Of a DNA stretch of 64,000 bases, positions 1-64,000 are shown in pieces. Every line of letters starts with the position of its first letter. The stretch's first letter is position 1. Location: assembly GCF_000317615.1 (NCBI RefSeq), contig NC_019780.1, positions 2,687,840-2,751,839 on the forward strand. Reading direction: 5' to 3'. Origin of the DNA: Dactylococcopsis salina PCC 8305. GTDB taxonomy: Bacteria; Cyanobacteriota; Cyanobacteriia; Cyanobacteriales; Rubidibacteraceae. The position numbers were made by a program, and so were the translations under genes. The notes beneath the pieces are model-generated. The model searched no databases. It saw only the letters and a list, made by a program, of their open reading frames with translations, and was not told the origin of the DNA.

Positions 1-3000
1 AAAATGGCAAAGTAGGAAATGTCGTCATTGAAGCTACAGCTACGGATCAAGCCACGGCTGGTGCTAAGACAAAAGGTGGCGGCCAAATTTCGGTTAGTGA
101 TGCTGATGTGAAAGCCGAAGTAACGTCTTCTCTTAACGCTCTTGGAGGCGGAACTATTGAGTCTGCCAATAATGTTCAAATTGGGGCAACTGGAAACACT
201 GATGCCGATGCAGATGCCGAAAGCAGTTCCGGTGGCGTTGTTGAGGTCTCTAACTTAGAAGCTATTGCCACGAGCAACCCCACCATTAATGCCGATATTG
301 GCTTAGATGCAACCTTAGAAGCAGGACAAGACATTATCATTAACGCCGTTCATGGGGAAGACTCTCCCACCTTCTCTGACGGGAGTTTTGATGCTAGTTC
401 CGCAGTTAATCAAAGTGCGAATACCATTACCTTTAACGATAAACATGGCTTACTCACAGGTGATACCGTTACCTATAACCAAAATGGACAAAGTAATCCC
501 GTTGGCGGTCTAACCGACGGACGCGAGTATGGCATTATTCAAAGTAGCGATCGCGCTCTGAAGTTAGGAGTTACAGTTAATTCGTTGGATAGTGAAGACA
601 ATCCGCTAATTGATATTAATCGAGACACCATTCACTTTACTGCCAAACATAATCTTGAAGACGGCGATCGCGTGATTTACACCCCTGAAAAAGCGGTCAT
701 TGGGGGTTTAAGCAGTGGCAGCACCTACGAAGTTAATAAAATTGACGACAATACCATCAAACTAATTGATCCCAATAATCCTCCAGCTGCGCCAGAAACG
801 TTCTCGGGAAGCAATATTACCAGCAATACTATTACCCTCACCAATCATGGGTTTAGCGACGGACAAACCGTTACCTATCGCGCCCCTAAGGGAAGTGAAT
901 TTAGCTCTCCCTCTGTGGATGTCACTGGCACGGGAGACAATCCCCTTGCAGAAGCAGATAACAATAACATCTACTTGGGGTCAGGTCATGGCTTCCAAAG
1001 TGGGGATGAAGTAATCTACCGAAGTGAAGGAAATACCATTGGCGGTTTACAAAACGGAGAGCGTTACTTTGTTATCTTTGATACGGCTAAACCCGAGCAA
1101 ATTCAACTCGCTGAAACTTATGAGAAAGCCGTAGGTGTCAATGATGATAATGGCACTCCTGATGACCCCTCTGATGACACAGTCATTCCCATTACTCCCA
1201 TTGAGCTAAATCCCGATAAAAGCCCAGAACAAGAAACCGTTATCCATAGTCTCTTAAAAGTTAGCGATCAGCCCATTGGTGGACTCACTGACGGTTTAAC
1301 TTACTATGTCGATCGCGTTAATAACAACGAGTTCCGTTTGCAGGATAATAACGGCAACACCATTAATCTCGATGGAACTGATCCAGAAGATAGCAGTGTT
1401 ACCCTCACTGGAAACAACACCCTAGCCACTGAAGGAATCGACCTCACTAATCCTGGCAGTGGAAGCCATGAGTTAGTTCTGGATATAACCAGTCAAGGCA
1501 GTAACACCCAACGCTTAGAAGGAATCGGTGGCGCACGGGCTTTATTATCCGCGCCTTCAGGGGATGGTGTCGTCACTGCCTCTGCTAGTGGCAGTAATGG
1601 GGGCGTGGTTCGCGTCGCTGAAGCTAAAACCACAGCCACCGCCAACCCAACCATTAATATTGAAATTGGCGATCGCGCCACTCTCAGTGCCAATAACATT
1701 GATGTCGATGCTACTGCCAAAGGGAATATTGCCGCTTCTTCAGCACAAAGCGGGGGCGGCTTAGTTTCTGTTGGTGACGCTCAAGCCACCGGTAATCTCA
1801 ATACAGTGAGTGACTTAACCATTGGCGAAAAAGCAACCCTCCAAGCCACCAATGACATCACCCTCAACACCACAACTCAACAAGATACTAAGGTATTAGC
1901 AGAGAGCAAGGGCGGGGGAGCATTTGACTTTGCTGATGCTGATATAACCGCTAACCTCGATTACAGTTCAACCATTGATATTGGCGATCGATCTGAGTTA
2001 GAAGCGGAAAATCTGTTGGAAGTTGATGCCAATAGTCAGGTAGAAATTAATGCTGATGCGGAAACCGATAGTGGCGGACTGGGAGCTTTTGCTGATACGG
2101 GAGCCGACGTTAAAATTGGCAACAGTAGTAAGGATCGAGCCAAAACTACGACCACGATTGGTTCCCAAGCCCGCTTACAAGCAGATACACTGACCCTACT
2201 GGCTGAAACAACCAAGCAAGATGCTTTGGTGAAAGCAGAATCTGATGCTGGTGGAGCAGGAGCAGACGCTGAAGCCACCGCTAACTTAGATATTTTTGAC
2301 AATGTTCAAGTAAGCCTTGAGGATAACGCTGGCATTACGGGAACAACGGTGAATATTCAAGCTCGACACAGCGGTGTCAATATCCGTTCTGATGCTAATG
2401 CTGATACAGACGCACTGTATGGCGATGCCGATGCTAAGGCTCGCACTGACTATGACAGTAATAATGCGGTAAACTTTGCTCAGGGAGCGACAATTGCGAC
2501 TGGCGACCTTAATGTTACTTCCACTCAAACCGTTGATGAGTATTCACGAAGTGCTGGAGCGGACAAAGACATTTTTGGAAGTGAATCGGAACTGGAAACA
2601 GGTAATTTTAACGCTGGTCGCACGATTAACTGGAACGGCGATGTGGTATTCCTCAGCAGTGAAGCGGCTCGTTTAAAGGTCAGTGGAACAGGTGATTTAG
2701 TTAAAGCGGAAAATGTGACCGCTAAGGTGAGCGACGAGGCGGTAACAGTTGACCCTATCATTAACCAGACTCCTGTCAGCAACGCTAACTTCACCATTGG
2801 AGAAACTAAAGCCAACGGAAAAACCGCCCCAGAGGGAGTGATTACGGGTGACAAGGGTAAATTTAGCGCCAGTGCCTCGCTTTTTCCAAAAGTGGAATTG
2901 ATTAATGAGTCCGATCGAGATTTCATTATCAACGACATCACCTTAGCCAAAGTGAATCAGCCCCAGATTACGATCGATGCGCCTAAAAATGAATTGAATT

Positions 3001-6000
3001 TCGCGGTTGAAGATCGCATTCAAGACTTACTTGAACAAGGCATTACCGTTACCGTCACCAACGACGGCTCTGGAGATGTGCGTTTTCAACGGTTATTGAA
3101 TCATCCCATTGGCGCGATCGAAGTCAATAATACAAACGGCAATATCGAAACCAGCGATCAAGGAATCCTGCGCGGTAATGAGATTACCTTAAATACAGAT
3201 AAGGGAGGAGTGGGTAACGAGAAGAATCCCTTCGCCGTTGAGTTAGTGCGTAGCAATGGTAAACAAACCGACCTCGATGTCAACGCCCAAAATGAGATTT
3301 GGTTGGATGTGAAAGGGCGGTTACGAGAAACTAATGTTGAGTCAGCAGAATTTGAAGGCAGCAAGATTGAAACACCTGCGGATGTTAACCTCAGCTTCCA
3401 GCCCTCAGTGCAAGAAACCAAAGCCACTGGCGGCTTCCAAGGCGTAAAAGTCATTACTGGCGAAAACGAAGAAACAATTGAGCGCTCTTATCCCAAAGAC
3501 GAAAACCAAAATAATCAAAGCGGACTGAACTTAGGGTTATTTGCTGAGACTAAACAAGCCCAGTCCATTAGCAGTGGGTTTAACCTAGAGCAAATTAAAG
3601 GTCAGAATATCAACCTAGAAGCGATTCAAGACACCCGAATCGACTTAACCGCCAACACTGACCACGCAAAAGACGGCGACATTGAAGCCTCATTTACCAA
3701 AGGAGATATTACCCTTACCGAAACCAATGGTGATTTCTTACTCAAGAATATTCGCTCCCGTATCGGCAACATTGATTTAACCGCCGCTGAGGGCAATGCC
3801 GAAGCCGTCACAGTGGAAACTGATACTGGCAATATTAATCTTCTAGCGAGCGAGACAGTGAATGCTAACTTAATCCGATCGACCAACGCAGGAGATATTA
3901 GCGTTACGGCAAATGATGGCAATGTCGAAGCCGTCACAGTGGAAACTGATACTGGCAATATTAATCTTCTAGCGAGCGAGACAGTGAATGCTAACTTAAT
4001 CCGATCGACCAACGCAGGAGATATTAGCGTTACGGCAAATGATGGCAATGTCGAAGTCGTCTTAATTAAAACGAATGCCGGAGATGTGAACTTGAGTGCT
4101 GGTGGCAATACAGGAGCAATTTTTGAAACCAATTCCCCTGAAAATGGAGATAACGGTGCTACTCCATTCGTCATTGGTGATAACATCACTCTCAACGCAA
4201 CTGCTGGCATTGGAACGCCAGATGATTTCTTAGAGATGGATTCCTCGGTCGCATCTAATGGCGAAGTTAACGCCGAAGCAAACGACAGTATCTTCTTAAC
4301 CGAAACCACGGGCGACCTGCGTTTAGGAGGCATCGTTTCTAATAATGCTGACATTTCCCTGTTGACAGAAGACGGCTCAATCAGAGATGGAGAAGATGAC
4401 CCAGAAGCTGATCTCCAAGCCAGCAAACTGGATTTAATCGTTAATGGCGGTGGTATTGGCAACAGTAACAATAAGATAGAAATCTATGGCGCGGGTAACG
4501 GACAAACCCAAAATTCAGAGTTGCAACTTAGCACCGCTACCCCCGAACCAGGACGGCTTTACACCGTTGCTACTAACGATATTTACCTTCAGCAGGTGAA
4601 TGGGGCGTTAGATGTAATGGGAGTCACCTCAAAAGAGGGTCGTGTTAACCTCAGTGTTCTGGATGGCGCCCAAGGCGAAACCGAAAACTTCCGTCTCCTT
4701 CCTGAAGGAGATGTTCCCCTCACAGAAACCGAAGACTTAATCGCAACTTATAACTTTGAACGCAACGCCAATGATCAAACGGGTAATGGCAATGACGGTC
4801 AGTTGACCAACGGCGCGGAAATCACCCAAAATGGTGTCAAACTTGATGGCAATGACGATTATGTCAACTTAGGAACACCAGACAACCTTGTCCTTGAAGA
4901 CAGCTTTACTATTGAAGCCTGGATTAAACCTGATGCAAATTTCCAAACTAATCGCTTCGGAGAAGGCGGTATTCTGATTAACAAGGAAGGGGAATACGAA
5001 ATTGCTCGTTTTGCTGATGGAACAATTCGCTGGGCATTTTCAAATCGTAGTCCTGGATGGACTTGGATTAATACGGGATACGTTGCTCCTGCTGAAACTT
5101 GGACTCAAATTAGTGTTACCTATGATCAGGGAACGATAAAAACTTATGCTAATGGTGATTTAGTTCATACTTATAATGGTTCTGGTAACATTACCGATGT
5201 GTCCTCACAGGATGAAGTTCGCATTGGCGGACGACAAGGAGGAGCGCCCCAATACTTTACTGGATTAATTGATAGTGTTCGCATCTGGGACAGTGTCCGC
5301 ACTCAAGAGCAAATTAAAAACCATTATCAAGGACGGATTACTGCTGCCGACGATGTTGAAATTAATGTCGGTGATGACATTGAATTACCTGCGACGACCT
5401 TAATTGAAGCGAAGGGAGGTACAGCGACAGCGACCTTACGGGGAGACTTCAATAGCCAAGATGAAAATATCGGTAGCACCTTTACGATTATTGGTGATGT
5501 ACAAGCAACAGATGAGGTAATCTTTAGCGGTGGAGAAGACATCGATCATCTACAACTGCTGGGAACAAAAGGCGTTAACGCTAACGGTAACACGAGATTG
5601 AAAGGTGGTGACAGCGACGATCGATTCTATGTTCAAGGCACATCAAGCTCTCTCACCCTACAAGGGCAAACGGGTGCCGATCGATATTACTTCGGTACAA
5701 ACGCCAGCAAGGCTCTGTTTAGCCCCAATGGTGTATTTAATGACGACAATGCTTTAGCGGTTCTCAATGGCGACCTGAGCGCGATCGATGCTGATGTTAC
5801 TGTAGCAACAGGAGTCGGTGGTAACCGTAGCACTCGTGATGTGGTTTATGTCAAGGGTCAAGGAGGCAACTCAGGACAAATCACCGCCAGCCAAAACGCC
5901 GAGGCGATCGTCAGTGGCTTCTCCAATATGACGGGATCAGTTAAGTTGCAAGTGCCAGACGGTGGAAAAAACAGCAGCTTCCTGAAAATCGGGTTAGGAG

Positions 6001-9000
6001 ACAACAATAACCAGTTCCGCGTCAAAGGTTTAGGCGCGCAGGCGATCGCAGAAATTTACGGTCAAGGAGGAGACGATACCTTTAACATTGGTGATACAAA
6101 TAACGCTCTCGACAAGATCAATGGCGTGGTCGCGGTTTATGGAGAAAACGGAAAAGACACCTTAAATGTCTTTGGGGATGGCAGCAAAACTGGAGACGAT
6201 CCGAATCAACTCACCGCAATTGGGGTGACAGGTTTAGGAATGGGAACAAACGCCCTCCTGAGTACCCATAACCGCTTCGGTGCTGGCTATGATATCGGTT
6301 TAAATCAATATCCAGGGGCGATTTACTATGGGGAACGGGATCAAAACAGAAATACTTCAGGAATCAACTATCGCTTCTATCAAGGCGACTTTAAGCGCGT
6401 CGCTGACCTCACAGAAGATCATCTCCAAGAAGAAGGAAATCTCACTGCCAAAGAATTAAGCAAAGTAGGCGGTTTAAGTCAACAACTGGGAGAACAGAAA
6501 GATAAAGATGATGATCGCTTTGGTTTGGTTTATGAAGGTTTCATCAATGTTCCTGAAAGCGGAGAATATACCTTCTACACCCGATCGGATGCTGGGAGTA
6601 CCCTCAGCATTGATGGGGAATTAGTGGTCGATAATGATGGTCTTCATGGTCGAGACACGAAAGATGGCACGATCGAACTGGCGGCGGGTTATCATCCCAT
6701 CACGGTTAAGTATTTTGAAAATGGCGGTGGCGAACTTTTGAAGGTGGAATGGGAAGGACCCAACATTGAAAGACAAACTCTTTCTCCCCAAAGCCTATCC
6801 CAAAGCATCAATAATACGTTTCAGCCTGAAGTGGAAACTGTCAACATCAATTTAGGTGAGAACGCCGATCGATTCACCGTCGATAGCACCAGCGATAATG
6901 TCGAAACCAACATTAATGGTGGCGCTGGCGACACAATCATAGTTAACTCCACCGACACGGGACTGGAACCGAATCAACTCGATCGGGTTGACTTTATTCG
7001 CGGTGAGGTTAACCTCAGTGGCGAAACCCTGATCCTCAATGACGCTGGCGATGACAACGCCAATACGGGTATCTATCGTAACGGCACAGTGGAAGGATTA
7101 GATATGCCAGGTCGCCTCACCTTTAGCAACGCGAACACCGTCGAGATTCGTCTCGGACTACAACAAGATACCTTCTACGTCCCAGAAACCAACGCTGGGT
7201 TAGACACCACCTTAAAAACGGGTGGCGGTTTCGATACCGTTTATGTGGGAACAGAAGCAGGACAAGAAAATGAAGGCAGCCTCGCCAACATTAAAGGGAA
7301 ATTTACCGTTGATGGAGGTGGCCCAGCGGCAAGAGATATCCTCTACCTCAACGACCAAAACAATAACAATGGCAAAACTTACACCGTCAGTAACGAGATT
7401 ACTGGCATTAAATCCCTAGTGAGTGGTGACGCTTGGCCCGTAGATACCACCACCGTTAAACGGGAAGACACCGCAGCCATTGACTATCTCAATGTGGAAA
7501 ACTTTGTTCTCAACGCGGGTGGCGCAAAAGATACCATCGACATCCAAGGCACTCACCGCGAACAAGATGTGAAAGGCGGAAAAGGCTCTAACTTTATTGT
7601 CAATGCTGGTTTAGGAGAAGACCTGATCCAAGTTGGTGAGCCTGTAGGGAATGGTGAACGCAGCCTCGAAAACTTTGCTATTGATCTGGCGAACCCAATG
7701 GCAAATATTAGCGGGGTTAACTATCGCTTCTATCAAGGTAACTTTAAGCGCGTCGCTGATCTCACAGAAGATCATCTCCAAGAGGAAGGGAATCTCACGG
7801 CTAAAGAATTAAGCAAAGTAGGCGGTTTAACACAGCGACTGGGACAAGACAAAGATAAAGATAATGAACGCTATGGCTTGATTTATGAAGGTTTTATCAA
7901 TGTTCCTGAAAGCGGAGAATATACCTTCTACACTCGGTCTGATGATGGTAGCACCCTCGCGATCGATGGGGAATTAGTGGTCAATAATGATGGTCTTCAT
8001 GGTGCAGAAACGAAATTTGGCTCGATCGATCTCGAAGCGGGTTATCATCCGATTACTGTTAAATTCTTTGAAAATGGCGGCAGTGATACCTTAAGCGTTG
8101 AATGGGATGGACCGAACTTCGATCGAGAAACCATTGACCCGAACGACCTATTTAATCCCAGCAGTCACACTGGGAAAGGCATTCCCGTAATGATTGACGG
8201 CGAAAACGGTGAAGATACAATTCAGGTTTTAAATAACGCCAATGACACCAACACCAGTGTTAGCGCCAGTAACGTGGGCTTTGCTGACCTCTTCCCCGTT
8301 AATGAAGACGCAAAAGAAGACGACGACACCAACAATGATGGCATCTCCGATCGATCCTTCAATCTCTATAACAGCGTGTTTGGAGAGAATCCCACCTTCA
8401 GCAACTATGGTCGCGTCGCCCTCACCGAAGAAGGACAACGAAACCCCATTAACATTAACGCCCGTAATAACGAAGCAGTGCGCGTTAGCTTAGGAAAAGG
8501 AGACGACACGATCGAGGCGGGCAATAGCAATCGTCCGCTAGATTATGACTTCACCGTCGATGGTGGCGATGGGGATGAATCTTTCGGCATTGATAACGTT
8601 GCTGTCACCTTATCCCCCAGTATTACCTTCAATGGACAAGGAGGAGATGATCTCGTCTTTGCCAACTTTGCAGAAGGTGTCCCCACAACTGCGCCTCTTG
8701 ACTTTACCTTCAACGGCGGTACCAGTGATCAAGAGGGTGATAAGTTCCGTTTAAGCGGTGATGGAGAAATCAAAGACGGTCAATATGTTCCCAGTGCTAC
8801 GGTTGACCGCACGGGAGAGGTTTCCCTCGCGGATCATCAGTTTAATCTTACCAACGTTGAACCGATCGTGGTGCATGGCTTCCCCGACTTCCAAGTCGTC
8901 ACCCCTAAAAATGCCCCTAGTGACCTCAGCTTAGATGCAACCACTGTCGGAGATTTAGAGGTGTCTCAGGTCGATCGGCAAATTGTCACCGTTGATGGGG

Positions 9001-12000
9001 TGGTGAGTTGGAATCAAGAGGATCAATTAGAGATTAAAGAACTCCCAGAACCCCGTTATCTCAGTGGTGCGGTGGCGAATGAGACCCTCGAAAGCAGTGC
9101 CATGGCAGTGGATGGGGATACTCTCGTTGTGGGAGCGCAACTCGATGGCGTTGACTATGGCGCTGCCTATGTTTATCAGTGGCAGAATGACGCTTGGCAA
9201 CAAATCATGGAATTAACCCCCAGAGACAAAGAAGAAGCAGGACAGGGCTTTGGTGAAGCCGTGGCGATCGAAGGGAATTGGATTATTGTCGGCGCCCCTT
9301 CAGATAACGTTAATGGGACAAATGCTGGCGCGGCTTACCTCTTCCGTAAGGGCGATGGAGGTTGGCAACAAGTGCAAAAACTGACTCCCAACAATGCCAA
9401 TGCCAATGATGCCTTTGGTACGGCGGTTGATATAGATGGTTTGTCTGCTGTAGTGGGTGCGCCTGGAACGGGGAATAACGACAATAATGATACGGCTTAC
9501 ATTTTTGCTGAGACTCAGCAATGGAATCAAACCGCAAGTTGGACAGATGCTAACACTGATTTAGGTCGCGCTGTGGCAATTGATGGCAATGATGTGGTGA
9601 TTGGTCTGCCCGAAGCCAATGAAGCGCGAGTTTATAACCGTCCCCGTCGCCGTAATGCCAACTGGAGTCTGCAAGATACTCTAACTCCTTCTGAACCTGA
9701 TCAAGGAGAAGCCTTTGGTCACACTGTCGCCCTCGATAGCGATCGCATCGTTGTCGGTGCGCCCTTGTGGGATGGCGAAAACATCGGTCAAGGTCGTGCT
9801 TTTGTCTTCGATCGGGCTGGAGATTGGACACGATCGGCGCGTTTAACCGCAGATGGAGGCTTACCCGCAGCCGAAGCCGCCAGCGAAGGTCGTGCGGGCG
9901 ATCGCTTTGGTTTCAGTGTCGCTGTAGATGGGGATTATGTCACCGTGGGCGCCCCTGGTTATGATGCCAATGCAACTGATGTGGGGGCTGCCTATGTCTT
10001 CCGCGAAATCGCCGATCAAGGATCGCTCAATGGTTCGACTTGGGTTCGTTCTACTGGCGCAACGGGTTCAGGACGTTTAATGGCGCAAAGTCCCGCCGGC
10101 GGTGATCCTGGTGATGCCCCTCTCCCCGACCACTTTGGCGGCGCAGTAGCAATAACAGGGAATCGCCTCATTGTCGGAATGCCAGGCTTTAACGATGTTA
10201 ATGACAATAATCAAATTATTCGCCCTGATGTCGGTGCATTCCGTACCTTTATCACCGATGACAAACTGCCTCCTGTTACTAACCCCAGCCTGCAAGCTGA
10301 AACTTTAGACATTACTGGCTCAGAAATCCACTACGACCAAGGCACAAAAACCCTCTTTGTCGCCGATGAAAACTCGAATCGAGTAATCAGTTATGTCAAT
10401 GAGGGACTGTCTTGGCGACCTGCAAACACCTTTACTGGAGGTAGCGGTTTTGGTGCTGATATTGACTCTGATGGCAGCTGTCTCGTCATTGGCGCACCTG
10501 GAGAAAATCGCGTTTATACTTACACCTTTGATGGCAATGACTGGGATAATAATCGTTCCATTCTCGATGGTGGAAATTATGGTTACGGTCTCTTTGGTTC
10601 TTCTGTTGCTATTGATGGCTCAAACTTGGCAGTGGGCGCCCCCAATGCTCAACTCAATTACTACTCGACTAATCGAGCCGATAATAATCATGAAATTAAC
10701 CTCGGTAATACTGGAGTGGTTTATAGCTTTGACCTCAATGAGAATAATAATTCTTGGCAGCGCGATCGGGTTTTAATGCCTTATAGAAATAATATGCCAG
10801 AGAAGACTTCTCGAAGAGAGAAGAAGGTGGATGAAGGTTGGTTTCTCGACAATCCAGGAAAGGGATATGAATCTATAGGAAGCAACAGAAATTACATTCA
10901 GATTTGGGAAGACGAATTTAGTGATGACAACGATATATTTGCGAAGGGTCAAATCCCAGACTTGGAATACAGATCGGAGTCTAACGATGACTATAGTTCC
11001 ATTGAAGTACATCGAGGAATGAAATTAGTTGTTTATCAGCATAATAACTATAGAGGCTATAGATATTCATTTGCTGGATATACAAGACTGGCCTTTAATG
11101 GTCGCTGGGAATTTTGGGATGATCAGATTAGTTCCATTAAAGTCTATGAACGATATCGGAAAGTAGCCTATCCAATTGAAAGAGAAAGCTATGATCAACT
11201 TGACAATTCTAAATGGGGTGCAGAATTAGACATTAGCGGCGATCGGGTTTTTGTCGGCGCACCAGGAGAAGATGCAGTCGCCGTTTATGACGTTAACGAC
11301 AATGATAAAGACAATTGGCGAGTCCGAGTAGCTGGTAACCAGGCAATTAAACCCACCCTACCTTTTGATTTAAACGATGAAAGGGGTAGCGATTTAGGCA
11401 GTGCAGTTGCCGCCTACAATCAAAACTTATTCTATGGTGGAAAACCAACTGCTAAAGACAATGTCTATACTTATGACCTGCAAAAAGATAAGCAGGGTTC
11501 GGTTAAAGATACTCTATACGATAGCGGTCTTCGTCAAAGTAAAGGCTTTGGTGAGACAATTACAATCTCTGGGGAAGAAATGCTCATCTCTAATCCCCTA
11601 AAAGACAATGAAGCTGGCACTGTTTATCTCACCGATGCCAAATCTGGTGAATACAAAGGACTAACCCTCAAACCCTATCGTCAACAAGCCAGACAAGAAG
11701 GCTCAAAAGAAACCTTTGAAATCAGCGATGGTTCGGGTTGGACAACAGCCACATCTGACAGCAACGGTCACTTTAGCAACTTCCTCGGTCGCTTTGGGCA
11801 GGGACAACGAACCAGTAAAACCTTTGACTTAGACGGCAAAGCTGCCACCATTGACTTTGACTTCTATCGCATTGATAGCTGGGATAATGAAAACTTCCGA
11901 GTTTATCTTGATGATGAAATCATCATTGATCAGCGCTTTACTCTTAGAAAAGAATACACCGAAGTCATTACAGGCACTAAAAACGGCATCAGTTGGACAA

Positions 12001-14819
12001 TTACTCCTCAAAATGATTACGGTCAACGTGCATTTCGTGGTTGGGAAGACCAAAGTTTCCAAATCTCTCTCCGTATTCCAGAAGGAAAAGAAGAGGTAAA
12101 ACTCGGCTTTGGTTCGATTCTGGATGAGGAGGTTAATAATGAATCCTTCGGCATTGATAACGTTGCGGTTCGTTCCGAAGGTGAACTGAAATATCAAGAA
12201 ACTTTTGAAGTTAGCGATGGTTCGGGTTGGAGTACCCCAGCATCTGATGGCAATGATCACTTTAGTAACTTCCTCGGTCGCTTCGGGGAGGGACAACGAA
12301 CCAGTAAAACCTTTGACTTAGACAACAAAGCCGCTACCATCAACTTTGACTTCTACCGCATTGATAGCTGGGATAATGAAAACTTCCGAGTTTATCTTGA
12401 TGATGAAATCATCATTGATCAGCGCTTTACTCTTAGAAAAGAATACACCGAAGTCATTACAGGCACTAAAAACGGCATCAGTTGGACAATTACTCCTCAA
12501 AATGATTACGGTCAACGTGCATTTCGTGGTTGGGAAGACCAAAGTTTCCAAATCTCTCTCCGTATTCCAGAAGGAAAAGAAGAGGTAAAACTCGGCTTTG
12601 GTTCGATTCTGGATGAGGAGGTTGATAATGAATCCTTCGGCATTGATAACGTCGAGGTAATCTTCGATAACAATGACACCACCTCAAATCGTCGCTTTGG
12701 CGCTGACTCTTCTCTCATCAGTGAAGGACATTATCTCGTTGCATCTGATCCCACCGACAAGAATCTTGAGGCAACCATTTATAATTTCCGACAACGAGGA
12801 CCAGAATGGAATCCCATTGATGTTTCCGTTACGCCAGAAAGACTGGATACTGCGAAATTTGGCGTTAGCGTTGATATTGACGGCAAAACGGCGGTGGTCG
12901 GCGCCCAAGATTATGATGACACGGGTGCAGCATTTATTTACACCAAACAAGATGACCAGTGGACATTAAAAACAACTCTGCAGCCACAAACTCTCGAAAT
13001 CGGAGATAAATTTGGGTCTAGTGTGGCTATTCGTAATAATATGGTTGTGGTTGGGGCAGCCCAAGCCAATAACGCCTATGTCTTTGAACGTTTAGCTGTC
13101 CGCGAGGAAAGTAACTCAAATCAGGTAAAACCCGCTTGGCGACAAACTAATCTTATTGAAGGGGGGAACGTTAACAGCTTTGGCGCGGCAGTCGATGTGG
13201 ATACAACCAGAATGGTGATTGGCGCCCCAGACTCAGAAAAAGCCTTTGTCTTCCAAAAATCTCTTTCTAATAAGGGCCTTAACTGGAACTTAGAACACAC
13301 CCTTGATAGCAATGCTAATGATTTCGGCGCAGCTGTCACTCTTGATCAGGAAACGATCGCCGTTGGCGCCCCAGCAGCAGGACAAGTTCAAGTCTATGAC
13401 CTCGATAAGATTGACTCCCCAGACACCCTCAACATCGGAGGAAACAGCGATCGATTCGGTCACGCCATTGACTTAAGCGGCGACTGGCTAGTCGTAGGCG
13501 CACCAGGGGACAATAATGATACTGGCACAGCTTACACTTTCCAACGGGACAACAACCAGTGGCAGCAATACCAAGGAATTAACATTAATAGCAGTAACAC
13601 AGGGGACTTCTTTGGTCACGATGTCGCCATCGACAACGATAAAATCGTCATCGGTGCTTATGGACATGACTTAGATGATAAAACAGATTCTGGGGCTGCC
13701 TATGCTTATGGTTACAAAGGCGGAAAATGGGGACTAGAAACCGCCCAAACCCCCCTCGGTGGCGAAGGAGCAGGTCTCGGTGACGGTGATCAACTCGGTT
13801 ACGCCGTTGCAATCAGTGGCAGTTTAGCCATCTTGGGCGCACCGCAACTGGAAGGTCGCCCCGGTAACGCGATCGATACCAATGGCGCGGGTCGCATTTA
13901 TTTCCGAGATGTCAGCGAACCAAGAAACATAGAGATTACTGAAGTCAACAGGACAGTTGTAGAAGGAGATGAGGCAAATGTCTTAAAAGGAACTCTCGGT
14001 GATTCCGATGTAGAAATTCCCGACTTTAACTTCTTTGATATTGGAGAGGTGACAGTAGAACTGGGAGACGCAGCCGATCGATTCACCGTTGAAGAACCTG
14101 GTTTTACGGCGGTTGGCTTGCAACATTTCACCGTAGAAACTAATGATGGTGATGATGAGATCAACATCAAGTCGGATAACGTTGGCACGCCTTCTAACGG
14201 TCAATTTATCTACACGGGTGACAATCCAGAGAACCTGCAAAATGGACGAATCACCTCAGAGTTGGAAGCGATTAATGGTGAAACTCAAGTCAAGGCTGGC
14301 AGTAATACCACTGATCGTTTCAATGTCGAAGCTGATGCTGATCTCGAACTCACTAAAGGCAAATTAACCGTTAATAATCAAGACGAAGTTAAAATTGCCT
14401 ACGCCGAAGACATTTCCCTAAAAGGAGGTGATGGGGATAATGTGATTAAAGCCTCCTCCTGGTATCAAAATGGCAATGTTTCTCTTGATGGCGGTAACGG
14501 GTCCGATCAAGTTGAGGCAAATTTATCGGAAGTTCCAACTCGGAATTTAAAAGATTCTGGAAAAGAAGGTAATGACCAACTGCTACTGTTCGGTAACATC
14601 GTCCGTGAGATTAAAGGGAATAACCGTAATTATTTAAGCACTGTAATCCCTTCTGACTACAAAACTAAAACCAACGTGAAAAAATTTACAACTCGAAACA
14701 CTTTATATGAGGATTTTGAAGGAGTCTTTAACGGCAATAATGACAATATCACTGGCGTTGATAATGCCCAAACTTTAGCCTTGAACAATGTTAATGATGA
14801 CCTTCTCAATGGCAATTAA
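1..14819 (+). CDS. Giant modular surface/secreted protein, C-terminal part (5' end outside window)
   Basis: The reading frame is open from the first bases (frame starting at base 3), so the GTG at 108 is not a real start and more than 4,930 codons are only the C-terminal part. Modules in order: N-terminal beta-rich repeats; about five units at nt 415-1480 with the pattern HGL-x2-GD-x-V-x-Y ... IGGL-x2-G-x2-Y; a 42-residue exact tandem repeat (3801-4052); a LamG/concanavalin-like jelly-roll (about 4730-5340); two PA14-like domains (about 6355-6775 and 7710-8130, starting NYRFYQG); many FG-GAP-like propeller blades (about 9060-13900, 'VGAP' motifs); a beta/gamma-crystallin-like unit (about 10990-11155); and two 163-residue near-identical repeats. 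It is very rich in Asp, Asn and Gly. An adhesin or extracellular matrix role is inferred from the domains; no C-terminal anchor or RTX tail is obvious. Confidence 0.85.
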   Translation, partial: NGKVGNVVIEATATDQATAGAKTKGGGQISVSDADVKAEVTSSLNALGGGTIESANNVQIGATGNTDADADAESSSGGVVEVSNLEAIATSNPTINADIGLDATLEAGQDIIINAVHGEDSPTFSDGSFDASSAVNQSANTITFNDKHGLLTGDTVTYNQNGQSNPVGGLTDGREYGIIQSSDRALKLGVTVNSLDSEDNPLIDINRDTIHFTAKHNLEDGDRVIYTPEKAVIGGLSSGSTYEVNKIDDNTIKLIDPNNPPAAPETFSGSNITSNTITLTNHGFSDGQTVTYRAPKGSEFSSPSVDVTGTGDNPLAEADNNNIYLGSGHGFQSGDEVIYRSEGNTIGGLQNGERYFVIFDTAKPEQIQLAETYEKAVGVNDDNGTPDDPSDDTVIPITPIELNPDKSPEQETVIHSLLKVSDQPIGGLTDGLTYYVDRVNNNEFRLQDNNGNTINLDGTDPEDSSVTLTGNNTLATEGIDLTNPGSGSHELVLDITSQGSNTQRLEGIGGARALLSAPSGDGVVTASASGSNGGVVRVAEAKTTATANPTINIEIGDRATLSANNIDVDATAKGNIAASSAQSGGGLVSVGDAQATGNLNTVSDLTIGEKATLQATNDITLNTTTQQDTKVLAESKGGGAFDFADADITANLDYSSTIDIGDRSELEAENLLEVDANSQVEINADAETDSGGLGAFADTGADVKIGNSSKDRAKTTTTIGSQARLQADTLTLLAETTKQDALVKAESDAGGAGADAEATANLDIFDNVQVSLEDNAGITGTTVNIQARHSGVNIRSDANADTDALYGDADAKARTDYDSNNAVNFAQGATIATGDLNVTSTQTVDEYSRSAGADKDIFGSESELETGNFNAGRTINWNGDVVFLSSEAARLKVSGTGDLVKAENVTAKVSDEAVTVDPIINQTPVSNANFTIGETKANGKTAPEGVITGDKGKFSASASLFPKVELINESDRDFIINDITLAKVNQPQITIDAPKNELNFAVEDRIQDLLEQGITVTVTNDGSGDVRFQRLLNHPIGAIEVNNTNGNIETSDQGILRGNEITLNTDKGGVGNEKNPFAVELVRSNGKQTDLDVNAQNEIWLDVKGRLRETNVESAEFEGSKIETPADVNLSFQPSVQETKATGGFQGVKVITGENEETIERSYPKDENQNNQSGLNLGLFAETKQAQSISSGFNLEQIKGQNINLEAIQDTRIDLTANTDHAKDGDIEASFTKGDITLTETNGDFLLKNIRSRIGNIDLTAAEGNAEAVTVETDTGNINLLASETVNANLIRSTNAGDISVTANDGNVEAVTVETDTGNINLLASETVNANLIRSTNAGDISVTANDGNVEVVLIKTNAGDVNLSAGGNTGAIFETNSPENGDNGATPFVIGDNITLNATAGIGTPDDFLEMDSSVASNGEVNAEANDSIFLTETTGDLRLGGIVSNNADISLLTEDGSIRDGEDDPEADLQASKLDLIVNGGGIGNSNNKIEIYGAGNGQTQNSELQLSTATPEPGRLYTVATNDIYLQQVNGALDVMGVTSKEGRVNLSVLDGAQGETENFRLLPEGDVPLTETEDLIATYNFERNANDQTGNGNDGQLTNGAEITQNGVKLDGNDDYVNLGTPDNLVLEDSFTIEAWIKPDANFQTNRFGEGGILINKEGEYEIARFADGTIRWAFSNRSPGWTWINTGYVAPAETWTQISVTYDQGTIKTYANGDLVHTYNGSGNITDVSSQDEVRIGGRQGGAPQYFTGLIDSVRIWDSVRTQEQIKNHYQGRITAADDVEINVGDDIELPATTLIEAKGGTATATLRGDFNSQDENIGSTFTIIGDVQATDEVIFSGGEDIDHLQLLGTKGVNANGNTRLKGGDSDDRFYVQGTSSSLTLQGQTGADRYYFGTNASKALFSPNGVFNDDNALAVLNGDLSAIDADVTVATGVGGNRSTRDVVYVKGQGGNSGQITASQNAEAIVSGFSNMTGSVKLQVPDGGKNSSFLKIGLGDNNNQFRVKGLGAQAIAEIYGQGGDDTFNIGDTNNALDKINGVVAVYGENGKDTLNVFGDGSKTGDDPNQLTAIGVTGLGMGTNALLSTHNRFGAGYDIGLNQYPGAIYYGERDQNRNTSGINYRFYQGDFKRVADLTEDHLQEEGNLTAKELSKVGGLSQQLGEQKDKDDDRFGLVYEGFINVPESGEYTFYTRSDAGSTLSIDGELVVDNDGLHGRDTKDGTIELAAGYHPITVKYFENGGGELLKVEWEGPNIERQTLSPQSLSQSINNTFQPEVETVNINLGENADRFTVDSTSDNVETNINGGAGDTIIVNSTDTGLEPNQLDRVDFIRGEVNLSGETLILNDAGDDNANTGIYRNGTVEGLDMPGRLTFSNANTVEIRLGLQQDTFYVPETNAGLDTTLKTGGGFDTVYVGTEAGQENEGSLANIKGKFTVDGGGPAARDILYLNDQNNNNGKTYTVSNEITGIKSLVSGDAWPVDTTTVKREDTAAIDYLNVENFVLNAGGAKDTIDIQGTHREQDVKGGKGSNFIVNAGLGEDLIQVGEPVGNGERSLENFAIDLANPMANISGVNYRFYQGNFKRVADLTEDHLQEEGNLTAKELSKVGGLTQRLGQDKDKDNERYGLIYEGFINVPESGEYTFYTRSDDGSTLAIDGELVVNNDGLHGAETKFGSIDLEAGYHPITVKFFENGGSDTLSVEWDGPNFDRETIDPNDLFNPSSHTGKGIPVMIDGENGEDTIQVLNNANDTNTSVSASNVGFADLFPVNEDAKEDDDTNNDGISDRSFNLYNSVFGENPTFSNYGRVALTEEGQRNPININARNNEAVRVSLGKGDDTIEAGNSNRPLDYDFTVDGGDGDESFGIDNVAVTLSPSITFNGQGGDDLVFANFAEGVPTTAPLDFTFNGGTSDQEGDKFRLSGDGEIKDGQYVPSATVDRTGEVSLADHQFNLTNVEPIVVHGFPDFQVVTPKNAPSDLSLDATTVGDLEVSQVDRQIVTVDGVVSWNQEDQLEIKELPEPRYLSGAVANETLESSAMAVDGDTLVVGAQLDGVDYGAAYVYQWQNDAWQQIMELTPRDKEEAGQGFGEAVAIEGNWIIVGAPSDNVNGTNAGAAYLFRKGDGGWQQVQKLTPNNANANDAFGTAVDIDGLSAVVGAPGTGNNDNNDTAYIFAETQQWNQTASWTDANTDLGRAVAIDGNDVVIGLPEANEARVYNRPRRRNANWSLQDTLTPSEPDQGEAFGHTVALDSDRIVVGAPLWDGENIGQGRAFVFDRAGDWTRSARLTADGGLPAAEAASEGRAGDRFGFSVAVDGDYVTVGAPGYDANATDVGAAYVFREIADQGSLNGSTWVRSTGATGSGRLMAQSPAGGDPGDAPLPDHFGGAVAITGNRLIVGMPGFNDVNDNNQIIRPDVGAFRTFITDDKLPPVTNPSLQAETLDITGSEIHYDQGTKTLFVADENSNRVISYVNEGLSWRPANTFTGGSGFGADIDSDGSCLVIGAPGENRVYTYTFDGNDWDNNRSILDGGNYGYGLFGSSVAIDGSNLAVGAPNAQLNYYSTNRADNNHEINLGNTGVVYSFDLNENNNSWQRDRVLMPYRNNMPEKTSRREKKVDEGWFLDNPGKGYESIGSNRNYIQIWEDEFSDDNDIFAKGQIPDLEYRSESNDDYSSIEVHRGMKLVVYQHNNYRGYRYSFAGYTRLAFNGRWEFWDDQISSIKVYERYRKVAYPIERESYDQLDNSKWGAELDISGDRVFVGAPGEDAVAVYDVNDNDKDNWRVRVAGNQAIKPTLPFDLNDERGSDLGSAVAAYNQNLFYGGKPTAKDNVYTYDLQKDKQGSVKDTLYDSGLRQSKGFGETITISGEEMLISNPLKDNEAGTVYLTDAKSGEYKGLTLKPYRQQARQEGSKETFEISDGSGWTTATSDSNGHFSNFLGRFGQGQRTSKTFDLDGKAATIDFDFYRIDSWDNENFRVYLDDEIIIDQRFTLRKEYTEVITGTKNGISWTITPQNDYGQRAFRGWEDQSFQISLRIPEGKEEVKLGFGSILDEEVNNESFGIDNVAVRSEGELKYQETFEVSDGSGWSTPASDGNDHFSNFLGRFGEGQRTSKTFDLDNKAATINFDFYRIDSWDNENFRVYLDDEIIIDQRFTLRKEYTEVITGTKNGISWTITPQNDYGQRAFRGWEDQSFQISLRIPEGKEEVKLGFGSILDEEVDNESFGIDNVEVIFDNNDTTSNRRFGADSSLISEGHYLVASDPTDKNLEATIYNFRQRGPEWNPIDVSVTPERLDTAKFGVSVDIDGKTAVVGAQDYDDTGAAFIYTKQDDQWTLKTTLQPQTLEIGDKFGSSVAIRNNMVVVGAAQANNAYVFERLAVREESNSNQVKPAWRQTNLIEGGNVNSFGAAVDVDTTRMVIGAPDSEKAFVFQKSLSNKGLNWNLEHTLDSNANDFGAAVTLDQETIAVGAPAAGQVQVYDLDKIDSPDTLNIGGNSDRFGHAIDLSGDWLVVGAPGDNNDTGTAYTFQRDNNQWQQYQGININSSNTGDFFGHDVAIDNDKIVIGAYGHDLDDKTDSGAAYAYGYKGGKWGLETAQTPLGGEGAGLGDGDQLGYAVAISGSLAILGAPQLEGRPGNAIDTNGAGRIYFRDVSEPRNIEITEVNRTVVEGDEANVLKGTLGDSDVEIPDFNFFDIGEVTVELGDAADRFTVEEPGFTAVGLQHFTVETNDGDDEINIKSDNVGTPSNGQFIYTGDNPENLQNGRITSELEAINGETQVKAGSNTTDRFNVEADADLELTKGKLTVNNQDEVKIAYAEDISLKGGDGDNVIKASSWYQNGNVSLDGGNGSDQVEANLSEVPTRNLKDSGKEGNDQLLLFGNIVREIKGNNRNYLSTVIPSDYKTKTNVKKFTTRNTLYEDFEGVFNGNNDNITGVDNAQTLALNNVNDDLLNGN
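3801..4052 (+). repeat. Exact 126-bp tandem duplication inside the giant gene
   Basis: Two consecutive 126-bp (42-codon) copies starting at 3801 and 3927 are essentially identical at DNA level, including synonymous sites. A third, diverged unit starts at 4053. This points to recent unequal recombination lengthening the beta-repeat region. Confidence 0.9.
11709..12660 (+). repeat. 489-bp tandem duplication inside the giant gene
   Basis: Copies start at 11709 and 12198, so the period is 489 bp (163 codons). About 260 bp in the middle of each copy (roughly 11870-12130 and 12359-12619) are identical at DNA level, while the first about 150 bp differ at many synonymous and some non-synonymous sites. 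Each unit ends with the peptide ESFGIDNVAV or ESFGIDNVEV, and the same peptide occurs once alone near nt 8577. Confidence 0.9.
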
Positions 14820-14855
14820 TCCCAACGATCGAACCCCCTTCAAACCCCCATTAAT

Positions 14856-15500
14856 GCCCCCTAGCCCCCAATGCTGGGGGAATTGCCCCCTAGCCCCCAA
14901 TGCTGGGGGAATTGCCCCCTAGCCCCCAATGCTGGGGGAACTGCCCCCTAGCCCCCAATGCTGGGGGAACTGCCCCCTAGCCCCCAATGCTGGGGGAACT
15001 GCCCCCTAGCCCCCAATGCTGGGGGAACTGCCCCCTAGCCCCCAATGCTGGGGGAATCGCCCCCTAGCCCCCAATGCTGGGGGAATTGCCCCCTAGCCCC
15101 CAATGCTGGGGGAACTGCCCCCTAGCCCCCAATGCTGGGGGAACTGCCCCCTAGCCCCCAATGCTGGGGGAACTGCCCCCTAGCCCCCAATGCTGGGGGA
15201 ACTGCCCCCTAGCCCCCAATGCTGGGGGAACTGCCCCCTAGCCCCCAATGCTGGGGGAACTGCCCCCTAGCCCCCAATGCTGGGGGAATCGCCCCCTAGC
15301 CCCCAATGCTGGGGGAACTGCCCCCTAGCCCCCAATTCTGGGGGAACTGCCCCCTAGCCCCCAATGCTGGGGGAACTGCCCCCTAGCCCCCAATTCTGGG
15401 GGAATCGCCCCCTAGCCCCCAATTCTGGGGGAACTGCCCCCTAGCCCCCAATGCTGGGGGAACTGCCCCCTAGCCCCCAATGCTGGGGGAACTGCCCCCT
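14856..15500. repeat. Tandem array of 22 x 29-bp G/C hairpin units
   Basis: The TAG triplet recurs at exact 29-bp steps from 14862 to 15471, giving 22 units. Each contains CCCCCA-ATGC-TGGGGG, a 6-bp perfect stem with a 4-nt loop. A minority of units have ATTC in the loop and the stem is untouched; the only other variation is the linker (AACTGC, AATTGC, AATCGC). It lies just after the giant gene stop codon and before the next surface protein gene. The units are spaced directly, without CRISPR-like unique spacers. Confidence 0.97.
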
Positions 15501-15544
15501 AAGACCATGGCTGATCAATTGTCACGATATACCGACTCCTAGTT

Positions 15545-15706
15545 CCCCCCTTTCAAAGGGGGGTTAGGGGGGATAAAAAACTTTTTCCCTTTCAAAGGGG
15601 GGTTAGGGGGGAGAAAAAACTTTTTCACTTTCAAAGGGGGGTTAGGAGGGAGAAAAAACTTTTTCCCTTTCAAAGGGGGGTTAGGAGGGAGAAAAAACTT
15701 TTTCAG
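15545..15706. repeat. Tandem array of 4 x 39-bp units
   Basis: The TTTCAAAGGGG core recurs at 15551, 15590, 15629 and 15668, an exact 39-bp period. Each unit has a C/G-tract palindrome followed by an A5/T5 stretch (AAAAAACTTTTT). The array ends about 40 bp before the start of the next gene, so it probably sits in its 5' region. Confidence 0.95.
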
Positions 15707-15745
15707 CAGACCATAAAAATAAATAATTAATCAGGAGAAATAAAA

Positions 15746-18700
15746 ATGGCAGTTCAATATATTGCAGAAAGTATCGATTATGAAACCCTTGATCTGATTC
15801 CAGGAGAAGAAGGGGTGGTCAATGTGAGCGATCTCAGTCAAGCAGATGACGCGATCGCGCCGATCGATCTCGGAGAAGGAAATAGTTTCCGTTTTTACGA
15901 CACCGACTATGCCAGCTTAAGTGTCGATACCAATGGACGACTGATTTTTGGCACGGGTAACAGTCAATTTGAAAATACTAATTTAACCAGTAATGAAATT
16001 ACCCCAGGGATTATTGCCCCATTTTGGGATGATCTGAGAGCAAATTCTGGAGTTGCGGAGGTGGATAGCCCCGAAGATGATTTAATTCTCTACCAAATTG
16101 AAGAGAATCGGATTATTATTGAATGGAATAATGTTCACTTTTTTGATGGCGGTCAAACCACTGATGGACTCACTTTTCAAGCGATTTTAGAACTGAATAC
16201 AGGGGACAATAACGGTGAGATTACCTTTAATTATGGTGATCTCAGTGAGGAAGATTTAGAAGAAAATAATGGCACTTCCGCAACGGTTGGGGTAAAGGCG
16301 CCAGGAAGCCAAACCGAAAATAGCCTCGATCGAACATTAGTCTCTTTCGACCAAAATAGTCCTCTCTTAGGGGATACCGAAGCGATTAGCCTCACTCCTA
16401 ATGTCATCGAAGACAACGCGATCATTATTACCAGTCCAGTTTCCGTTGACTTTCCCGAAGCAGAAACCGATCCCGCTTATCGCATCCTCACCAACGCCTC
16501 CGATGATGTCACTCTCGCCTATAGTATTACTGGAGGGACCGATGCTGATCAATTTACAATTGATAGTGAAAATGGCACGTTAACCTTTACCAATCCTCCC
16601 GACTTTGAATCCCCCACTGATGCCAATGCAGATAATATCTATGAAGTCACCGTTAACGCCAGTGACGGTGAAACCAGCGACGAAGAAACGGTTTTAATCA
16701 CAGTTACCGATGAACAGGAAGCCCCTCCCACCGATACCCAATACATCGCTAGTTCCACAGACTTTGAAGCCATTGACTTAATTCCAGGGGAAGACAATGT
16801 GGTAACAGTGGAGAATCTTAGTAACACTGACGATGAGATTGCGAGTATTACTCTCGGAGAGGGAAACAGTTTCCGTTTTTACGACAGCGATTATACCAAT
16901 CTCACGATTGATTCTAACGGTCGCCTCATTTTTGGCACTGGAGAAAGTGCCTTTAACAATACCGACTTAACCAGTCCAGAATTTAGCCCTGGTATTATTG
17001 CCCCGTTTTGGGATGATTTGATCACTAACTCCACTGCTGCTAATCCTGATACGCCAGAAGATGATTTAATTCTTTCCCAAATCGAAGACAATCGGATCAT
17101 TATTGAATGGAGTAATGTTCATTTTATTAGTGAGGGTGACACGACAGATGGGATTACTTTCCAAGCCATTTTAGAACTGAATACAGGGGATGATAACGGT
17201 AGGATTACTTTTAATTATGTTGACCTCAGTGAGGAAGAGGTAGAAGAAAATAACGGCACGTCCGCAACGGTTGGGGTAAAAGCACCAGGCACTCAAGACA
17301 ATTCTAGCTTCGATCGAACCCTTGTCTCTTTCAACCAAGAGAATCCCCTCATTGGTGAGAATCAGGCGATCGAACTTACTCCTAATACCATCGATCCCAA
17401 TACGATCGCAATCACCAGCCCCACCGCCGTTGATGTTCCTGAAGAAACTCCAGAAACGGCTTATACAGTGCTAGTCAATGCGCCAGATGAGGCAACTGTC
17501 ACTTATAGTATTACTGGAGGAACCGATGCTGATCAATTTACAATTGATAGTGAAAATGGCACGTTAACCTTTACCAATCCTCCCGACTTTGAATCCCCCA
17601 CTGATGCCAATGAAGATAATATCTATGAAGTCATCATTAACGCCAGTGACGGTGAAAATAGCGACGAAGAAACGGTTTTAATCACAGTTACCGATGAACA
17701 GGAAACCCCTCCCACCGATACCCAATACATCGCTAGTTCCACAGACTTTGAAGCCATTGACTTAATTCCAGGGGAAGACAATGTGGTGACAGTGGAGAAT
17801 CTTAGTAACACTGACGATGACATTGCGAGTATTACTCTCGGAGAGGGAAACAGTTTCCGTTTTTACGACAGCGATTATACCAATCTCGCGATTGATTCTA
17901 ACGGTCGCCTCATTTTTGGCACTGGAGAAAGTGCCTTTAGCAATACCGACTTAACCAGTCCAGAATTTAGCCCTGGTATTATTGCCCCGTTTTGGGATGA
18001 TTTGATCACTAACTCCACTGCTGCTAATCCTGATACGCCAGAAGATGATTTAAAACTCTACCAAATCGAAGAGAATCGGATCATTATTGAATGGAATAAT
18101 GTTCACTTTTTTGATGGCGGTCAAACCACTGATGGACTCACTTTCCAAGCAATTTTAGAACTGAATACAGGGGACAATAACGGTGAGATTACCTTTAATT
18201 ATGTTGACCTCAGTGAGGAAGATTTAGAAGAAAATAACGGCACGTCTGCAACGGTTGGGGTAAAAGCACCAGGCACTCAAGATAATTTTAGCTTCGATCG
18301 GACATTAGTCTCTTTTAACCAAGAGAATCCCCTCATTGGTGAGAATCAGGCGATCGAACTGACTCCCAACCCCATTGATCCTAACGCGCTACTCATTATC
18401 GGTCCGAGATTTGTGACGTTTTTAGAAGAAAGCGCCGGCACGCCTTATACCGTTATTACTAATTCCCCAGAAGCAGAAAACCTGACTTATAGCATATCAG
18501 GTGGTGCTGATGCCGACCAGTTTACGATCGACAGCGAGAGTGGGGAATTAAGTTTTAATACCCTTCCCGACTTTGAATCTCCCACTGATGCAAACGAGGA
18601 TAACATTTATGAAGTCAGCCTCACCGCCGATGACGGAGAAACGCAAGCCACACAAGACCTCAGCATTGCCATTACGAACCAACAAGAACAAACTGGTCAA

Positions 18701-19597
18701 CCACCCAACTTAGAAGCCAGTAACTTAACGGTTGATCTCGCCACAGCTTCCGAAGGAACGGTGATTGGCACTCTCAACGCCAGTGATCCCAATTCAAATC
18801 CCCTCACTTATGCCATTACTGAAGGGAACACCGACAACAACCAAAATGGCACTTCTCCTGTAAGCGTTAATGATAGTGGCGAAATTATCCTTCAAGATAT
18901 AGATGATCTAACCTCCAATCTAGCCACTACCTTCACCTTTACCGCAACTGTCACCGATACCGAAGACTTAACTGATGAAGCCGAGATTACGGTTGATCTA
19001 GGAGTGGAAACAGCGACTCCAAGCAGTGTTTTCGGAAGTTTAGTTTTTGGAACACTGAATAACGATCAATTTAATACGAGTGATCTCGATAGTCTTGAAA
19101 CCGATCAAGATAAAATTCTTTTCTTTGGCGCTGGTAATACCTCCCTGGAGGGAACAGAGGGCGAGGGAAATAATCGCATTTACTTGGGTGCTGAGAGTGA
19201 CACAGTTTTAGCAACAGCGGGCGATCGGGTGTTTACCAAACAGGGAAACGATCAAATTTTAGTTGGGGCGAATAATCGCATTTACGCGGGAGAGGGAGAC
19301 GATCGCTTATTTGTGGCGACAGAAGGAAATAATGTCTTAAGAGGAGGAAACGGCGACGATCAATTTTGGATTGCCAACGGAAACCTCCCAGACAGTGCGA
19401 ACACCATCACTGATTTCACATCGGGAGAAGATGTACTAGGGATTAGTGGCTTTCCCAATATCGCATTTGATGACCTGAGTTTAAATTCAGCAGGAGAAAA
19501 CACAGTCATTGGCTTTGATCCAGAAACACCTTTGGTTGAGTTACAAGGTATTGAAGCAACTTCTCTCAGTGCTGAGGATTTCGTCTTTTTATCTTAA
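15746..19597 (+). CDS. Surface protein with three tandem NIDO-like/cadherin-like modules and an RTX-like C-terminus
   Basis: The 1,283-aa product has a good ribosome site (AGGAGA, 8 nt before ATG). Three modules of about 328 residues (nt 15750, 16730 and 17715 onward) each hold a beta domain with the conserved lines GNSFRFYD, GIIAPFWDDL and GTSATVGVKAPG, resembling nidogen-type extracellular domains, followed by a cadherin-like domain (TDADQFTIDSENGTL, DFESPTDAN). Modules 2 and 3 are nearly identical in long stretches. A further cadherin-like domain precedes a C-terminal region from about nt 19035 with GNDQ, GEGDDR and GGNGDDQF motifs, which resemble RTX-type calcium-binding repeats; such tails often accompany type I secretion. 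No Sec signal peptide is visible. An extracellular adhesion role is inferred. Confidence 0.85.
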   Translation: MAVQYIAESIDYETLDLIPGEEGVVNVSDLSQADDAIAPIDLGEGNSFRFYDTDYASLSVDTNGRLIFGTGNSQFENTNLTSNEITPGIIAPFWDDLRANSGVAEVDSPEDDLILYQIEENRIIIEWNNVHFFDGGQTTDGLTFQAILELNTGDNNGEITFNYGDLSEEDLEENNGTSATVGVKAPGSQTENSLDRTLVSFDQNSPLLGDTEAISLTPNVIEDNAIIITSPVSVDFPEAETDPAYRILTNASDDVTLAYSITGGTDADQFTIDSENGTLTFTNPPDFESPTDANADNIYEVTVNASDGETSDEETVLITVTDEQEAPPTDTQYIASSTDFEAIDLIPGEDNVVTVENLSNTDDEIASITLGEGNSFRFYDSDYTNLTIDSNGRLIFGTGESAFNNTDLTSPEFSPGIIAPFWDDLITNSTAANPDTPEDDLILSQIEDNRIIIEWSNVHFISEGDTTDGITFQAILELNTGDDNGRITFNYVDLSEEEVEENNGTSATVGVKAPGTQDNSSFDRTLVSFNQENPLIGENQAIELTPNTIDPNTIAITSPTAVDVPEETPETAYTVLVNAPDEATVTYSITGGTDADQFTIDSENGTLTFTNPPDFESPTDANEDNIYEVIINASDGENSDEETVLITVTDEQETPPTDTQYIASSTDFEAIDLIPGEDNVVTVENLSNTDDDIASITLGEGNSFRFYDSDYTNLAIDSNGRLIFGTGESAFSNTDLTSPEFSPGIIAPFWDDLITNSTAANPDTPEDDLKLYQIEENRIIIEWNNVHFFDGGQTTDGLTFQAILELNTGDNNGEITFNYVDLSEEDLEENNGTSATVGVKAPGTQDNFSFDRTLVSFNQENPLIGENQAIELTPNPIDPNALLIIGPRFVTFLEESAGTPYTVITNSPEAENLTYSISGGADADQFTIDSESGELSFNTLPDFESPTDANEDNIYEVSLTADDGETQATQDLSIAITNQQEQTGQPPNLEASNLTVDLATASEGTVIGTLNASDPNSNPLTYAITEGNTDNNQNGTSPVSVNDSGEIILQDIDDLTSNLATTFTFTATVTDTEDLTDEAEITVDLGVETATPSSVFGSLVFGTLNNDQFNTSDLDSLETDQDKILFFGAGNTSLEGTEGEGNNRIYLGAESDTVLATAGDRVFTKQGNDQILVGANNRIYAGEGDDRLFVATEGNNVLRGGNGDDQFWIANGNLPDSANTITDFTSGEDVLGISGFPNIAFDDLSLNSAGENTVIGFDPETPLVELQGIEATSLSAEDFVFLS

Positions 19598-19775
19598 TGC
19601 AACAAGTGGAGTAGGTTGGGTGGAGTTTACGAAACCCAACACCAATCAGTCATTAGTCATTAGGTAGAGACGTTCCATACTTCGACAAGCTCAGTAACAG
19701 GAACGTCTCCACGCGAAACCCAACACCAATTATAAGCAATTACTTGAAGTTGATCTAAAAAGCAGTCTCGGTTTA
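19598..19775. repeat. Intergenic composite of short dispersed palindromic repeats
   Basis: This stretch contains a TAGGTTGGGT ... ACCCAACACC unit (about 19611-19644) and a TAGGTAGAGACGTTCC ... GGAACGTCTC palindrome with a further ACCCAACACC (about 19659-19733). Related units recur near 48110, 49100, 56920, 57005, 57090 and 62375. No gene is seen. Confidence 0.7.
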
Positions 19776-22055
19776 CTAACCATCAGATTGGTTAAACTCT
19801 ATTATTTCCCCCTTAAACACATCAGCTAAATCTTTGGCGGCTTTCTTTAAAGTTTTCTCGTCTGTTTCGGTTTCCTCATTCTGATTCGTTTCTGGAACAT
19901 CTGAAACATCTACAGTTGAATCTGTCGCCGTTTCCTCATTCTGATTCGTTTCTGAAACGTCTGGAGTCGAGATTGATCTCGTTTCAGTAACTTCTGGCTC
20001 TTTTTTAACCTCTTCTACAACAGGAGAGGGTTTTCTATTTTCTTGGGGAGGAGGTGGGAGAGGATTATCCGTTTTTTTTTCAGGGGTTGATACGGGAGAC
20101 GCTGCGGATTGAAATTTTTGCTCTCCTTTGACTTCCAATTTAACGGTAATGTCTCGTTTCAGAATTGCAGTTAAGGCTTGTTCTAAGTCTTTTTGACGTT
20201 TCTTCGCAAAGGGGAAAAGGTGTTGGTTTCTCACTCCTACTACGGCAATATTCCCCTCTATAGCTAATAAAGAACAGTGATCCTTAACTAAGGGTTTCGT
20301 GGGAGGAGGTAATCTCTCCAACATCTGCGTCCAAATTTGAACAACATTTGCTGTGTCTGGGGTTTCTGAAGGTGCGGTTGTGGTTTCCGATTCTGATTTT
20401 ACTGCCGTCGTTTTGGGAACTTCCGATGGTGGCGATGGTTGTTCTGGTTTCGCTGGGGGTTTTGGTTTGGGTTCATCTTTTGATGCTGTTTGAGGAAGAG
20501 AAACGGTTTTTACAAGGGGTGAGGTTTCTGTTGATGGCTGATTAACCGCTAATAATCCCAATAAGGTGACTTCTAGCCATAGGCGAGGTTGAGTGGTTTG
20601 TTTAACTTGTGCTTCGCTTTTTTGTAGGTGTTTTTGTCCTGCTAAAATTTCCCTAACTTCCCAGTCTTGAGCTAATTTACAGATTTGTTCCCAAGTGGAT
20701 GCGGTGAGGGCGACTAATTCGGAACGTTGAGGGGCGGTTTTCGCGATGAGTAAGTCTCGATACAATCCCGCTAGGCTTTCTAAAACAATAATTGGTTCTC
20801 GTCCTCGATCGAGCAGTTGACGACATAAAGTTACAATTTGCTCCCCATTTTCCTGTTTAATGGCTTGTAACAGGGCGATTAAATCCTGTTCTGGAATCGC
20901 ACCGACTAAATCCCAAACTCGATCGAGGCTAATTTCACCAGATAATAAACTCAGTTGATCTAAAAGACTTTGAGCATCTCTCAACCCCCCATGAGACACT
21001 TGTGCAATGACAGTTAGAGCTTCTTCTGTGATTTCAATTTGTTCTTTTTGTGCAATGTATCGCAAATGAGCAATCATCGCCGAGAGAGGGATGCGTTGGA
21101 AATCAAACCGTTGACACCGAGAGATAATGGTGGGAATCACTCGTTGCGGATCAGTGGTAGCGAGAACAAAAACGACTCTTGGCGGCGGTTCTTCTAAGGT
21201 TTTGAGGAGAGCATTAAACGCCGCCGTACTGAGCATATGGCAATTATGAACTAAAAGTCCATTCGCCACAAAATTATGATTCTGTTCCACTTCTAAATCA
21301 TAAACCGATTCTTTACCAACGCGGTGGACAGATTCTACCTTCTCCAAATTTGTACTCCATTGAGGGAATTGATATTCCACATCCACATTCACAGGGGATA
21401 GTATCTTGATTCCAGCTTTGAGGTTTTTTGCTTTGATCCATCCTTGATCAGTCCGAATTAGATGATTTTCTGTACAGCGAAGTTCACGGTGGGTCGTTTT
21501 GATCTTGACGGTGGGTTTTACTCCCTGATTGAGCCATCGTAATACTTTTTTCTCTTCCCATCTTTGAGTAGTTTCGTTATAGCTGAGAACTTTTTTCCCT
21601 TCCAAGTCGGGATTATCTATTCTCATTACTCCTGCCGAAGTCTGGATTAAGGAATCACCAGTTAAACACTCGTCAATCACATATAATTTATAACGACACT
21701 TCACGGGAGCAAAACTCGATCGATCGATAATCTCGCGAATATTATCAACACCCGTATTACTCGCCGCGTCGATTTCAACAATATCCAAAGCAGAACCATT
21801 AACGATCGAGCGACAGACTTCGCACTGATTACAAGGTTGCGCCGTTGGTTGCTTGCTATTAATACAATTCAGTGATTTCGCTAAAATTCGTGCTGAGGAG
21901 GTTTTACCCGTTCCGCGCGGACCACTAAACAAATAAGCAGGAGCAATCCGTTGACGCTCGATCGCATTACTAAGCGTGTCCCCGATCGCACTTTGTCCCA
22001 CCAGATCAGCAAAAGTCTGCGGACGATATTTCTGATGGAGCGGTTCATAAGGCAT
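19776..22055 (-). CDS. dnaX: DNA polymerase III subunits gamma/tau, interrupted by a mini-intein
   Basis: Clamp-loader ATPase. Walker A GPRGTGKT and a zinc module of four Cys (C-x10-C-x2-C-x2-C) precede the Walker B line VIDE|CHMLS, which the intein splits exactly between E and C. The normal AAA+ line AAFNALLKTLEEPPP follows. A Pro/Glu/Thr-rich linker (about nt 19830-20540) leads to a tau-type C-terminus. The start is set at ATG 22055 (MPYEPLHQKYRPQ) because that is where family similarity begins; a 14-codon upstream extension would run into the terminator of psb30. The precursor is 759 aa including the 142-aa intein. Without splicing the ATPase site would be non-functional. Confidence 0.95.
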   Translation of the reverse strand: MPYEPLHQKYRPQTFADLVGQSAIGDTLSNAIERQRIAPAYLFSGPRGTGKTSSARILAKSLNCINSKQPTAQPCNQCEVCRSIVNGSALDIVEIDAASNTGVDNIREIIDRSSFAPVKCRYKLYVIDECLTGDSLIQTSAGVMRIDNPDLEGKKVLSYNETTQRWEEKKVLRWLNQGVKPTVKIKTTHRELRCTENHLIRTDQGWIKAKNLKAGIKILSPVNVDVEYQFPQWSTNLEKVESVHRVGKESVYDLEVEQNHNFVANGLLVHNCHMLSTAAFNALLKTLEEPPPRVVFVLATTDPQRVIPTIISRCQRFDFQRIPLSAMIAHLRYIAQKEQIEITEEALTVIAQVSHGGLRDAQSLLDQLSLLSGEISLDRVWDLVGAIPEQDLIALLQAIKQENGEQIVTLCRQLLDRGREPIIVLESLAGLYRDLLIAKTAPQRSELVALTASTWEQICKLAQDWEVREILAGQKHLQKSEAQVKQTTQPRLWLEVTLLGLLAVNQPSTETSPLVKTVSLPQTASKDEPKPKPPAKPEQPSPPSEVPKTTAVKSESETTTAPSETPDTANVVQIWTQMLERLPPPTKPLVKDHCSLLAIEGNIAVVGVRNQHLFPFAKKRQKDLEQALTAILKRDITVKLEVKGEQKFQSAASPVSTPEKKTDNPLPPPPQENRKPSPVVEEVKKEPEVTETRSISTPDVSETNQNEETATDSTVDVSDVPETNQNEETETDEKTLKKAAKDLADVFKGEIIEFNQSDG
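21243..21668 (-). other. Mini-intein (142 aa) within DnaX
   Basis: It begins with Cys (CLTGDSLIQT, block A), has a TENHLIRT-type block B, a block F-like stretch (VYDLEVEQNHNFVANGLLVHN) and ends HN followed by Cys of the extein (CHM). At 142 aa it lacks the LAGLIDADG homing-endonuclease blocks. The site is the conserved DEAD/DECH Walker B box. Synechocystis DnaX carries an intein with a very similar N-terminus, by recall of the family. It should splice autocatalytically from the sequence. Confidence 0.95.
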
Positions 22056-22091
22056 AACAGTTCCCACCACTGACAAAAATGCAGACAAAAT

Positions 22092-22119
22092 CAGCAAGGC
22101 AGCTTAAACCACCTTGCTG
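22092..22119 (-). terminator. Probable terminator after psb30
   Basis: An 8-bp perfect stem CAGCAAGG / CCTTGCTG with a 12-nt loop lies between psb30 (stop at 22152) and the dnaX start (22055). A T-rich stretch follows on the minus strand, which fits psb30 transcription ending before dnaX. Confidence 0.6.
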
Positions 22120-22151
22120 TTCTTTCTTTATTATGACGTTTTTCTAATGCT

Positions 22152-22283
22152 TTAGAGGTCGCCTCCACGCACTGCGAGTAAAAAAATCACGATCGGACCG
22201 GAAATCATAATTAACGCCACAAAAGTTAACTGAAAAATCACTTCATAATTGACGTTTCCTAAAAAACTGGTTAAGGCTTCCAT
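22152..22283 (-). CDS. psb30: Photosystem II protein Psb30 (Ycf12), 43 aa
   Basis: A 43-residue frame starts [10 protein letters not shown], has one hydrophobic segment ([20 protein letters not shown]) and ends LLAVRGGDL. The EVI-x-QLT, GP-x-VIFLLA and GGDL/GGNL ending are characteristic of Psb30/Ycf12, a single-span subunit at the edge of the PSII core in the thylakoid membrane. A strong ribosome site (GAGGAG) sits 7 nt before ATG. It is monocistronic: a terminator follows and dnaX lies 97 bp downstream. Confidence 0.88.
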
Positions 22284-22526
22284 ATTCTCTCCTCTCGTTG
22301 TTACGGTACGATTCTTATAATAATTAGTTTTCTTCCAACATAAAATACTAACCGCTACTGATCAACTTCTTTAGAAATGCTTAACAAAACTTTATAAACT
22401 GCTGATTCGGTCATTTTACAAGTCAGGGCTGTTTCATTCTCTTAAAATTAAGGGAGGTAGGGAGATGGCGCGATCGCGCCGATCATTACTCCTGATCTCA
22501 ATAAACCCTTTGCTTTTAATGGAAGA

Positions 22527-23555
22527 ATGCAACATCTCACCATTTCCCAGCCCGACGATTGGCATCTACATCTCCGTGACGGTGCAACACTGAAAGCAGT
22601 TCTACCCTACACGGTGCGTCAGTTTGCCCGCGCGATCGTCATGCCGAATTTGAAGCCCCCGATTCGCTCAGTTACCGATGCAACCGCCTATCGCGATCGC
22701 ATCCTTGCTGCCATTCCAGAAGGCGAACAGTTTGAGCCATTGATGACGCTCTACCTCACCGACAACACTAGCCCCGACGAGATTTTCCGAGCGAAGGAAT
22801 CTCAGTTCATCAAAGCGGTCAAATACTACCCAGCCGGGGCAACGACTAACTCTGATTCTGGTGTGACCGATATTCGCAAGTGCGATCGCGTTTTTGAAGC
22901 AATGCAGGAGGTAGATATGCCGTTATTACTGCACGGGGAAGTAACTGATCACGATGTTGATCCGTTCGATCGGGAGAAGGTATTTATCGATCGACATTTA
23001 ATCCCCCTCAAGCAAAGATTTCCGAACCTGCGGGTGGTGCTTGAGCATATCACGACTTCTGATGCGGTGCAGTATGTCCTCTCGGCAAGCGCGATCGCAG
23101 CCACCCTTACGCCACAACATTTGTTATTTAACCGTCAAGCCCTGTTCCAAGGCGGTCTGCGCCCCCATTTTTATTGCCTACCCATTTTGAAACGGGAGGA
23201 GCATCGTCAGGCTTTATTGCAAGCAGCAACATCAGGGAATCCGAAGTTTTTTCTCGGTACTGATAGCGCTCCCCATACCCGCACCAGCAAAGAAACTTCC
23301 TGTGGTTGCGCGGGATGCTTTTCGGCTCTCCACGCCCTTGAGTTGTATGCCGAAGCATTTGAAAGCGTGCAAGCCCTAGATCAACTGGAGGCTTTCGCTA
23401 GTTTCTATGGTCCCGATTTTTATCAACTACCGCGTAATACCAAGCAAATTACCTTATCTAAAACCACCTGGCGCGTTCGGGATCAAGTTCCATTGCTGGA
23501 ATCTGGGATCGTTCCTTTGGGGGCAGGGCGAGAAATGACCTGGCACATAGTATGA
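22527..23555 (+). CDS. pyrC: Dihydroorotase, class II (E. coli PyrC type)
   Basis: The 342-aa product, the family's usual length, interconverts carbamoyl-aspartate and dihydroorotate in pyrimidine synthesis. Metal site residues are visible: WHLHLRDG (two His), the carbamylated Lys in [19 protein letters not shown], and the Asp in GTDSAPH. It is a binuclear zinc enzyme. Extra PyrC copies occur in zinc-responsive clusters of other bacteria, and this gene stands 0.7 kb from the first Zur box, but no Zur box precedes it here. No operon partner is obvious. Confidence 0.93.
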
Positions 23556-23572
23556 CATTCCCCGAAAGTGTC

Positions 23573-23717
23573 TCATCAGTTAGACTGTTACGGTTAACCA
23601 GTCAGAAAGCCATCCGTTTCAAACGGATGGATGAATGACACTTAAAGGCTTTAGCCTTCTGTGTCCTTGTAATTTGGCATTTCTAAGGTATCAATCCAAT
23701 CTTCCACTAACTGTGTC
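23573..23717. other. Intergenic palindromes and a minus-strand stub
   Basis: CCATCCGTTT / AAACGGATGG (about 23609-23630) is a 10-bp hairpin and AAGGCT-TTAGCCTT follows. On the minus strand a short frame (MTQLVEDWIDTLEMPNYKDTEG then stop, about 23654-23719) starts at a possible ATG overlapping the Uma2 remnant. It may be the end of a lost gene or of a mobile element; I cannot identify it. Confidence 0.4.
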
Positions 23718-24176
23718 ATGGTTTTCCGTTTATGCCTAGCATATAGTCTCAGTTTTTCGACTGCTATTAATCAACTGGGAAAAGCAAAAAAATTAGCTTA
23801 TGCTTTTACAGAACTCCGTTGTACGTTTGCTGGACGCTCCATCGTTCCAGATATCGCTGTATTTGAGTGGCAAAGAATCCCGTTAGATGAAAATGGTCAA
23901 ATTGTTGATCGATTTGAAATCGCTCCAGATTGGATTGTTGAAATTCTCTCTCCTAAACAATCGACAAATCGGGTAATTCGCAAAATTGTCTTTTGTCTTA
24001 AAAATGGTACAAAATTAGGTTATCTCATTGACGCTGACGATCAATCAATAACAGTCTTTCAGCCGGATCGACTCCCTGAAGTAAAAGAGAAACAAGATGT
24101 TTTACCCGTATTAGACGCTTTGCAGGATTGGCAAATTACTGTAGAAGACGTATTTAACTATCTAAGTTTTACCTAA
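23718..24176 (+). pseudogene. Uma2 family nuclease-like gene, N-terminally truncated
   Basis: From about residue 16 the protein follows the Uma2 (DUF820, PD-(D/E)XK-like) pattern: INQLGKAKKLAYAF, GRSIVPDIAVFEW, PDWIVEILSP, LGYLIDADDQSI. The usual first 40-50 residues (start of the fold, with the EEF/YE-x-x-x-GE segment) are absent, and the 15 residues before the match look unrelated. The upstream DNA is a palindromic repeat region, so the gene has probably lost its 5' end. Confidence 0.65.
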
Positions 24177-24237
24177 GAACTAGGAATAGTCTCTATAGCG
24201 GTACGCAACAGACTAATCAAGAGTCTGTTAAAATAAA

Positions 24238-24254
24238 ACGATAATGATTATCAT
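24238..24254. promoter_or_regulatory. Zur box A
   Basis: ACGATAATGATTATCAT matches 16 of 17 positions of the perfect palindromes elsewhere in this window. It ends 12 bp before the start of the COG0523-like gene, where it would block transcription when zinc is sufficient. Confidence 0.8.
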
Positions 24255-24266
24255 TGTAGATTTTTT

Positions 24267-25025
24267 ATGAGTTCTCCTTCTCTAATTGCAGTAGCAGGAC
24301 CCTCTGGCAGTGGGAAAACCACTTGGATTAGCCAGTATTTAAAACAACCCGCTACTCCCACCTATTACCTTTGTCCAGGCTTAGGGAATGCTTCAGTTGA
24401 TCTTGCTAGTATCGATTATCGCTTTCCTTGGATACAAACGATTCCAGACACAGAAGCGCAAACTATTCTCAGCAGACTCTCGGAAGAAACAGTGGTTTAT
24501 GTGGAATTAGGGTTTTATTTGGATTTAGCCTCCCCTGTTCTCACTTCCTTTCCTTGTCATCGGGTGGCGGTTGTTCCTCCAGAAACCGAATCATCACAAT
24601 GGCACAACTTTGCCGATGAAATCATTACTGGCAATTCCGTTCAATCCTCACGATACGGTGACTCGCCTCAAATTTGGTCTAGCCCCTTAACGGGACAAGT
24701 ATTTGATCCGCCCAGCTTAGAAACAATTTGGATGGAAATCATCGGGGGCGCTTATGGTCAAGTGCAACGGGCGAAAGGTCTTTTTGAACTTCCTGATGGA
24801 ACGCTGATCCAGATGGATTTTGTCGATGCGCTTCCAGGTAGCGAGTATCGAGAATTAAATGTTCCTCGGTGGTTAGAAGGACGACCGAATCGTTTTAGCG
24901 GGATCGAAGTGGTGGGCTGGAATTTGGAAGAAAGCACCATTAAACAGATTTTACTGGAGAGTTGCTTATCAGATCATGCGCTGAGTCAGTACCAGAGTTA
25001 TTATCAGGAGACGATCGCGTTATGA
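24267..25025 (+). CDS. Degenerate COG0523/CobW-like P-loop protein
   Basis: This 252-aa protein has a P-loop (GPSGSGKTTW) at residues 10-18 and a CobW_C-like C-terminal domain (QRAKGLFELPDGTLIQMD, EVVGWNLEE). It lacks the family's CxCC metal motif and has no clear NKxD GTP-specificity motif, and is shorter than typical COG0523 proteins (compare the full-length one at 40049). It is first in an operon with two phosphoesterase-like genes (4-bp overlap with the next) behind a Zur box. A role in zinc trafficking under limitation is inferred; whether it still hydrolyses GTP is doubtful. Confidence 0.75.
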   Translation: MSSPSLIAVAGPSGSGKTTWISQYLKQPATPTYYLCPGLGNASVDLASIDYRFPWIQTIPDTEAQTILSRLSEETVVYVELGFYLDLASPVLTSFPCHRVAVVPPETESSQWHNFADEIITGNSVQSSRYGDSPQIWSSPLTGQVFDPPSLETIWMEIIGGAYGQVQRAKGLFELPDGTLIQMDFVDALPGSEYRELNVPRWLEGRPNRFSGIEVVGWNLEESTIKQILLESCLSDHALSQYQSYYQETIAL

Positions 25026-25831
25026 AATTAGCTGTTATGTCCTGTATTCACGGTAATTATGAAGCCTTAACTGCGGTTTTATCCGATATTGAAGCCCAAA
25101 AAGCCGATCGCGTTTACTGTTTAGGAGATTTAGTCGGTTATGGTCCTTATCCTAACGAAGTAGTTGAGTTAATTCGGGATTTAGAGATTCCCACCTGTCA
25201 AGGCTGTTGGGATGAAGATGTGGTGGAAGGGTTAGACGCTTGTGAGTGTAGTTATCCTTCGCAAATCGCAGAAAAACGGGGAAAAGTTGCCCATGAATGG
25301 ACCAATCGGGTTTTGAAGTCAGATGTGCGGGACTATTTAGCCAATTTACCGATGATTCTGAAAGAAGACAATCTCTGTTTTGTTCACGGTAGCCCCAACA
25401 GCCAACATGAATATCTCTTACCCGATACAGCAGGATTAATTGCACTGGAACGAGTTTTATCCACAGGGGTAGATACCTTGTTTTGTGGACATACCCACAT
25501 TCCTTATGTTCGGGAGTTAGACAATATGAAGTTATCGGTGCAAGTGCAACAACCCGAAAAAATGAGCAACAACACGCTGACCACGCCGATGAAACGAATT
25601 ATCAATGCTGGGTCAGTAGGAGAACCCCGTCACGGAAAACCTGATGCGACGTATGTTCTGTATGATACTGAAACTGAAGAAGTGACGTTGCGGGAAGTTC
25701 CTTATAATTACACCGCAACCTGTTTAGCCATTTTAGAACAAGGACTGCCCCCGATTTTTGCTTGGCGGTTAGCGCGAGGTCTGGAGTTTGCGGAAAAAGC
25801 AGATGATCCGACTCATGTTTGTCAAAAGTGA
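25022..25831 (+). CDS. Metallophosphoesterase-like protein with altered metal ligands
   Basis: The 269-aa start at 25022 is supported by AGGAG 10 nt upstream and the ATGA overlap with the previous gene. The calcineurin-like scaffold is clear: GDLVGYGPYPNEV, FVHGSP, FCGHTH, NAGSVGEPRHG. However the first motif reads SCIHGN where D-x-H normally gives SDIHGN, and the GNH(D/E) motif reads GCWDED, so two usual ligands are Cys or Trp. There are extra Cys in DACEC. Placed in a Zur operon, it may bind a different metal or use Cys ligands. The substrate is unknown. Confidence 0.78.
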   Translation: MKLAVMSCIHGNYEALTAVLSDIEAQKADRVYCLGDLVGYGPYPNEVVELIRDLEIPTCQGCWDEDVVEGLDACECSYPSQIAEKRGKVAHEWTNRVLKSDVRDYLANLPMILKEDNLCFVHGSPNSQHEYLLPDTAGLIALERVLSTGVDTLFCGHTHIPYVRELDNMKLSVQVQQPEKMSNNTLTTPMKRIINAGSVGEPRHGKPDATYVLYDTETEEVTLREVPYNYTATCLAILEQGLPPIFAWRLARGLEFAEKADDPTHVCQK

Positions 25832-25844
25832 GGAAGCTGGAACA

Positions 25845-26558
25845 ATGACACAGTGGGCGATTTTAAGCGGAATTGAAGGGAATTTACAGGCTTATGAGGC
25901 GGTTCTTGCTGATATTAAGGGTCAAGAAATTCCAGTTACAGCGATCTACATTCTAGGAGATAGCATTGGGTTACAGGGCGATAATGAAGCAGTGGTGCAA
26001 CGGATTCAGTTTCCTTACGCCGATGAAGTGAAGCCGCAAGTGTGTACAGGGTGGTGGGAAGAACAATGTTTTAACTTATATGCCCTGAGTGGATTTGGAG
26101 AAGCCCCAGAATTGCGCGATCGTTATGGGACTGATGCGATTCTCAAGTTATGGGAATCTGTTTCCAGAGAAACCGTACAATGGTTACGCAGTCTGGACTT
26201 TGGCTTTCACGAAGAAGACTGTTTGCTGATTCATGGCAGTACCGTAAGTTACGATGATGAACTAACTCCCGAAACACCAGCGATTCAAATCTGCGATCGC
26301 GTTCTCAGAGCAGAAGCAGAAACCTTATTCTGTGCGCGATCGGGGTTAACCTTTACCTACTCTGTGGAAAGGGCAAGTCTTGATTCTAGCACCCGAACCT
26401 TAGAAAAAACACAACAAACGTCACAAGAAACCCTAGCATCCTGCCGAGTGATTGGTGTGGGTAATGTGGGACAAACGCCCCAAAGAGCAACCTATACTTT
26501 ATATCAACCCTTGACTAAACAAGTAACTTTTCAAACCGTTGACTATGACTCCCACTAA
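25845..26558 (+). CDS. Catalytically degenerate metallophosphoesterase paralogue
   Basis: The 237-aa start at 25845 follows GAGG and lies 13 bp after the preceding stop. It aligns along the length of its neighbour: AILSGIEGNLQAYEAVL (for AVMSCIHGNYEALTAVL), LGDSIGLQGDNEAV, CTGWWEEQCF, LIHGS, LFCARSG (for LFCGHTH), VIGVGNVGQTPQRATY. Nearly all metal-binding residues are replaced, so it is probably a non-catalytic partner or regulator of the upstream protein. A 20-bp stretch of its 3' end recurs at 27681-27700. Confidence 0.7.
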   Translation: MTQWAILSGIEGNLQAYEAVLADIKGQEIPVTAIYILGDSIGLQGDNEAVVQRIQFPYADEVKPQVCTGWWEEQCFNLYALSGFGEAPELRDRYGTDAILKLWESVSRETVQWLRSLDFGFHEEDCLLIHGSTVSYDDELTPETPAIQICDRVLRAEAETLFCARSGLTFTYSVERASLDSSTRTLEKTQQTSQETLASCRVIGVGNVGQTPQRATYTLYQPLTKQVTFQTVDYDSH

Positions 26559-26598
26559 ACGGAATCACATCGGGAGGAGGGTCTAGGGTTCTACACTC

Positions 26599-26826
26599 TT
26601 ATAGATTCTCGATAAAATCCTCAGCCTTTACTTGTGCTTGCTTGAGAATCCCACTTAATGTACCAACTTTTAATTCGCTATGTAGGGGAACAACACATCC
26701 CACTTTACCCTCTTCAGTATTTTTCTTCATCACAACATGACTGCCTGTTTGTCGAACCTGCTTGAATCCTAAGCGTTCCAGTACCTTGATTGCCTTCTTG
26801 CTAGAGATTCGTGGTAACTTAGAGCC
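26599..26826 (-). pseudogene. hicA: hicA toxin gene lacking a start codon
   Basis: The minus-strand frame reads SKLPRISSKKAIKVLERLGFK ... GSHVVMKK ... VVPLHSELKVGTLSGILKQA, a full HicA-type dsRNA-binding toxin of about 75 residues with the catalytic GSH. Upstream in frame are GGC, then stop codons TAA and TAG; there is no ATG, GTG or TTG before the conserved SKLPRI. The 3' end of hicB runs into it in another frame. A small deletion at the hicB-hicA junction would explain both. Confidence 0.7.
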
Positions 26827-27050
26827 TTACTAACTTCTATGGTAGTGAAAAATTTGGGAGAACTCTCAGGCAAGGGAAACTCTTCCAAATAGAGTCGTGT
26901 TGCTTCTTTCAGCCCATTAATCGCTTCCTCCATTGTCTCTCCTTGATCAACTGTTCCTACCTCTGGACATTCAGCGATATACATTTCATCTTCTTTATAA
27001 AGAATTACTGTAAAACTGCGAGTTTTGGTGTGCTGACCCTCATTTGTCAT
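26769..27050 (-). CDS. hicB: HicB-type antitoxin, C-terminus run on into hicA
   Basis: HicB fold: SFTVILYKEDEMYIAECPEVGTVDQGETMEEAINGLKEAT. The start is ATG 27050 (MTNEGQ), 9 nt after GGAGG; a TTG 3 codons upstream is less likely. The normal end is expected near EFPLPESSPKFFTTIEVS, but the frame continues for about 19 residues in the hicA region (KALSYHESLARRQSRYWNA), consistent with a junction indel. It would neutralise and autoregulate HicA. Confidence 0.75.
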   Translation of the reverse strand: MTNEGQHTKTRSFTVILYKEDEMYIAECPEVGTVDQGETMEEAINGLKEATRLYLEEFPLPESSPKFFTTIEVSKALSYHESLARRQSRYWNA

Positions 27051-27161
27051 CGGAAACAACCTCCATTGATTCTATTTGCAAGATCGTAAGTTTCTTGAAC
27101 ACTCATCTTTTTAATAGTCCCTCTTTGTCTAGCTTTTGCTTTTCTTCTTGACCAAAGTTAT

Positions 27162-27347
27162 CTATGGCGGTGGAATATCCAAGTCTTTACAAATTTTCTT
27201 AGCTAGAATGTCTCTGATCTCTCGATGACGAGGAATAGTCGTTTTCGCTTGGGTTTTTGGATTCCACCAAATTGAGTGCTTACCTCCCTCACGTAATAAT
27301 TCACATCCCGCTTTTTGAAGGTAACGGATCAAATCGTTTCGTTTCAT
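27162..27347 (-). CDS. hicA: HicA toxin
   Basis: The 61-aa HicA mRNA interferase shows MKRNDLIRYLQKAGCELLREGGKHSIWWNP with the active His in GGKHS, then TTIPRHREIRDILAKKICKDL. It starts in an ATGA overlap with the hicB-like gene, so antitoxin is translated first. It is complete, in contrast to the neighbouring start-less hicA. Confidence 0.82.
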   Translation of the reverse strand: MKRNDLIRYLQKAGCELLREGGKHSIWWNPKTQAKTTIPRHREIRDILAKKICKDLDIPPP

Positions 27348-27556
27348 GTAGTGATGAAAACTTCTTCGTAGTTGTCTATTGCTTCTCTACGGGCTTCCTC
27401 GCGATTTAATTCCAGAATATCTTGTAGAGCTTCTCGTAAACTTTCAATCAGTTCCTCTTTAGTCGCTTCCTGAGCGTTAACCCCTTTTACTTCTTCGATC
27501 CATCCAATCCACCAATCGCCATCTTTTTTAAGAATTGCTGTAAATTGAGTCGCCAT
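27344..27556 (-). CDS. hicB: HicB-like antitoxin (short form)
   Basis: The 70-aa protein MATQFTAILKKDGDWWIGWIEEVKGVNAQEATKEELIESLREAL has the HicB partial RNase H-like fold. It lacks a separate C-terminal DNA-binding domain. It overlaps the downstream hicA by 4 bp, forming a standard module. Confidence 0.8.
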   Translation of the reverse strand: MATQFTAILKKDGDWWIGWIEEVKGVNAQEATKEELIESLREALQDILELNREEARREAIDNYEEVFITT

Positions 27557-27680
27557 AAATCATGATATTTAAAAAAAGCTGTTCTAATTATAGCAATTCC
27601 CACTAAACATGAGGTTCAGCGTAAGTGATTTATAATACTAGATTATGGCAAGCTCTTATCAAGAATCACGATCGAGCCAT

Positions 27681-27770
27681 CCGTTGACTATGACACCCAC
27701 TTCTCTTAAAACAAAGGCAACCCCTTGTGGTTGGAGTAATTCCTCGATCGCGTCAGCAATTTGAGCCGTT
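27681..27770 (-). pseudogene. Fragment of a second folE, beside a repeat of the phosphoesterase 3' end
   Basis: On the minus strand [18 protein letters not shown] matches residues 144-161 of the complete FolE at 29155 ([18 protein letters not shown]). At 27681-27700 the plus strand repeats 19 of 20 bases of 26536-26555, the last codons of the second phosphoesterase. Both are remnants marking past rearrangement. Confidence 0.7.
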
Positions 27771-28166
27771 TGGGGCGATCGGAGTCTTCAAAGGGGGTAA
27801 GGGAGGAATACGGGCTAAAATTCCTTTTTGTAAAACTTCTGGGCGGTCTTGACGTTTAATGAGTCCATCATTACTAGCAAAGTATTGTTCGGCAAATCTC
27901 AATATAGAAGAGGGACTGGTTATCGGTGGCAAATCACCAAACATCAAAGTAGTTTTATTGGGTGCAGCAAAAGCCACAGCACAGGGACGATTACAAGCAC
28001 TCAGACAACTAACTTCTTGAATGATAAATTCATCTTTGTATTGCCAGTTTGCTCGTAATTCTTTTAAGCGATCGGATAAATGTTTTCCGCCTCTTTGTCC
28101 TAAATAATCCTTTTGTTGAAGAGAGAAAGCACAGGAGCTACAGACAAATATAGTGTGTTTGCTCAT
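27753..28166 (-). CDS. DUF1636 family predicted metal-binding protein
   Basis: The 137-aa protein carries FVCSSCAF near the start and SCLSACNRPCAVAF in the middle, a thioredoxin-like ferredoxin type Cys pattern seen in DUF1636. These proteins often accompany CobW-type genes. Family similarity ends at LQKGILARIPP; the last 13 residues (from LPPLK) are encoded by a G/C repeat and the folE fragment, so the natural stop has been displaced. It lies last in a minus-strand run folE-hisI-28194-this gene. Confidence 0.75.
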   Translation of the reverse strand: MSKHTIFVCSSCAFSLQQKDYLGQRGGKHLSDRLKELRANWQYKDEFIIQEVSCLSACNRPCAVAFAAPNKTTLMFGDLPPITSPSSILRFAEQYFASNDGLIKRQDRPEVLQKGILARIPPLPPLKTPIAPNGSNC

Positions 28167-28193
28167 CTTAATTAAAGTTTGATATTTTACTAT

Positions 28194-28448
28194 TTATTGT
28201 TCAATTAATTGCTCTATATCCGTTCGCTCTATTTCAGCTATTGATTTATGAATTTTGTATTGTTTTGGAGCTTCCTCCATGATGACAATCGCTGTTTCAA
28301 TGGGCGGACAACCTGGTTCGTGACAGGTTAATTGATTTAAAGAAATAGTGACTGTTTCGTCTAGACTTAAAGTTTCAGTTAGCCAAGTTTTGATTTGTTT
28401 TACCTTTGCAGAATCGGCTTTTAAATTAGTTCGAGAAAAGAAATCCAT
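28194..28448 (-). CDS. Small conserved-looking protein with CHEPGCPPIET motif
   Basis: This 84-aa protein MDFFSRTNLKADSAKVKQIKTWLTE... is soluble and mixed alpha/beta. The motif TCHEPGCPPIETAIVIM has the look of a metal or cofactor site with two Cys and one His. It sits between hisI and the DUF1636 gene in the same direction (27 bp from the latter). I do not recognise a characterised family; a role in metal handling is inferred only from position. Confidence 0.65.
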   Translation of the reverse strand: MDFFSRTNLKADSAKVKQIKTWLTETLSLDETVTISLNQLTCHEPGCPPIETAIVIMEEAPKQYKIHKSIAEIERTDIEQLIEQ

Positions 28449-28510
28449 TAGCTTTACCAGGGCAAATTGGGCAGACTAAATTTTTTGTTAATTAAAGCGA
28501 CTCGCTAAAT

Positions 28511-28996
28511 TTACAATTGTGTCGGGTTGAGCGCATCACTATAAACTGTTTTCGGGTCAAATGTTTTCTCCTCTTCCGTGAACACTAACTGAATTGGTTG
28601 CTGGGAATCAGTAGCACTTTTTCCCGTAGCAATACGGCGATAAAAACAAGAACGATAACCTACGTGACAACTAGCTCCTGAACCAGCCACTTTAACCTGC
28701 ATCCACAGACAATCTTGGTCGTCATCAATCGCTAACTGCTGTAGTTTTTGCACCAGTCCACTAGATTGACCTTTATGCCATAACTGCTGACGACTACGGC
28801 TATAATAATGAGCCTCTCCCGTTTCAATGGTTTTAACTAACGCCTCTTCGTTCATATAGGCGTGCATCAGCACTTCTCCCGTGTTGACATCGGTGGTAAC
28901 TACTGGAATCAAACCATTGGTATCAAATTTGGGAGCAAGTAAGAAACCAGACTCAACCTGTTCTACGGAAGTGCGGGCGGTAAATAGGGGATTCAT
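28511..28996 (-). CDS. hisI: Phosphoribosyl-AMP cyclohydrolase (HisI), probable zinc-regulon copy
   Basis: The 161-aa single-domain HisI (no HisE fusion) opens the adenine ring of PR-AMP in histidine synthesis. [34 protein letters not shown] and [12 protein letters not shown] are present; Cys 96, 110 and 117 are the zinc ligands of the family and the Asp cluster binds Mg. Duplicate HisI genes in zinc-responsive clusters are known. It lies 158 bp downstream of folE and may share its Zur-controlled promoter, though a hairpin lies between. Confidence 0.9.
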
Positions 28997-29089
28997 ATTT
29001 TCTTCGCGCTCTCTGACTCCTGCGGGAGAGGAAAGCGCGTCCTCCAGTTTGTGTGTTTACAATTAACGGTGAAAGATAGGAAGGAAAAA

Positions 29090-29125
29090 TAGGTAGAGAC
29101 ATGGAGTGTGAGTGGTCTCTACCTA
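29090..29125. repeat. 11-bp stem hairpin between folE and hisI
   Basis: TAGGTAGAGAC (29090-29100) pairs perfectly with GTCTCTACCTA (29115-29125) over a 14-nt loop. The arm is shared with the dispersed GTAGAGACGT repeats, so it may be an inserted repeat that also attenuates read-through. Confidence 0.6.
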
Positions 29126-29154
29126 TCAGCACGCGAAAAAAAAGAGGATTAAAA

Positions 29155-29796
29155 CTATCGGAAGTTTTGGGGGTGTTGAATCAGACTCATAAATTCTTGT
29201 CGCGTTTTTGGATCGTCGGCAAATACCCCACGCATGGCACTAGAAACTGTCCAAGAGCCTGGCTTTTGCACGCCTCGCATAACCATACACATATGGGTTG
29301 CTTCGACCACAACTGCTACTCCTTTGGGTTGGAGTAATCCCTCAATCGCGTCAGCAATTTGAGCCGTTAAGCGTTCTTGGACTTGCAAGCGTCGCCCATA
29401 CATTTCGCAAATCCGTGCTAACTTCGATAATCCGATCACTTTTCCGTTGGGCATATAAGCAACATGGACGCGACCAATAATGGGCAGAATATGGTGTTCA
29501 CAAGAACTAAATAAATCAATATCTCGAACCAAGACCATCTCATCGGTATCTTCGTGAAAAACCGCCCCATTGAGTAAGTCGTCTATGGATTGATGATAGC
29601 CAGAGGTTAGGAATTGAAGGGCTTTAACCACTCGTTTCGGAGTATCGAGTAATCCTTCGCGATCGGGGTCTTCTCCTAATCCTAGCAATAAAGTGCGGAC
29701 AGCTTGGCGCATCTCTTCTTCAGAGACCACTGGCTGGGCTTCGGTTTCTAGAGAAGGTAAAGCAGGAGATGGAGATTCTTGGGTTGATAAAGTCAT
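29155..29796 (-). CDS. folE: GTP cyclohydrolase I, type IA (zinc-dependent)
   Basis: The 213-aa enzyme makes dihydroneopterin triphosphate from GTP for folate and pterins. Zinc ligands are intact: Cys99 and His102 in SSCEHH, Cys170 in [10 protein letters not shown]. It is therefore the zinc-using IA type, not the metal-flexible FolE2, although a perfect Zur box stands 71 bp upstream. Raising the dose of a zinc enzyme, or supplying a variant with tighter zinc affinity, would be possible reasons. The first 25 residues are a poorly conserved extension. Confidence 0.93.
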
Positions 29797-29866
29797 AAAG
29801 TCTTCTTCAAAAATAATGGTATTGACAACGATTCATGGAATCGAGTGGGTCACGTTCTTCTACAAA

Positions 29867-29885
29867 AATGATAATCATTATCATT
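29867..29885. promoter_or_regulatory. Zur box B (folE)
   Basis: AATGATAATCATTATCATT is a perfect 19-bp palindrome in the 120-bp gap between folE (start 29796) and the thrS2 stop (29917). It would control folE and perhaps hisI onward. Confidence 0.88.
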
Positions 29886-29916
29886 CTAAGCTAAAATTCC
29901 TAATTCTGCAATTCAA

Positions 29917-31613
29917 CTAAATTGGCTGGCTCATTTTTGCCACCAGTTCAGCGACAGAAAGAGTTCCTAACTCCCCTTCTTTGCGAGTGCGGACACTTAA
30001 CATTCCACTTTCCACCTCACGCTTACCGATGACTGCTACCACTGGAATCTTTTCCATTTCAGCAGTCCGAATTTGTTTCCCAAGCCGATCGCCGCTGGTA
30101 TCAACTTCAATGCGAAATCCTTGCTGTCTCAACTCCTGAGCAACCTGATCAGCATAATCTCGTTGGGCATCACTAACGGGGAGTAATCGCACTTGTGTTG
30201 GTGATAACCATAAGGGGAAATCTCCAGCATAGTTTTCCACTAAAACCCCAAAAAATCTCTCTAGAGAGCCAAAAATGGCGCGATGAATCATAATGGGACG
30301 TTGGCGCGATCCATCATCTGCCATGTAGCTAAGATTAAACCGTTCTGGTAGGTTAAAATCAACTTGAATGGTGGAACATTGCCAAAGCCGACCAATGGCA
30401 TCTTTAATCTTTAAGTCAATTTTCGGACCATAAAAAGCCCCGCCCCCTTCGTCTAAAACATAATCCCAACCTTTGGTTTCTAACGCCTGAACAAGAGAAT
30501 TGGTGGCTAACTCCCACCCTTGATCTGTTCCCACTGATTTACTGGGTCGAGTGGAAAGGTTAATTTCATATTGAGTAAAGCCAAAGGCTGATAAAATTTT
30601 CTCTGTGAGATTTAGCACGCCTAAAATTTCATCAGTCACTTGTTGAGGTAAGCAGAAAATGTGAGCATCATCTTGTGTAAAGCCACGAACCCGCATTAAA
30701 CCATGTAAGACACCTGAGCGCTCATAGCGATAAACGGTTCCCAACTCTGCCCATCGTATCGGCAATTCTCGATAAGAACGTTGCTGAGTTTGATAGGTCA
30801 GCACATGGAAGGGACAGTTCATGGGTTTAATTTGATATTGCTTCTCTTCAATTTCCATCGGCTTGAACATATTGTCCTGATAGAAATCAGCGTGTCCAGA
30901 TGTTTTCCATAACCCCAAACTAGCCAGATGAGGCGTGTAAAGTAACTCATATCCTCCATCAAGATGAGCTTTACGCCAATAATCTTCAATTGCTGTTCCA
31001 TAAATCCGTTGCAACTGAGGATTATTTTCGTTACCGCGCCAATAAGCGCTTTCTCTACGCTTTCTAAGGCAAAAGCATTGGGATTAATTTCTCCAGTAAA
31101 GGTCACATGAGGTCCTTCACATAAATCCCACCAGTAATCGTGATTTTTGGGTTTAGCTTGAGGAGGAACTGACTTAAAGAGAGAGGGTTCTCCTTCTGTT
31201 ACAGGAACAGAATCAGGAAAACCGATATAGTACCGTGTGACGGGTTCGTCTGTGGGAATACTTTCTAGAATTTCTAATTTGTAGGGTTCTCCCAGTTCTT
31301 CAATTTCAGTCCGCATCTCTTCCCGAGAAACTTCTTCACGAACAATGGGTAAATTGGCTCCAACGATCCGTCGCATTTCTGCTTCAATTTGACTCAGGTC
31401 TTCTGGCGTGAACGGTTGAGTTCGATCGAAGTCGTAATAGAATCCTGTTTCTGTCCAGGGTCCAATAGTTACTTTGGTTTCTGGGAACAGATTTTGCACT
31501 GCCATTGCCATAATATGGGCGCAAGTATGACGACGAATGCGTAACAGGGTTTGCGGATCGCTTTGAGAAATTGGCTCTTGGACGGATGACTGTTGGTGAA
31601 TTTGACTGACCAT
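29917..31613 (-). pseudogene. thrS2: Second threonyl-tRNA synthetase (ThrS2), frameshifted
   Basis: Two overlapping frames together make a ThrRS of about 565 aa lacking the N-terminal TGS domain. The first part has the editing-domain lines RRHTCAHIMAMAV and LCEGPHV; the second has the catalytic core with zinc ligands in KPMNCPFH, DDAHIFC and MIHRAIFGS, then an anticodon-binding domain ending at 29917. The frame breaks at 31046-31049, where GCGC replaces an expected GC: deleting one GC restores VEKAYWRGNENNPQLQRIYG. Zur-controlled ThrS2 copies are known in cyanobacteria. It may be a pseudogene or a recent or sequencing error. Confidence 0.85.
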
Positions 31614-31659
31614 GAGAAATGTTACTGATTTAAATGCTGGATATTTACGCTGACCAACG

Positions 31660-31702
31660 GTCAGAGCAGGCGCCTTCCGTTTAGGAAGGCGCCTGCTCTG
31701 AC
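31660..31702. repeat. 19-bp perfect inverted repeat in the thrS2 leader
   Basis: The left arm 31660-31678 and right arm 31684-31702 are perfectly complementary over 19 bp with a 5-nt loop (GTTTA). It lies between the Zur box and the thrS2 start, 46 bp before the ATG, so it would form a very stable hairpin in the mRNA leader. No long U-tract follows on the minus strand. Confidence 0.92.
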
Positions 31703-31753
31703 TTGAGTATCGCGATCGCGTTTAGTTAACTTCAATGACGACATTGCTAGTAT

Positions 31754-31771
31754 AATGATAATCATTATTAA
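31754..31771. promoter_or_regulatory. Zur box C (thrS2)
   Basis: ATGATAATCATTATTAA at 31755-31771 matches 15 of 17 positions of the perfect boxes; it is the weakest of the six. It is 141 bp upstream of thrS2, the longest box-to-start distance here. Confidence 0.72.
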
Positions 31772-31839
31772 AATAACACAGAATCGTAACGTAGATGGGA
31801 ATAGCATCAGCCTGTAACCGATAACCGTAAAGCATTGCC

Positions 31840-31926
31840 ATGCCAAGCAGAAGTTCTGTTTCTGATTCTGCGATATATCAGACAAGCCGTGCCAAGCGCA
31901 TCACGATTGATCTAGACGACATCTGA
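31840..31926 (+). CDS. Possible 28-aa ORF or gene remnant
   Basis: The frame MPSRSSVSDSAIYQTS...AKRITIDLDDI then stop is short and has no clear ribosome site. The IYQTSRAKRITIDLDD segment looks like the start of a small protein that is cut off. It diverges from thrS2 across Zur box C. The family is not recognised. Confidence 0.25.
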   Translation: MPSRSSVSDSAIYQTSRAKRITIDLDDI

Positions 31927-31938
31927 TTCCTTGTTCCT

Positions 31939-32208
31939 TTACGCTGCTATCCGTGACTCGGGCTCTTGCACTTCAACATAGGCGAACACCAACTCCCGAA
32001 GTTCGGGATTATCCAAATGGTATTCAATTGATTGACTCTCAGGTACGACTTGCCCGACTTCTCGATAGGTTTCTAAATTAATCTGAATGGCTTCACGGGC
32101 TGCTTGTTTTGCTGCTTCAATCGTGTCTCCATAGGTTACGATCGCTAAATCGGGTACTTGCACAGCAAATCCAGCTTCAGTTTGCTCCAGCATGATGAGA
32201 TAGCGCAT
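31939..32208 (-). CDS. hicB: HicB-type antitoxin
   Basis: The 89-aa protein MRYLIMLEQTEAGFAVQVPDLAIVTYGDTIEAAKQAAREAI has the HicB N-terminal fold and a short C-terminal helix region. ATG 32208 overlaps the hicA stop (TGATG); GTG one codon upstream is the alternative. It is translationally coupled to the toxin gene before it. Confidence 0.82.
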   Translation of the reverse strand: MRYLIMLEQTEAGFAVQVPDLAIVTYGDTIEAAKQAAREAIQINLETYREVGQVVPESQSIEYHLDNPELRELVFAYVEVQEPESRIAA

Positions 32209-32408
32209 CACTTGACCTCTAGTTTAATTTTCTTCACGGTGTTAACTGCCCGTCCGATCGGAACGTCTTTCTGCGGATGCACAATGGTAACCACAAACCG
32301 ACTTTCCTGGTGCTTAAAGTTATGATGGTCTCCTTTGACACTGACCAGTTCCCAGCCATATTCTTCAGCCAGCTTTATCAACTCTCGACTGGTGTACCGT
32401 TTGGGCAT
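32208..32408 (-). CDS. hicA: HicA toxin
   Basis: The 66-aa protein MPKRYTSRELIKLAEEYGWELVSVKGDHHNFKHQ ... VPIGRAVNTVKKIKLEV has a dsRBD-like HicA fold with the catalytic His in KGDHHNF. The toxin gene is first in this module, the reverse of the pair at 27162-27556. Intergenic 32409-32657 upstream shows no gene. Confidence 0.82.
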   Translation of the reverse strand: MPKRYTSRELIKLAEEYGWELVSVKGDHHNFKHQESRFVVTIVHPQKDVPIGRAVNTVKKIKLEVK

Positions 32409-32657
32409 CGGTCAAATGAGAAAGTTAGTAGCCATTGACAATAATTGAATTTTATCATCTTTGAACATAGATTTTAAAATGTTAAGTTTTACAAATATCT
32501 GAATCACCCCCATTCGTATAATATTCCATTGATTGTAACTCCCGCAATAACAGCAGCAATCATAATACCTAGATCGTCTTGCGCGATCGAATCTTCGATT
32601 CGGGGCAAGTTGCCATCGCGGGAATTAATCTGTTAACAACCCTAACAATTTTCAGAT

Positions 32658-32905
32658 TCAACGTCGTTGTCGTCGCAAAATTAACCAAGTCATGATCGGT
32701 GCGCCTAACAGTGCTGTCACTGCATTTAGAGGCAAGACAACATCCCGACCTGGCATTTGCGCGATTGCGCTCCGCGCACCGAGCGCTGCGCTCGATCGAA
32801 TCGGCAAAGAGGGCTAAAGTTGCTCTCATTAGGGCATTTGCTGGAATTAATAACTGGTGATCTAAGGTGCGAAACAAACTGCGACACAAATGGGGAACTG
32901 CAATA
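32658..32905 (-). pseudogene. Remnant of a FecCD/BtuC-type ABC permease
   Basis: Only the C-terminal end survives. AVPHLCRSLFRTLDHQLLIPANALM.ATLALFADSIER matches the family's 'PHL-x-R ... D-x-R/Q-x-LLP-x-SAL-x-GA-x-x-LL-x-AD' segment, then a frame change at a G/C-rich insert (about 32755-32800), then MPGRDVVLPLNAVTALLGAPIMTWLILRRQRR and stop. These permeases carry siderophores, haem or cobalamin. The rest of the operon is gone. Confidence 0.75.
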
Positions 32906-32947
32906 TACCTTGTTTTGAAAACTTTTGCAAATTCCCACCATATTTAA

Positions 32948-33542
32948 TCATCGTTTGACCACAAGACAATTGCGACCGAAACGCTCAATTACTCCTTGTT
33001 GTTCTAAGGTTTTTAAAAGGCGGGTGACTGTCACACGGGAACTACCAATGGCATCAGCAAGTTCTTGATGAGTTAACTTGAAACAGATTTGCCACCCTTC
33101 TTTTACGGGTTGCCCAAACTTGCGGGCTAACCAAAATAAGAATAGACGTAACCGTTCTTGTAAAGGTTCACAGCGACCCCCCTTACATCCCCCCTACTAG
33201 GGGGGAAAGAGGGGGGTCACTTTGCTGACAGCGCTGAGATAAACACTCTCCCCAACTCGACCACAGCGTCGCAGGAACTTGTTGTGCTTCTACAGGGGTG
33301 CAACATTCTACCTGATAGGGAGAAACCACTGATAAGGCTTGACCAACTAATTCTCCTTTGCCCCAATAGCCCAAAATAATGGTGTTTCCTTGCTCATTCC
33401 AAGTGTAAGTTTTCACGACTCCAGTTTCAATCAGCCCAGCCCAATTTTTCCAAATTGGTAGATGCTGTCCTTGTATGAAGCGTGCTTGTTTCGTGAAACT
33501 CAATGGCTGTGTAGGGAAAGGGTTTTGCTCGGCACTCATCAT
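32948..33542 (-). pseudogene. Crp/Fnr-family regulator split by a 44-bp repeat element
   Basis: The N-terminal part (from MMSAEQNPFPTQ) has a cyclic-nucleotide-binding-like barrel (LIETGVVKTYTWNEQGNTIILGYWGKGELVGQ). The C-terminal part (CEPLQERLRLFLFWLARKFGQPV ... LTHQELADAIGSSRVTVTRLLKTLEQQGVIERFGRN) is a Crp-type winged helix. Between them the repeat at 33175-33218 brings a stop codon and a +1 shift. The pieces join naturally at RCQQ-CEPLQERL. It probably regulated an adjacent uptake system. Confidence 0.85.
33175..33218. repeat. 44-bp hairpin repeat inserted in the Crp-like gene
   Basis: Ends are GACCCCCC and GGGGGGTC. On the minus strand the order is C6, C6, G6, G6 tracts separated by 5, 5 and 6 bases. 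The inner 42 bp differ at only two positions from the element in the FAD gene (36811-36837 joined to 38049-38063). Confidence 0.9.
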
Positions 33543-33597
33543 AGTAATTAGGAATTTTTTTCAATTATTTCTATTTTACACTTAAATTAAAGATTCG

Positions 33598-34422
33598 TTA
33601 AGCTCTTCTCACTGCGATCGCGCTCAAAAAGACACCGAACTGAGTGGCGACAATACTCGGACCCGAAGGTAAATCAAACAGCGCAGAGAGGATAATGCCC
33701 AATAGCGCACAGAACACCCCGAAACTGGCAGAAAACAACACATAATGACTAAAACCGCGACTCAATAATCGTGCTGTACAAGCGGGAATCACCACAAAAG
33801 CACTGACGAGTAAAACGCCTACTGCTTTGATGGAAACGGCGACAACTAAAGAGAGGAGAACAATAAATAAGGTACGATGAAGGGAAACGGAAATGCCCCG
33901 CGCGATCGCGAGAGATTCATTTAAAGTCAGTAACAGTTGAGTCCGCAAGGTTAAACCAATAAAAGCCAGACAACACAGCAAGAGGAAACCGCTTAATATT
34001 AAATCCCTTTCTCCCACAGCGAGAATATCCCCAAAGAGTAAACTGTTGATGCTTCCTTTGTACTGATCGACAAAACTGAGAATAATAATCCCCACAGCTA
34101 GAGAAGAGGAATAAACGATATTCAGTAACGCATCTGTCCAGAGTTCTGTCCGTTGCAAAAGATAGGCAATACCAAACGCAAAAATGACTGCAAAGGGTAA
34201 CAAAATCAGGGAGGGATTCAACCCCAACAGTAACCCCAGACTAATCCCCAAAAGTGCCGAGTGTCCTAAAGCATCACTGAAGAAAGACAACTGTCTTAAA
34301 ATCGTGAAACTGCCTAAGATTCCTCCCATTAACCCTGTGAGAACACCACCAATCAAGGCGCGTTGCATGAAAGGAAATTCTAATAACCCTAAAGCGCGGG
34401 TGATTTCGGTTTCTAAAATCAT
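33598..34422 (-). CDS. znuB: Zinc ABC transporter permease
   Basis: The 274-aa inner-membrane protein has about eight hydrophobic segments and the family lines RALIGGVLTGLMGGILGSF, LRQLSFFSDALGHSALLGI, and VVAVSIKAVGVLLVSAFVVIPA. It is the third gene of the znuA-znuC-znuB operon, after a 131-bp gap that holds a dispersed repeat. It imports Zn2+ (family also includes Mn/Fe importers), with znuA supplying the His-rich loop that favours zinc. Confidence 0.93.
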   Translation of the reverse strand: MILETEITRALGLLEFPFMQRALIGGVLTGLMGGILGSFTILRQLSFFSDALGHSALLGISLGLLLGLNPSLILLPFAVIFAFGIAYLLQRTELWTDALLNIVYSSSLAVGIIILSFVDQYKGSINSLLFGDILAVGERDLILSGFLLLCCLAFIGLTLRTQLLLTLNESLAIARGISVSLHRTLFIVLLSLVVAVSIKAVGVLLVSAFVVIPACTARLLSRGFSHYVLFSASFGVFCALLGIILSALFDLPSGPSIVATQFGVFLSAIAVRRA

Positions 34423-34432
34423 TGCTTATACC

Positions 34433-34547
34433 ATTTCTAAAAAGTCAAGTACAGTTGATCCGCGCCTTCGGCAAGCTCAGGGCAACGCCTTAGCCCCCCT
34501 TAGTAAGGGGGGTTGGGGGGATCACAATATAGCGCAAGTTGATTAAA
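34433..34547. repeat. MITE-like repeat between znuC and znuB
   Basis: TTATACCATTTC then AAAAAGTCAAGTACAGTTGATCC matches the left part of the repeat at 44581, and a CCCCCC/GGGGGG hairpin follows (34497-34520). The middle and right end differ, so this is a diverged or chimeric copy. It lies inside the znu operon and may affect znuB expression. Confidence 0.75.
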
Positions 34548-34553
34548 ATGGGA

Positions 34554-35324
34554 TTATTCCCTGCAAGAATGTTGATAACGGACAAACTCTTCTCCATAAG
34601 CCAAAGCGAGATTTTCTGAAGAAAGGGCTGATTCGGGAGAACCTTGACACAAGATATTGCGATTAAAACAAATCACGCGATCGCAGTGTCGTCTGACCAT
34701 ATCTAAATCATGAGAAATCTGTAAAATTGCCCAATCCTGTTCTTTTTTGAGTTGATACAGTAACTGGTAAAAGTCTGATTCACCGCGAAAATCCAAGCCT
34801 GCGGGGGCTTCATCCAAAATCAACAAGCGTCGTGGGCGTACCAAACAGTAAGCGAGTAACACCCGCTTCGTTTCTCCCCCAGAAAGTTCACTAATCGGTT
34901 TATGGCGAAGAGAAAGACCCTCAACTCGGCTTAAGGCTTCTTCCACAGCAAAGCGACATTGTTTTTGATGCGACCAAGGAAATTGGAGACTCAAACGATG
35001 CCAACCCAACCCCACAAACTCTTCCACCTCAATGGGAATCCGTTGATCGAAGCCGAAATTCTGGGGAAGATACGCCACTTGTTGACGCACTCGCCCATCT
35101 AACTTTCCTTTGCGCGTCAGAGGATGTCCTAAGATATAGACTTCCCCGCGATGACGAGGTAAAATCCCCAAAATAGACTGGATCAGCGTACTTTTTCCCG
35201 CGCCATTGGGGCCGATAATTGCCGTGTCAGTTCCTGCATTTAAGGTCAGAGAAACTTGTTCCACAGCAGGAGTTTTTCCGCGATACACCGTTAAATCTTC
35301 AATTTCTAATACTGGTTGGGACAT
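34554..35324 (-). CDS. znuC: Zinc ABC transporter ATPase
   Basis: The 256-aa ATPase shows Walker A GPNGAGKST, a Q-loop (LPQNFGFD), signature LSGGETKR, Walker B LLILDEAPAGLD and a switch His (ISHD). It lies 9 bp after znuA and energises ZnuB at the cytoplasmic face. DEAPAGLD replaces the more usual DEPxxGVD. Confidence 0.93.
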   Translation of the reverse strand: MSQPVLEIEDLTVYRGKTPAVEQVSLTLNAGTDTAIIGPNGAGKSTLIQSILGILPRHRGEVYILGHPLTRKGKLDGRVRQQVAYLPQNFGFDQRIPIEVEEFVGLGWHRLSLQFPWSHQKQCRFAVEEALSRVEGLSLRHKPISELSGGETKRVLLAYCLVRPRRLLILDEAPAGLDFRGESDFYQLLYQLKKEQDWAILQISHDLDMVRRHCDRVICFNRNILCQGSPESALSSENLALAYGEEFVRYQHSCRE

Positions 35325-35333
35325 TCCCCACTC

Positions 35334-36461
35334 CTAAAATCTTACAGCGACGGGTGAAACATCTCCCTTTTTTTCTGGTAGCAAACTCGACTGATTGTTC
35401 TGTTTTAACCCAGTGACTAAATTATTGACATTTTGGCGCATCACTTCAAGATAATATTCAGGTTGCAGCGCCTCGGAACTGCCAGTTTCAATGGGATCAA
35501 AGACGCTAATACTGACATCGAGGTCTTTGGCTAAAGCAGAAAAAGAATTCTCTCCCGCTTGCGGTTCACTTAATAGGGTTTTAATTCCTTTGGCTTTGAC
35601 GGTATTAATGACAGACTTTACCTCTTCAGGAGAGGGGTTTTCTTCTGGGATATCAACAAGGAATTGTGATTCTAAGTTGTAGCTTTCAGCAAAGTAGCTG
35701 GCGAAGTCATGGAAGGTAATAAAGGTTTCTCCCGCATGAGGACTTAGCTTCTCAGAAATCTCTTCATCCAAGGCTTTGAGTTTTTCGAGATAAGCATCGG
35801 CATTTTCAGTGTAGATGGCTTCTCCTTCTGGATCAATGGCAATGACGCGATCGCGGATGTTTTTCACTTGTTCCATTGCGCGTTTCGGATCGAGCCAAAC
35901 GTGGGGGTCAAATTCTCCATGATCGTGGCTGTGACCGTGTTCTTCATGATCGTGGCTTTCAGTTTTTTCTCCATGATCGTGGTCGTGATCATGATCGTGG
36001 TCATGATCATGATCTGAATGATCGTGATGATCATGACCGTCCTCTTCTCCATAAGCAATGGTTGCGACCCCTTCACTGGTGTTAATAACCACAAGATCGG
36101 GATTATTCGCATTAGCGATCATATCCTCTAAAAAGACTTCGAGTTCTAAACCATTTTTCACCAAAACATCGGCGTTGGCAATGGTTTGGACATCAGTAGG
36201 TTTCGCTTGATAATCGTGAGGTCCCGTATTGGTGGGCAGTAGTTGGGTCACTTCCGCGCGATCGCGCACTACTGCTTTGGTAAAGTGAGTCATCGGCAAA
36301 AAGGTGGTTACAATCTGCAACTCTTCTTGGGATGTTGCTTCTGCTGTTTCATTGTTCGTTTCTAGGGATTCATTAGGAGAAGTAGCAGTGGGACCACAGC
36401 TTCCTAAGCCCAACGCCAGGAGACTTGCGAGAAGGAATGACGATCGATGCTGGAAAAACAT
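35334..36461 (-). CDS. znuA: Zinc-binding periplasmic lipoprotein with long His/Asp loop
   Basis: The start is ATG 36461 (MFFQHRSS); the upstream frame extension would place the start inside the Zur box. A lipoprotein signal peptide ends at LGLGSCG. The substrate-binding fold has PHDYQ, a loop of about 45 residues made largely of alternating His-Asp (DHDHDHD type) plus SHDHEEHGHSHDHGE, then DPHVWLDP, TFHDFASYF and SEPQAGE. The His-rich loop is typical of zinc-specific ZnuA and may act as a zinc trap or sensor. It is first in the operon, 19 bp from Zur box D. Confidence 0.95.
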   Translation of the reverse strand: MFFQHRSSFLLASLLALGLGSCGPTATSPNESLETNNETAEATSQEELQIVTTFLPMTHFTKAVVRDRAEVTQLLPTNTGPHDYQAKPTDVQTIANADVLVKNGLELEVFLEDMIANANNPDLVVINTSEGVATIAYGEEDGHDHHDHSDHDHDHDHDHDHDHGEKTESHDHEEHGHSHDHGEFDPHVWLDPKRAMEQVKNIRDRVIAIDPEGEAIYTENADAYLEKLKALDEEISEKLSPHAGETFITFHDFASYFAESYNLESQFLVDIPEENPSPEEVKSVINTVKAKGIKTLLSEPQAGENSFSALAKDLDVSISVFDPIETGSSEALQPEYYLEVMRQNVNNLVTGLKQNNQSSLLPEKKGDVSPVAVRF

Positions 36462-36480
36462 AACTGATCTTGTCTCTTGT

Positions 36481-36497
36481 ATGATAATGATTATCAT
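36481..36497. promoter_or_regulatory. Zur box D (znuA and divergent FAD gene)
   Basis: ATGATAATGATTATCAT is a perfect 17-bp palindrome with a G centre. It lies between the diverging starts of znuA (36461) and the FAD oxidoreductase gene (36526), 19 and 28 bp away, and could control both. Confidence 0.9.
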
Positions 36498-36837
36498 TTT
36501 AGTATAAGAACTCTATTTTGTCATAATGAAGACCTCGATCGATATCGCCATTATTGGCGCGGGACCCCAAGCCTTAACCCTTGTCACACATCTGTTACAG
36601 AAGAAAAAGTCAATGAGGAATCGTTTGATGGTTTTCGATCCCTCAAAGGAGATGGATGCAGCAGTGGTATCATCAATTTAGTGCGTTTCAGATTCCTCAT
36701 CTGCGATCGCCCTCTCCCCATCATCCTCATCCCAACCCGCAAGCCCTCCGCAACTTTGGCGAACATCGTCGCCATGAATTTTTTCCGCCCTACGATTTAC
36801 CTGGAACTCAACCCCCCTCTGTCCCCCCTATTAGGGG

Positions 36838-38037
36838 CAGGGCTGTTTCATTCTATCAAAATGGGTAGTAGCCAAAGCCTCTCTCCAAGCCATCTTCGGG
36901 CTTCAGTAACTGATAAAAAGCCTAATAGTCTGAAAAGATTAAGACAAATGGTTTTTAATACTGAAAAGTTGACTGCTGACTGAAGATGGTGTACCGGGGA
37001 AACATCTTCAGAAAAAATAACATCTTTAACCCAATGTAGTTGGTTCTCAATTCCCCAATGTCCCTGAATCTTTTTACTAAAATTTTGAGCCGTTTGGTAA
37101 CAACTACTTAAATAATAAACAATTTGATGATAAGGCTTATTTTTTCGAGTGCCTTTCCTTTCTACTTTGATAAAACACTGACTACTGATCCAAATTTCTT
37201 GAAGAGTTTCTGGAATTCTAAAGACAGATACGGTTCGAGTAACTTGTCGTCCGTGACTCGTTTCTGTTCGAATATCTTCCTGATCAGAAATCTGATTATG
37301 AGCGATTTCTTCTAAACGGTTGTACAATTTCGGTTGATTTTTCTTCACCGCAATTACATAATCATTACGAGAGCGATTAATCGTTTTAATTGTTTCTTTT
37401 TGACAGTGAACTGCATCCAGAGTCAAAACTTGATTTGATAAAGGCGTGTTATTCACCATCTCTCGAACACAGTAAATTTCTGAAGTCTTTTTATTCTCTA
37501 ATTTTTCTAGAGCTAAAACTAACCCATTGTCCTGACTAAACCAAGAGACAATTGAAGCAAAATTCTGCTTATTTCCGTAGGTATCAGTTAAAGTTGACTT
37601 AATACTTTTACCATCAATCGCGATCCAATTAGAAAGTTCATCTGGGGAAGATAATTGAGCAGCCCATTGGTTAAAAACTTGAATTAAATCATTATTATCT
37701 ACTCCCATCATGGCTCTTCTAATTGTTGAATAAGATGGCGACTTTAGCTTAGGAGATTTTCCTAAACGAGTGAGGTAGTAATGCTTATTTTTTCCAAAGG
37801 CAGCTAAGTCTCGGTAACTTAAGTTACCCATCATTAAACCAAGAATAACAATGAAAAGTACCCACCATAGGGGATGTCTTTGTCCACTGCGATCGCGCCA
37901 GTCCTTGACTTGTTTTAAGTAACTGATTAAACTAGACATATCAGAAATTTTTCTAGAAATGCGCGATCGCGCTACTGATTTATTATCGCGATCGCGCTTT
38001 ACATTTACAATTTTACCCCGAGAATGAAACAGCCCTG
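36838..38037 (-). mobile_element. ISAs1-family insertion sequence, 1,200 bp
   Basis: Terminal inverted repeats of 17 bp (CAGGGCTGTTTCATTCT and its complement) are perfect at 36838-36854 and 38021-38037. The flanks carry an 11-bp direct repeat CCTATTAGGGG (36827-36837 and 38038-38048), the target duplication. The transposase is intact, so the element may still move. It has landed in the centre of a C6/G6 hairpin repeat. Confidence 0.93.
36848..37939 (-). CDS. ISAs1-family DDE transposase
   Basis: The 363-aa protein is close to the H-repeat-associated family: N-terminal LKQVKDWRDRSGQRHPLWWVL, the first catalytic Asp in WIAIDGKSIK, the second in LTLDAVHCQKETI, and Glu in HWGIENQLHWVKDVIFSEDV. 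The C-terminal end reaches into the terminal repeat. Length and motifs look complete. Confidence 0.92.
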   Translation of the reverse strand: MSSLISYLKQVKDWRDRSGQRHPLWWVLFIVILGLMMGNLSYRDLAAFGKNKHYYLTRLGKSPKLKSPSYSTIRRAMMGVDNNDLIQVFNQWAAQLSSPDELSNWIAIDGKSIKSTLTDTYGNKQNFASIVSWFSQDNGLVLALEKLENKKTSEIYCVREMVNNTPLSNQVLTLDAVHCQKETIKTINRSRNDYVIAVKKNQPKLYNRLEEIAHNQISDQEDIRTETSHGRQVTRTVSVFRIPETLQEIWISSQCFIKVERKGTRKNKPYHQIVYYLSSCYQTAQNFSKKIQGHWGIENQLHWVKDVIFSEDVSPVHHLQSAVNFSVLKTICLNLFRLLGFLSVTEARRWLGERLWLLPILIE

Positions 38038-38993
38038 CCTATTAGGGGGGATGTAAGGGGGGTTCGCGAAGATTTAATTCAAAACTTGCAGTTACAAAAT
38101 ACAGTATATCCTGCAAGGGTACTAAGTCTTACTCCCCTTCAGCGTAAATTTCAACTGTACCTATCCACAGGAGAAACTCTGACAGCGCGACGAGTGGTTT
38201 TAGCAGTGGGGGCGGGAAAACCGATTATTCCAGATTGGGCAAAACAGTTGTCATCTCTACACTTGCGTCATCAGTTGTGCCACAGTAGCCAAATTGATTT
38301 ACGAAAATTAAGTCTGCGCGGTGAAATAATTTTGATTGTCGGCGGTGGGTTAACCAGTGGACATTTAGCCTTGGGTGCGACCAAGCTGGGGGCAACGGTG
38401 ATTTTAATGGCAAGGCGCGATTTTCAAGAAAAACTATTTGATGCTGATCCAGGTTGGCTGGGGCCAAAATATCTCAAGGGATTTTGGGCGGAAACCAACT
38501 GGTATCAACGCTTTCAGTTATTGCAAACAGCACGAAATGGCGGGTCGATGACTCCCAGTGTGTGATGACCAAGTTACGGCAACAACAGCATCAAGGAAAG
38601 GTGATACTATCTCCGCACTGTGAAGTGAAACAAGCGGTTTGGGAAGGGGATTATTGGCACGTTGATTGTAATAATGGTCAGTGTCTGAATGTCGATCGCA
38701 TTTGGCTAGGAACGGGTCATAAAACCAATGTGGAGGAACATCCTTTACTCTCACTGATGCGGGAAAGATATCCCATCAAAGTGATTAATGGTTTACCTGT
38801 TCTCGATTCCCATTTGCGTTGGCAAGGCTGCGAATTGTTTATGATGAGTGCTTATGCTGGGCTACAAGTGGGATCCGAGAAAGAAATATAGCAGGAGCAA
38901 GGATGGCAAGTGATTTGATTGTTCCTGCTTTAACCAAAAGTAATTTGGCTTATTCATCTCGATCATAGACTTTAACCAGCTTTAAATCTTCAA

Positions 38994-40052
38994 TTACCCA
39001 AAGCCACGTCCGCTTTGGGTTTGCGACCAAAGAAAAACTTCTCCCGCTTCGCTACCAGCAACCAGATGATGACCATGCGGATGCCAACTCAGAGTAGAAA
39101 ATCCATCTAAGGTCGGGGAAAACGATTGTAGTAGCTTCTGACCGCGATGCCAAAAGTGAAGCCAACCATCTTTCCCCACTGAGGCGAGTCTTAAACTTTG
39201 GGGATGAAACGCCATAGCAGCCACTTGTTCTTCATGACTCACCGCTTCACTACTCCAGCCAATGCGTTGATTTTTGCTCCGTTCCCAAACTACAATATCA
39301 TTGCCACTACTTGCAGCTAACAACGGCGCACCGGCACGATTGGGAAAAGCAGACCAAGCCAGTTGACGGACTTTACCCGTAAAGCCCTGCATCAGCCAAG
39401 GATCAGGATTTCCCCATTCCGTAACCAAAAGCGTCTGATCGAGGTTTCCACAAGCCAAATAGCGACTGTCAGGAGACCACTTGACCGCAATACTCGCAGA
39501 AGAAACTTCAACCAATTCGGGGTCATCATCCCAGTCTTGAGTATTCCAAACTTGTGTCACCTGATAGCCTCCCACCGCCAGCCATAACCCATCATTGCGC
39601 CAATCTAAATCTAGCACCGATGAGGTTTCAAGATTCAGAGTCGTGACAATTTCTTGAGTTATTGCATCCCAAACTTGGCTATACTTTCCCAAGCTGAAAG
39701 CAAGCTGATGATTCACTGGATTCCATGCTAAACAATCAATCCACGTAGAAGGATAATCTAGGGTCGCGATGACTTGAGGAGGATCAGAAGACACCTCCCA
39801 GATTTTCACCTGTCCTGATTGTCCCGCACTGGCTAGAAATTGACCATCACTAGAGAAGGCGAGACAATCAACTGTATAATCATTGGCGGGTTGTAGGAAA
39901 ACAGGGACAAAGGAGTTTAAGCTGAAAAGGGCAACTTCTCCAGAAGCAGCACTGACCGCGAAAAAGTCTCCTGTTGGCGACCACGCGATCGCGCTGATAT
40001 AATCTGATAAAAAACTCTCTCCTCTGGGCTCAAATGCGATACGACTTCTCAT
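38994..40052 (-). CDS. WD40 repeat protein coupled to CobW
   Basis: The 352-aa protein has about seven WD-type blades (for example AIAWSPTGDFFAVSAASGEVALF, CLAFSSDGQFLASAGQSGQVKIW, AMAFHPQSLRLASVGKDGWLHFW), predicting a single propeller with no other domain and no signal peptide. Its ATG overlaps the cobW stop by 4 bp, so the two are translationally coupled under Zur box E. A scaffold partnering the GTPase is inferred. Confidence 0.85.
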   Translation of the reverse strand: MRSRIAFEPRGESFLSDYISAIAWSPTGDFFAVSAASGEVALFSLNSFVPVFLQPANDYTVDCLAFSSDGQFLASAGQSGQVKIWEVSSDPPQVIATLDYPSTWIDCLAWNPVNHQLAFSLGKYSQVWDAITQEIVTTLNLETSSVLDLDWRNDGLWLAVGGYQVTQVWNTQDWDDDPELVEVSSASIAVKWSPDSRYLACGNLDQTLLVTEWGNPDPWLMQGFTGKVRQLAWSAFPNRAGAPLLAASSGNDIVVWERSKNQRIGWSSEAVSHEEQVAAMAFHPQSLRLASVGKDGWLHFWHRGQKLLQSFSPTLDGFSTLSWHPHGHHLVAGSEAGEVFLWSQTQSGRGFG

Positions 40053-41020
40053 TTTTTAATTAAACAGTTTCGGAATCCAGCTTTGAGTGCAGCTTCATCT
40101 AAGTTACGTCCGATGAAAACCAGTTCATTTTTGCGGGTTTCGTTGGGAAGCCAAGGGCGATCTGCCTTGCCATCAAACAACATATGCACCCCTTGAAACA
40201 CAATGCGATTGTCTTCCCCTTTAATATTTAAGATGCCCTTCATCCGAAAAATATCGGGTCCTTGGTTGCGGAGAAGTTCACCGACCCACTGGTCTAGTTT
40301 ATCACCATCGAGCATTCCCGTCTCATCAATTACCACTGATTTGACCGTCTCATCATGTTCGTGCGCGTCTTCCCCCAAGAAATCGGGATCGACTTCTAAA
40401 GCGCGATCGAGGTTAAATGCTTCCACCCCTAAAATATCATCCATTGCCACTTGTGCATCCTGCGTGCGATAAATCTTTGCCATGGCATTCATTCCTCGGA
40501 TGCGCCCTTCTAAATCTTCCAATTCCGTCAGACTCACTAAATCCGTTTTATTCAGTAAAATGACATCAGCAAAGGCAATTTGTTCTTGGGCTTCTTCCGC
40601 ATCCCAATGCTGATGGATATGTTTAGCATCAATCAGTGTAATCACTGCATCTAAGTTAGTTTCTGCGCGGACATCTTCATCCATAAAAAATGTTTGAATC
40701 ACTGGGGCTGGATCAGCAATCCCTGTGGTTTCAATAACCAGATGATCAAATTTATCCCGCCGTTTCATCAAATTGCCAATCATCCGAATCAGATCGCCAC
40801 GCACGGTACAGCAAATACAGCCATTGTTCATCTCAAAGATTTCTTCATCGGTATCAACCACCAACTGGTTATCAATGCCAACTTCTCCAAATTCATTAAC
40901 AACGACGGCAACTTTTTTGCCATGTTCATGGGTGAGAATCCGATTCAGTAGAGTCGTTTTGCCAGCACCGAGATAACCCGTTAAAACGGTGACAGGAACA
41001 GAGTTTTGAGTAGTAACCAT
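40049..41020 (-). CDS. CobW/COG0523 GTPase (zinc metallochaperone type)
   Basis: The 323-aa protein has a P-loop [10 protein letters not shown] at residues 15-24, the CxCC metal motif GCICC (Cys68, 70, 71), a Walker B/switch line [13 protein letters not shown], the NKTD guanine motif and a CobW_C domain ([23 protein letters not shown]). A short acidic/His stretch (GEDAHEHDE) lies between domains. Family members such as ZNG1/ZigA deliver zinc to client enzymes. Zur box E is 20 bp upstream, and the zinc enzymes FolE, HisI and ThrS2 in the island are plausible clients. Confidence 0.93.
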
Positions 41021-41040
41021 CAGTTCATCCTTGAATTAGT

Positions 41041-41057
41041 ATGATAATCATTATCAT
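41041..41057. promoter_or_regulatory. Zur box E (cobW)
   Basis: ATGATAATCATTATCAT is a perfect palindrome 20 bp upstream of cobW. The divergent transporter gene starts 137 bp on the other side, so co-control is possible but less likely. Confidence 0.9.
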
Positions 41058-41194
41058 TTTAACTCAACTCTATTGTAAAGGGATTCCCATAAATTTAAAA
41101 TAACATCAGTACCAGATGAAGTTCGACAGCCTGTCTTTTGACGATCGCGCCCCCTCTCCCTTAAGCTGAAATTCGGTTAACCATAAGTGTTGAC

Positions 41195-41929
41195 ATGGGG
41201 CTAATCTCTTTCATTATCATCCTTCTGCTGTGGCAATGGGCAGCCCAAGGCTACACCAGCGTGATTTTACCCAGCGCGATCGAAGTGGGAATCGCCCTGC
41301 AAACCCTCCTCTGGGAAGGGCGAGTGATTTCTGCTGTGGGAGCAACGGTTTTTCATGCCCTCACAGGCTTCGGACTGGCGGTTATAGCAGGAGGACTATC
41401 GGGCAGTCTTGCGGGGACACAGCGCCGAATTAAACAAGCTCTCAATCCCATTGCCACTGCCCTTTTAGGGACACCGCCCATTGCTTGGCTGGTGTTAGCG
41501 ATGGTGTGGTTTGGCTTAGGGGATACCAACTCCATTTTTACGGTTGCCGTTACCGTCTCACCTATCTTATTTACAGCAAGCGCGGAAACCATCAGCACTC
41601 TCGACCCTCGCTTGTTAGCTGTAGCACAAGTTTACCAAATGCAAGGGAAAGTTTTGTTTCAATCTCTCTATCTTCCTCATCTCCTTTCTCAACTTCTTCC
41701 CGTCATGGTCACAGGATTAGGACTTTCTTGGCGGGTTGCCATCATGTCAGAAGTTTTAGCAACCCCAACAGGCATTGGTGCAGAACTCAATACGGCTCGG
41801 GCAAACCTTGATACCGCACAAGTCATGGCTTGGATTGTCATCACCATTATCTTAGTTTTAACCTCCGATACCTTGCTGAGGCAACTGCAAAAGCGTCTTC
41901 TCCCTTGGACGGATAACAGTGATCAGTGA
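41195..41929 (+). CDS. ABC transporter permease, SsuC/TauC type
   Basis: The 244-aa membrane protein with six to seven hydrophobic segments has the EAA-loop line LGTPPIAWLVLAMVWFGLGDT and SWRVAIMSEVLATPTGIG. This family takes up sulfonates, nitrate, bicarbonate or thiamine precursors. It is first of three genes; the gap to the ATPase holds a simple-repeat block. The substrate cannot be read from the sequence. Confidence 0.85.
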   Translation: MGLISFIIILLLWQWAAQGYTSVILPSAIEVGIALQTLLWEGRVISAVGATVFHALTGFGLAVIAGGLSGSLAGTQRRIKQALNPIATALLGTPPIAWLVLAMVWFGLGDTNSIFTVAVTVSPILFTASAETISTLDPRLLAVAQVYQMQGKVLFQSLYLPHLLSQLLPVMVTGLGLSWRVAIMSEVLATPTGIGAELNTARANLDTAQVMAWIVITIILVLTSDTLLRQLQKRLLPWTDNSDQ

Positions 41930-42048
41930 CCAGTGACCAGTGACCAGTGATCAGTAACCAGTGATCAGTGACCAGTGATCAGTGACCAGTGATCAGTAAC
42001 CAGTAAACAAACCACAAATGACTAATGACTAATGACTAATGACTAATG
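41915..42048. repeat. Short tandem repeat block between transporter genes
   Basis: Runs of CAGTGACCAGTGATCAGT-type decamers (about 41918-42005) are followed by four copies of the heptamer AATGACT (about 42017-42047). Such heptamer arrays (STRR-like) are common in cyanobacteria. The ATPase start ATG follows at 42053. Confidence 0.9.
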
Positions 42049-42052
42049 ACCA

Positions 42053-42799
42053 ATGACTGTACAATTACTCGATCGAATTACTCACCAATACGGCTCGCGA
42101 CTCGTTTTAGACGAAATCAGCCTCAGCGTTAAACCTAGCCAAATTCTCTGTCTGATGGGGCCCTCTGGCTGTGGCAAAACGACTCTCCTCAATCTCCTTG
42201 CAGGGTTAGTCTCTCCCACTGCGGGAAAGGTCGCACCAAGCCTCTCATCTGTTGCTTATGTCTTTCAAGAGCCTTGCTTGTTTCCTTGGTACACCACAGT
42301 GGAAAATATTGCCATTGGTCTCAAAGCCCAAGGAGTCAATCAAACACGGCGACTACAAAGAGCGCGTACCCTCGCTGAAAAAGTGGGTTTAGCCGATGCC
42401 ACTCACCTTTATCCTCAGCAACTCAGTGGCGGGATGAAACAACGGGTCAATCTTGCCAGAGCGTTTGCCATTGATCCCAGTTTACTCTTATTGGATGAGC
42501 CATTTAGTTCTCTTGATTTGGGAACACGAGGACAAGCCCAAAAATTAGTCATGAATTGGGTCGCCGAACACGAAACCACCGCTATTTTAGTCACTCACGA
42601 TCTCGCTGAAGCAGTTCTCATGGCCGATCATTTAATCGTTTTTTCAGCGCGGCCCGCTCGGATGGTTTATTGCTGGGAAAATGAAAAACCGCCTCAACAA
42701 CGGGATGCTGTTTATATTTATCGGATTTTGGCGCAGTTACAAGCCGTGCCAGAAGTCGCAGCGAGTTTTAGTCTTGAAACACCTCTCTCTCTTTTTTAA
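42053..42799 (+). CDS. ABC transporter ATPase, SsuB/TauB type
   Basis: The 248-aa ATPase shows Walker A GPSGCGKTT, Q-loop VFQEPCLFPWYTTVENIAIGL, signature LSGGMKQRV, Walker B LLLLDEPFSSLDLGTR and switch ILVTHDLAEAV. PWYTTVENI is typical of the nitrate/sulfonate/taurine group. It pairs with the permease upstream and the binding protein 5 bp downstream. Confidence 0.9.
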   Translation: MTVQLLDRITHQYGSRLVLDEISLSVKPSQILCLMGPSGCGKTTLLNLLAGLVSPTAGKVAPSLSSVAYVFQEPCLFPWYTTVENIAIGLKAQGVNQTRRLQRARTLAEKVGLADATHLYPQQLSGGMKQRVNLARAFAIDPSLLLLDEPFSSLDLGTRGQAQKLVMNWVAEHETTAILVTHDLAEAVLMADHLIVFSARPARMVYCWENEKPPQQRDAVYIYRILAQLQAVPEVAASFSLETPLSLF

Positions 42800-42804
42800 G
42801 TCTT

Positions 42805-43809
42805 ATGAAATACAATCGTCGCCGTTTCTTACAAATTATGACCGCTAGCGGATTAGTTGTTGCCAGTAGCTGCGATCGTCAAACGCCCCCTTCTCAGGGG
42901 GAACAACTCTCTTCTCTAGGGATTGGCGGTTCTCCCATTTTACTCGCCATTCCTCTTGCCTACCTAATTGAAGAAAGCCGTCTCTCGCAAAAAGTCCCCA
43001 ATCTAGAGTTTATTCCCGTTCGCAACCATGAACAAATGAAAGCCCTGTTAACTTCTGGACAAGGACAAATGGCAGCCAATCCTACTTTACTGTCTGCGGG
43101 GCTGTATCAAAAAGAGTTTCCTCTACGGTTGCTTAATGTCATGATTTGGGGCAATATTTATGTTCTCTCTCCAGATAGCAGCATTGCCACTTGGGAAGAT
43201 TTGCGCGGGAAGTCGGTTTTGATTCCATTTCAGGGCAGTATGCCAGAAATGATCTTCCGTTTTCTCGCTACTCAGTCGGGACTCAACCCAGATGAAGACC
43301 TAACCATTGTTTCTACTCAAGATTTTCAATCCACGGCGCAACTGTTGCTGGTGGGACAAGGAGAGGCGGGAGTATTTGCTGAACCTCGCGCTAGTAGCGT
43401 TGTGGCGAAAGGAAAGGAACAAAACATCGAGCTTTTTTACAGTTTAGATTTTCGAGAAACTTGGGGAGGCGTAACAGGTCAAACCGCCCGTTTTCCCCAA
43501 GCAGGAGTTTCCATCTTAAAGAGTTTAACAGACCAGCATCCTGACGTGGTGGAATTAATCCATGCTGAGTTGCGAAACTCTCTGGACTGGATACAAGAAA
43601 ACCCCACCGCAGCAGCGGAGTTAGGGTCGAAATATATGGATTTACCGCCAGCAGTGATTGAGCAATCTTTGGCTAAAAATCGGTTTGAATATCTCAGTGC
43701 AGCGGAAGCACAGTCAGAGTTGGAAGTGTTTTATCAGTCGCTGATGCAGGTCAATCCTAAACTTTTGGGGGGAAAACTGCCCAACGCTGATTTTTATGTT
43801 GAAGGATAG
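42805..43809 (+). CDS. ABC transporter substrate-binding lipoprotein, NMT1/SsuA-like
   Basis: The 334-aa protein begins MKYNRRRFLQIMTASGLVVASSC: a twin-arginine-like motif and a lipobox Cys (ASSC), so it may be exported folded by Tat. The body has the two-lobed type II binding fold (IATWEDLRGKSVLIPFQGSMPEMIFRFLATQSGL, AGVFAEPRAS). The ligand is unknown; no metal-binding His cluster is seen. Confidence 0.85.
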   Translation: MKYNRRRFLQIMTASGLVVASSCDRQTPPSQGEQLSSLGIGGSPILLAIPLAYLIEESRLSQKVPNLEFIPVRNHEQMKALLTSGQGQMAANPTLLSAGLYQKEFPLRLLNVMIWGNIYVLSPDSSIATWEDLRGKSVLIPFQGSMPEMIFRFLATQSGLNPDEDLTIVSTQDFQSTAQLLLVGQGEAGVFAEPRASSVVAKGKEQNIELFYSLDFRETWGGVTGQTARFPQAGVSILKSLTDQHPDVVELIHAELRNSLDWIQENPTAAAELGSKYMDLPPAVIEQSLAKNRFEYLSAAEAQSELEVFYQSLMQVNPKLLGGKLPNADFYVEG

Positions 43810-43867
43810 ACTGGGAAATAAGGAAAAGAACCTAAATTGTAGGGTGGGCAATGCCCACCATCAGATA

Positions 43868-43989
43868 GCTTCAGACTTATTACTGCTATCCCACGCTTAG
43901 TTAAAATTGGCTTAACTGCCGAACAAATTGCAGAAGCGTTAGACTTACCCATTCAGGAAGTTAAAAAAATTATAGCGAGTTTAGAATAA
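43868..43989 (+). pseudogene. C-terminal scrap of an Rpn/PD-(D/E)XK transposase-like protein
   Basis: The frame TAIPRLVKIGLTAEQIAEALDLPIQEVKKIIASLE then stop matches the helix-turn-helix-like tail common in Rpn-family proteins of cyanobacteria. No N-terminal part is present. It directly follows a GGTGGGCA-ATG-CCCACC palindrome. Confidence 0.5.
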
Positions 43990-43991
43990 GC

Positions 43992-44243
43992 CTATTTATA
44001 AATATCGCCACGAGAACCAATTGCGGTAATCACATAAACCTGTTTTTCTGTATCCTCTCTAAACAAAATTCGATATTTACCTACTCGTAAACGCAACTCA
44101 GGACGACCTTTTAACGGTTTAATATCTAAAATTGAAGGATTAGAAATTAAAGTATCTAACGCATTCAGAATCCGAATTTGCTCATCAGACTTCATTCGCT
44201 TTAAATAGCGCTCAGCTGGTTTTAATAGAATATAATCAAGCAA
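43992..44243 (-). CDS. RelE/ParE-family toxin
   Basis: The 83-aa protein MLDYILLKPAERYLKRMKSDEQIRILNALDTL ... IKPLKGRPELRLRVGKYRILFRED ... VYVITAIGSRGDIYK has the RelE fold with the conserved GxYRI(L/I)F line and an Arg-rich core. It overlaps the antitoxin gene by 8 bp. Confidence 0.82.
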   Translation of the reverse strand: MLDYILLKPAERYLKRMKSDEQIRILNALDTLISNPSILDIKPLKGRPELRLRVGKYRILFREDTEKQVYVITAIGSRGDIYK

Positions 44244-44484
44244 AATTATCTTCTAATAACTGATGTTTTAATTCTTGAGAAGAAATTCCTTGATCTTTTC
44301 CAGATGTATAATCATCCCAGGCAGTTTGACTTTGAATAATTTCCTCAATTGGAATGGTTTCATCTTCTCCTTCAACTTCTACGGGTTGATTAACTAATTC
44401 TTTTAAATCGCCCAATAATTTTAATTTCTCAGAGAGGCTAAGAGATTTAATTTGACTGAGTACCTGAATATAGTGATTAGTCAT
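44236..44484 (-). CDS. Antitoxin partner of the RelE-like toxin
   Basis: The 82-aa acidic protein (MTNHYIQVLSQIKSLSLSEKLKLLGDLKELVNQP ... EIIQSQTAWDDYTSGKDQGISSQEL) has a helical N-terminus and a C-terminal segment typical of toxin-wrapping tails. It is immediately upstream of and overlaps the toxin. Confidence 0.75.
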   Translation of the reverse strand: MTNHYIQVLSQIKSLSLSEKLKLLGDLKELVNQPVEVEGEDETIPIEEIIQSQTAWDDYTSGKDQGISSQELKHQLLEDNFA

Positions 44485-44580
44485 TTTAAACAGTTGTATA
44501 ACTTTAAGATTACGATATCATAATAACATTTTGGTGAAATAAAGTTAGCCATCCCTAACTATAATGGCAAGACGGGCTAT

Positions 44581-44690
44581 GTTATACCATTTTCAAAAAG
44601 TCAGGTTACAGTCGATCCCCCAAACCCCCCTTATTAAGGGGGGCTTAAGTAGTCACTTTGTAGCACTAATTGTTCACGCATGGTATTACC
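44581..44690. repeat. MITE-like repeat, copy b
   Basis: The 110-bp element runs from GTTATACCAT to ATGGTATTACC, imperfect terminal inverted repeats, with a central CCCCCCTTATTAAGGGGGG hairpin. A full-length copy in opposite orientation lies at 58294-58402. It has no coding capacity. Confidence 0.88.
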
Positions 44691-44758
44691 TTAAATCTAA
44701 GTAACCTAACCGGATACCTGCTGATCGACTAAAATGTTAGGAAAAGGAAGCTGATGCA

Positions 44759-45355
44759 ATGACCATGCAAAGTATCTCTAATCAATCTCAACTCTTTACT
44801 TTAGAGGAGTTTCTGGCTTATGACGACGGTAGTGATCAACGGTATGAACTGGTCGATGGAGAATTAATAGAAATGCCGACAGAGTCCCCTGAAAACTGTA
44901 AACTTGCCAAATTCTTAATGTTGGAACTGGCAAAATTTATCTCTATTGCATTGATTAATCTCAAAGATTTAGAAGTCACTGTTACTGGCAAACGTGCGAC
45001 GGTTCGCTTACCTGATCTGGCAGTTTTAACTGAAGAAGCATATCAAGCCTTAATGGGCAATTCAAGAAACATAATTACTGAAGATATGCCGCCGCCAGCT
45101 TTAGTTGTGGAAATTGTTTCCCCAGGACAAGAAAGTCGCGATCGCGATTATCGTTATAAACATACGGAATACGCAGCACGAGGAATTACCGAATACTGGA
45201 TCATCGATCGCGAGACTCAAAAAGTAACCGTCTGTCTTTGGGTTAACGGCAAATATGAAGATACAGTTTACACAGGGGACACTCCTCTGAAATCAACGGT
45301 GATTCCAGAGTTTAACCTTAGTGCGAGTCAGATTTTACGCTTTGCCGAAAATTAA
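44759..45355 (+). CDS. Uma2 family protein
   Basis: The 198-aa full-length Uma2 protein has LFTLEEFLAYDDGSDQRYELVDGELIEMP, VRLPDLAVLTEEA, LVVEIVSP, YRYKHTEYAARGITEYWIIDRE, a PD-(D/E)XK-like core (D of LPDL, E of VEIVSP). AGGAAG precedes the ATG by 10 nt. These genes are abundant in cyanobacteria and have no established function. It is convergent with the porin gene, with stops overlapping by 4 bp. Confidence 0.88.
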   Translation: MTMQSISNQSQLFTLEEFLAYDDGSDQRYELVDGELIEMPTESPENCKLAKFLMLELAKFISIALINLKDLEVTVTGKRATVRLPDLAVLTEEAYQALMGNSRNIITEDMPPPALVVEIVSPGQESRDRDYRYKHTEYAARGITEYWIIDRETQKVTVCLWVNGKYEDTVYTGDTPLKSTVIPEFNLSASQILRFAEN

Positions 45356-46944
45356 AAAGTAAAAATGGTACGGACTAATCCCACAGTAATCGTGTCATTC
45401 TGTCCGTTATTTTCAGGATTAAAAATCACTAAAACCCCAGGCTCAATACTCAAATTAGCATTCACTTGATACCGATAAGACCCTTCTAAGTGAAACGCAC
45501 TTTCATCGCCAGTGGGGCCGCCATCATTTGCGGTTACTTTGGGCGGTTGACCAATAATAATCCCTGCGCGACTACCCCGATTATCCACATTCGGGAAGGC
45601 AAAGGTTAACGCCCAGTTGAAAACCGTTGCCTCATCCCCAGCGTTGACAGGCGTTCCATTCCAACCACTACCACCTGCTTCAGCTTGCGCTTGGGTTAAA
45701 CCTGCCCACCCCGCAAGGATAAAGTTACGGCTCAAACGAGAGTTTGCTTGCAAGCCAAAATGATTGGCTGAGGTGGCAATCTTCCCGCTAAAAGGGGCGT
45801 TGGCGACACGGCTTCCTGTTCCCCCTGAAACAAAGGGTTCTCCCCCTGGATAATAGGCGCGGACATAAGTTAACCCTAAACTGAGGTTCTCGCTGGGGTA
45901 AAATGCAAGTTGTCCCAAGGCTGCATAAGAACCGTTAAATAAGCCTTGATTCACATCCGCAGGATTGCGACCGAGATACCCCGCAGAAAGGGTGAGAGCG
46001 TCGCTGAGTTCATAGTTGAAGGTTACGCCAGCCCCCGCAGCCCCCTGAATATAAATGGGGTTCATGCGCCCAAAGTTGGAAATTGAACCTTTAACTGCAT
46101 TGGCGAAAAAACGGTTAAAGTTGTCGATGTGAGCGTTAAAACGTCCCCTGCTGGCATCGATCGCGTAGGAAAAGCGTTCTCCCAGTGCTGTTTTATAAAA
46201 TAGTTTACCGAGGACAACATTGTTATTCGTATCGCGATCGAAGGCAAGACGAGTCATATTTGTTCCCGTTGTGCTTGGTGCATTAAAACGGGTGACATCT
46301 GTAGCATCAAGACGCACTTTGAGAAGATCGCGCCCAGTAAAACTGCTATCAAAATTGAGACGAACGCGATTGTTAAAAACAACTCCTTCATCAATGTCAG
46401 GGGCGCTACCAGCATCAACAAAAACAGGAACAGCTTGGTTGCTGCCAATAGCACTATTCAAGGAAAATAGTACTGTTCCTCTGAGTTTGGCTGTGGTGGA
46501 AAACTGATTGTCTTCTAAAAAGGTGGTGCGTGCTTCCAAGTTATCCACTCGCGTGCTGAGGGTGGTCAATTCGGCTTCAAAGTCTCTGGTGAGCCGTTGT
46601 AGGGTTGCTAAATCTCCTTCCGTTACCTCTGTTGGGTTATTGCTGATCAAATCTTCAATCTGTCGCAAACATTGGTTTAAAGCTGCTGCAAACTCGTAAC
46701 GGGTGAGAGCGCGATCGCCATAAAAACGTCCATCAGGAGAACCCGCAAGACAACCGTAGCGTTCAATTAAATTCCGTAGTGCTTCAAATGCCCAGTCATC
46801 AGGAGACACATCTCGCAGTTCAAAAACATTGTTGATTTGCGAAGAATCATCTCTCAAAGATTGTCCTTGGGCAACGTTCCCCCCATTGAACAAAATCGTC
46901 ATCATTCCAATAACTGCAAGCCCTTGCTTGCGTAAATCTTGCAT
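45352..46944 (-). CDS. SLH-domain porin, Zur-controlled
   Basis: The 530-aa protein has a signal peptide (MQDLRKQGLAVIGMMTILFNGGNVAQGQS), one S-layer-homology domain (DVSPDDWAFEALRNLIERYGCLAGSPDGRFYGDRALTRYEFAAALNQCL), a coiled coil (about residues 105-145, LTTLSTRVDNLEARTTFLEDNQF), then an OprB-like beta-barrel ending in aromatic TIFTF, an outer-membrane insertion signal. The SLH domain binds peptidoglycan-linked polymer. Zur box F 18 bp upstream suggests it admits zinc or zinc complexes across the outer membrane when zinc is scarce. Confidence 0.9.
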   Translation of the reverse strand: MQDLRKQGLAVIGMMTILFNGGNVAQGQSLRDDSSQINNVFELRDVSPDDWAFEALRNLIERYGCLAGSPDGRFYGDRALTRYEFAAALNQCLRQIEDLISNNPTEVTEGDLATLQRLTRDFEAELTTLSTRVDNLEARTTFLEDNQFSTTAKLRGTVLFSLNSAIGSNQAVPVFVDAGSAPDIDEGVVFNNRVRLNFDSSFTGRDLLKVRLDATDVTRFNAPSTTGTNMTRLAFDRDTNNNVVLGKLFYKTALGERFSYAIDASRGRFNAHIDNFNRFFANAVKGSISNFGRMNPIYIQGAAGAGVTFNYELSDALTLSAGYLGRNPADVNQGLFNGSYAALGQLAFYPSENLSLGLTYVRAYYPGGEPFVSGGTGSRVANAPFSGKIATSANHFGLQANSRLSRNFILAGWAGLTQAQAEAGGSGWNGTPVNAGDEATVFNWALTFAFPNVDNRGSRAGIIIGQPPKVTANDGGPTGDESAFHLEGSYRYQVNANLSIEPGVLVIFNPENNGQNDTITVGLVRTIFTF

Positions 46945-46962
46945 CTTTACTCCTCACTTAAG

Positions 46963-46979
46963 ATGATAATCATTATCAT
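46963..46979. promoter_or_regulatory. Zur box F (porin)
   Basis: ATGATAATCATTATCAT is perfect, 18 bp upstream of the porin ATG and just before its GAGGAG ribosome site. Confidence 0.9.
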
Positions 46980-47012
46980 ACAATAGCAAGAGTTATCTCC
47001 CTTGACAACAGG

Positions 47013-47165
47013 ACGGAGTCAGCAGACATATTAGTTGTTTATGTCAAAGATGATGGGAAATATTTATCAGCGGCGATCGGAGCGAGGGGACAAAATGTTA
47101 GACTAGCATCTAATTTGACTGGATTTTTTATCTTAATGTGTCGCCAAGTTTATTGTATTTTTTAG
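47013..47165 (+). pseudogene. Short NusA KH-like remnant
   Basis: The frame ESADILVVYVKDDGKYLSAAIGARGQNVRLASNLTG then loses similarity and stops at 47163. The AIG-x-RGQNVRLAS-x-LTG line is the hallmark of the second KH domain of NusA. No start codon, and nothing else of nusA nearby. The rest of 46980-47270 holds only a second short frame of unknown origin (ending VSVKDFNLN at 47260). Confidence 0.4.
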
Positions 47166-47270
47166 CGCAACCATCTACCTCTGTTCAAGGTCAGTCTTCT
47201 GTTATTCTTATGCTCGATCGAGGTGACAAAGTTTCCGTCAAAGACTTTAATTTAAATTGATTGAGCGAGC

Positions 47271-47388
47271 CTATAGCAGTTCTAATTCTTATGTAAAAAG
47301 TTGATAAACCGTTCCCCCCCTTCCAAACCGGAGCGAAGTGAGGAGGGTTAGGGGGGATTAATTTACAATTCTTATGGGATTGCTATAG
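47271..47388. repeat. 118-bp MITE-like element beside a Uma2 gene
   Basis: Ends CTATAGCA (47271-47278) and TGCTATAG (47381-47388) are perfect 8-bp inverted repeats; similarity continues imperfectly inward (TTCTTATG-TAA on both). The centre is a C6/G6-type repeat. It ends 2 bp before the Uma2 stop codon. Confidence 0.75.
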
Positions 47389-47390
47389 TA

Positions 47391-48023
47391 TTATTGGTGA
47401 GCAATCACCCATTTTCTGACGGCTTTCCTAAAAACAATTCTTCCCTGATTACGATATTTTTCTAACAGGTTTGGCAGTTCTTGAATGGGAAGAGACGGAA
47501 AAACTAAACTCTGAGTTGTCACTTGATAAGTGGCGTTATTTTGTAACTGATAGATGGTTAATTTTCCTTGCTCATAAGTCCAAATTTCAGGAACACCTAA
47601 GCGAGCATAAATGGGAAACCGATTTAAGGATTTGTTGGTTAAATCGACTTCTAACGCCAAGTCGGGAGGGGGATCAATGTCGAGATTGAGTTCTAATTTT
47701 CCCCGCACTTTTGCTTCATTTTGGAAATAAAAACAATTGTCAGGTTCGACTCCCGCTTCTTTAAGTTTTCGCTTCCAAGTGGTTGAGCCATAACATTCGT
47801 AGTCTTGTTCTAATGTTTCTGCGATATCCTCGATCGAAATACTAATGAGTTGTTTGTAATATTCATGTTCAGGTAAGGGAGTCATTATTTCTAAAGTTCC
47901 TCGATCGTAACTTATTCTCGAAACAGATCGCTCTCCAAGTAGGGAAAGTAAACTCTCGAATTGTTCCCAACTGATATTATTTAACACGACACGATCGGCT
48001 CTTTTGCTTGTGGAGAGTAACAT
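47391..48023 (-). CDS. Uma2 family protein, tandem copy 1
   Basis: The 210-aa protein has VVLNNISWEQFESLLSLLGERSVSRISYDRGTLEIMTPLPEHEYYK, PPPDLALEVDLTNKSLNRFPIYARLGVPEIWTYEQGKL; PD-(D/E)XK-like residues are in DLALEVDLT. It is nearly identical to the gene 786 bp away. The main difference is a block near residues 60-70 (QLISISIEDIAE versus DTISDAIKDIAE). Confidence 0.88.
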   Translation of the reverse strand: MLLSTSKRADRVVLNNISWEQFESLLSLLGERSVSRISYDRGTLEIMTPLPEHEYYKQLISISIEDIAETLEQDYECYGSTTWKRKLKEAGVEPDNCFYFQNEAKVRGKLELNLDIDPPPDLALEVDLTNKSLNRFPIYARLGVPEIWTYEQGKLTIYQLQNNATYQVTTQSLVFPSLPIQELPNLLEKYRNQGRIVFRKAVRKWVIAHQ

Positions 48024-48176
48024 GGCAATTTCTCCTTAATTGGCACAACAATAATCGTAATCCTCAACGCTATCAATTTCAGTTTGAGAAATACTGATAA
48101 CTGGTCACTGATTGGTGTTGGGTTTCGCTTCGCTCCACCCAACCTACTTTTGATCATTGATTGAGGGAACCGAGTA

Positions 48177-48809
48177 TTATTGGTGAGCAATCACCCATTT
48201 TCTGACGGCTTTCCTAAAAGCAATTCTTCCCTGATTTCGGTATTTTTCTAACAGGTTTGGCAGTTCTTGAATCGGAAGAGACGGAAAAACTAAACTCTGA
48301 GTTGTCACTTGATAAGTGGCGTTATTTTGTAACTGATAGATGGTTAATTTTCCTTGCTCATAAGTCCAAATTTCAGGAACACCTAAGCGAGCATAAATGG
48401 GAAAACGATTTAAGGATTTGTTGGTTAAATCGACTTCTAACGCCAAGTCGGGAGGGGGATCAATGTCGAGATTGAGTTCTAATTTTCCCCGCACTTTTGC
48501 TTCATTTTGGAAATAAAAACAATTGTCAGGTTCGACTCCCGCTTCTTTAAGTTTTCGCTTCCAAGTGGTTGAGCCATAACATTCGTAGTCTTGTTCTAAT
48601 GTTTCTGCGATGTCTTTAATCGCATCACTAATTGTGTCTATGTAATATTCATGTTCAGGTAAGGGAGTCATTATTTCTAAAGTTCCTCGATCGTAACTTA
48701 TTCTCGAAACAGATCGCTCTCCAAGTAGGGAAAGTAAACTCTCGAATTGTTCCCAACTGATGTTATTTAATACGACACGATCGGCTCTTTGGGTTGTGGA
48801 GACTACCAT
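48177..48809 (-). CDS. Uma2 family protein, tandem copy 2
   Basis: The 210-aa paralogue of the preceding gene shares flanking DNA as well: the similarity runs from just after the stop (ACTATTATTGGTGAGC side) to about 55 bp upstream of the start, ending at ...GCTATCAATTT in both. This shows a tandem duplication unit of about 690 bp. The copy upstream edge abuts the truncated TerB-like gene. Confidence 0.88.
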   Translation of the reverse strand: MVVSTTQRADRVVLNNISWEQFESLLSLLGERSVSRISYDRGTLEIMTPLPEHEYYIDTISDAIKDIAETLEQDYECYGSTTWKRKLKEAGVEPDNCFYFQNEAKVRGKLELNLDIDPPPDLALEVDLTNKSLNRFPIYARLGVPEIWTYEQGKLTIYQLQNNATYQVTTQSLVFPSLPIQELPNLLEKYRNQGRIAFRKAVRKWVIAHQ

Positions 48810-48863
48810 GCAAATTTCTCCTTAATTGGCACAACAATAATCGTAATCCTCAACGCTATCAAT

Positions 48864-48962
48864 TTAATATGCTAACAATGCGATCGCGGCGAAGGCTTCT
48901 GCTGGGGAAAGAGTGATATTATTTTGTCTTCTTCCCCCTGAAACTCGATCGAATAATCCCAT
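48864..48962 (-). pseudogene. TerB-like protein, N-terminal fragment
   Basis: AGGAG and ATG 48962 begin MGLFDRVSGGRRQNNITLSPAEAFAAIALLAY, the usual start of cyanobacterial tellurite-resistance TerB-domain proteins, but a stop follows after 32 codons exactly where the Uma2 duplication unit begins. The rest of the gene was replaced. Confidence 0.7.
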
Positions 48963-49015
48963 TTAATCTTTCTCCTGCGCTGATTTTATAAGTAATGATT
49001 CTGCTTCAGTTTAAC

Positions 49016-49145
49016 CTAGTGCAATTGGACATCATATGTGACCCCTTTATAGTTCCCCCAAGATTGGGGGTTAGGGGGCTAAAACTTGTAATTAGTGTTG
49101 GGTTTCGCGTGGAGACGTTCCATGGCACGTCTCTACCCAACCTAC
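49016..49145. repeat. Intergenic dispersed repeats
   Basis: CCCCCAA-GA-TTGGGGG hairpin with GTTAGGGGGC tail (about 49053-49080), then GTTGGGTTTCGCGTGGAGACG ... CGTCTC ... ACCCAACC palindrome (about 49098-49143). The same two families occur together at 56879-57121. Confidence 0.8.
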
Positions 49146-49148
49146 TTT

Positions 49149-49178
49149 TTTGGTAAAATTCACTATAATTAGACCAAA
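49149..49178 (+). promoter_or_regulatory. pncB operon promoter with possible NrtR operator
   Basis: A perfect -10 box TATAAT (49164-49169) lies 28 bp before the pncB ATG. It is bracketed by TTTGGT (49149-49154) and ACCAAA (49173-49178), an inverted repeat overlapping the promoter, a plausible operator for the NrtR regulator encoded in the same operon. The operator call is inference. Confidence 0.45.
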
Positions 49179-49197
49179 GAAATTAAACGAGAATGCA

Positions 49198-50535
49198 ATG
49201 TCGCAACCGTCTCTAACTGTTTCACCGCCAGACTATAGTCTCCTCACTGACCTTTATCAGCTAACGATGGGAGCGTGTTATGTGGGGGAAGGAATCGCCG
49301 AAAAGGCGGCAAGTTTCGAGCTATTTGTGCGTCGTTTACCTGCTTCCTACGGCTATCTCATTACAATGGGGTTAGCGCAAGCTCTAGACTACCTCGAACA
49401 ACTACAGTTTTCTCGATCGCAAATCGAACAGTTGCAACAAACAGGGATTTTTGACCATGCTCCCGATCGGTTTTGGTCATTGCTAGCGGGAAAGGTTTTT
49501 ACAGGGGAAGTGTGGGCAATGCCAGAAGGAACAGCCGTATTTCCCCATGAGCCTTTTTTACGGGTAGAAGCCCCTTTATGGCAAGCGCAACTGGTGGAAA
49601 CCTATCTTCTCAATACCATTAACTATCAAACTCTCATTGCCACAAAAGCGGCGAGAATGCGAGATATTGCGGCAGACACAGCTACTTTATTAGAGTTTGG
49701 CACGAGACGCGCGTTTAGTCCTCAAGCCTCTCTTTGGGCGGCCCGATCGGCGCTTGCGTCTGGATTTGATGCGACTTCTAATGTTCTCGCGGCGCTACAG
49801 TTGGGAGAAAAACCTAGTGGGACGATGGCACATTCTTTAGTGATGGCGATCGGAAGGGGAAAGGAGGGAGAAGCGGAAGCATTTCAGGCGTTTAGTCGCT
49901 ATTTTCCCACGTCTCCGTTGCTGATTGATACTTATGATCCGATCGAAGCAACGAAACGTCTCAAGGAGGCGATCGAAGCGGGAAACCGACAACTTACTGG
50001 TGTCAGGATTGACTCTGGTAATCTGGCGGCATTATCTCAAACGGTGCGATCGTTGCTTCCAGATGTGGCGATTTTTGTCAGTGGTGATCTCGATGAATGG
50101 GAAATCCAACGGCTGTTAGCAACAGGAGGAATAATTGATGGTTATGGGATTGGCACTAAATTAGTCACGGGTACACCGATTAACGGTGTGTATAAACTGG
50201 TAGAAATTGACGGCGTAACCACTCGCAAACAATCCACCAGTAAGGAAACCTATCCTGGACGCAAACAAGTTTTTCGTCATTGGGAAGCGGGAAAAATACA
50301 GCACGATCGGTTAGGTTTAATGACAGAATCACCCAAACCAGAAGAAACGCCGCTTTTACAATTAGTGATGAAACAGGGAACAAAACTGCAGCCAACACCG
50401 AGCTTAAAAATCCTGCGCGATCGCACTAGAGAATCAACTTTATCTCTTCCCGATGCGGTGCGTCAAATTGATCACCCTGAAACGATTTCGGTTCAACTTT
50501 CTGACCAACTTCAACACCTGATTAATAATGACTGA
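49198..50535 (+). CDS. pncB: Nicotinate phosphoribosyltransferase
   Basis: The 445-aa enzyme condenses nicotinate with PRPP to give NaMN, the first salvage step to NAD. Conserved lines: LLTDLYQLTMGACY, SFELFVRRLP, LLEFGTRRAFSP, GTMAHSLVMA, IDTYDPIEA, VRIDSGNLAAL, FVSGDLDEWEI, GYGIGTKLVTG. Start is set at 49198 because an in-frame start at 49150 would lie upstream of the -10 box. It overlaps nadD by 8 bp. Confidence 0.93.
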   Translation: MSQPSLTVSPPDYSLLTDLYQLTMGACYVGEGIAEKAASFELFVRRLPASYGYLITMGLAQALDYLEQLQFSRSQIEQLQQTGIFDHAPDRFWSLLAGKVFTGEVWAMPEGTAVFPHEPFLRVEAPLWQAQLVETYLLNTINYQTLIATKAARMRDIAADTATLLEFGTRRAFSPQASLWAARSALASGFDATSNVLAALQLGEKPSGTMAHSLVMAIGRGKEGEAEAFQAFSRYFPTSPLLIDTYDPIEATKRLKEAIEAGNRQLTGVRIDSGNLAALSQTVRSLLPDVAIFVSGDLDEWEIQRLLATGGIIDGYGIGTKLVTGTPINGVYKLVEIDGVTTRKQSTSKETYPGRKQVFRHWEAGKIQHDRLGLMTESPKPEETPLLQLVMKQGTKLQPTPSLKILRDRTRESTLSLPDAVRQIDHPETISVQLSDQLQHLINND

Positions 50536-51133
50536 TCATCAATCTTTCCACTCATCTTCGATCGCCCTATTTGGAACTAGCGCTGATCCACCCACCCAAG
50601 GACATAAAACAATTTTAGAATGGCTTTCTTACCATTATGATCAAGTTGCAGTTTGGGCAGCCGATAATCCCTTAAAATCCCAACAAACTCCTTTAAAGCA
50701 TCGGATGAAAATGTTGGAGTTGATGATTGCTTCTTTAAATACGTCTAAACATAATGTACAACTTTATAGTGAACTGAGTAGTCCAAGAAGCATCGAAACT
50801 GTAGAAAAAGCAGAGGATATCTGGGGGGAAAATGCAGCGTTTACTTTTGTTATTGGTTCTGATCTCGTTACTCAAATTTCCCGTTGGTATGCGAGTCAAG
50901 AATTATTACAGCGAGTGAATTTATTAATTATCCCTCGTCCTGGTTATCCTCCCACAGAAAAAGAATTAAAGATACTAGAGGAAATGGGAACAACTTATCA
51001 AGTTGCTGATCTCAACGCACCTCCAGTGTCTTCTACAGCTTATCGGGAAAATGGGAAAACAGATGTGGTTGATGACTCGGTAAGAAGTTATATTCAGGAA
51101 CAAAATTTGTATTCATGGAAAACTATAAATTAG
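50528..51133 (+). CDS. nadD: Nicotinate-nucleotide adenylyltransferase
   Basis: The 201-aa nucleotidyltransferase shows IALFGTSADPPTQGHKTI (the (H/T)xGH motif, here TQGH) and a C-terminal SSTAYR in place of the ISTSxIR line; FVIGSDLVTQISRWY is typical. It converts NaMN to deamido-NAD. It overlaps pncB by 8 bp and nrtR by 19 bp, implying translational coupling. Confidence 0.92.
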   Translation: MTDHQSFHSSSIALFGTSADPPTQGHKTILEWLSYHYDQVAVWAADNPLKSQQTPLKHRMKMLELMIASLNTSKHNVQLYSELSSPRSIETVEKAEDIWGENAAFTFVIGSDLVTQISRWYASQELLQRVNLLIIPRPGYPPTEKELKILEEMGTTYQVADLNAPPVSSTAYRENGKTDVVDDSVRSYIQEQNLYSWKTIN

Positions 51134-51846
51134 CATCGGTTAAACCTTCTGTAGCTGAGTTTAAAGTGGGAGTCGATAATGTCATTTTTTCAGTGGATAC
51201 TCAACACAATCGACTTTTAATTTTATTGGTCAAACGCTATAAAGAACCTTATGCGAACTATTTTAGTTTACCTGGAACATTAGTCCGCGTCGGTGAATCT
51301 TTAGAAGCGGCGGCCGATCGAACGTTATCGGAAAAAATTGAAGTGGAGAATCTATATTTAGAACAACTTTATACATTTGGAGAACCTGGACGTGATCCCA
51401 GAGATCAGAAAAATAATCAAGATCAACGGTATCTTTCGGTGAGTTATTTTGCTTTAGTACGGTATGAAGATACAAATTTAATCACGACAGGAAATCGAAA
51501 GGCGGTTTGGCATTTATTGAAGGAAACTCCCCAATTGGCATTCGATCATAATCGCATTTTAGATTATGGTTATCAACGTTTAAGGAATAAATTGGAATAT
51601 AGCCCGATCGCGTTTAAGGTGCTACCAGAAGCCTTTACTCTCAACGATTTATATCAGTTTTACACCACAGTTTTAGGCGAGCATTTTTCCGATTATTCTA
51701 ACTTTCGCGCTCGTCTTTTAAAGCTCGGATTTTTAACTGATACAGGGCTGAAAGTCTCACGAGGCGCGGGAAGACCAGCGACTCTCTACCGTTTTGATGA
51801 AGATGCGTTTGCATTATTAAAAGATAAACCTTTAGTTTTTATTTGA
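51115..51846 (+). CDS. nrtR: NrtR-type Nudix transcriptional regulator of NAD synthesis
   Basis: The 243-aa protein has an N-terminal Nudix fold (NYFSLPGTLVRVGESLEAAADRTLSEKIEVENLYLEQLYTFG) whose Nudix box is degenerate (RTLSEKIE instead of REUxEExGU), arguing for ADP-ribose sensing rather than hydrolysis. The C-terminal winged helix (FRARLLKLGFLTDTG ... GAGRPATLYRF) binds DNA. NrtR family repressors control NAD genes and release on ADP-ribose binding. Its place inside the NAD operon fits autoregulation. Confidence 0.9.
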   Translation: MENYKLASVKPSVAEFKVGVDNVIFSVDTQHNRLLILLVKRYKEPYANYFSLPGTLVRVGESLEAAADRTLSEKIEVENLYLEQLYTFGEPGRDPRDQKNNQDQRYLSVSYFALVRYEDTNLITTGNRKAVWHLLKETPQLAFDHNRILDYGYQRLRNKLEYSPIAFKVLPEAFTLNDLYQFYTTVLGEHFSDYSNFRARLLKLGFLTDTGLKVSRGAGRPATLYRFDEDAFALLKDKPLVFI

Positions 51847-51859
51847 TCAGGAGAAATTA

Positions 51860-53551
51860 ATGAAAATCGCGATCGCTCAACTCAATTCTACCATTGGTGA
51901 TTTAACAGGAAACAGCCAAAATATCCTCGATGTTGCTCAAAAAGCAGCCGCAGAAAACGTACAATTATTACTAACACCAGAACTCTCTTTATGTGGTTAT
52001 CCTCCTCGTGATCATCTACTTAATCCCAGTTTTATTAGTCAGATGTCTCAGCAATTGGAGACATTAGCGAAACAGCTTCCTCCTCAGATTAGTGTGTTAG
52101 TGGGAGTCGCAACCATCAATCCTCACGCAACGGAAAAAGGGGAAAAACCCTTACACAATAGTATTGCTTTATTAGAAGCGGGAAAGGTGGTCACTTATTT
52201 CCATAAACGGTTACTCCCTACTTATGATGTCTTTGATGAAGTGCGCTATTTTGAACCAGGAAAACAAAGCAACTGTTTTGTGATTAAAGTTAACTCAACC
52301 GCAGAAAAAAATCTACCGATTACCATTGGAGTAACGATTTGTGAAGACCTTTGGAATGATGATAAATTTTGGGGAAAACGCAACTATCAACACAATCCTT
52401 TAGAAGATTTAGCGACACAAGGAGTGGATTTGATTGTGAATTTATCCGCGTCTCCCTACAGTGTGGGAAAACAAAAATTAAGAGAGTCTATGCTGCGTCA
52501 TAGCGCAGTTAATTATGGCATTCCGATCGTTTATGCTAACCAAGTGGGAGCAAATGATGATCTGATTTTTGATGGGAGTAGTATCGCTTTTAATCGGAAA
52601 GGAGATATTGTTTCTCGTGGGAAATCGTTTCAGACAGACTTGATTCTTTCTGAATTTTCAGCCAGTGAAGAAGACTTGAAACCGACTAAAATTGCTGCTT
52701 CGATCGAGCAAGAAGATGAGGAAATTTGGGAAGCATTGGTATTGGGTGTAAAAGACTATGTTCGCAAGTGTGGGTTTAAACAAGTGGTGATTGGTTTGAG
52801 TGGCGGAATTGACTCTTCTTTAGTCGCTGCGATCGCTCGATCGGCATTAGGAAAAGACAATGTTTTTGGGGTATTAATGCCTTCTCCTTATAGTTCTTCT
52901 GGTTCAATTCGTGATGGAGAAAGCCTTGTCAATAACTTAGGAATCCGTAGTCTGACGTTACCCATTGAACCCGCCATGAAAGCCTACGATCAGATTTTAG
53001 CACCCCTATTTTCAGGAACAGAATTTGGGGTCGCAGAGGAAAATCTACAGTCAAGAATTAGAGGGAATTTATTAATGGCGATCGCCAATAAATTTAATTA
53101 TTTGTTACTTTCTACGGGCAATAAATCAGAAATGGCTGTGGGATATTGTACCTTATACGGTGACATGAATGGCGGACTTGCCGTAATTTCTGACGTACCC
53201 AAAACAAGAGTTTATTCAATTTGTCGCTGGTTAAATCGAAACCAAGAAATTATCCCAGAAACCGTTATTAATAAAGCCCCCAGCGCGGAATTAAAACCTG
53301 ATCAACAAGATCAAGACTCCCTTCCTCCCTACGATATTCTTGATGAAATTTTGCACCGTTTCATCCATGAACATCAAGCACCGAAGCAAATTATTGATGC
53401 GGGATTTCCCTCAGAAATTGTGAAGAAAGTAACGAATTTAGTGCGAAAAGCTGAATTTAAACGTCGTCAAGCGCCACCAGGCTTAAAAGTAACTGATCGT
53501 GCTTTTGGTACTGGTTGGCGAATGCCAATTGCGAGTCGAATGGAACATTAA
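51860..53551 (+). CDS. nadE: Glutamine-dependent NAD+ synthetase
   Basis: The 563-aa enzyme amidates deamido-NAD. The N-terminal nitrilase domain (1-270) supplies ammonia: Glu in TPELSLCGYPP, Lys in FHKRLLPTYDVFDE, Cys in TICEDLW. The C-terminal synthetase has the PP-loop GLSGGIDSSLVAAIA and LLLSTGNKSEMAVGYCTLYGD. AGGAG precedes ATG. It is last in the pncB-nadD-nrtR-nadE operon, 13 bp after nrtR. Confidence 0.95.
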   Translation: MKIAIAQLNSTIGDLTGNSQNILDVAQKAAAENVQLLLTPELSLCGYPPRDHLLNPSFISQMSQQLETLAKQLPPQISVLVGVATINPHATEKGEKPLHNSIALLEAGKVVTYFHKRLLPTYDVFDEVRYFEPGKQSNCFVIKVNSTAEKNLPITIGVTICEDLWNDDKFWGKRNYQHNPLEDLATQGVDLIVNLSASPYSVGKQKLRESMLRHSAVNYGIPIVYANQVGANDDLIFDGSSIAFNRKGDIVSRGKSFQTDLILSEFSASEEDLKPTKIAASIEQEDEEIWEALVLGVKDYVRKCGFKQVVIGLSGGIDSSLVAAIARSALGKDNVFGVLMPSPYSSSGSIRDGESLVNNLGIRSLTLPIEPAMKAYDQILAPLFSGTEFGVAEENLQSRIRGNLLMAIANKFNYLLLSTGNKSEMAVGYCTLYGDMNGGLAVISDVPKTRVYSICRWLNRNQEIIPETVINKAPSAELKPDQQDQDSLPPYDILDEILHRFIHEHQAPKQIIDAGFPSEIVKKVTNLVRKAEFKRRQAPPGLKVTDRAFGTGWRMPIASRMEH

Positions 53552-53573
53552 TCATAATTTTCAATCAGATGGA

Positions 53574-54401
53574 CTAAAGACGCGGGTTGAGTGCTTTCGT
53601 TGCCATGTTGGTTAAGTTTTCAACAAAAGAGTCACTCACTTCCGCGCCTGACAAAAGTGTTGACTCTGTGGTCAACCAAAGTAAATACTCAATATTTCCC
53701 GCCGGACCGCGTAGGGGAGACCAGGTTAAGCCCCCAATCATCCAACCCATATCTTCCGCCGTTTGTATGACCTGCATTATTCCCAGGTAATGATATTTAG
53801 CACTGCGAACCACCCCTTTTTCCCCGACTCGATCGCGCCCCACTTCAAATTGAGGCTTCACTAATACCACCACCTCTCTAGGGGAAATTAACAACTCCCA
53901 GAGGGGCTTTAAGACCTTATTTAAGGAAATAAAAGACAAATCAAGCACTCCGAAATCAGCGCGAGGAGAATCACCATATAACGCTTCTGGTTGCAAATAA
54001 CGTAAGTTTGTCCGTTCTTTTAAGATCACTCGTTCATCTTGACGTAACTGCCATGCCACTTGTCCATAACCCACATCCACCCCGTAAACCTGTTTTGCTT
54101 CCGCTTGCAATAAGCAATCTGTGAACCCTCCCGTAGAAATCCCCCCATCAAGACAAATTCGCCCTTTTACCTGAAGGGAAAACTCTGACAGCGCCTTCGC
54201 CAACTTTTCGCCGCCTCTCGACACAAACGGCGGACGTTGTGCGACCAGCAAACGTGCTTCTGTATCGACTAACGTTCCTGGTTTATCAATTACTTGGTCA
54301 TTTACTTTAATTTCTCCAGCACGAATTAATCGTTGTGCCTTTTGTCGAGATTCGCAAAGTTCACGAGTAACCAGCAAGGTGTCTAAACGTTGTTTTTTCA
54401 T
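53574..54401 (-). CDS. tlyA: TlyA family S4-domain RNA 2'-O-methyltransferase
   Basis: The 275-aa protein has an N-terminal S4 domain (RLDTLLVTRELCESRQKAQRLIRAGEIKVNDQVI) then an FtsJ fold: FVSRGGEKLAKAL, CLDGGISTGGFTDCLLQ (SAM site), VYGVDVGYGQ, ADFGVLDLSFISL, VVLVKPQFEVGR. The SAM motif reads DGGISTGGF where DxGASTGGF is usual. It likely methylates rRNA. It overlaps the permease gene by 4 bp and is convergent with nadE. Confidence 0.92.
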   Translation of the reverse strand: MKKQRLDTLLVTRELCESRQKAQRLIRAGEIKVNDQVIDKPGTLVDTEARLLVAQRPPFVSRGGEKLAKALSEFSLQVKGRICLDGGISTGGFTDCLLQAEAKQVYGVDVGYGQVAWQLRQDERVILKERTNLRYLQPEALYGDSPRADFGVLDLSFISLNKVLKPLWELLISPREVVVLVKPQFEVGRDRVGEKGVVRSAKYHYLGIMQVIQTAEDMGWMIGGLTWSPLRGPAGNIEYLLWLTTESTLLSGAEVSDSFVENLTNMATKALNPRL

Positions 54402-55288
54402 TCTTCAATTCTAAAGCGCAGTTGAACATAAACTAACACCAAAGTTACTATTAATAAAACCGTTGCCGCCGCCGCCGCATAACCAAAATCGAACCGCGCA
54501 AAGGCTTCCTGATAGATATAATAAACCAAAAGATTTGTTGAGTTTAGGGGACCGCCTCCTGTCACTACATAAACCTGTTCAAAACTTCGCAAGGTAAAAA
54601 TAATTGTGGTAATCGTGGTAAAAATTAAAGTGGGACGTAAACCGGGTAAAGTAATATACCAGAACTTTGCTAAACCATCGGCACCGTCTAACTCTGCGGC
54701 TTCATATCGCATTTGAGGAATGGCTTGTAATCCTGCTAAAAAAACGACCATATTAAACCCGATTTGCTGCCAGATACTCAGTATAATTAAAACTGGCATC
54801 GCCCAAAGGGTACTATTAAGCCAAGGAACAGGATTAAAACCGAGATTAATTAATAGTTCATTCACGGGTCCTTGATTTTGAAATAACCAACGAAACCCTA
54901 ATCCCACTGCGACTAAAGAGGTAATCGAAGGAATAAAATAAACCGTGCGTAATATCCCTCGCAACGCCACTGATTGATTGAGAAAGACAGCAATCATTAG
55001 AGGTAAAATTAAGCTCGGAATGACGGTGGCAATGGTAAAGTAAATGGTATTACGAATGACTTGCCAAAAATCAGGATTGATTAATAAGCGAAGATAGTTT
55101 CGTAATCCCGACCATTGCACTCCTTCTACGGTAAAACTCCCCGTTGTAAAACTGAGATAAAACAGGTAAGTGATGGGATAGAAAACAAAGATTCCTAGTA
55201 AAATTAAAGCGGGTGTTAAAAATATCCACGCGGTTACTGTTTCTTCGTTTTGCTGTAAAAAAGGGTTAATCTTCTTCGTTATCATCAC
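54398..55288 (-). CDS. ABC transporter permease, carbohydrate type (MalF/UgpA-like)
   Basis: The 296-aa protein with six hydrophobic segments begins AWIFLTPALILLGIFVFYPITYLFYLSF and has the EAA line YEAAELDGADGLAKFWYITLPGLRPTLIF. It takes up sugars, polyols or compatible solutes such as glucosylglycerol. No binding protein, second permease or ATPase is next to it, so partners must be elsewhere. It overlaps the M48 gene by 23 bp. Confidence 0.9.
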   Translation of the reverse strand: MMITKKINPFLQQNEETVTAWIFLTPALILLGIFVFYPITYLFYLSFTTGSFTVEGVQWSGLRNYLRLLINPDFWQVIRNTIYFTIATVIPSLILPLMIAVFLNQSVALRGILRTVYFIPSITSLVAVGLGFRWLFQNQGPVNELLINLGFNPVPWLNSTLWAMPVLIILSIWQQIGFNMVVFLAGLQAIPQMRYEAAELDGADGLAKFWYITLPGLRPTLIFTTITTIIFTLRSFEQVYVVTGGGPLNSTNLLVYYIYQEAFARFDFGYAAAAATVLLIVTLVLVYVQLRFRIEE

Positions 55289-56804
55289 TTTCTTTTTCTT
55301 CTTGTTCCGCTTGATATTCTGCTAATAATTCCGCCACTTTTTGTTTGATTTGTTGATGCTCACTAACGCCTTCATAGGTATAACGATTATAACCATTTTC
55401 GACGATTTGAGTCTTAATGTTATTGACTCTTTCTGTGGTGTCGGGGTGAGTGGATAACCAAGCGGGAGGAGTCGCTCGATCGGTATTTTTTTCTTCTAAA
55501 GTTAACATGAGATGATAAAGTCCATCGGCGGCGTATTCACTACTCGCTAATAAACGAGTTCCCAATTCATCGGCTTGGCGTTCCATATGGCGACTATAAT
55601 TGAGAACAATTAAATTAGCAGCAGTTCCCCCATAGGGAACAAATTGACTAACATTTGCTAATAAGTTTCCTTCGGTTACTAATTGAAACCCATGAGACAA
55701 AACGGCGTGTGCTAATTCGTGAGCGACTAATCCTGCTAATTCTGCTTCTGATTTCGTTTCTAAAATAGCACCAGCATTAATAAATATTTTACCACCTGGA
55801 AGCGCGAACGCATTTAAGTTTTCGTCCATGATGATATAAAATTCGTAATCAAAACTATCTCTTCCTGAATATTCGGTTAAGTTTTCACCAATTTCTGTGA
55901 TGTATTGATTGACTGCTTTATCTTCTAATAAAGGTAATCTTTTTTCTAAGTTATCGGAAATACTATTGCCAACGCCAGACTCTCCTTGTAATAATAAAGT
56001 TGTCGATTCGATCGCAGACAGTGGCCCCGCTAAATTTCCAGTTAAGGCATAGCTTAAAGCACCAGTAATGATACTCGCAAAGGCATTTTCTCGAAGGCGC
56101 GATCGAAGCTGACTTTCATATTTTTCGAGATGTTTATCAGCAAGATTTTGATAATTATCCGCTTGCGAATGTTCAGAATTAAGGATAGCAAATTGACGAG
56201 CGGTTAATGATGCGTCTAACCATTGTTCGTTTTTTTCATAAAGGGGAATTAGTGCTTTAACTAAGGTTAATTGTTGAGGATAACGAGAAACAGCACTTTC
56301 GAGATGAGTAATGGCTTTTTCGCTTTGATCGAAATAAACTAACGCCTCCGCATAACGAATATGACCAGGAATAAAACTTTGATATTTTTCCGTTAAAAGT
56401 TGAAGTGGTGAGAGAGTTTTTGTTTCTAGTTTGGGGTTAAATTCGGCTTTTCCATAACGCCAATAAACTTTACCGCCAGGAGGAAGAGAGGCTTGATCTG
56501 TATAGGGTTTGTTTGAGGGTTCTGTGGTTTCGGTTTGAAAGGATTTTTTGGCTTCTTGGTAAAGGGTTTCTGCTTCCTCTTTTTCTCCTCTTTTATAGAG
56601 TCGATCGGCTTTCATTAAAGTCGCGAGATAATTAAATTCTTCCGCACTCAAATCAGGGAGAAGTTCGTTAATTTTCGGTTCAAGATTTTCTTCAACAGTT
56701 GTGACTTCTTCTTCAGTTTTCTCTTTTAAGGATTCACTCCAAGCTGTTGTGGGAATTAGAATGAAACTAAGGGTTAAGAGAAGGACTTTCCAAGAATGTT
56801 TCAT
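55266..56804 (-). CDS. M48-family metalloprotease with TPR-like N-terminus
   Basis: The 512-aa protein has a signal peptide (MKHSWKVLLLTLSFILIPTTAWSES), a helical TPR-like region (about 40-225), then a BepA/Oma1-like M48 domain: zinc motif AHELAHAVLSHG, LNAFALPGGKIFINAGAI, a Glu ligand in HMERQADELGTRLL, and WLSTHPDTTERV. The extreme C-terminus is acidic. Such proteases act in envelope protein quality control. The gene is first in the run with a permease and tlyA, an unusual grouping. Confidence 0.9.
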   Translation of the reverse strand: MKHSWKVLLLTLSFILIPTTAWSESLKEKTEEEVTTVEENLEPKINELLPDLSAEEFNYLATLMKADRLYKRGEKEEAETLYQEAKKSFQTETTEPSNKPYTDQASLPPGGKVYWRYGKAEFNPKLETKTLSPLQLLTEKYQSFIPGHIRYAEALVYFDQSEKAITHLESAVSRYPQQLTLVKALIPLYEKNEQWLDASLTARQFAILNSEHSQADNYQNLADKHLEKYESQLRSRLRENAFASIITGALSYALTGNLAGPLSAIESTTLLLQGESGVGNSISDNLEKRLPLLEDKAVNQYITEIGENLTEYSGRDSFDYEFYIIMDENLNAFALPGGKIFINAGAILETKSEAELAGLVAHELAHAVLSHGFQLVTEGNLLANVSQFVPYGGTAANLIVLNYSRHMERQADELGTRLLASSEYAADGLYHLMLTLEEKNTDRATPPAWLSTHPDTTERVNNIKTQIVENGYNRYTYEGVSEHQQIKQKVAELLAEYQAEQEEKESDDNEED

Positions 56805-56878
56805 GGCTAAACATAAAGTAATGATTTTATACCCAGTTTAGGTGATTGTTTATAGTTCATGTTGAATGGGTAAAGATG

Positions 56879-57121
56879 TTCCCCCAAGATTGGGGGTTAG
56901 GGGGCTAACTGATTGGTGTTGGGTGACGCTTCTCTTCACCCAACCTACGTTCTACGTTTTGATGTTCCCCCAAGATTGGGGGTTAGGGGGCTAACTGATT
57001 GGTGTTGGGTGACGCTTCTCTTCACCCAACCTACGTTCTACGTTTTGATGTTCCCCCAAGATTGGGGGTTAGGGGGCTGACTGATTGGTGTTGGGTTACG
57101 CTTCTCTTCACCCAACCTATA
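56879..57121. repeat. Three tandem 86-bp composite repeats
   Basis: CCCCCAAGAT recurs at 56881, 56967 and 57053. Each unit joins a CCCCCAA-GA-TTGGGGG hairpin to the GTTGGGT ... ACCCAACCTA palindrome. Copies differ by only a few bases, the third being shortened at its right end. Confidence 0.93.
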
Positions 57122-57143
57122 ACAAACAACCAGTAACAAATAT

Positions 57144-57167
57144 AAAAAAACCAGCCGAGGGGGCTGG
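57144..57167 (-). terminator. Rho-independent terminator of the candidate sRNA
   Basis: On the minus strand CCAGCC (57167-57162), a 5-nt loop, GGCTGG (57156-57151), then seven T (57150-57144). This is the clearest intrinsic terminator in the window. Confidence 0.85.
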
Positions 57168-57270
57168 CTTGTCTAGCTTGCTGCGTTGGGAGGAGAAAAC
57201 CTAAGTTGCACCAAGACCGCCTGACGCTGCTGTTAAACTCAGTTCAGGAAATGGGACAATTTGGTTTACT
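57144..57270 (-). ncRNA. Candidate small RNA of about 125 nt
   Basis: On the minus strand a -35 TTGCAA / 17 bp / -10 TAAGAT promoter (57305 to 57277) precedes about 125 nt that end in a strong Rho-independent terminator. The transcript has no ATG and no credible ORF. It contains a 5-bp CCTGA/TCAGG stem and an exposed TTTTCTCCTCCCAAC stretch; CCUCC is complementary to Shine-Dalgarno sequences, as in known cyanobacterial Yfr RNAs. I cannot assign it to a named family. Confidence 0.55.
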
Positions 57271-57276
57271 GAAGCT

Positions 57277-57305
57277 ATCTTAACAATCTTCGTAAAGTTT
57301 TGCAA
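57277..57305 (-). promoter_or_regulatory. Promoter of the candidate sRNA
   Basis: TTGCAA (57305-57300) and TAAGAT (57282-57277) on the minus strand, spaced exactly 17 bp, each 4 of 6 to the sigma-70 consensus. It starts just after the aroE stop codon. Confidence 0.5.
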
Positions 57306-57312
57306 ACTTTCT

Positions 57313-58224
57313 TTACGATTTTGGGAAAATCTGTAGCGTAAAATACGAAATTGTGCTTTCTTGGCAAGTTATCACACTGTGCAGTGCTTCTCTCATCACC
57401 TCGATCGGAATCGGTTGTTCTAGCCAAGTTTCGAGGGCGATCGCCCCTTGTTGAATCAGCATTTCTAAACCATCAATCGTGGTATATTCTCCTAACTGTT
57501 GCGCCAGTTGTAGAAAGCGGGTAGGACGAGGGGTATAAATCAAATCATAAACGATCGCGCCGTTGGGAAGGTGTTTTAGTGCTGTTGCTTCGACTGGGGA
57601 AGATTCAATTTGAGGGGACATTCCGATCGGAGTCGTATTCACTAATAATTGGGTTTGAGAGAGTAAATTGGGCAAATCCTGCCAAGAATAAGGACAGATT
57701 TCTGTTTTTAACCCTGTTTCCTCCCAACTGCGCTGAAATTGCTCTAATTTCTCCCGATTCCGCCCCACCACAGCAACTTTTGAACAGCCCAACTTCTCAC
57801 AACCAACAATTACCGCTCGTGCAGCTCCTCCATTTCCTAAAATCACAGGCATAACTTGTGACCAATCACGATCGAGAGGGATTAAAGGCGCAATGAAACC
57901 ATCCACATCGGTATTTGTGCCTTCCCACCCCTTTTCCGTGCGCCATACAGTGTTCACAGCCCCGACTTTTTGCGCTTCTGGGGTGATTCGATCGAGCAAA
58001 GGAATAATTGCCTGTTTGTGAGGAATTGTCGCATTAAACCCCACCAAATCAATCGCTGTAAAGCCAGCCAACGCTCGGTTTAAATCCCCTTTTTTCACAG
58101 GTAGGGGAACATAAACATAATCCAAACCTAACTCATTTAGCGCCGCATTTTGCATGACTGGCGACAGGGAATGTTCCACTGGATCACCAATCACTCCCAA
58201 CAACTTTGTTTTCCCTGTAATCAT
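57313..58224 (-). CDS. aroE: Shikimate dehydrogenase
   Basis: The 303-aa start at 58224 (MITGKTKLLGVIGDPVEHSLSP) is where family similarity begins; a 26-codon extension upstream is dispensable and runs into a repeat. Conserved: GFNATIPHKQAIIPLLD (catalytic Lys), GAVNTV, GTNTDVDGF (Asp), NADP loop LGNGGAARAV, NTTPIGM, DLIYTPRPT, DGLEMLIQQGA. It reduces 3-dehydroshikimate with NADPH in aromatic amino acid synthesis. Confidence 0.95.
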   Translation of the reverse strand: MITGKTKLLGVIGDPVEHSLSPVMQNAALNELGLDYVYVPLPVKKGDLNRALAGFTAIDLVGFNATIPHKQAIIPLLDRITPEAQKVGAVNTVWRTEKGWEGTNTDVDGFIAPLIPLDRDWSQVMPVILGNGGAARAVIVGCEKLGCSKVAVVGRNREKLEQFQRSWEETGLKTEICPYSWQDLPNLLSQTQLLVNTTPIGMSPQIESSPVEATALKHLPNGAIVYDLIYTPRPTRFLQLAQQLGEYTTIDGLEMLIQQGAIALETWLEQPIPIEVMREALHSVITCQESTISYFTLQIFPKS

Positions 58225-58293
58225 CACTTCAAATTTTCCACAACCATCATCCCCTAAAAGTAGCACGATCGCCCAATTTACCAAAACCATTAA

Positions 58294-58402
58294 TAATATC
58301 ATGCGTGAACAATTAGTGCTACAAAGTGACTACTTAAGCCCCCCTTAATAAGGGGGGTTTGGGGGGATCAACTGTAACCTGAATTTTCTAAAATGATGTA
58401 AC
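58294..58402. repeat. MITE-like repeat, copy c (inverted relative to 44581)
   Basis: The reverse complement matches 44581-44690 over nearly the whole length, including CTTAAGTAGTCACTTTG and TAGCACTAATTGTTCACGCAT, and the C6/G6 hairpin. Differences are scattered single bases. It lies upstream of aroE. Confidence 0.9.
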
Positions 58403-58531
58403 AAATAATAATTAAATTTGCTATAAAATATCAGAAGACTGTTCGATCGCATCATCCTATTCGGAGAACTGACAACGGTTTGTCCTGATCCAATAATTTC
58501 ACCCTCAAAATCGGTTAAAAATTAAAGAAAA

Positions 58532-59245
58532 ATGCCTCATCTGTTTACATCTCGTCCTCGTCAATATACACTCTTCGACGAAAAAGAATTAGGTATCAAT
58601 CAATATAATTGGGAATTAGTGAACGGAATCCTTTATATTATTGGTGGCATTACCTTTATTATCGGAAGCATATTTTTTCTTCCCCAATACGAACACTTAC
58701 TTGATATCGGTGCTTGGATTTTCTTCGGTGGTTCACTGGTTTATTTAATTGTTACTGGTCAAGATTTATGGGAATCCTCTCGTTATTTACGCTCTCAAAC
58801 CTTTTTAAGTCTTTGGGATTGGCTAGAATTTTTAGTTGCCAATGTTTATGTAATCGGAACCGTTTTATTTGTCGTGGGGAGTCTCTTCTTCTTATCAGAT
58901 ATTGATATGATTGTTACGGGTAGCTGGTGCTTTATTATCGGGAGTTTATTCTTTCTCATTGGTGCTTGTATCAATATTATTGAAATTGCCAAAGCCAGTT
59001 CGATCGTCAAACTCCAACTTTTAAATATTACCGCGATCGCCTTTGCTTTAGGATCAACTCTCTTTTTAGTTGCTTCAATTCCTTATCTTTGGCAACCGAT
59101 CGATTTCCAAGAACAATGGTTATTATTTACTTACGTCGCTTGGGAATATATTGTCGGCAGTATTTTATTTTTTCTCGGAGGAGCTATCAATTACTACCGC
59201 ATTTATAGCACTCGTATTGCTAAACAATTATCTCTAGATTTGTAA
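58532..59245 (+). CDS. YrhK-domain membrane protein
   Basis: The 237-aa protein has about six hydrophobic segments in three similar pairs: NGILYIIGGITFIIGSIFFLPQYE, VYVIGTVLFVVGSLFFLSDID, AIAFALGSTLFLVASIPYLWQ, each followed by a second span with GG/GS-rich helices. This duplicated two-helix pattern matches YrhK-type domains. It lies in the cytoplasmic or thylakoid membrane; function unknown. The 58403-58531 gap upstream shows no other gene. Confidence 0.75.
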   Translation: MPHLFTSRPRQYTLFDEKELGINQYNWELVNGILYIIGGITFIIGSIFFLPQYEHLLDIGAWIFFGGSLVYLIVTGQDLWESSRYLRSQTFLSLWDWLEFLVANVYVIGTVLFVVGSLFFLSDIDMIVTGSWCFIIGSLFFLIGACINIIEIAKASSIVKLQLLNITAIAFALGSTLFLVASIPYLWQPIDFQEQWLLFTYVAWEYIVGSILFFLGGAINYYRIYSTRIAKQLSLDL

Positions 59246-59267
59246 ACTTAACCTCAAGAATGGCAAA

Positions 59268-59645
59268 ATGAGTATAATCGAAACGATCGAAGCAGACTAT
59301 CAAAAATTTCCCGCCAATCAAAGCTATAACATTTATGCAGAAGATGTTTATTTTAAAGACCCCTTAACCGAATTTCAAGGAATCAAACGTTATCAATCAA
59401 TGATCAACTTTATCAGCACTTGGTTTAAAGACATTAACCTCGAACTTCACAGCATCAAACAAATTGAAAACACTATCCATACTGAGTGGACACTCAACTG
59501 GACAACTCCCCTACCCTGGCAACCGCGCATCTCTATCCCAGGCTGGAGTGAATTAAAAATCAACACCGATCAAAAAATTATTTCTCATATTGATTATTGG
59601 CATTGTTCCCGTTGGGAGGTTCTCAAACAGCATTTTTCTCTGTAA
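59268..59645 (+). CDS. DUF2358 family protein (NTF2/SnoaL-like)
   Basis: The 125-aa protein MSIIETIEADYQKFPANQSYNIYAEDVYFKDPLTEFQGIKRYQSMINFISTWFKD ... TEWTLNWTTPLPWQPRISIPGWSELK resembles the DUF2358 domain of cyanobacteria and chloroplasts, with an NTF2-like fold. No catalytic residues can be named. It follows the YrhK gene by 22 bp, so co-transcription is likely. Confidence 0.8.
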   Translation: MSIIETIEADYQKFPANQSYNIYAEDVYFKDPLTEFQGIKRYQSMINFISTWFKDINLELHSIKQIENTIHTEWTLNWTTPLPWQPRISIPGWSELKINTDQKIISHIDYWHCSRWEVLKQHFSL

Positions 59646-59688
59646 CAATGAGAAAATGTAAACTTTTTTAAAGTAAGGAGTCTTGGGA

Positions 59689-60867
59689 ATGCGCGTCATT
59701 TTAATGACAGGAAAGGGTGGAGTTGGGAAAACCTCAGTAGCAGCCGCGACAGGGCTAAAATGTGCCGAATTGGGCTATAAAACCCTTGTTCTCAGCACTG
59801 ATCCCGCCCACTCCCTCGCAGATAGTTTTGATCAAGAAATGACCCACAAACCGAAGAAAGTGCGGCAAAACTTGGACGGTGCGGAATTAGATGCGCTAGT
59901 GGAATTAGAAGACAACTGGGGTGCAGTGAAACGCTACATCACAGAAGTTTTACAAGCGAGAGGATTAGAAGGAGTACAAGCAGAAGAATTGGCGATTCTT
60001 CCAGGCATGGACGAAATTTTTGGTTTAGTACGGATGAAACGCCATTACGATGAAGAAGAGTATGATGTTCTGATTGTGGATTCTGCGCCCACAGGAACCG
60101 CGCTACGTTTACTCAGCATTCCTGAAGTAGGAGGCTGGTATATGCGACGCTTTTATAAGCCCTTTCGAGGAATGTCGGCGGCGTTGCGTCCCATTGTTGA
60201 ACCCATTTTCCGTCCCATTGCTGGCTTCTCTCTCCCCACAGAAGAAGTGATGGATGCCCCTTATGAATTTTACGAGCAAATTGAGGCTTTAGAAAAGGTT
60301 TTAACCGATAATAAGAAAACCTCGGTGCGGTTAGTCACTAACCCAGAAAAAATGGTGATCAAAGAATCCGCCCGCGCTCATGCTTATCTGAGCTTGTATA
60401 ATGTAGCAACAGATATGGTCGTCGCTAATCGTATTATTCCCGACGAAGTAAGTGATCCGTTTTTCAAAAAATGGAAAGATAGCCAACAAATTTATCGTCA
60501 AGAAATCCACGATAATTTTCATCCTTTACCCGTGAAAGAAGTTCCTCTCTACTCCTCGGAAATGTGCGGTTTAGAGGCACTGGAATTACTGAAAGAAACC
60601 CTTTATCAGGGAGAAGACCCAACGCAAGTTTACCATGAAGAAAACACCATTCAGGTTAAACAACAGGAAGATGGGGCATATAGTTTAGAGTTGTATCTAC
60701 CTGGCATAGCGAAAGATAAAATTCAGTTAAATAAAACTGGGGATGAATTAAATGTTCGCATTGGAAACCATCGGCGGAATCTTGTTTTACCCCAAGCGTT
60801 GGCTGCGTTACAACCGAGAGGGGCAAAAATGGATGAGGATTACTTAAAAATTCGTTTTGCTAATTAA
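59689..60867 (+). CDS. GET3/ArsA-type ATPase with C-terminal Hsp20-like domain
   Basis: The 392-aa start at ATG 59689 lies 8 nt after AAGGAG; a TTG two codons upstream is less likely. P-loop [15 protein letters not shown], switch lines [12 protein letters not shown] and [14 protein letters not shown] are intact. It lacks the CxxC zinc motif that joins the dimer of eukaryotic Get3. Residues about 320-392 ([37 protein letters not shown]) form an alpha-crystallin-like domain, the ArsA_HSP20 architecture common in cyanobacteria. Function is uncertain: tail-anchored protein targeting or a holdase-linked ATPase. Confidence 0.9.
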
Positions 60868-60883
60868 TGCCATTGGTGAACTA

Positions 60884-60912
60884 CCCCACTCAAGCTGACG
60901 CTGTGAGTGGGG
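60884..60912. repeat. Hairpin at the tnpB 3' end (probable transposon end/omega RNA region)
   Basis: CCCCACTCA (60884-60892) pairs with TGAGTGGGG (60904-60912), a perfect 9-bp stem overlapping the tnpB stop codon. IS200/IS605-type elements carry such subterminal hairpins, and the TnpB guide RNA arises from this end. Confidence 0.7.
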
Positions 60913-62137
60913 CTTCGGTACTCTCAGAAGAATCCGAAGACTCTTCCATCGGGGAATGCCCAAACTTGACCTTACGACCAAGTTTAGGACTTCTATCCCC
61001 TCCTACCGCAGCCGTCCCCGTTCCAGAGACGGTAAGCATTCTGATTCCCTCTGCTCTTATGTTTGCACTTGCATTTTCGTCACGATCATGGTGAGTGCCA
61101 CATTTCGGACAAGTCCATTCTCTAACACTCAAGTCTAGACTTTCCATTTCATAATGACAATTAGAGCAAAGTTTAGAGCTAGGAAACCATCTATCAATTT
61201 CGACTAAAACCCCACCTTTTTCTTTGAGTTTATAGTCCAAAAAGTTGACAAACATTCCCCAACCGACATCAGAAATTGCTTTTGCTAGTTTGTGGTTACG
61301 AACCATACCCTTGATGTTCAAATTCTCCACTACGACTACCTGATTATTATCCACAATTGTTCGGGATATCTTATGGAGGTAGTCTTGGCGGGTATTGCTA
61401 ACTCGTTCGTGTACCTTAGCGACTAGCTTTCTCGCTTTTTCTCTTGATTGAGAACCTTTTTGTTTACGTGCTAACTTTTTCTGTTTACGCTTGAGATTTT
61501 TCTCATGTTTAGAGAGGTGCTTAGGGTTAGGAAATTTAGAACATTTCTCACCATCGTTAACAATAGCAAAATCCTTGATTCCTAAATCAATTCCCGCCAC
61601 CTTACCTTCTGTAACTGGCGTTGGTTCTTCCTGTTGAGTCTCAAACAATAAAGAAGCGTAATACTTCCCAGTAGGGGTTCGACTAATGGTGACTGTCTTT
61701 AACTCCCCATCCTCAAAAAGTCGATGGATTTTTGCTTTGACCAGCCCTTTCATCTTGGGTAGTTTTAAGGCTTGATTATCGACTATCTTGACACTTTGGG
61801 GAAATTGGCAAGACTGTCTTTGATGAAAACTTTTGAATCTCGGATACCTTGCACGCCCCTCAAAAAAGTTCTTATAAGCCTTAGTCAGATTTAAGGTGGT
61901 GGCTTGTAAGACTTGAGAAGGACAGTCTTTGAGAAAAGCGGTTTCTTCCTGACTTTTTAAGTTGGGAAGATAAGCATTAAGAGTCGTTCGCCCTAACCCC
62001 TTTCCTGTATCTTTATAATGCTGTTTGCATAGAGCTAGAGCATAATTCCACCAATATCTAGCACATCCCATTACTTGATTGAGTTGGGACTGCTGAGATT
62101 GAGTTGGATATAGCCGTACCTTGATTGCTCTACGCAT
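60890..62137 (-). CDS. tnpB: TnpB RNA-guided nuclease (IS200/IS605 family), no TnpA
   Basis: The 415-aa protein has an N-terminal helix-turn-helix region (YPTQSQQSQLNQVMGCARYWWNYAL), RuvC catalytic Asp174 in AGIDLGIKDF, Glu261 in VVVENLNIKG, a zinc finger C314-x2-C317...C333-x2-C336, and the third acidic motif HHDRDENASANI (341-343). All active residues are present. No tnpA lies nearby, so it depends on a trans-acting transposase or is a domesticated single-gene element. Its 3' end lies 23 bp from the end of the GET3-like gene. Confidence 0.93.
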   Translation of the reverse strand: MRRAIKVRLYPTQSQQSQLNQVMGCARYWWNYALALCKQHYKDTGKGLGRTTLNAYLPNLKSQEETAFLKDCPSQVLQATTLNLTKAYKNFFEGRARYPRFKSFHQRQSCQFPQSVKIVDNQALKLPKMKGLVKAKIHRLFEDGELKTVTISRTPTGKYYASLLFETQQEEPTPVTEGKVAGIDLGIKDFAIVNDGEKCSKFPNPKHLSKHEKNLKRKQKKLARKQKGSQSREKARKLVAKVHERVSNTRQDYLHKISRTIVDNNQVVVVENLNIKGMVRNHKLAKAISDVGWGMFVNFLDYKLKEKGGVLVEIDRWFPSSKLCSNCHYEMESLDLSVREWTCPKCGTHHDRDENASANIRAEGIRMLTVSGTGTAAVGGDRSPKLGRKVKFGHSPMEESSDSSESTEAPLTASA

Positions 62138-62199
62138 GACAGAAAATAACGTAAACTCTATTTATGATAGAATACGCTCCGCAATTTGTCAATCTCAAG

Positions 62200-62315
62200 G
62201 TATCGAACCTCTCGATTGACCCGCCTTTCATGAGGGGCTGTGGTCGGAATCGCATTCCGACCTTTATAAGCCCCGTCCCCACCCAACTCTTACGAGTGTG
62301 GATGGGGACTTCTCG
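62200..62315. repeat. Hairpins upstream of tnpB (probable other transposon end)
   Basis: GGTCGGAAT-CGC-ATTCCGACC (62242-62262) is a perfect 9-bp stem, and GTCCCCA (62275-62281) pairs with TGGGGAC (62303-62309) with an inner ACTC/GAGT stem. These match the multiple subterminal hairpins expected at an IS605-type end. Confidence 0.65.
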
Positions 62316-62317
62316 GC

Positions 62318-62405
62318 GGTCTTGTTAAATAATCCCCCCAAACCCCCCGCGAGTTCGGGGGGCTTAAGAGAGGGTAGGTTGGGTGAAGGGTAACGTAACC
62401 CAACA
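62318..62405. repeat. Dispersed G/C hairpin and GTTGGGT repeat before pheS end
   Basis: CCCCCCGCGAGTTCGGGGGG hairpin (about 62344-62363) with CTTAAG tail as in the 44581 element, followed by GTAGGTTGGGTG ... AACGTAACCCAAC palindrome (about 62375-62404). Confidence 0.8.
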
Positions 62406-62413
62406 ACCTTTTT

Positions 62414-63421
62414 TTAAATAAACTGTCGCAAGAAACGTAAATCGCTGTTATACAACCGCCGAATATCATCCATCTGGTGTAATACCATTGCGAAACGTTC
62501 TACACCTAACCCGGCGGCAAATCCTGTGTAACGTTCAGGATCATAACCCACTGCTTTTAAAACATTGGGGTCAACCATCCCACAGCCTAACACTTCTAAC
62601 CATTTTCCCTGCCACTGCACATCGACTTCTGCGGAAGGTTCAGTGAAGGGGAAATAACTCGCCCGAAAGCGCACCTGTAGATCGTCCCCAAACATCTGTC
62701 GTAAAAATTCTTTGATTGTTCCCCGTAGGTCAGTGAATCTTAATCCCTCTTCCACTGCTAATAATTCTAGTTGATGGAAAACGGCGGAATGAGTAGCATC
62801 TACTGTGTCTCGTCGATAAACTCGTCCTGGTGCGATTACCCGCAACGGTGGCTCGTGTTGTTCCATGTAACGGATTTGTACTGATGACGTATGAGTGCGT
62901 AATAAGTTCCCATCGGGAAGATAGAAAGTGTCCTGCATATCTCGCGCTGGGTGATCTTGAGGGGTGTTCAGCGCTTCAAAGTTATAGTAGTCGGTTTCGA
63001 CTTCGTATCCCTCAGCGACGGTGTAGCCTAAGCCAACGAAAATATCCAGCATTTTGTCAATCATACCGTTGAGAGGATGCACTTGTCCAAGAGAACGCAT
63101 CACCCCAGGCATTGTGACATCTAGGGTTTCTGAGGCGAGTTTGGCTTCTAGTTGTGATTTTTGTAGGTTTTCTTGCCTTTGCTCGATCGCGCCTTGAATC
63201 GCTTCTTTAACCTCATTTGCCAGTGATCCAATGCGAGGACGTTCTTCTGCTGAAAGTTTCCCCATCCCTCGTAACACTTGGGAGAGTTGTCCTTTTTTAC
63301 CCAGATATTGCACTCGCAACTGTTCAAGGGTCTCTAAATCACTTGTTTGCGCGATCGCGCTCAGAGCGTTGGTTTTTAAATCACTGAGTTGAGTTTCTAA
63401 ATCGAGGGAAGAAGAAGTCAT
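62414..63421 (-). CDS. pheS: Phenylalanyl-tRNA synthetase alpha subunit
   Basis: The 335-aa protein has an N-terminal coiled coil (about 1-90), then class II motifs: [105 protein letters not shown]. It is complete and of normal length. The beta subunit gene is not in the window. Confidence 0.95.
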
Positions 63422-63603
63422 GCTGGAATTAATCTAACTGGCACTGTTGGTTTATATCAGTTTAGCAAGGTCTGGGTCAAGTTGTAACATAAAGTCAAGT
63501 AGTAGGGTGGGCAAGGCAAACCCTACAAGTAACATCTACTTTTTAAATTGGTATAACAATTAAAATCCCATTTTTTAACAAACAAAAAAGGAGGGAAATA
63601 AAG

Positions 63604-64000
63604 ATGACATCTACTTTTTCCGCAAGAGAAATTAATTTACGTTATCTAATTGATCAGTTTAGCTTACAACGAATTAATGATCCTAATTTTTTCTCAGAAT
63701 GGCAAATCAATCTTCCCTCATTAACCTCTCTAGAAAAACAAGAACTTGATCGAATTCAATCTGGCTACTTTAACCTCCTAGATAATCCTCCTTTATTGGA
63801 AAACGTCGTTAAACTAACAATTATTAGTCCCCTTCTCTTTATTGGAGGATTTTACTTACAACCTTACTCCATAAAAGCAGAAAAATCAATTTCTATCGCG
63901 AAAGAATCGGAAGGTGTTCTCATTGAAGGAAGGCTTGACATCTTAATCTTAAAACCTCAAATTTGGGCAATGATTATTGAATCGAAACAACTGTCTTTTT
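63604..64000 (+). CDS. Nuclease-like protein, PD-(D/E)XK type (3' end outside window)
   Basis: AGGAGG lies 11 nt before ATG. 132 codons are visible: MTSTFSAREINLRYLIDQFSLQRI ... SIAKESEGVLIEGRLDILILKPQIWAMIIESKQLSF. The EGRLDILI ... IIESK spacing fits a PD-(D/E)XK nuclease core (Asp, Glu, Lys), as in the restriction-endonuclease-like proteins common in cyanobacteria. No partner methylase is visible before the window ends. Confidence 0.6.
   Translation, partial: MTSTFSAREINLRYLIDQFSLQRINDPNFFSEWQINLPSLTSLEKQELDRIQSGYFNLLDNPPLLENVVKLTIISPLLFIGGFYLQPYSIKAEKSISIAKESEGVLIEGRLDILILKPQIWAMIIESKQLSF

Follow-up and report, generated by a model that had tools for sequence, protein, structure and literature searches.

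A three-gene cassette in an apparent zinc-starvation island of cyanobacteria encodes a metallophosphoesterase-fold protein with cysteines at two ligand positions

Calcineurin-like metallophosphoesterases (MPEs) bind metal through a canonical ligand set, D-x-H, GD, GN, H and GHxH, and solved representatives include 3rqz from Sphaerobacter, the asymmetric Ap4A hydrolase SapH (3qfm/3qfn) and the Pyrococcus proteins 1nnw/2gju. Car1-type proteins, such as Rufibacter tibetensis Car1 and Paraclostridium Orf1, belong to the same fold family. In the Car1 mechanism, Cys74 attacks and Cys76 resolves. Both cysteines are reported to be essential for the reductase activity of this MPE-type arsenate reductase (PMC12124457). 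The COG0523/G3E metallochaperone NTPases, including YjiA and CobW, combine a P-loop with a CobW_C half. In cyanobacteria, the Zur-regulon genes listed in a review include hemB2, folE2, thrS2, COG0523 and znuABC (PMC6103462). Elements related to all of these systems meet in a cassette of three genes, here called C, A and B, which lies in the same kind of island and behind the same kind of box as the cyanobacterial Zur regulon. Neither A-B nor C-A-B was found as a unit in the literature searched; most subscription journals fell outside that search, and a description may exist there.

In Dactylococcopsis salina the unit is the cassette C-A-B, with its first gene at 24267 of the window (the whole 64-kb stretch of DNA analysed) behind a Zur-box match (Table 1). 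The end of gene C and the start of gene A share the sequence ATGA and thus overlap. The preliminary description had treated A and B as a pair and overlooked C. The linkage of A and B stands, but C lies directly upstream of A in 80/80 pattern-found loci and B, a paralogue lacking most ligands and pseudo-enzyme-like as had been proposed, is present in 68/80 (L102-L181, the best 80 of 395 relatives). In some loci (L165, L169, L178) B is still in the cluster after rearrangement.

Table 1. Features of the C-A-B cassette in the Dactylococcopsis salina window
Feature	Coordinates	Strand	Description
Zur-box-like palindrome CGATAATGATTATCA	24239..24253	+	13 nt ahead of the gene C ATG
Gene C	24267..25025	+	252-aa P-loop protein with CobW_C-like C-terminal half; COG0523-like, without CxCC
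Gene A	25022..25831	+	269-aa MPE-fold protein; C8, C62, C74, C76
Cys8 codon (gene A)	25043..25045	+	replaces the first Asp ligand of the D-x-H motif; ungapped alignment with arsenic-operon MPEs
Cys62 and Trp63 codons (gene A)	25205..25210	+	Cys62 replaces the Asn ligand
Cys74-Glu-Cys76 (CxC) codons (gene A)	25241..25249	+	ungapped alignment with arsenic-operon MPEs
Gene B	25845 (ATG)..26558 (stop)	+	237-aa MPE paralogue without most ligands; D39 and H130 positions kept

Protein A is a member of the calcineurin-like MPE superfamily by domain and fold, but its canonical site is absent. PF12850 matches it with E=1.2e-20 (74.5 bits against a cut-off of 27), and its AF2 model matches the folds of 3rqz, 2gju, 1nnw and 3qfm; the solved phosphoesterases share the fold over residues 1-255 or more with Z of 25.4-26.5, including 26.5 for 3rqz and 25.6 for SapH. 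The VIA list for A was filled by one fold, and absences from that list are not interpreted. The translated open reading frame contains MSCIHGN, GDLVGYGP, GCWDED, VHGSP and GHTH, in agreement with the motif changes reported previously (SCIHGN and GCWDED, with GDLVGYGP and GHTH kept). In the alignment, the first Asp (D8) and the Asn (N62) are each present in 24/24 outgroup rows from outside the family, whereas A has Cys at both positions, so that the canonical set is incomplete in 137/137 sequences. 3rqz likewise differs from A, with Asp and Asn at positions 8 and 62, respectively; 1nnw/2gju are themselves non-canonical (ANIAGN, RGKYDQ), yet lack Cys at the positions of A. The remaining MPE ligands of A, H10, D36, H122, H157 and H159, are all kept and invariant. 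The earlier proposal of a rebuilt metal site thus agrees with the alignment, as does its count of two replaced core ligands, but not the assignment of one of them to Trp: both are Cys, and Trp63 as a lost ligand was rejected, since it aligns with the neighbouring catalytic-His position, at which the 24 outgroup rows carry Thr (19), Tyr (2), His (2) or Cys (1). The further suggestion, that A is an enzyme or sensor re-tuned to another metal, is hypothetical.

The cysteines C8, C62, C74 and C76 are identical in 81/81 distinct A orthologues taken from whole-protein search matches and stretches chosen from them, a set free of selection on motifs, and in 137/137 once the pattern-found loci are added. 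Because the 80 pattern-found loci were chosen by QGCWDED or LFCGHTH, the invariance of C62, W63 and C155 is partly due to selection. This family-wide alignment excludes the possibility that the substitutions are unique to this genome. Across the 137 orthologues all 8 His and 7/10 Cys are invariant, C59 and C119 vary freely, and the C-terminal tail carries the invariant H265 and C267. In the AF2 model, pLDDT falls below 50 in the Cys loop (64-82) and in the tail (255-269) that holds H265 and C267, and the model was rejected as a source of geometry for the Cys site. The Cys74-x-Cys76 pair, which matches arsenate-reductase-type MPEs, had not figured in the preliminary description.

The six best non-cyanobacterial plasmid rows for A are proteins of Paraclostridium, Adhaeribacter and Pontibacter with 35-36% identity; the three examined in context all lie within arsenic operons. 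C74 and C76 of A share ungapped positions with C74/C76 of the Adhaeribacter and Paraclostridium proteins. The likeness of A to Car1 itself runs through such proteins: the arsenic-operon MPEs at L205 and L206 have CxC in the ungapped frame of A together with H10, D36, H122, H157 and H159. Nevertheless, they retain D8 and N62, where A has Cys in 137/137 sequences. Compared with the Car1-type, A further has Trp for Tyr63 and the invariant C-terminal tail; its setting is zinc-related rather than arsenic-related, and two partners almost always accompany it. No ars gene was found in three annotated cyanobacterial cassette regions. Constraining A to group with the CxC-bearing arsenic rows gave p-AU of 0.016 with B rows and 0.029 without B, and grouping A with all arsenic rows gave 0.042 and 0.286, respectively, for groups that were defined after the first tree had been seen. 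Since the trees do not establish orthology of A with Car1, we do not class A among the arsenate reductases. The known redox use of CxC in Car1 means that a purely metal-binding role for A is not required.

Protein B is a paralogue of A (28% identity, E=4e-24; profile-profile probability 99.9%), and in the tree a branch with support 99/97 separates the A and B rows from all others. Its translated motifs are LSGIEGN, LGDSIGL, GWWEEQ, IHGS and CARSG. Most ligands are indeed lost, as had been claimed: B has no equivalents of H10, H157 and H159, and hence no canonical MPE ligand set. Two ligand-equivalent positions are nonetheless retained, D39 (D in 24/24 B rows) and H130 (H in 24/24), so that "nearly all" overstated the loss. 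A Pfam scan of B from the window returned just two matches (E 0.12 and 0.17) and no meaningful family. Assignment of the B family by Pfam was discarded, as matches across 53 members were scattered and weak, one member hitting Metallophos with E 0.024.

For gene C, the best PDB match is YjiA both by sequence (E=1.9e-4) and by fold (E=3.2e-8, at a low TM-score of 0.34). The Walker A motif G11xxGxGKT18 is invariant in 46/46 C sequences, and every one of the 46 family members has a CobW_C match at E<=0.1, the best being 5e-7; the window protein scores 13.9 bits, below the cut-off of 22. C resembles COG0523/G3E proteins in its P-loop and CobW_C-like half, but differs from them in its length of 252 aa, in the absence of CxCC and in that low TM-score, and it occurs with A and B in 135/151 genomes. 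No Cys is invariant among the 46 sequences. The COG0523 neighbour genes listed near the cassette carry C[IV]CC.

Among 388 genomes of the class, 162 have at least one of the three genes and 135 of these have all three; A alone occurs in 0 genomes, and C is found in 151. The census used an author-chosen cut-off for B of E<=1e-30, which dropped 14/163 weak matches. Inheritance of C-A-B in many cyanobacteria is thus nearly all-or-none. The cassette is present in at least 28 genomes of family f25, with sizes of 1.6-2.9 Mb; this family probably represents the picocyanobacteria of the ocean. The locus sets overlap, some loci coming from the same organism (e.g., L070 and L120). A pattern scan of viral_contigs matched 37 stretches, with 0 relatives among them.

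The cassette apparently sits in a zinc-starvation island under Zur control, judging from boxes and neighbouring genes, and the zinc-stress setting proposed earlier is borne out by the Zur-box match ahead of C and by zinc-regulon neighbours. At <=1 mismatch, TGATAATNATTATCA has 6 matches in the window against 0.01 expected; the 3.78 Mb genome contains 10 such sites, of which 6 are these, and the reversed-pattern control gave 4. The 80 pattern-found loci, again the best 80 of 395 relatives, yielded 88 Zur-box matches against 0 in shuffles (one per locus), the shuffled controls being first-order Markov samples. A HemB, FolE, ThrS, HisI, Znu-like, COG0523 or DUF1636 gene lies in the examined flank of 57/80 pattern-found loci; the examined flank of the other 23/80, several of which are short contigs, contains no zinc-regulon gene. 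Neighbour names refer to our own clusters, one representative having been scanned from each of eight: FolE, HemB, ThrS and HisI have NCBIfam matches that exceed the cut-off, COG0523, ZnuA-like and ZnuB-like match related models below cut-off, and the FAD-type representative, named after the PCC 7117 annotation, has no NCBIfam match. Outside family f25, no Zur box with <=2 mismatches lies within 400 nt of 41/83 C genes, and some of these genes follow other operon genes. The best box of the loci outside f25 was equalled by 139/460 and 332/1180 shuffles, as a good box is missing from roughly half of these loci.

Two published studies bear on this regulation. In a zur mutant of Synechococcus 7002, induction is described for the FAD protein and for the gene in the place of C, but not for the two genes between them, and a phosphoesterase gene of the pAQ7 cluster is mentioned as not induced (PMC4628125). 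By synteny, the two non-induced genes would be A and B, and the result speaks against simple co-regulation of C, A and B. In the marine strain WH8102, only synw0970-0973 are reported as raised in both kinds of comparison (PMC9337993). These genes are probably not the cassette, because no ZnuA-cluster gene was found near it in 15 small-genome loci.

We favour, at a probability of roughly 40%, the reading that C-A-B is a Zur-linked cassette whose products form a zinc-handling complex. At low zinc they would act together, capturing the scarce metal and passing it on, or protecting a zinc/thiol site. Some G3E NTPases work with separate metal-binding partners, as in HypB/HypA and UreG/UreE. By analogy, C may supply NTP-driven switching and A may be the metal- or thiol-bearing subunit, with thiolate/His metal or redox chemistry, while B may act as a scaffold or as the regulatory member of an A-B dimer. 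Cysteines for metal binding, which C lacks, may have been transferred to A. A more specific version is conceivable but doubtful: a split metallochaperone that allocates zinc in starvation, made up of a COG0523-like NTPase that has lost its CxCC, an MPE-fold protein whose hydrolase site would have been converted into a zinc (or redox-gated zinc) site rich in His and with four Cys, and a pseudo-MPE scaffold, and shared by large cyanobacterial genomes and the small ones of family f25. The supply of zinc bears on carbon fixation and on phosphorus use in cyanobacteria, and with it goes the question of which client proteins are served when zinc is scarce, and by what means. The present module of three conserved genes, retained in genomes down to 1.6 Mb, has parts that point to metal/thiol handling. 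Should A make use of its cysteines, adoption of the MPE fold for thiol chemistry would extend beyond arsenate reduction.

The main rival makes A a reductase of the Car1 kind, linked to thioredoxin. Cys74 would attack a substrate bound at the metal site, either an oxyanion or an oxidised thiol, and Cys76 would resolve; candidate substrates are arsenate and the oxidised cysteines of proteins starved of zinc. The CxC at ungapped 74/76, with both Cys reported as essential in Car1 (PMC12124457), the five retained ligands H10, D36, H122, H157 and H159, and the arsenic-operon context of the three examined plasmid relatives (among six at 35-36% identity) all suit it. Yet D8 and N62, constant in the 24 outgroup rows, are Cys in A, the three annotated cyanobacterial regions lack ars genes, the trees do not clearly place A inside the arsenic clade, and a reductase would leave the presence of C and B unexplained. 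We consider this reading unlikely. That A is instead a phosphoesterase served by another pair of metals, perhaps a hydrolase of nucleotides or of the Ap4A type that is needed in zinc starvation, with B as regulatory partner, would fit its fold (Z 26.5 to 3rqz, 25.6 to SapH) and the same five invariant ligands, but the first Asp and the Asn are gone in 137/137 sequences and the CxC and H265/C267 are left unexplained. Moreover, zinc-sparing paralogues usually lose Cys ligands rather than gain them, and this proposal appears improbable.

More improbable still, C8, C62, C74 and C76 might bind an iron-sulfur cluster, or else a zinc under redox switching, and A would then be a metal or redox sensor that controls C; four invariant cysteines, two at ligand positions and two in an adjoining loop, speak for it, but CxC also occurs in relatives without C8 and C62, and the loop has a pLDDT below 50. 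Finally, the loss of most ligands from B could suggest that A and B are decayed or mis-annotated phosphoesterases without function. We reject this as hardly credible: the Cys substitutions in A are not decay, because they are invariant in all 137 orthologues and the three genes are co-inherited, and the cassette has been kept in the small genomes of at least 28 members of family f25 (1.6-2.9 Mb).

Gene C, for a COG0523-like P-loop protein, gene A, for a Cys-substituted metallophosphoesterase (MPE), and gene B, for an MPE paralogue of A, form a compact cassette in a genome of 3.78 Mb represented by a single contig; the end of C and the start of A share the bases ATGA, and 13 nt separate A from B. 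A palindrome, CGATAATGATTATCA, resembling the box of the zinc-shortage regulator Zur, precedes C. The window contains a zinc-starvation island: of the 10 sites in the whole genome that match TGATAATNATTATCA with at most one mismatch, 6 lie in the window, where 0.01 were expected (reversed-pattern control for the genome, 4). The same island encodes a dimer-type dihydroorotase, HisI, FolE, a DUF1636 protein, ThrS (two ORFs), a ZnuB-like protein, an ABC-ATPase, ZnuA, a CobW/COG0523 protein and an OprB porin. A second FolE copy (70% identity) lies elsewhere in the genome, as expected if the island FolE is a zinc-starvation paralogue. A simple scan of 24100-26800 found a terminator-like match within A and two promoter-like matches, the first over the start of B and the second downstream of it; as neither count reached the shuffle mean, the scan carries little weight for the structure of the operon.

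Positions in the window of the cassette, the Zur-box matches and other features of the surrounding region
Feature	Position	Strand	Remark
DnaX ORF	19776-22097	-	two matched stretches
Zur-box-like palindrome	24239-24253		ends 13 nt 5' of C
Gene C	24267-25025	+	
Gene A	25022-25831	+	
Gene B	25845 (ATG)-26558 (stop)	+	
DUF1636 protein	27753-28166	-	adjoins hisI and folE
Zur-box match	29869		perfect; before folE
ThrS, both ORFs	29917-31613	-	overlapping, in different frames
ThrS ORF	29917-31014	-	model positions 205-562
ThrS ORF	30819-31613	-	model positions 1-101
Zur-box match	31756		one mismatch; upstream of the thrS ORFs
Zur-box match	36482		perfect; start of the znuA ORF
COG0523 gene, then WD40-repeat gene	38994-41020	-	4-nt overlap
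Zur-box match	41042		perfect; between the COG0523 gene and an ABC permease gene
OprB-family porin gene	45352-46944	-	
Zur-box match	46964		perfect; 19 nt upstream of the OprB porin ORF

The association of the three genes was assessed in 80 named loci, the best 80 of 395 relatives found with the peptide patterns QGCWDED or LFCGHTH. C lies directly 5' of A in all 80, and B is present in 68 and next to A in 49. C was also found in 38 of 40 other loci (5.8-19.7 kb), the exceptions being L049, where C is elsewhere in the genome (G185), and L071, a cut locus. Among 388 genomes of the class, A occurs in 143, C in 151 and B in 149, the last count being set by an E cut-off of our choosing; at least one of the genes is present in 162 genomes, of which 135 have all three, and in none of the 388 does A occur without a partner gene.

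The zinc-stress setting proposed in the preliminary description is seen outside the window as well: a zinc-regulon-type gene lies in the examined flank of 57/80 named loci. These loci (1.04 Mb in total) contain 88 Zur-box matches, distributed over 52 of the 80, whereas shuffling each locus once gave 0. Outside f25, a small-genome cyanobacterial family (1.6-2.9 Mb) whose members, judged from genome size alone, are probably picocyanobacteria, 42 of 83 C genes, that of the window included, are preceded within 400 nt by a box with two mismatches or fewer. Within f25, all 15 loci have a box in this interval, but with 2-4 mismatches, and 23/300 shuffles were as good, so that the case for Zur is weaker; no ZnuA-cluster gene was found near the cassette in these 15 loci. 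According to the annotations, the cassette stands beside folE and hemB on a plasmid of Picosynechococcus PCC 7117, near genes for a zinc ABC transporter, hemB, thrS and hisI on one of Trichormus variabilis ATCC 29413, and beside folE, with thrS near, on a Dolichospermum plasmid. A gene for an FAD/NAD(P)-type protein, named from the PCC 7117 annotation, is present in 38/80 named loci, usually divergent from C across a Zur-box promoter (for example, L102:3584-4855 and, in a further locus, L182:5757-7022).

Published expression data do not fit simple Zur control of the whole cassette. In a Synechococcus 7002 zur mutant, hemB-II, folE-II, G0131 (GTPase-like) and G0132 (FAD protein) were raised, whereas G0129 (annotated as a phosphoesterase) and G0130 were not (PMC4628125). 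From synteny with PCC 7117, we take G0131 to be C and G0129/G0130 to be B/A, and G0132 is probably the homologue of the FAD/NAD(P)-type gene; G0130, described as lacking a conserved domain or homologue (PMC4628125), is a poor fit to A. A and B may thus be transcribed from a promoter of their own or expressed at a basal level. In WH8102, no genes other than synw0970-0973 went up in both kinds of comparison (PMC9337993).

A matches the Pfam families PF12850 and PF00149 and was aligned with 24 non-family relatives (20 loci from genomes of a different class in this phylum, and 4 plasmid proteins), with which it shares H10, D36, H122, H157 and H159. The preliminary description had two core ligands of A replaced by Cys or Trp. 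This is correct for Cys8 and Cys62, which stand in place of Asp and Asn, respectively, in 24/24 relatives, but not for Trp63, the position of which is occupied by Thr (19), Tyr (2), His (2) or Cys (1). In a family-wide alignment, suggested there as a check, both Cys residues are common to all 137 distinct orthologues, making the replacement firmer than claimed. C74, C76, C155, C234, C267, 8/8 His and 3/3 Trp are, like C8 and C62, invariant both in the 81 distinct orthologues from whole-protein searches and in the 137 obtained after adding the named loci; positions 59 and 119, Cys in the window protein, are variable, and 135/137 have Cys at position 33. Altogether, 83 of 269 positions are invariant among the 137. 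As for B, said to have lost nearly all ligands, G9 and E11 indeed replace the first motif and R165 and G167 the GHxH pair, but the D39 and H130 positions (numbering of the window protein) are retained; Trp63 of A has Trp71 as its counterpart in B.

Car1, an MPE-type arsenate reductase, is reportedly a thioredoxin-coupled binuclear MPE. The best six non-cyanobacterial plasmid matches to A are MPEs of Paraclostridium, Adhaeribacter and Pontibacter (35-36% identity); the three examined all lie in arsenic operons, two being 36% identical to A pairwise. CxC is present in 6/8 arsenic-operon MPEs examined (74/76 or 75/77 in their own numbering) and absent from the other two, as well as from 4/4 MPEs for which no arsenic setting was seen (one unannotated). 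A Paraclostridium protein of this kind is reported to share ~40% identity with Car1, which reduces As(V) in Rufibacter tibetensis, and to carry the Cys74 and Cys76 that Car1 needs for its reductase activity (PMC12124457). The alignments of A with the Adhaeribacter and Paraclostridium proteins are ungapped over residues 1-114 and 1-80, respectively, so that C74/C76 of A are the same pair as in these MPEs. In the trees, A and B form one group apart from the other sequences (support 99/97). With constraint groups named after the first tree, grouping A with the arsenic clade was weakly rejected when the fast B rows were included (p-AU 0.042) and not rejected when they were removed (0.286); grouping it with the CxC rows alone was rejected both ways (0.016 and 0.029). 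Judging from these tests, CxC could be either an ancestral feature that other lineages lost or one that was regained, and they do not establish A as an orthologue of Car1. A Mucilaginibacter arsenic operon (L212:3001-4493) has two tandem MPE genes, one with and one without CxC, a parallel to the A-B pair.

Beyond the established adjacency, co-inheritance, Zur box, residues and fold, the best-supported mechanism, to which we tentatively assign a probability of about 0.4, is a zinc- or thiol-handling complex. C would be its NTPase, A its metal- or redox-bearing subunit and B a non-catalytic partner, on the model of G3E NTPases that work with a separate metal-binding protein, as in HypB/HypA and UreG/UreE. 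In C, Walker A is invariant and one half is CobW_C-like: CobW_C is found in 46/46 members at E<=0.1 (best 5e-7), with C of the window below the Pfam cut-off. The COG0523 member YjiA is the nearest solved protein by sequence (E=1.9e-4) and by fold (model pLDDT 92.5, E=3.2e-8), yet with TM 0.34, and in profile comparison with neighbouring COG0523 proteins the C-terminal half alone aligns (E=1.9e-5, probability 78%). No invariant Cys was found in the C sequences, whereas the COG0523 neighbours listed have C[IV]CC.

The alternatives concern A. Its AF2 model (pLDDT 76.7) matches 3rqz, 2gju, 1nnw and SapH at Z 25.4-26.5, with the conserved Cys loop 64-82 and the tail 255-269 below pLDDT 50; if the Car1 pair reaches the metal site of that enzyme, A would have C8, C62, C74 and C76 together with four His and one Asp around a single pocket. 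That A is a thioredoxin-linked reductase, the main alternative, seems unlikely to us. We would favour still less a re-tuned hydrolase, and least of all a cluster or redox sensor. The earlier picture of a re-tuned enzyme or sensor with a pseudo-enzyme partner is supported in part. The MPE superfamily, the COG0523-like NTPase and the Zur regulon are known kinds; as far as the accessible literature goes, an MPE site that combines Cys substitutions with CxC is new, and so is the module of three genes.

Several other genes of the region deserve mention. The OprB-family porin, with a perfect box just upstream, is possibly a zinc-responsive outer-membrane porin, and the Zur-linked ThrS copy looks frame-shifted or mis-sequenced. 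Several other loci also have a COG0523 gene adjoining a gene of cluster c10. The DUF1636 protein, present in the Trichormus zinc island too, weakly resembles 2Fe-2S thioredoxin-like domains (E 0.094). Finally, between the two matched stretches of DnaX, residues ~145-282 are unmatched, and this insert carries the motif CLTGDSLI ... VVHNCH, which we take to be intein-like.
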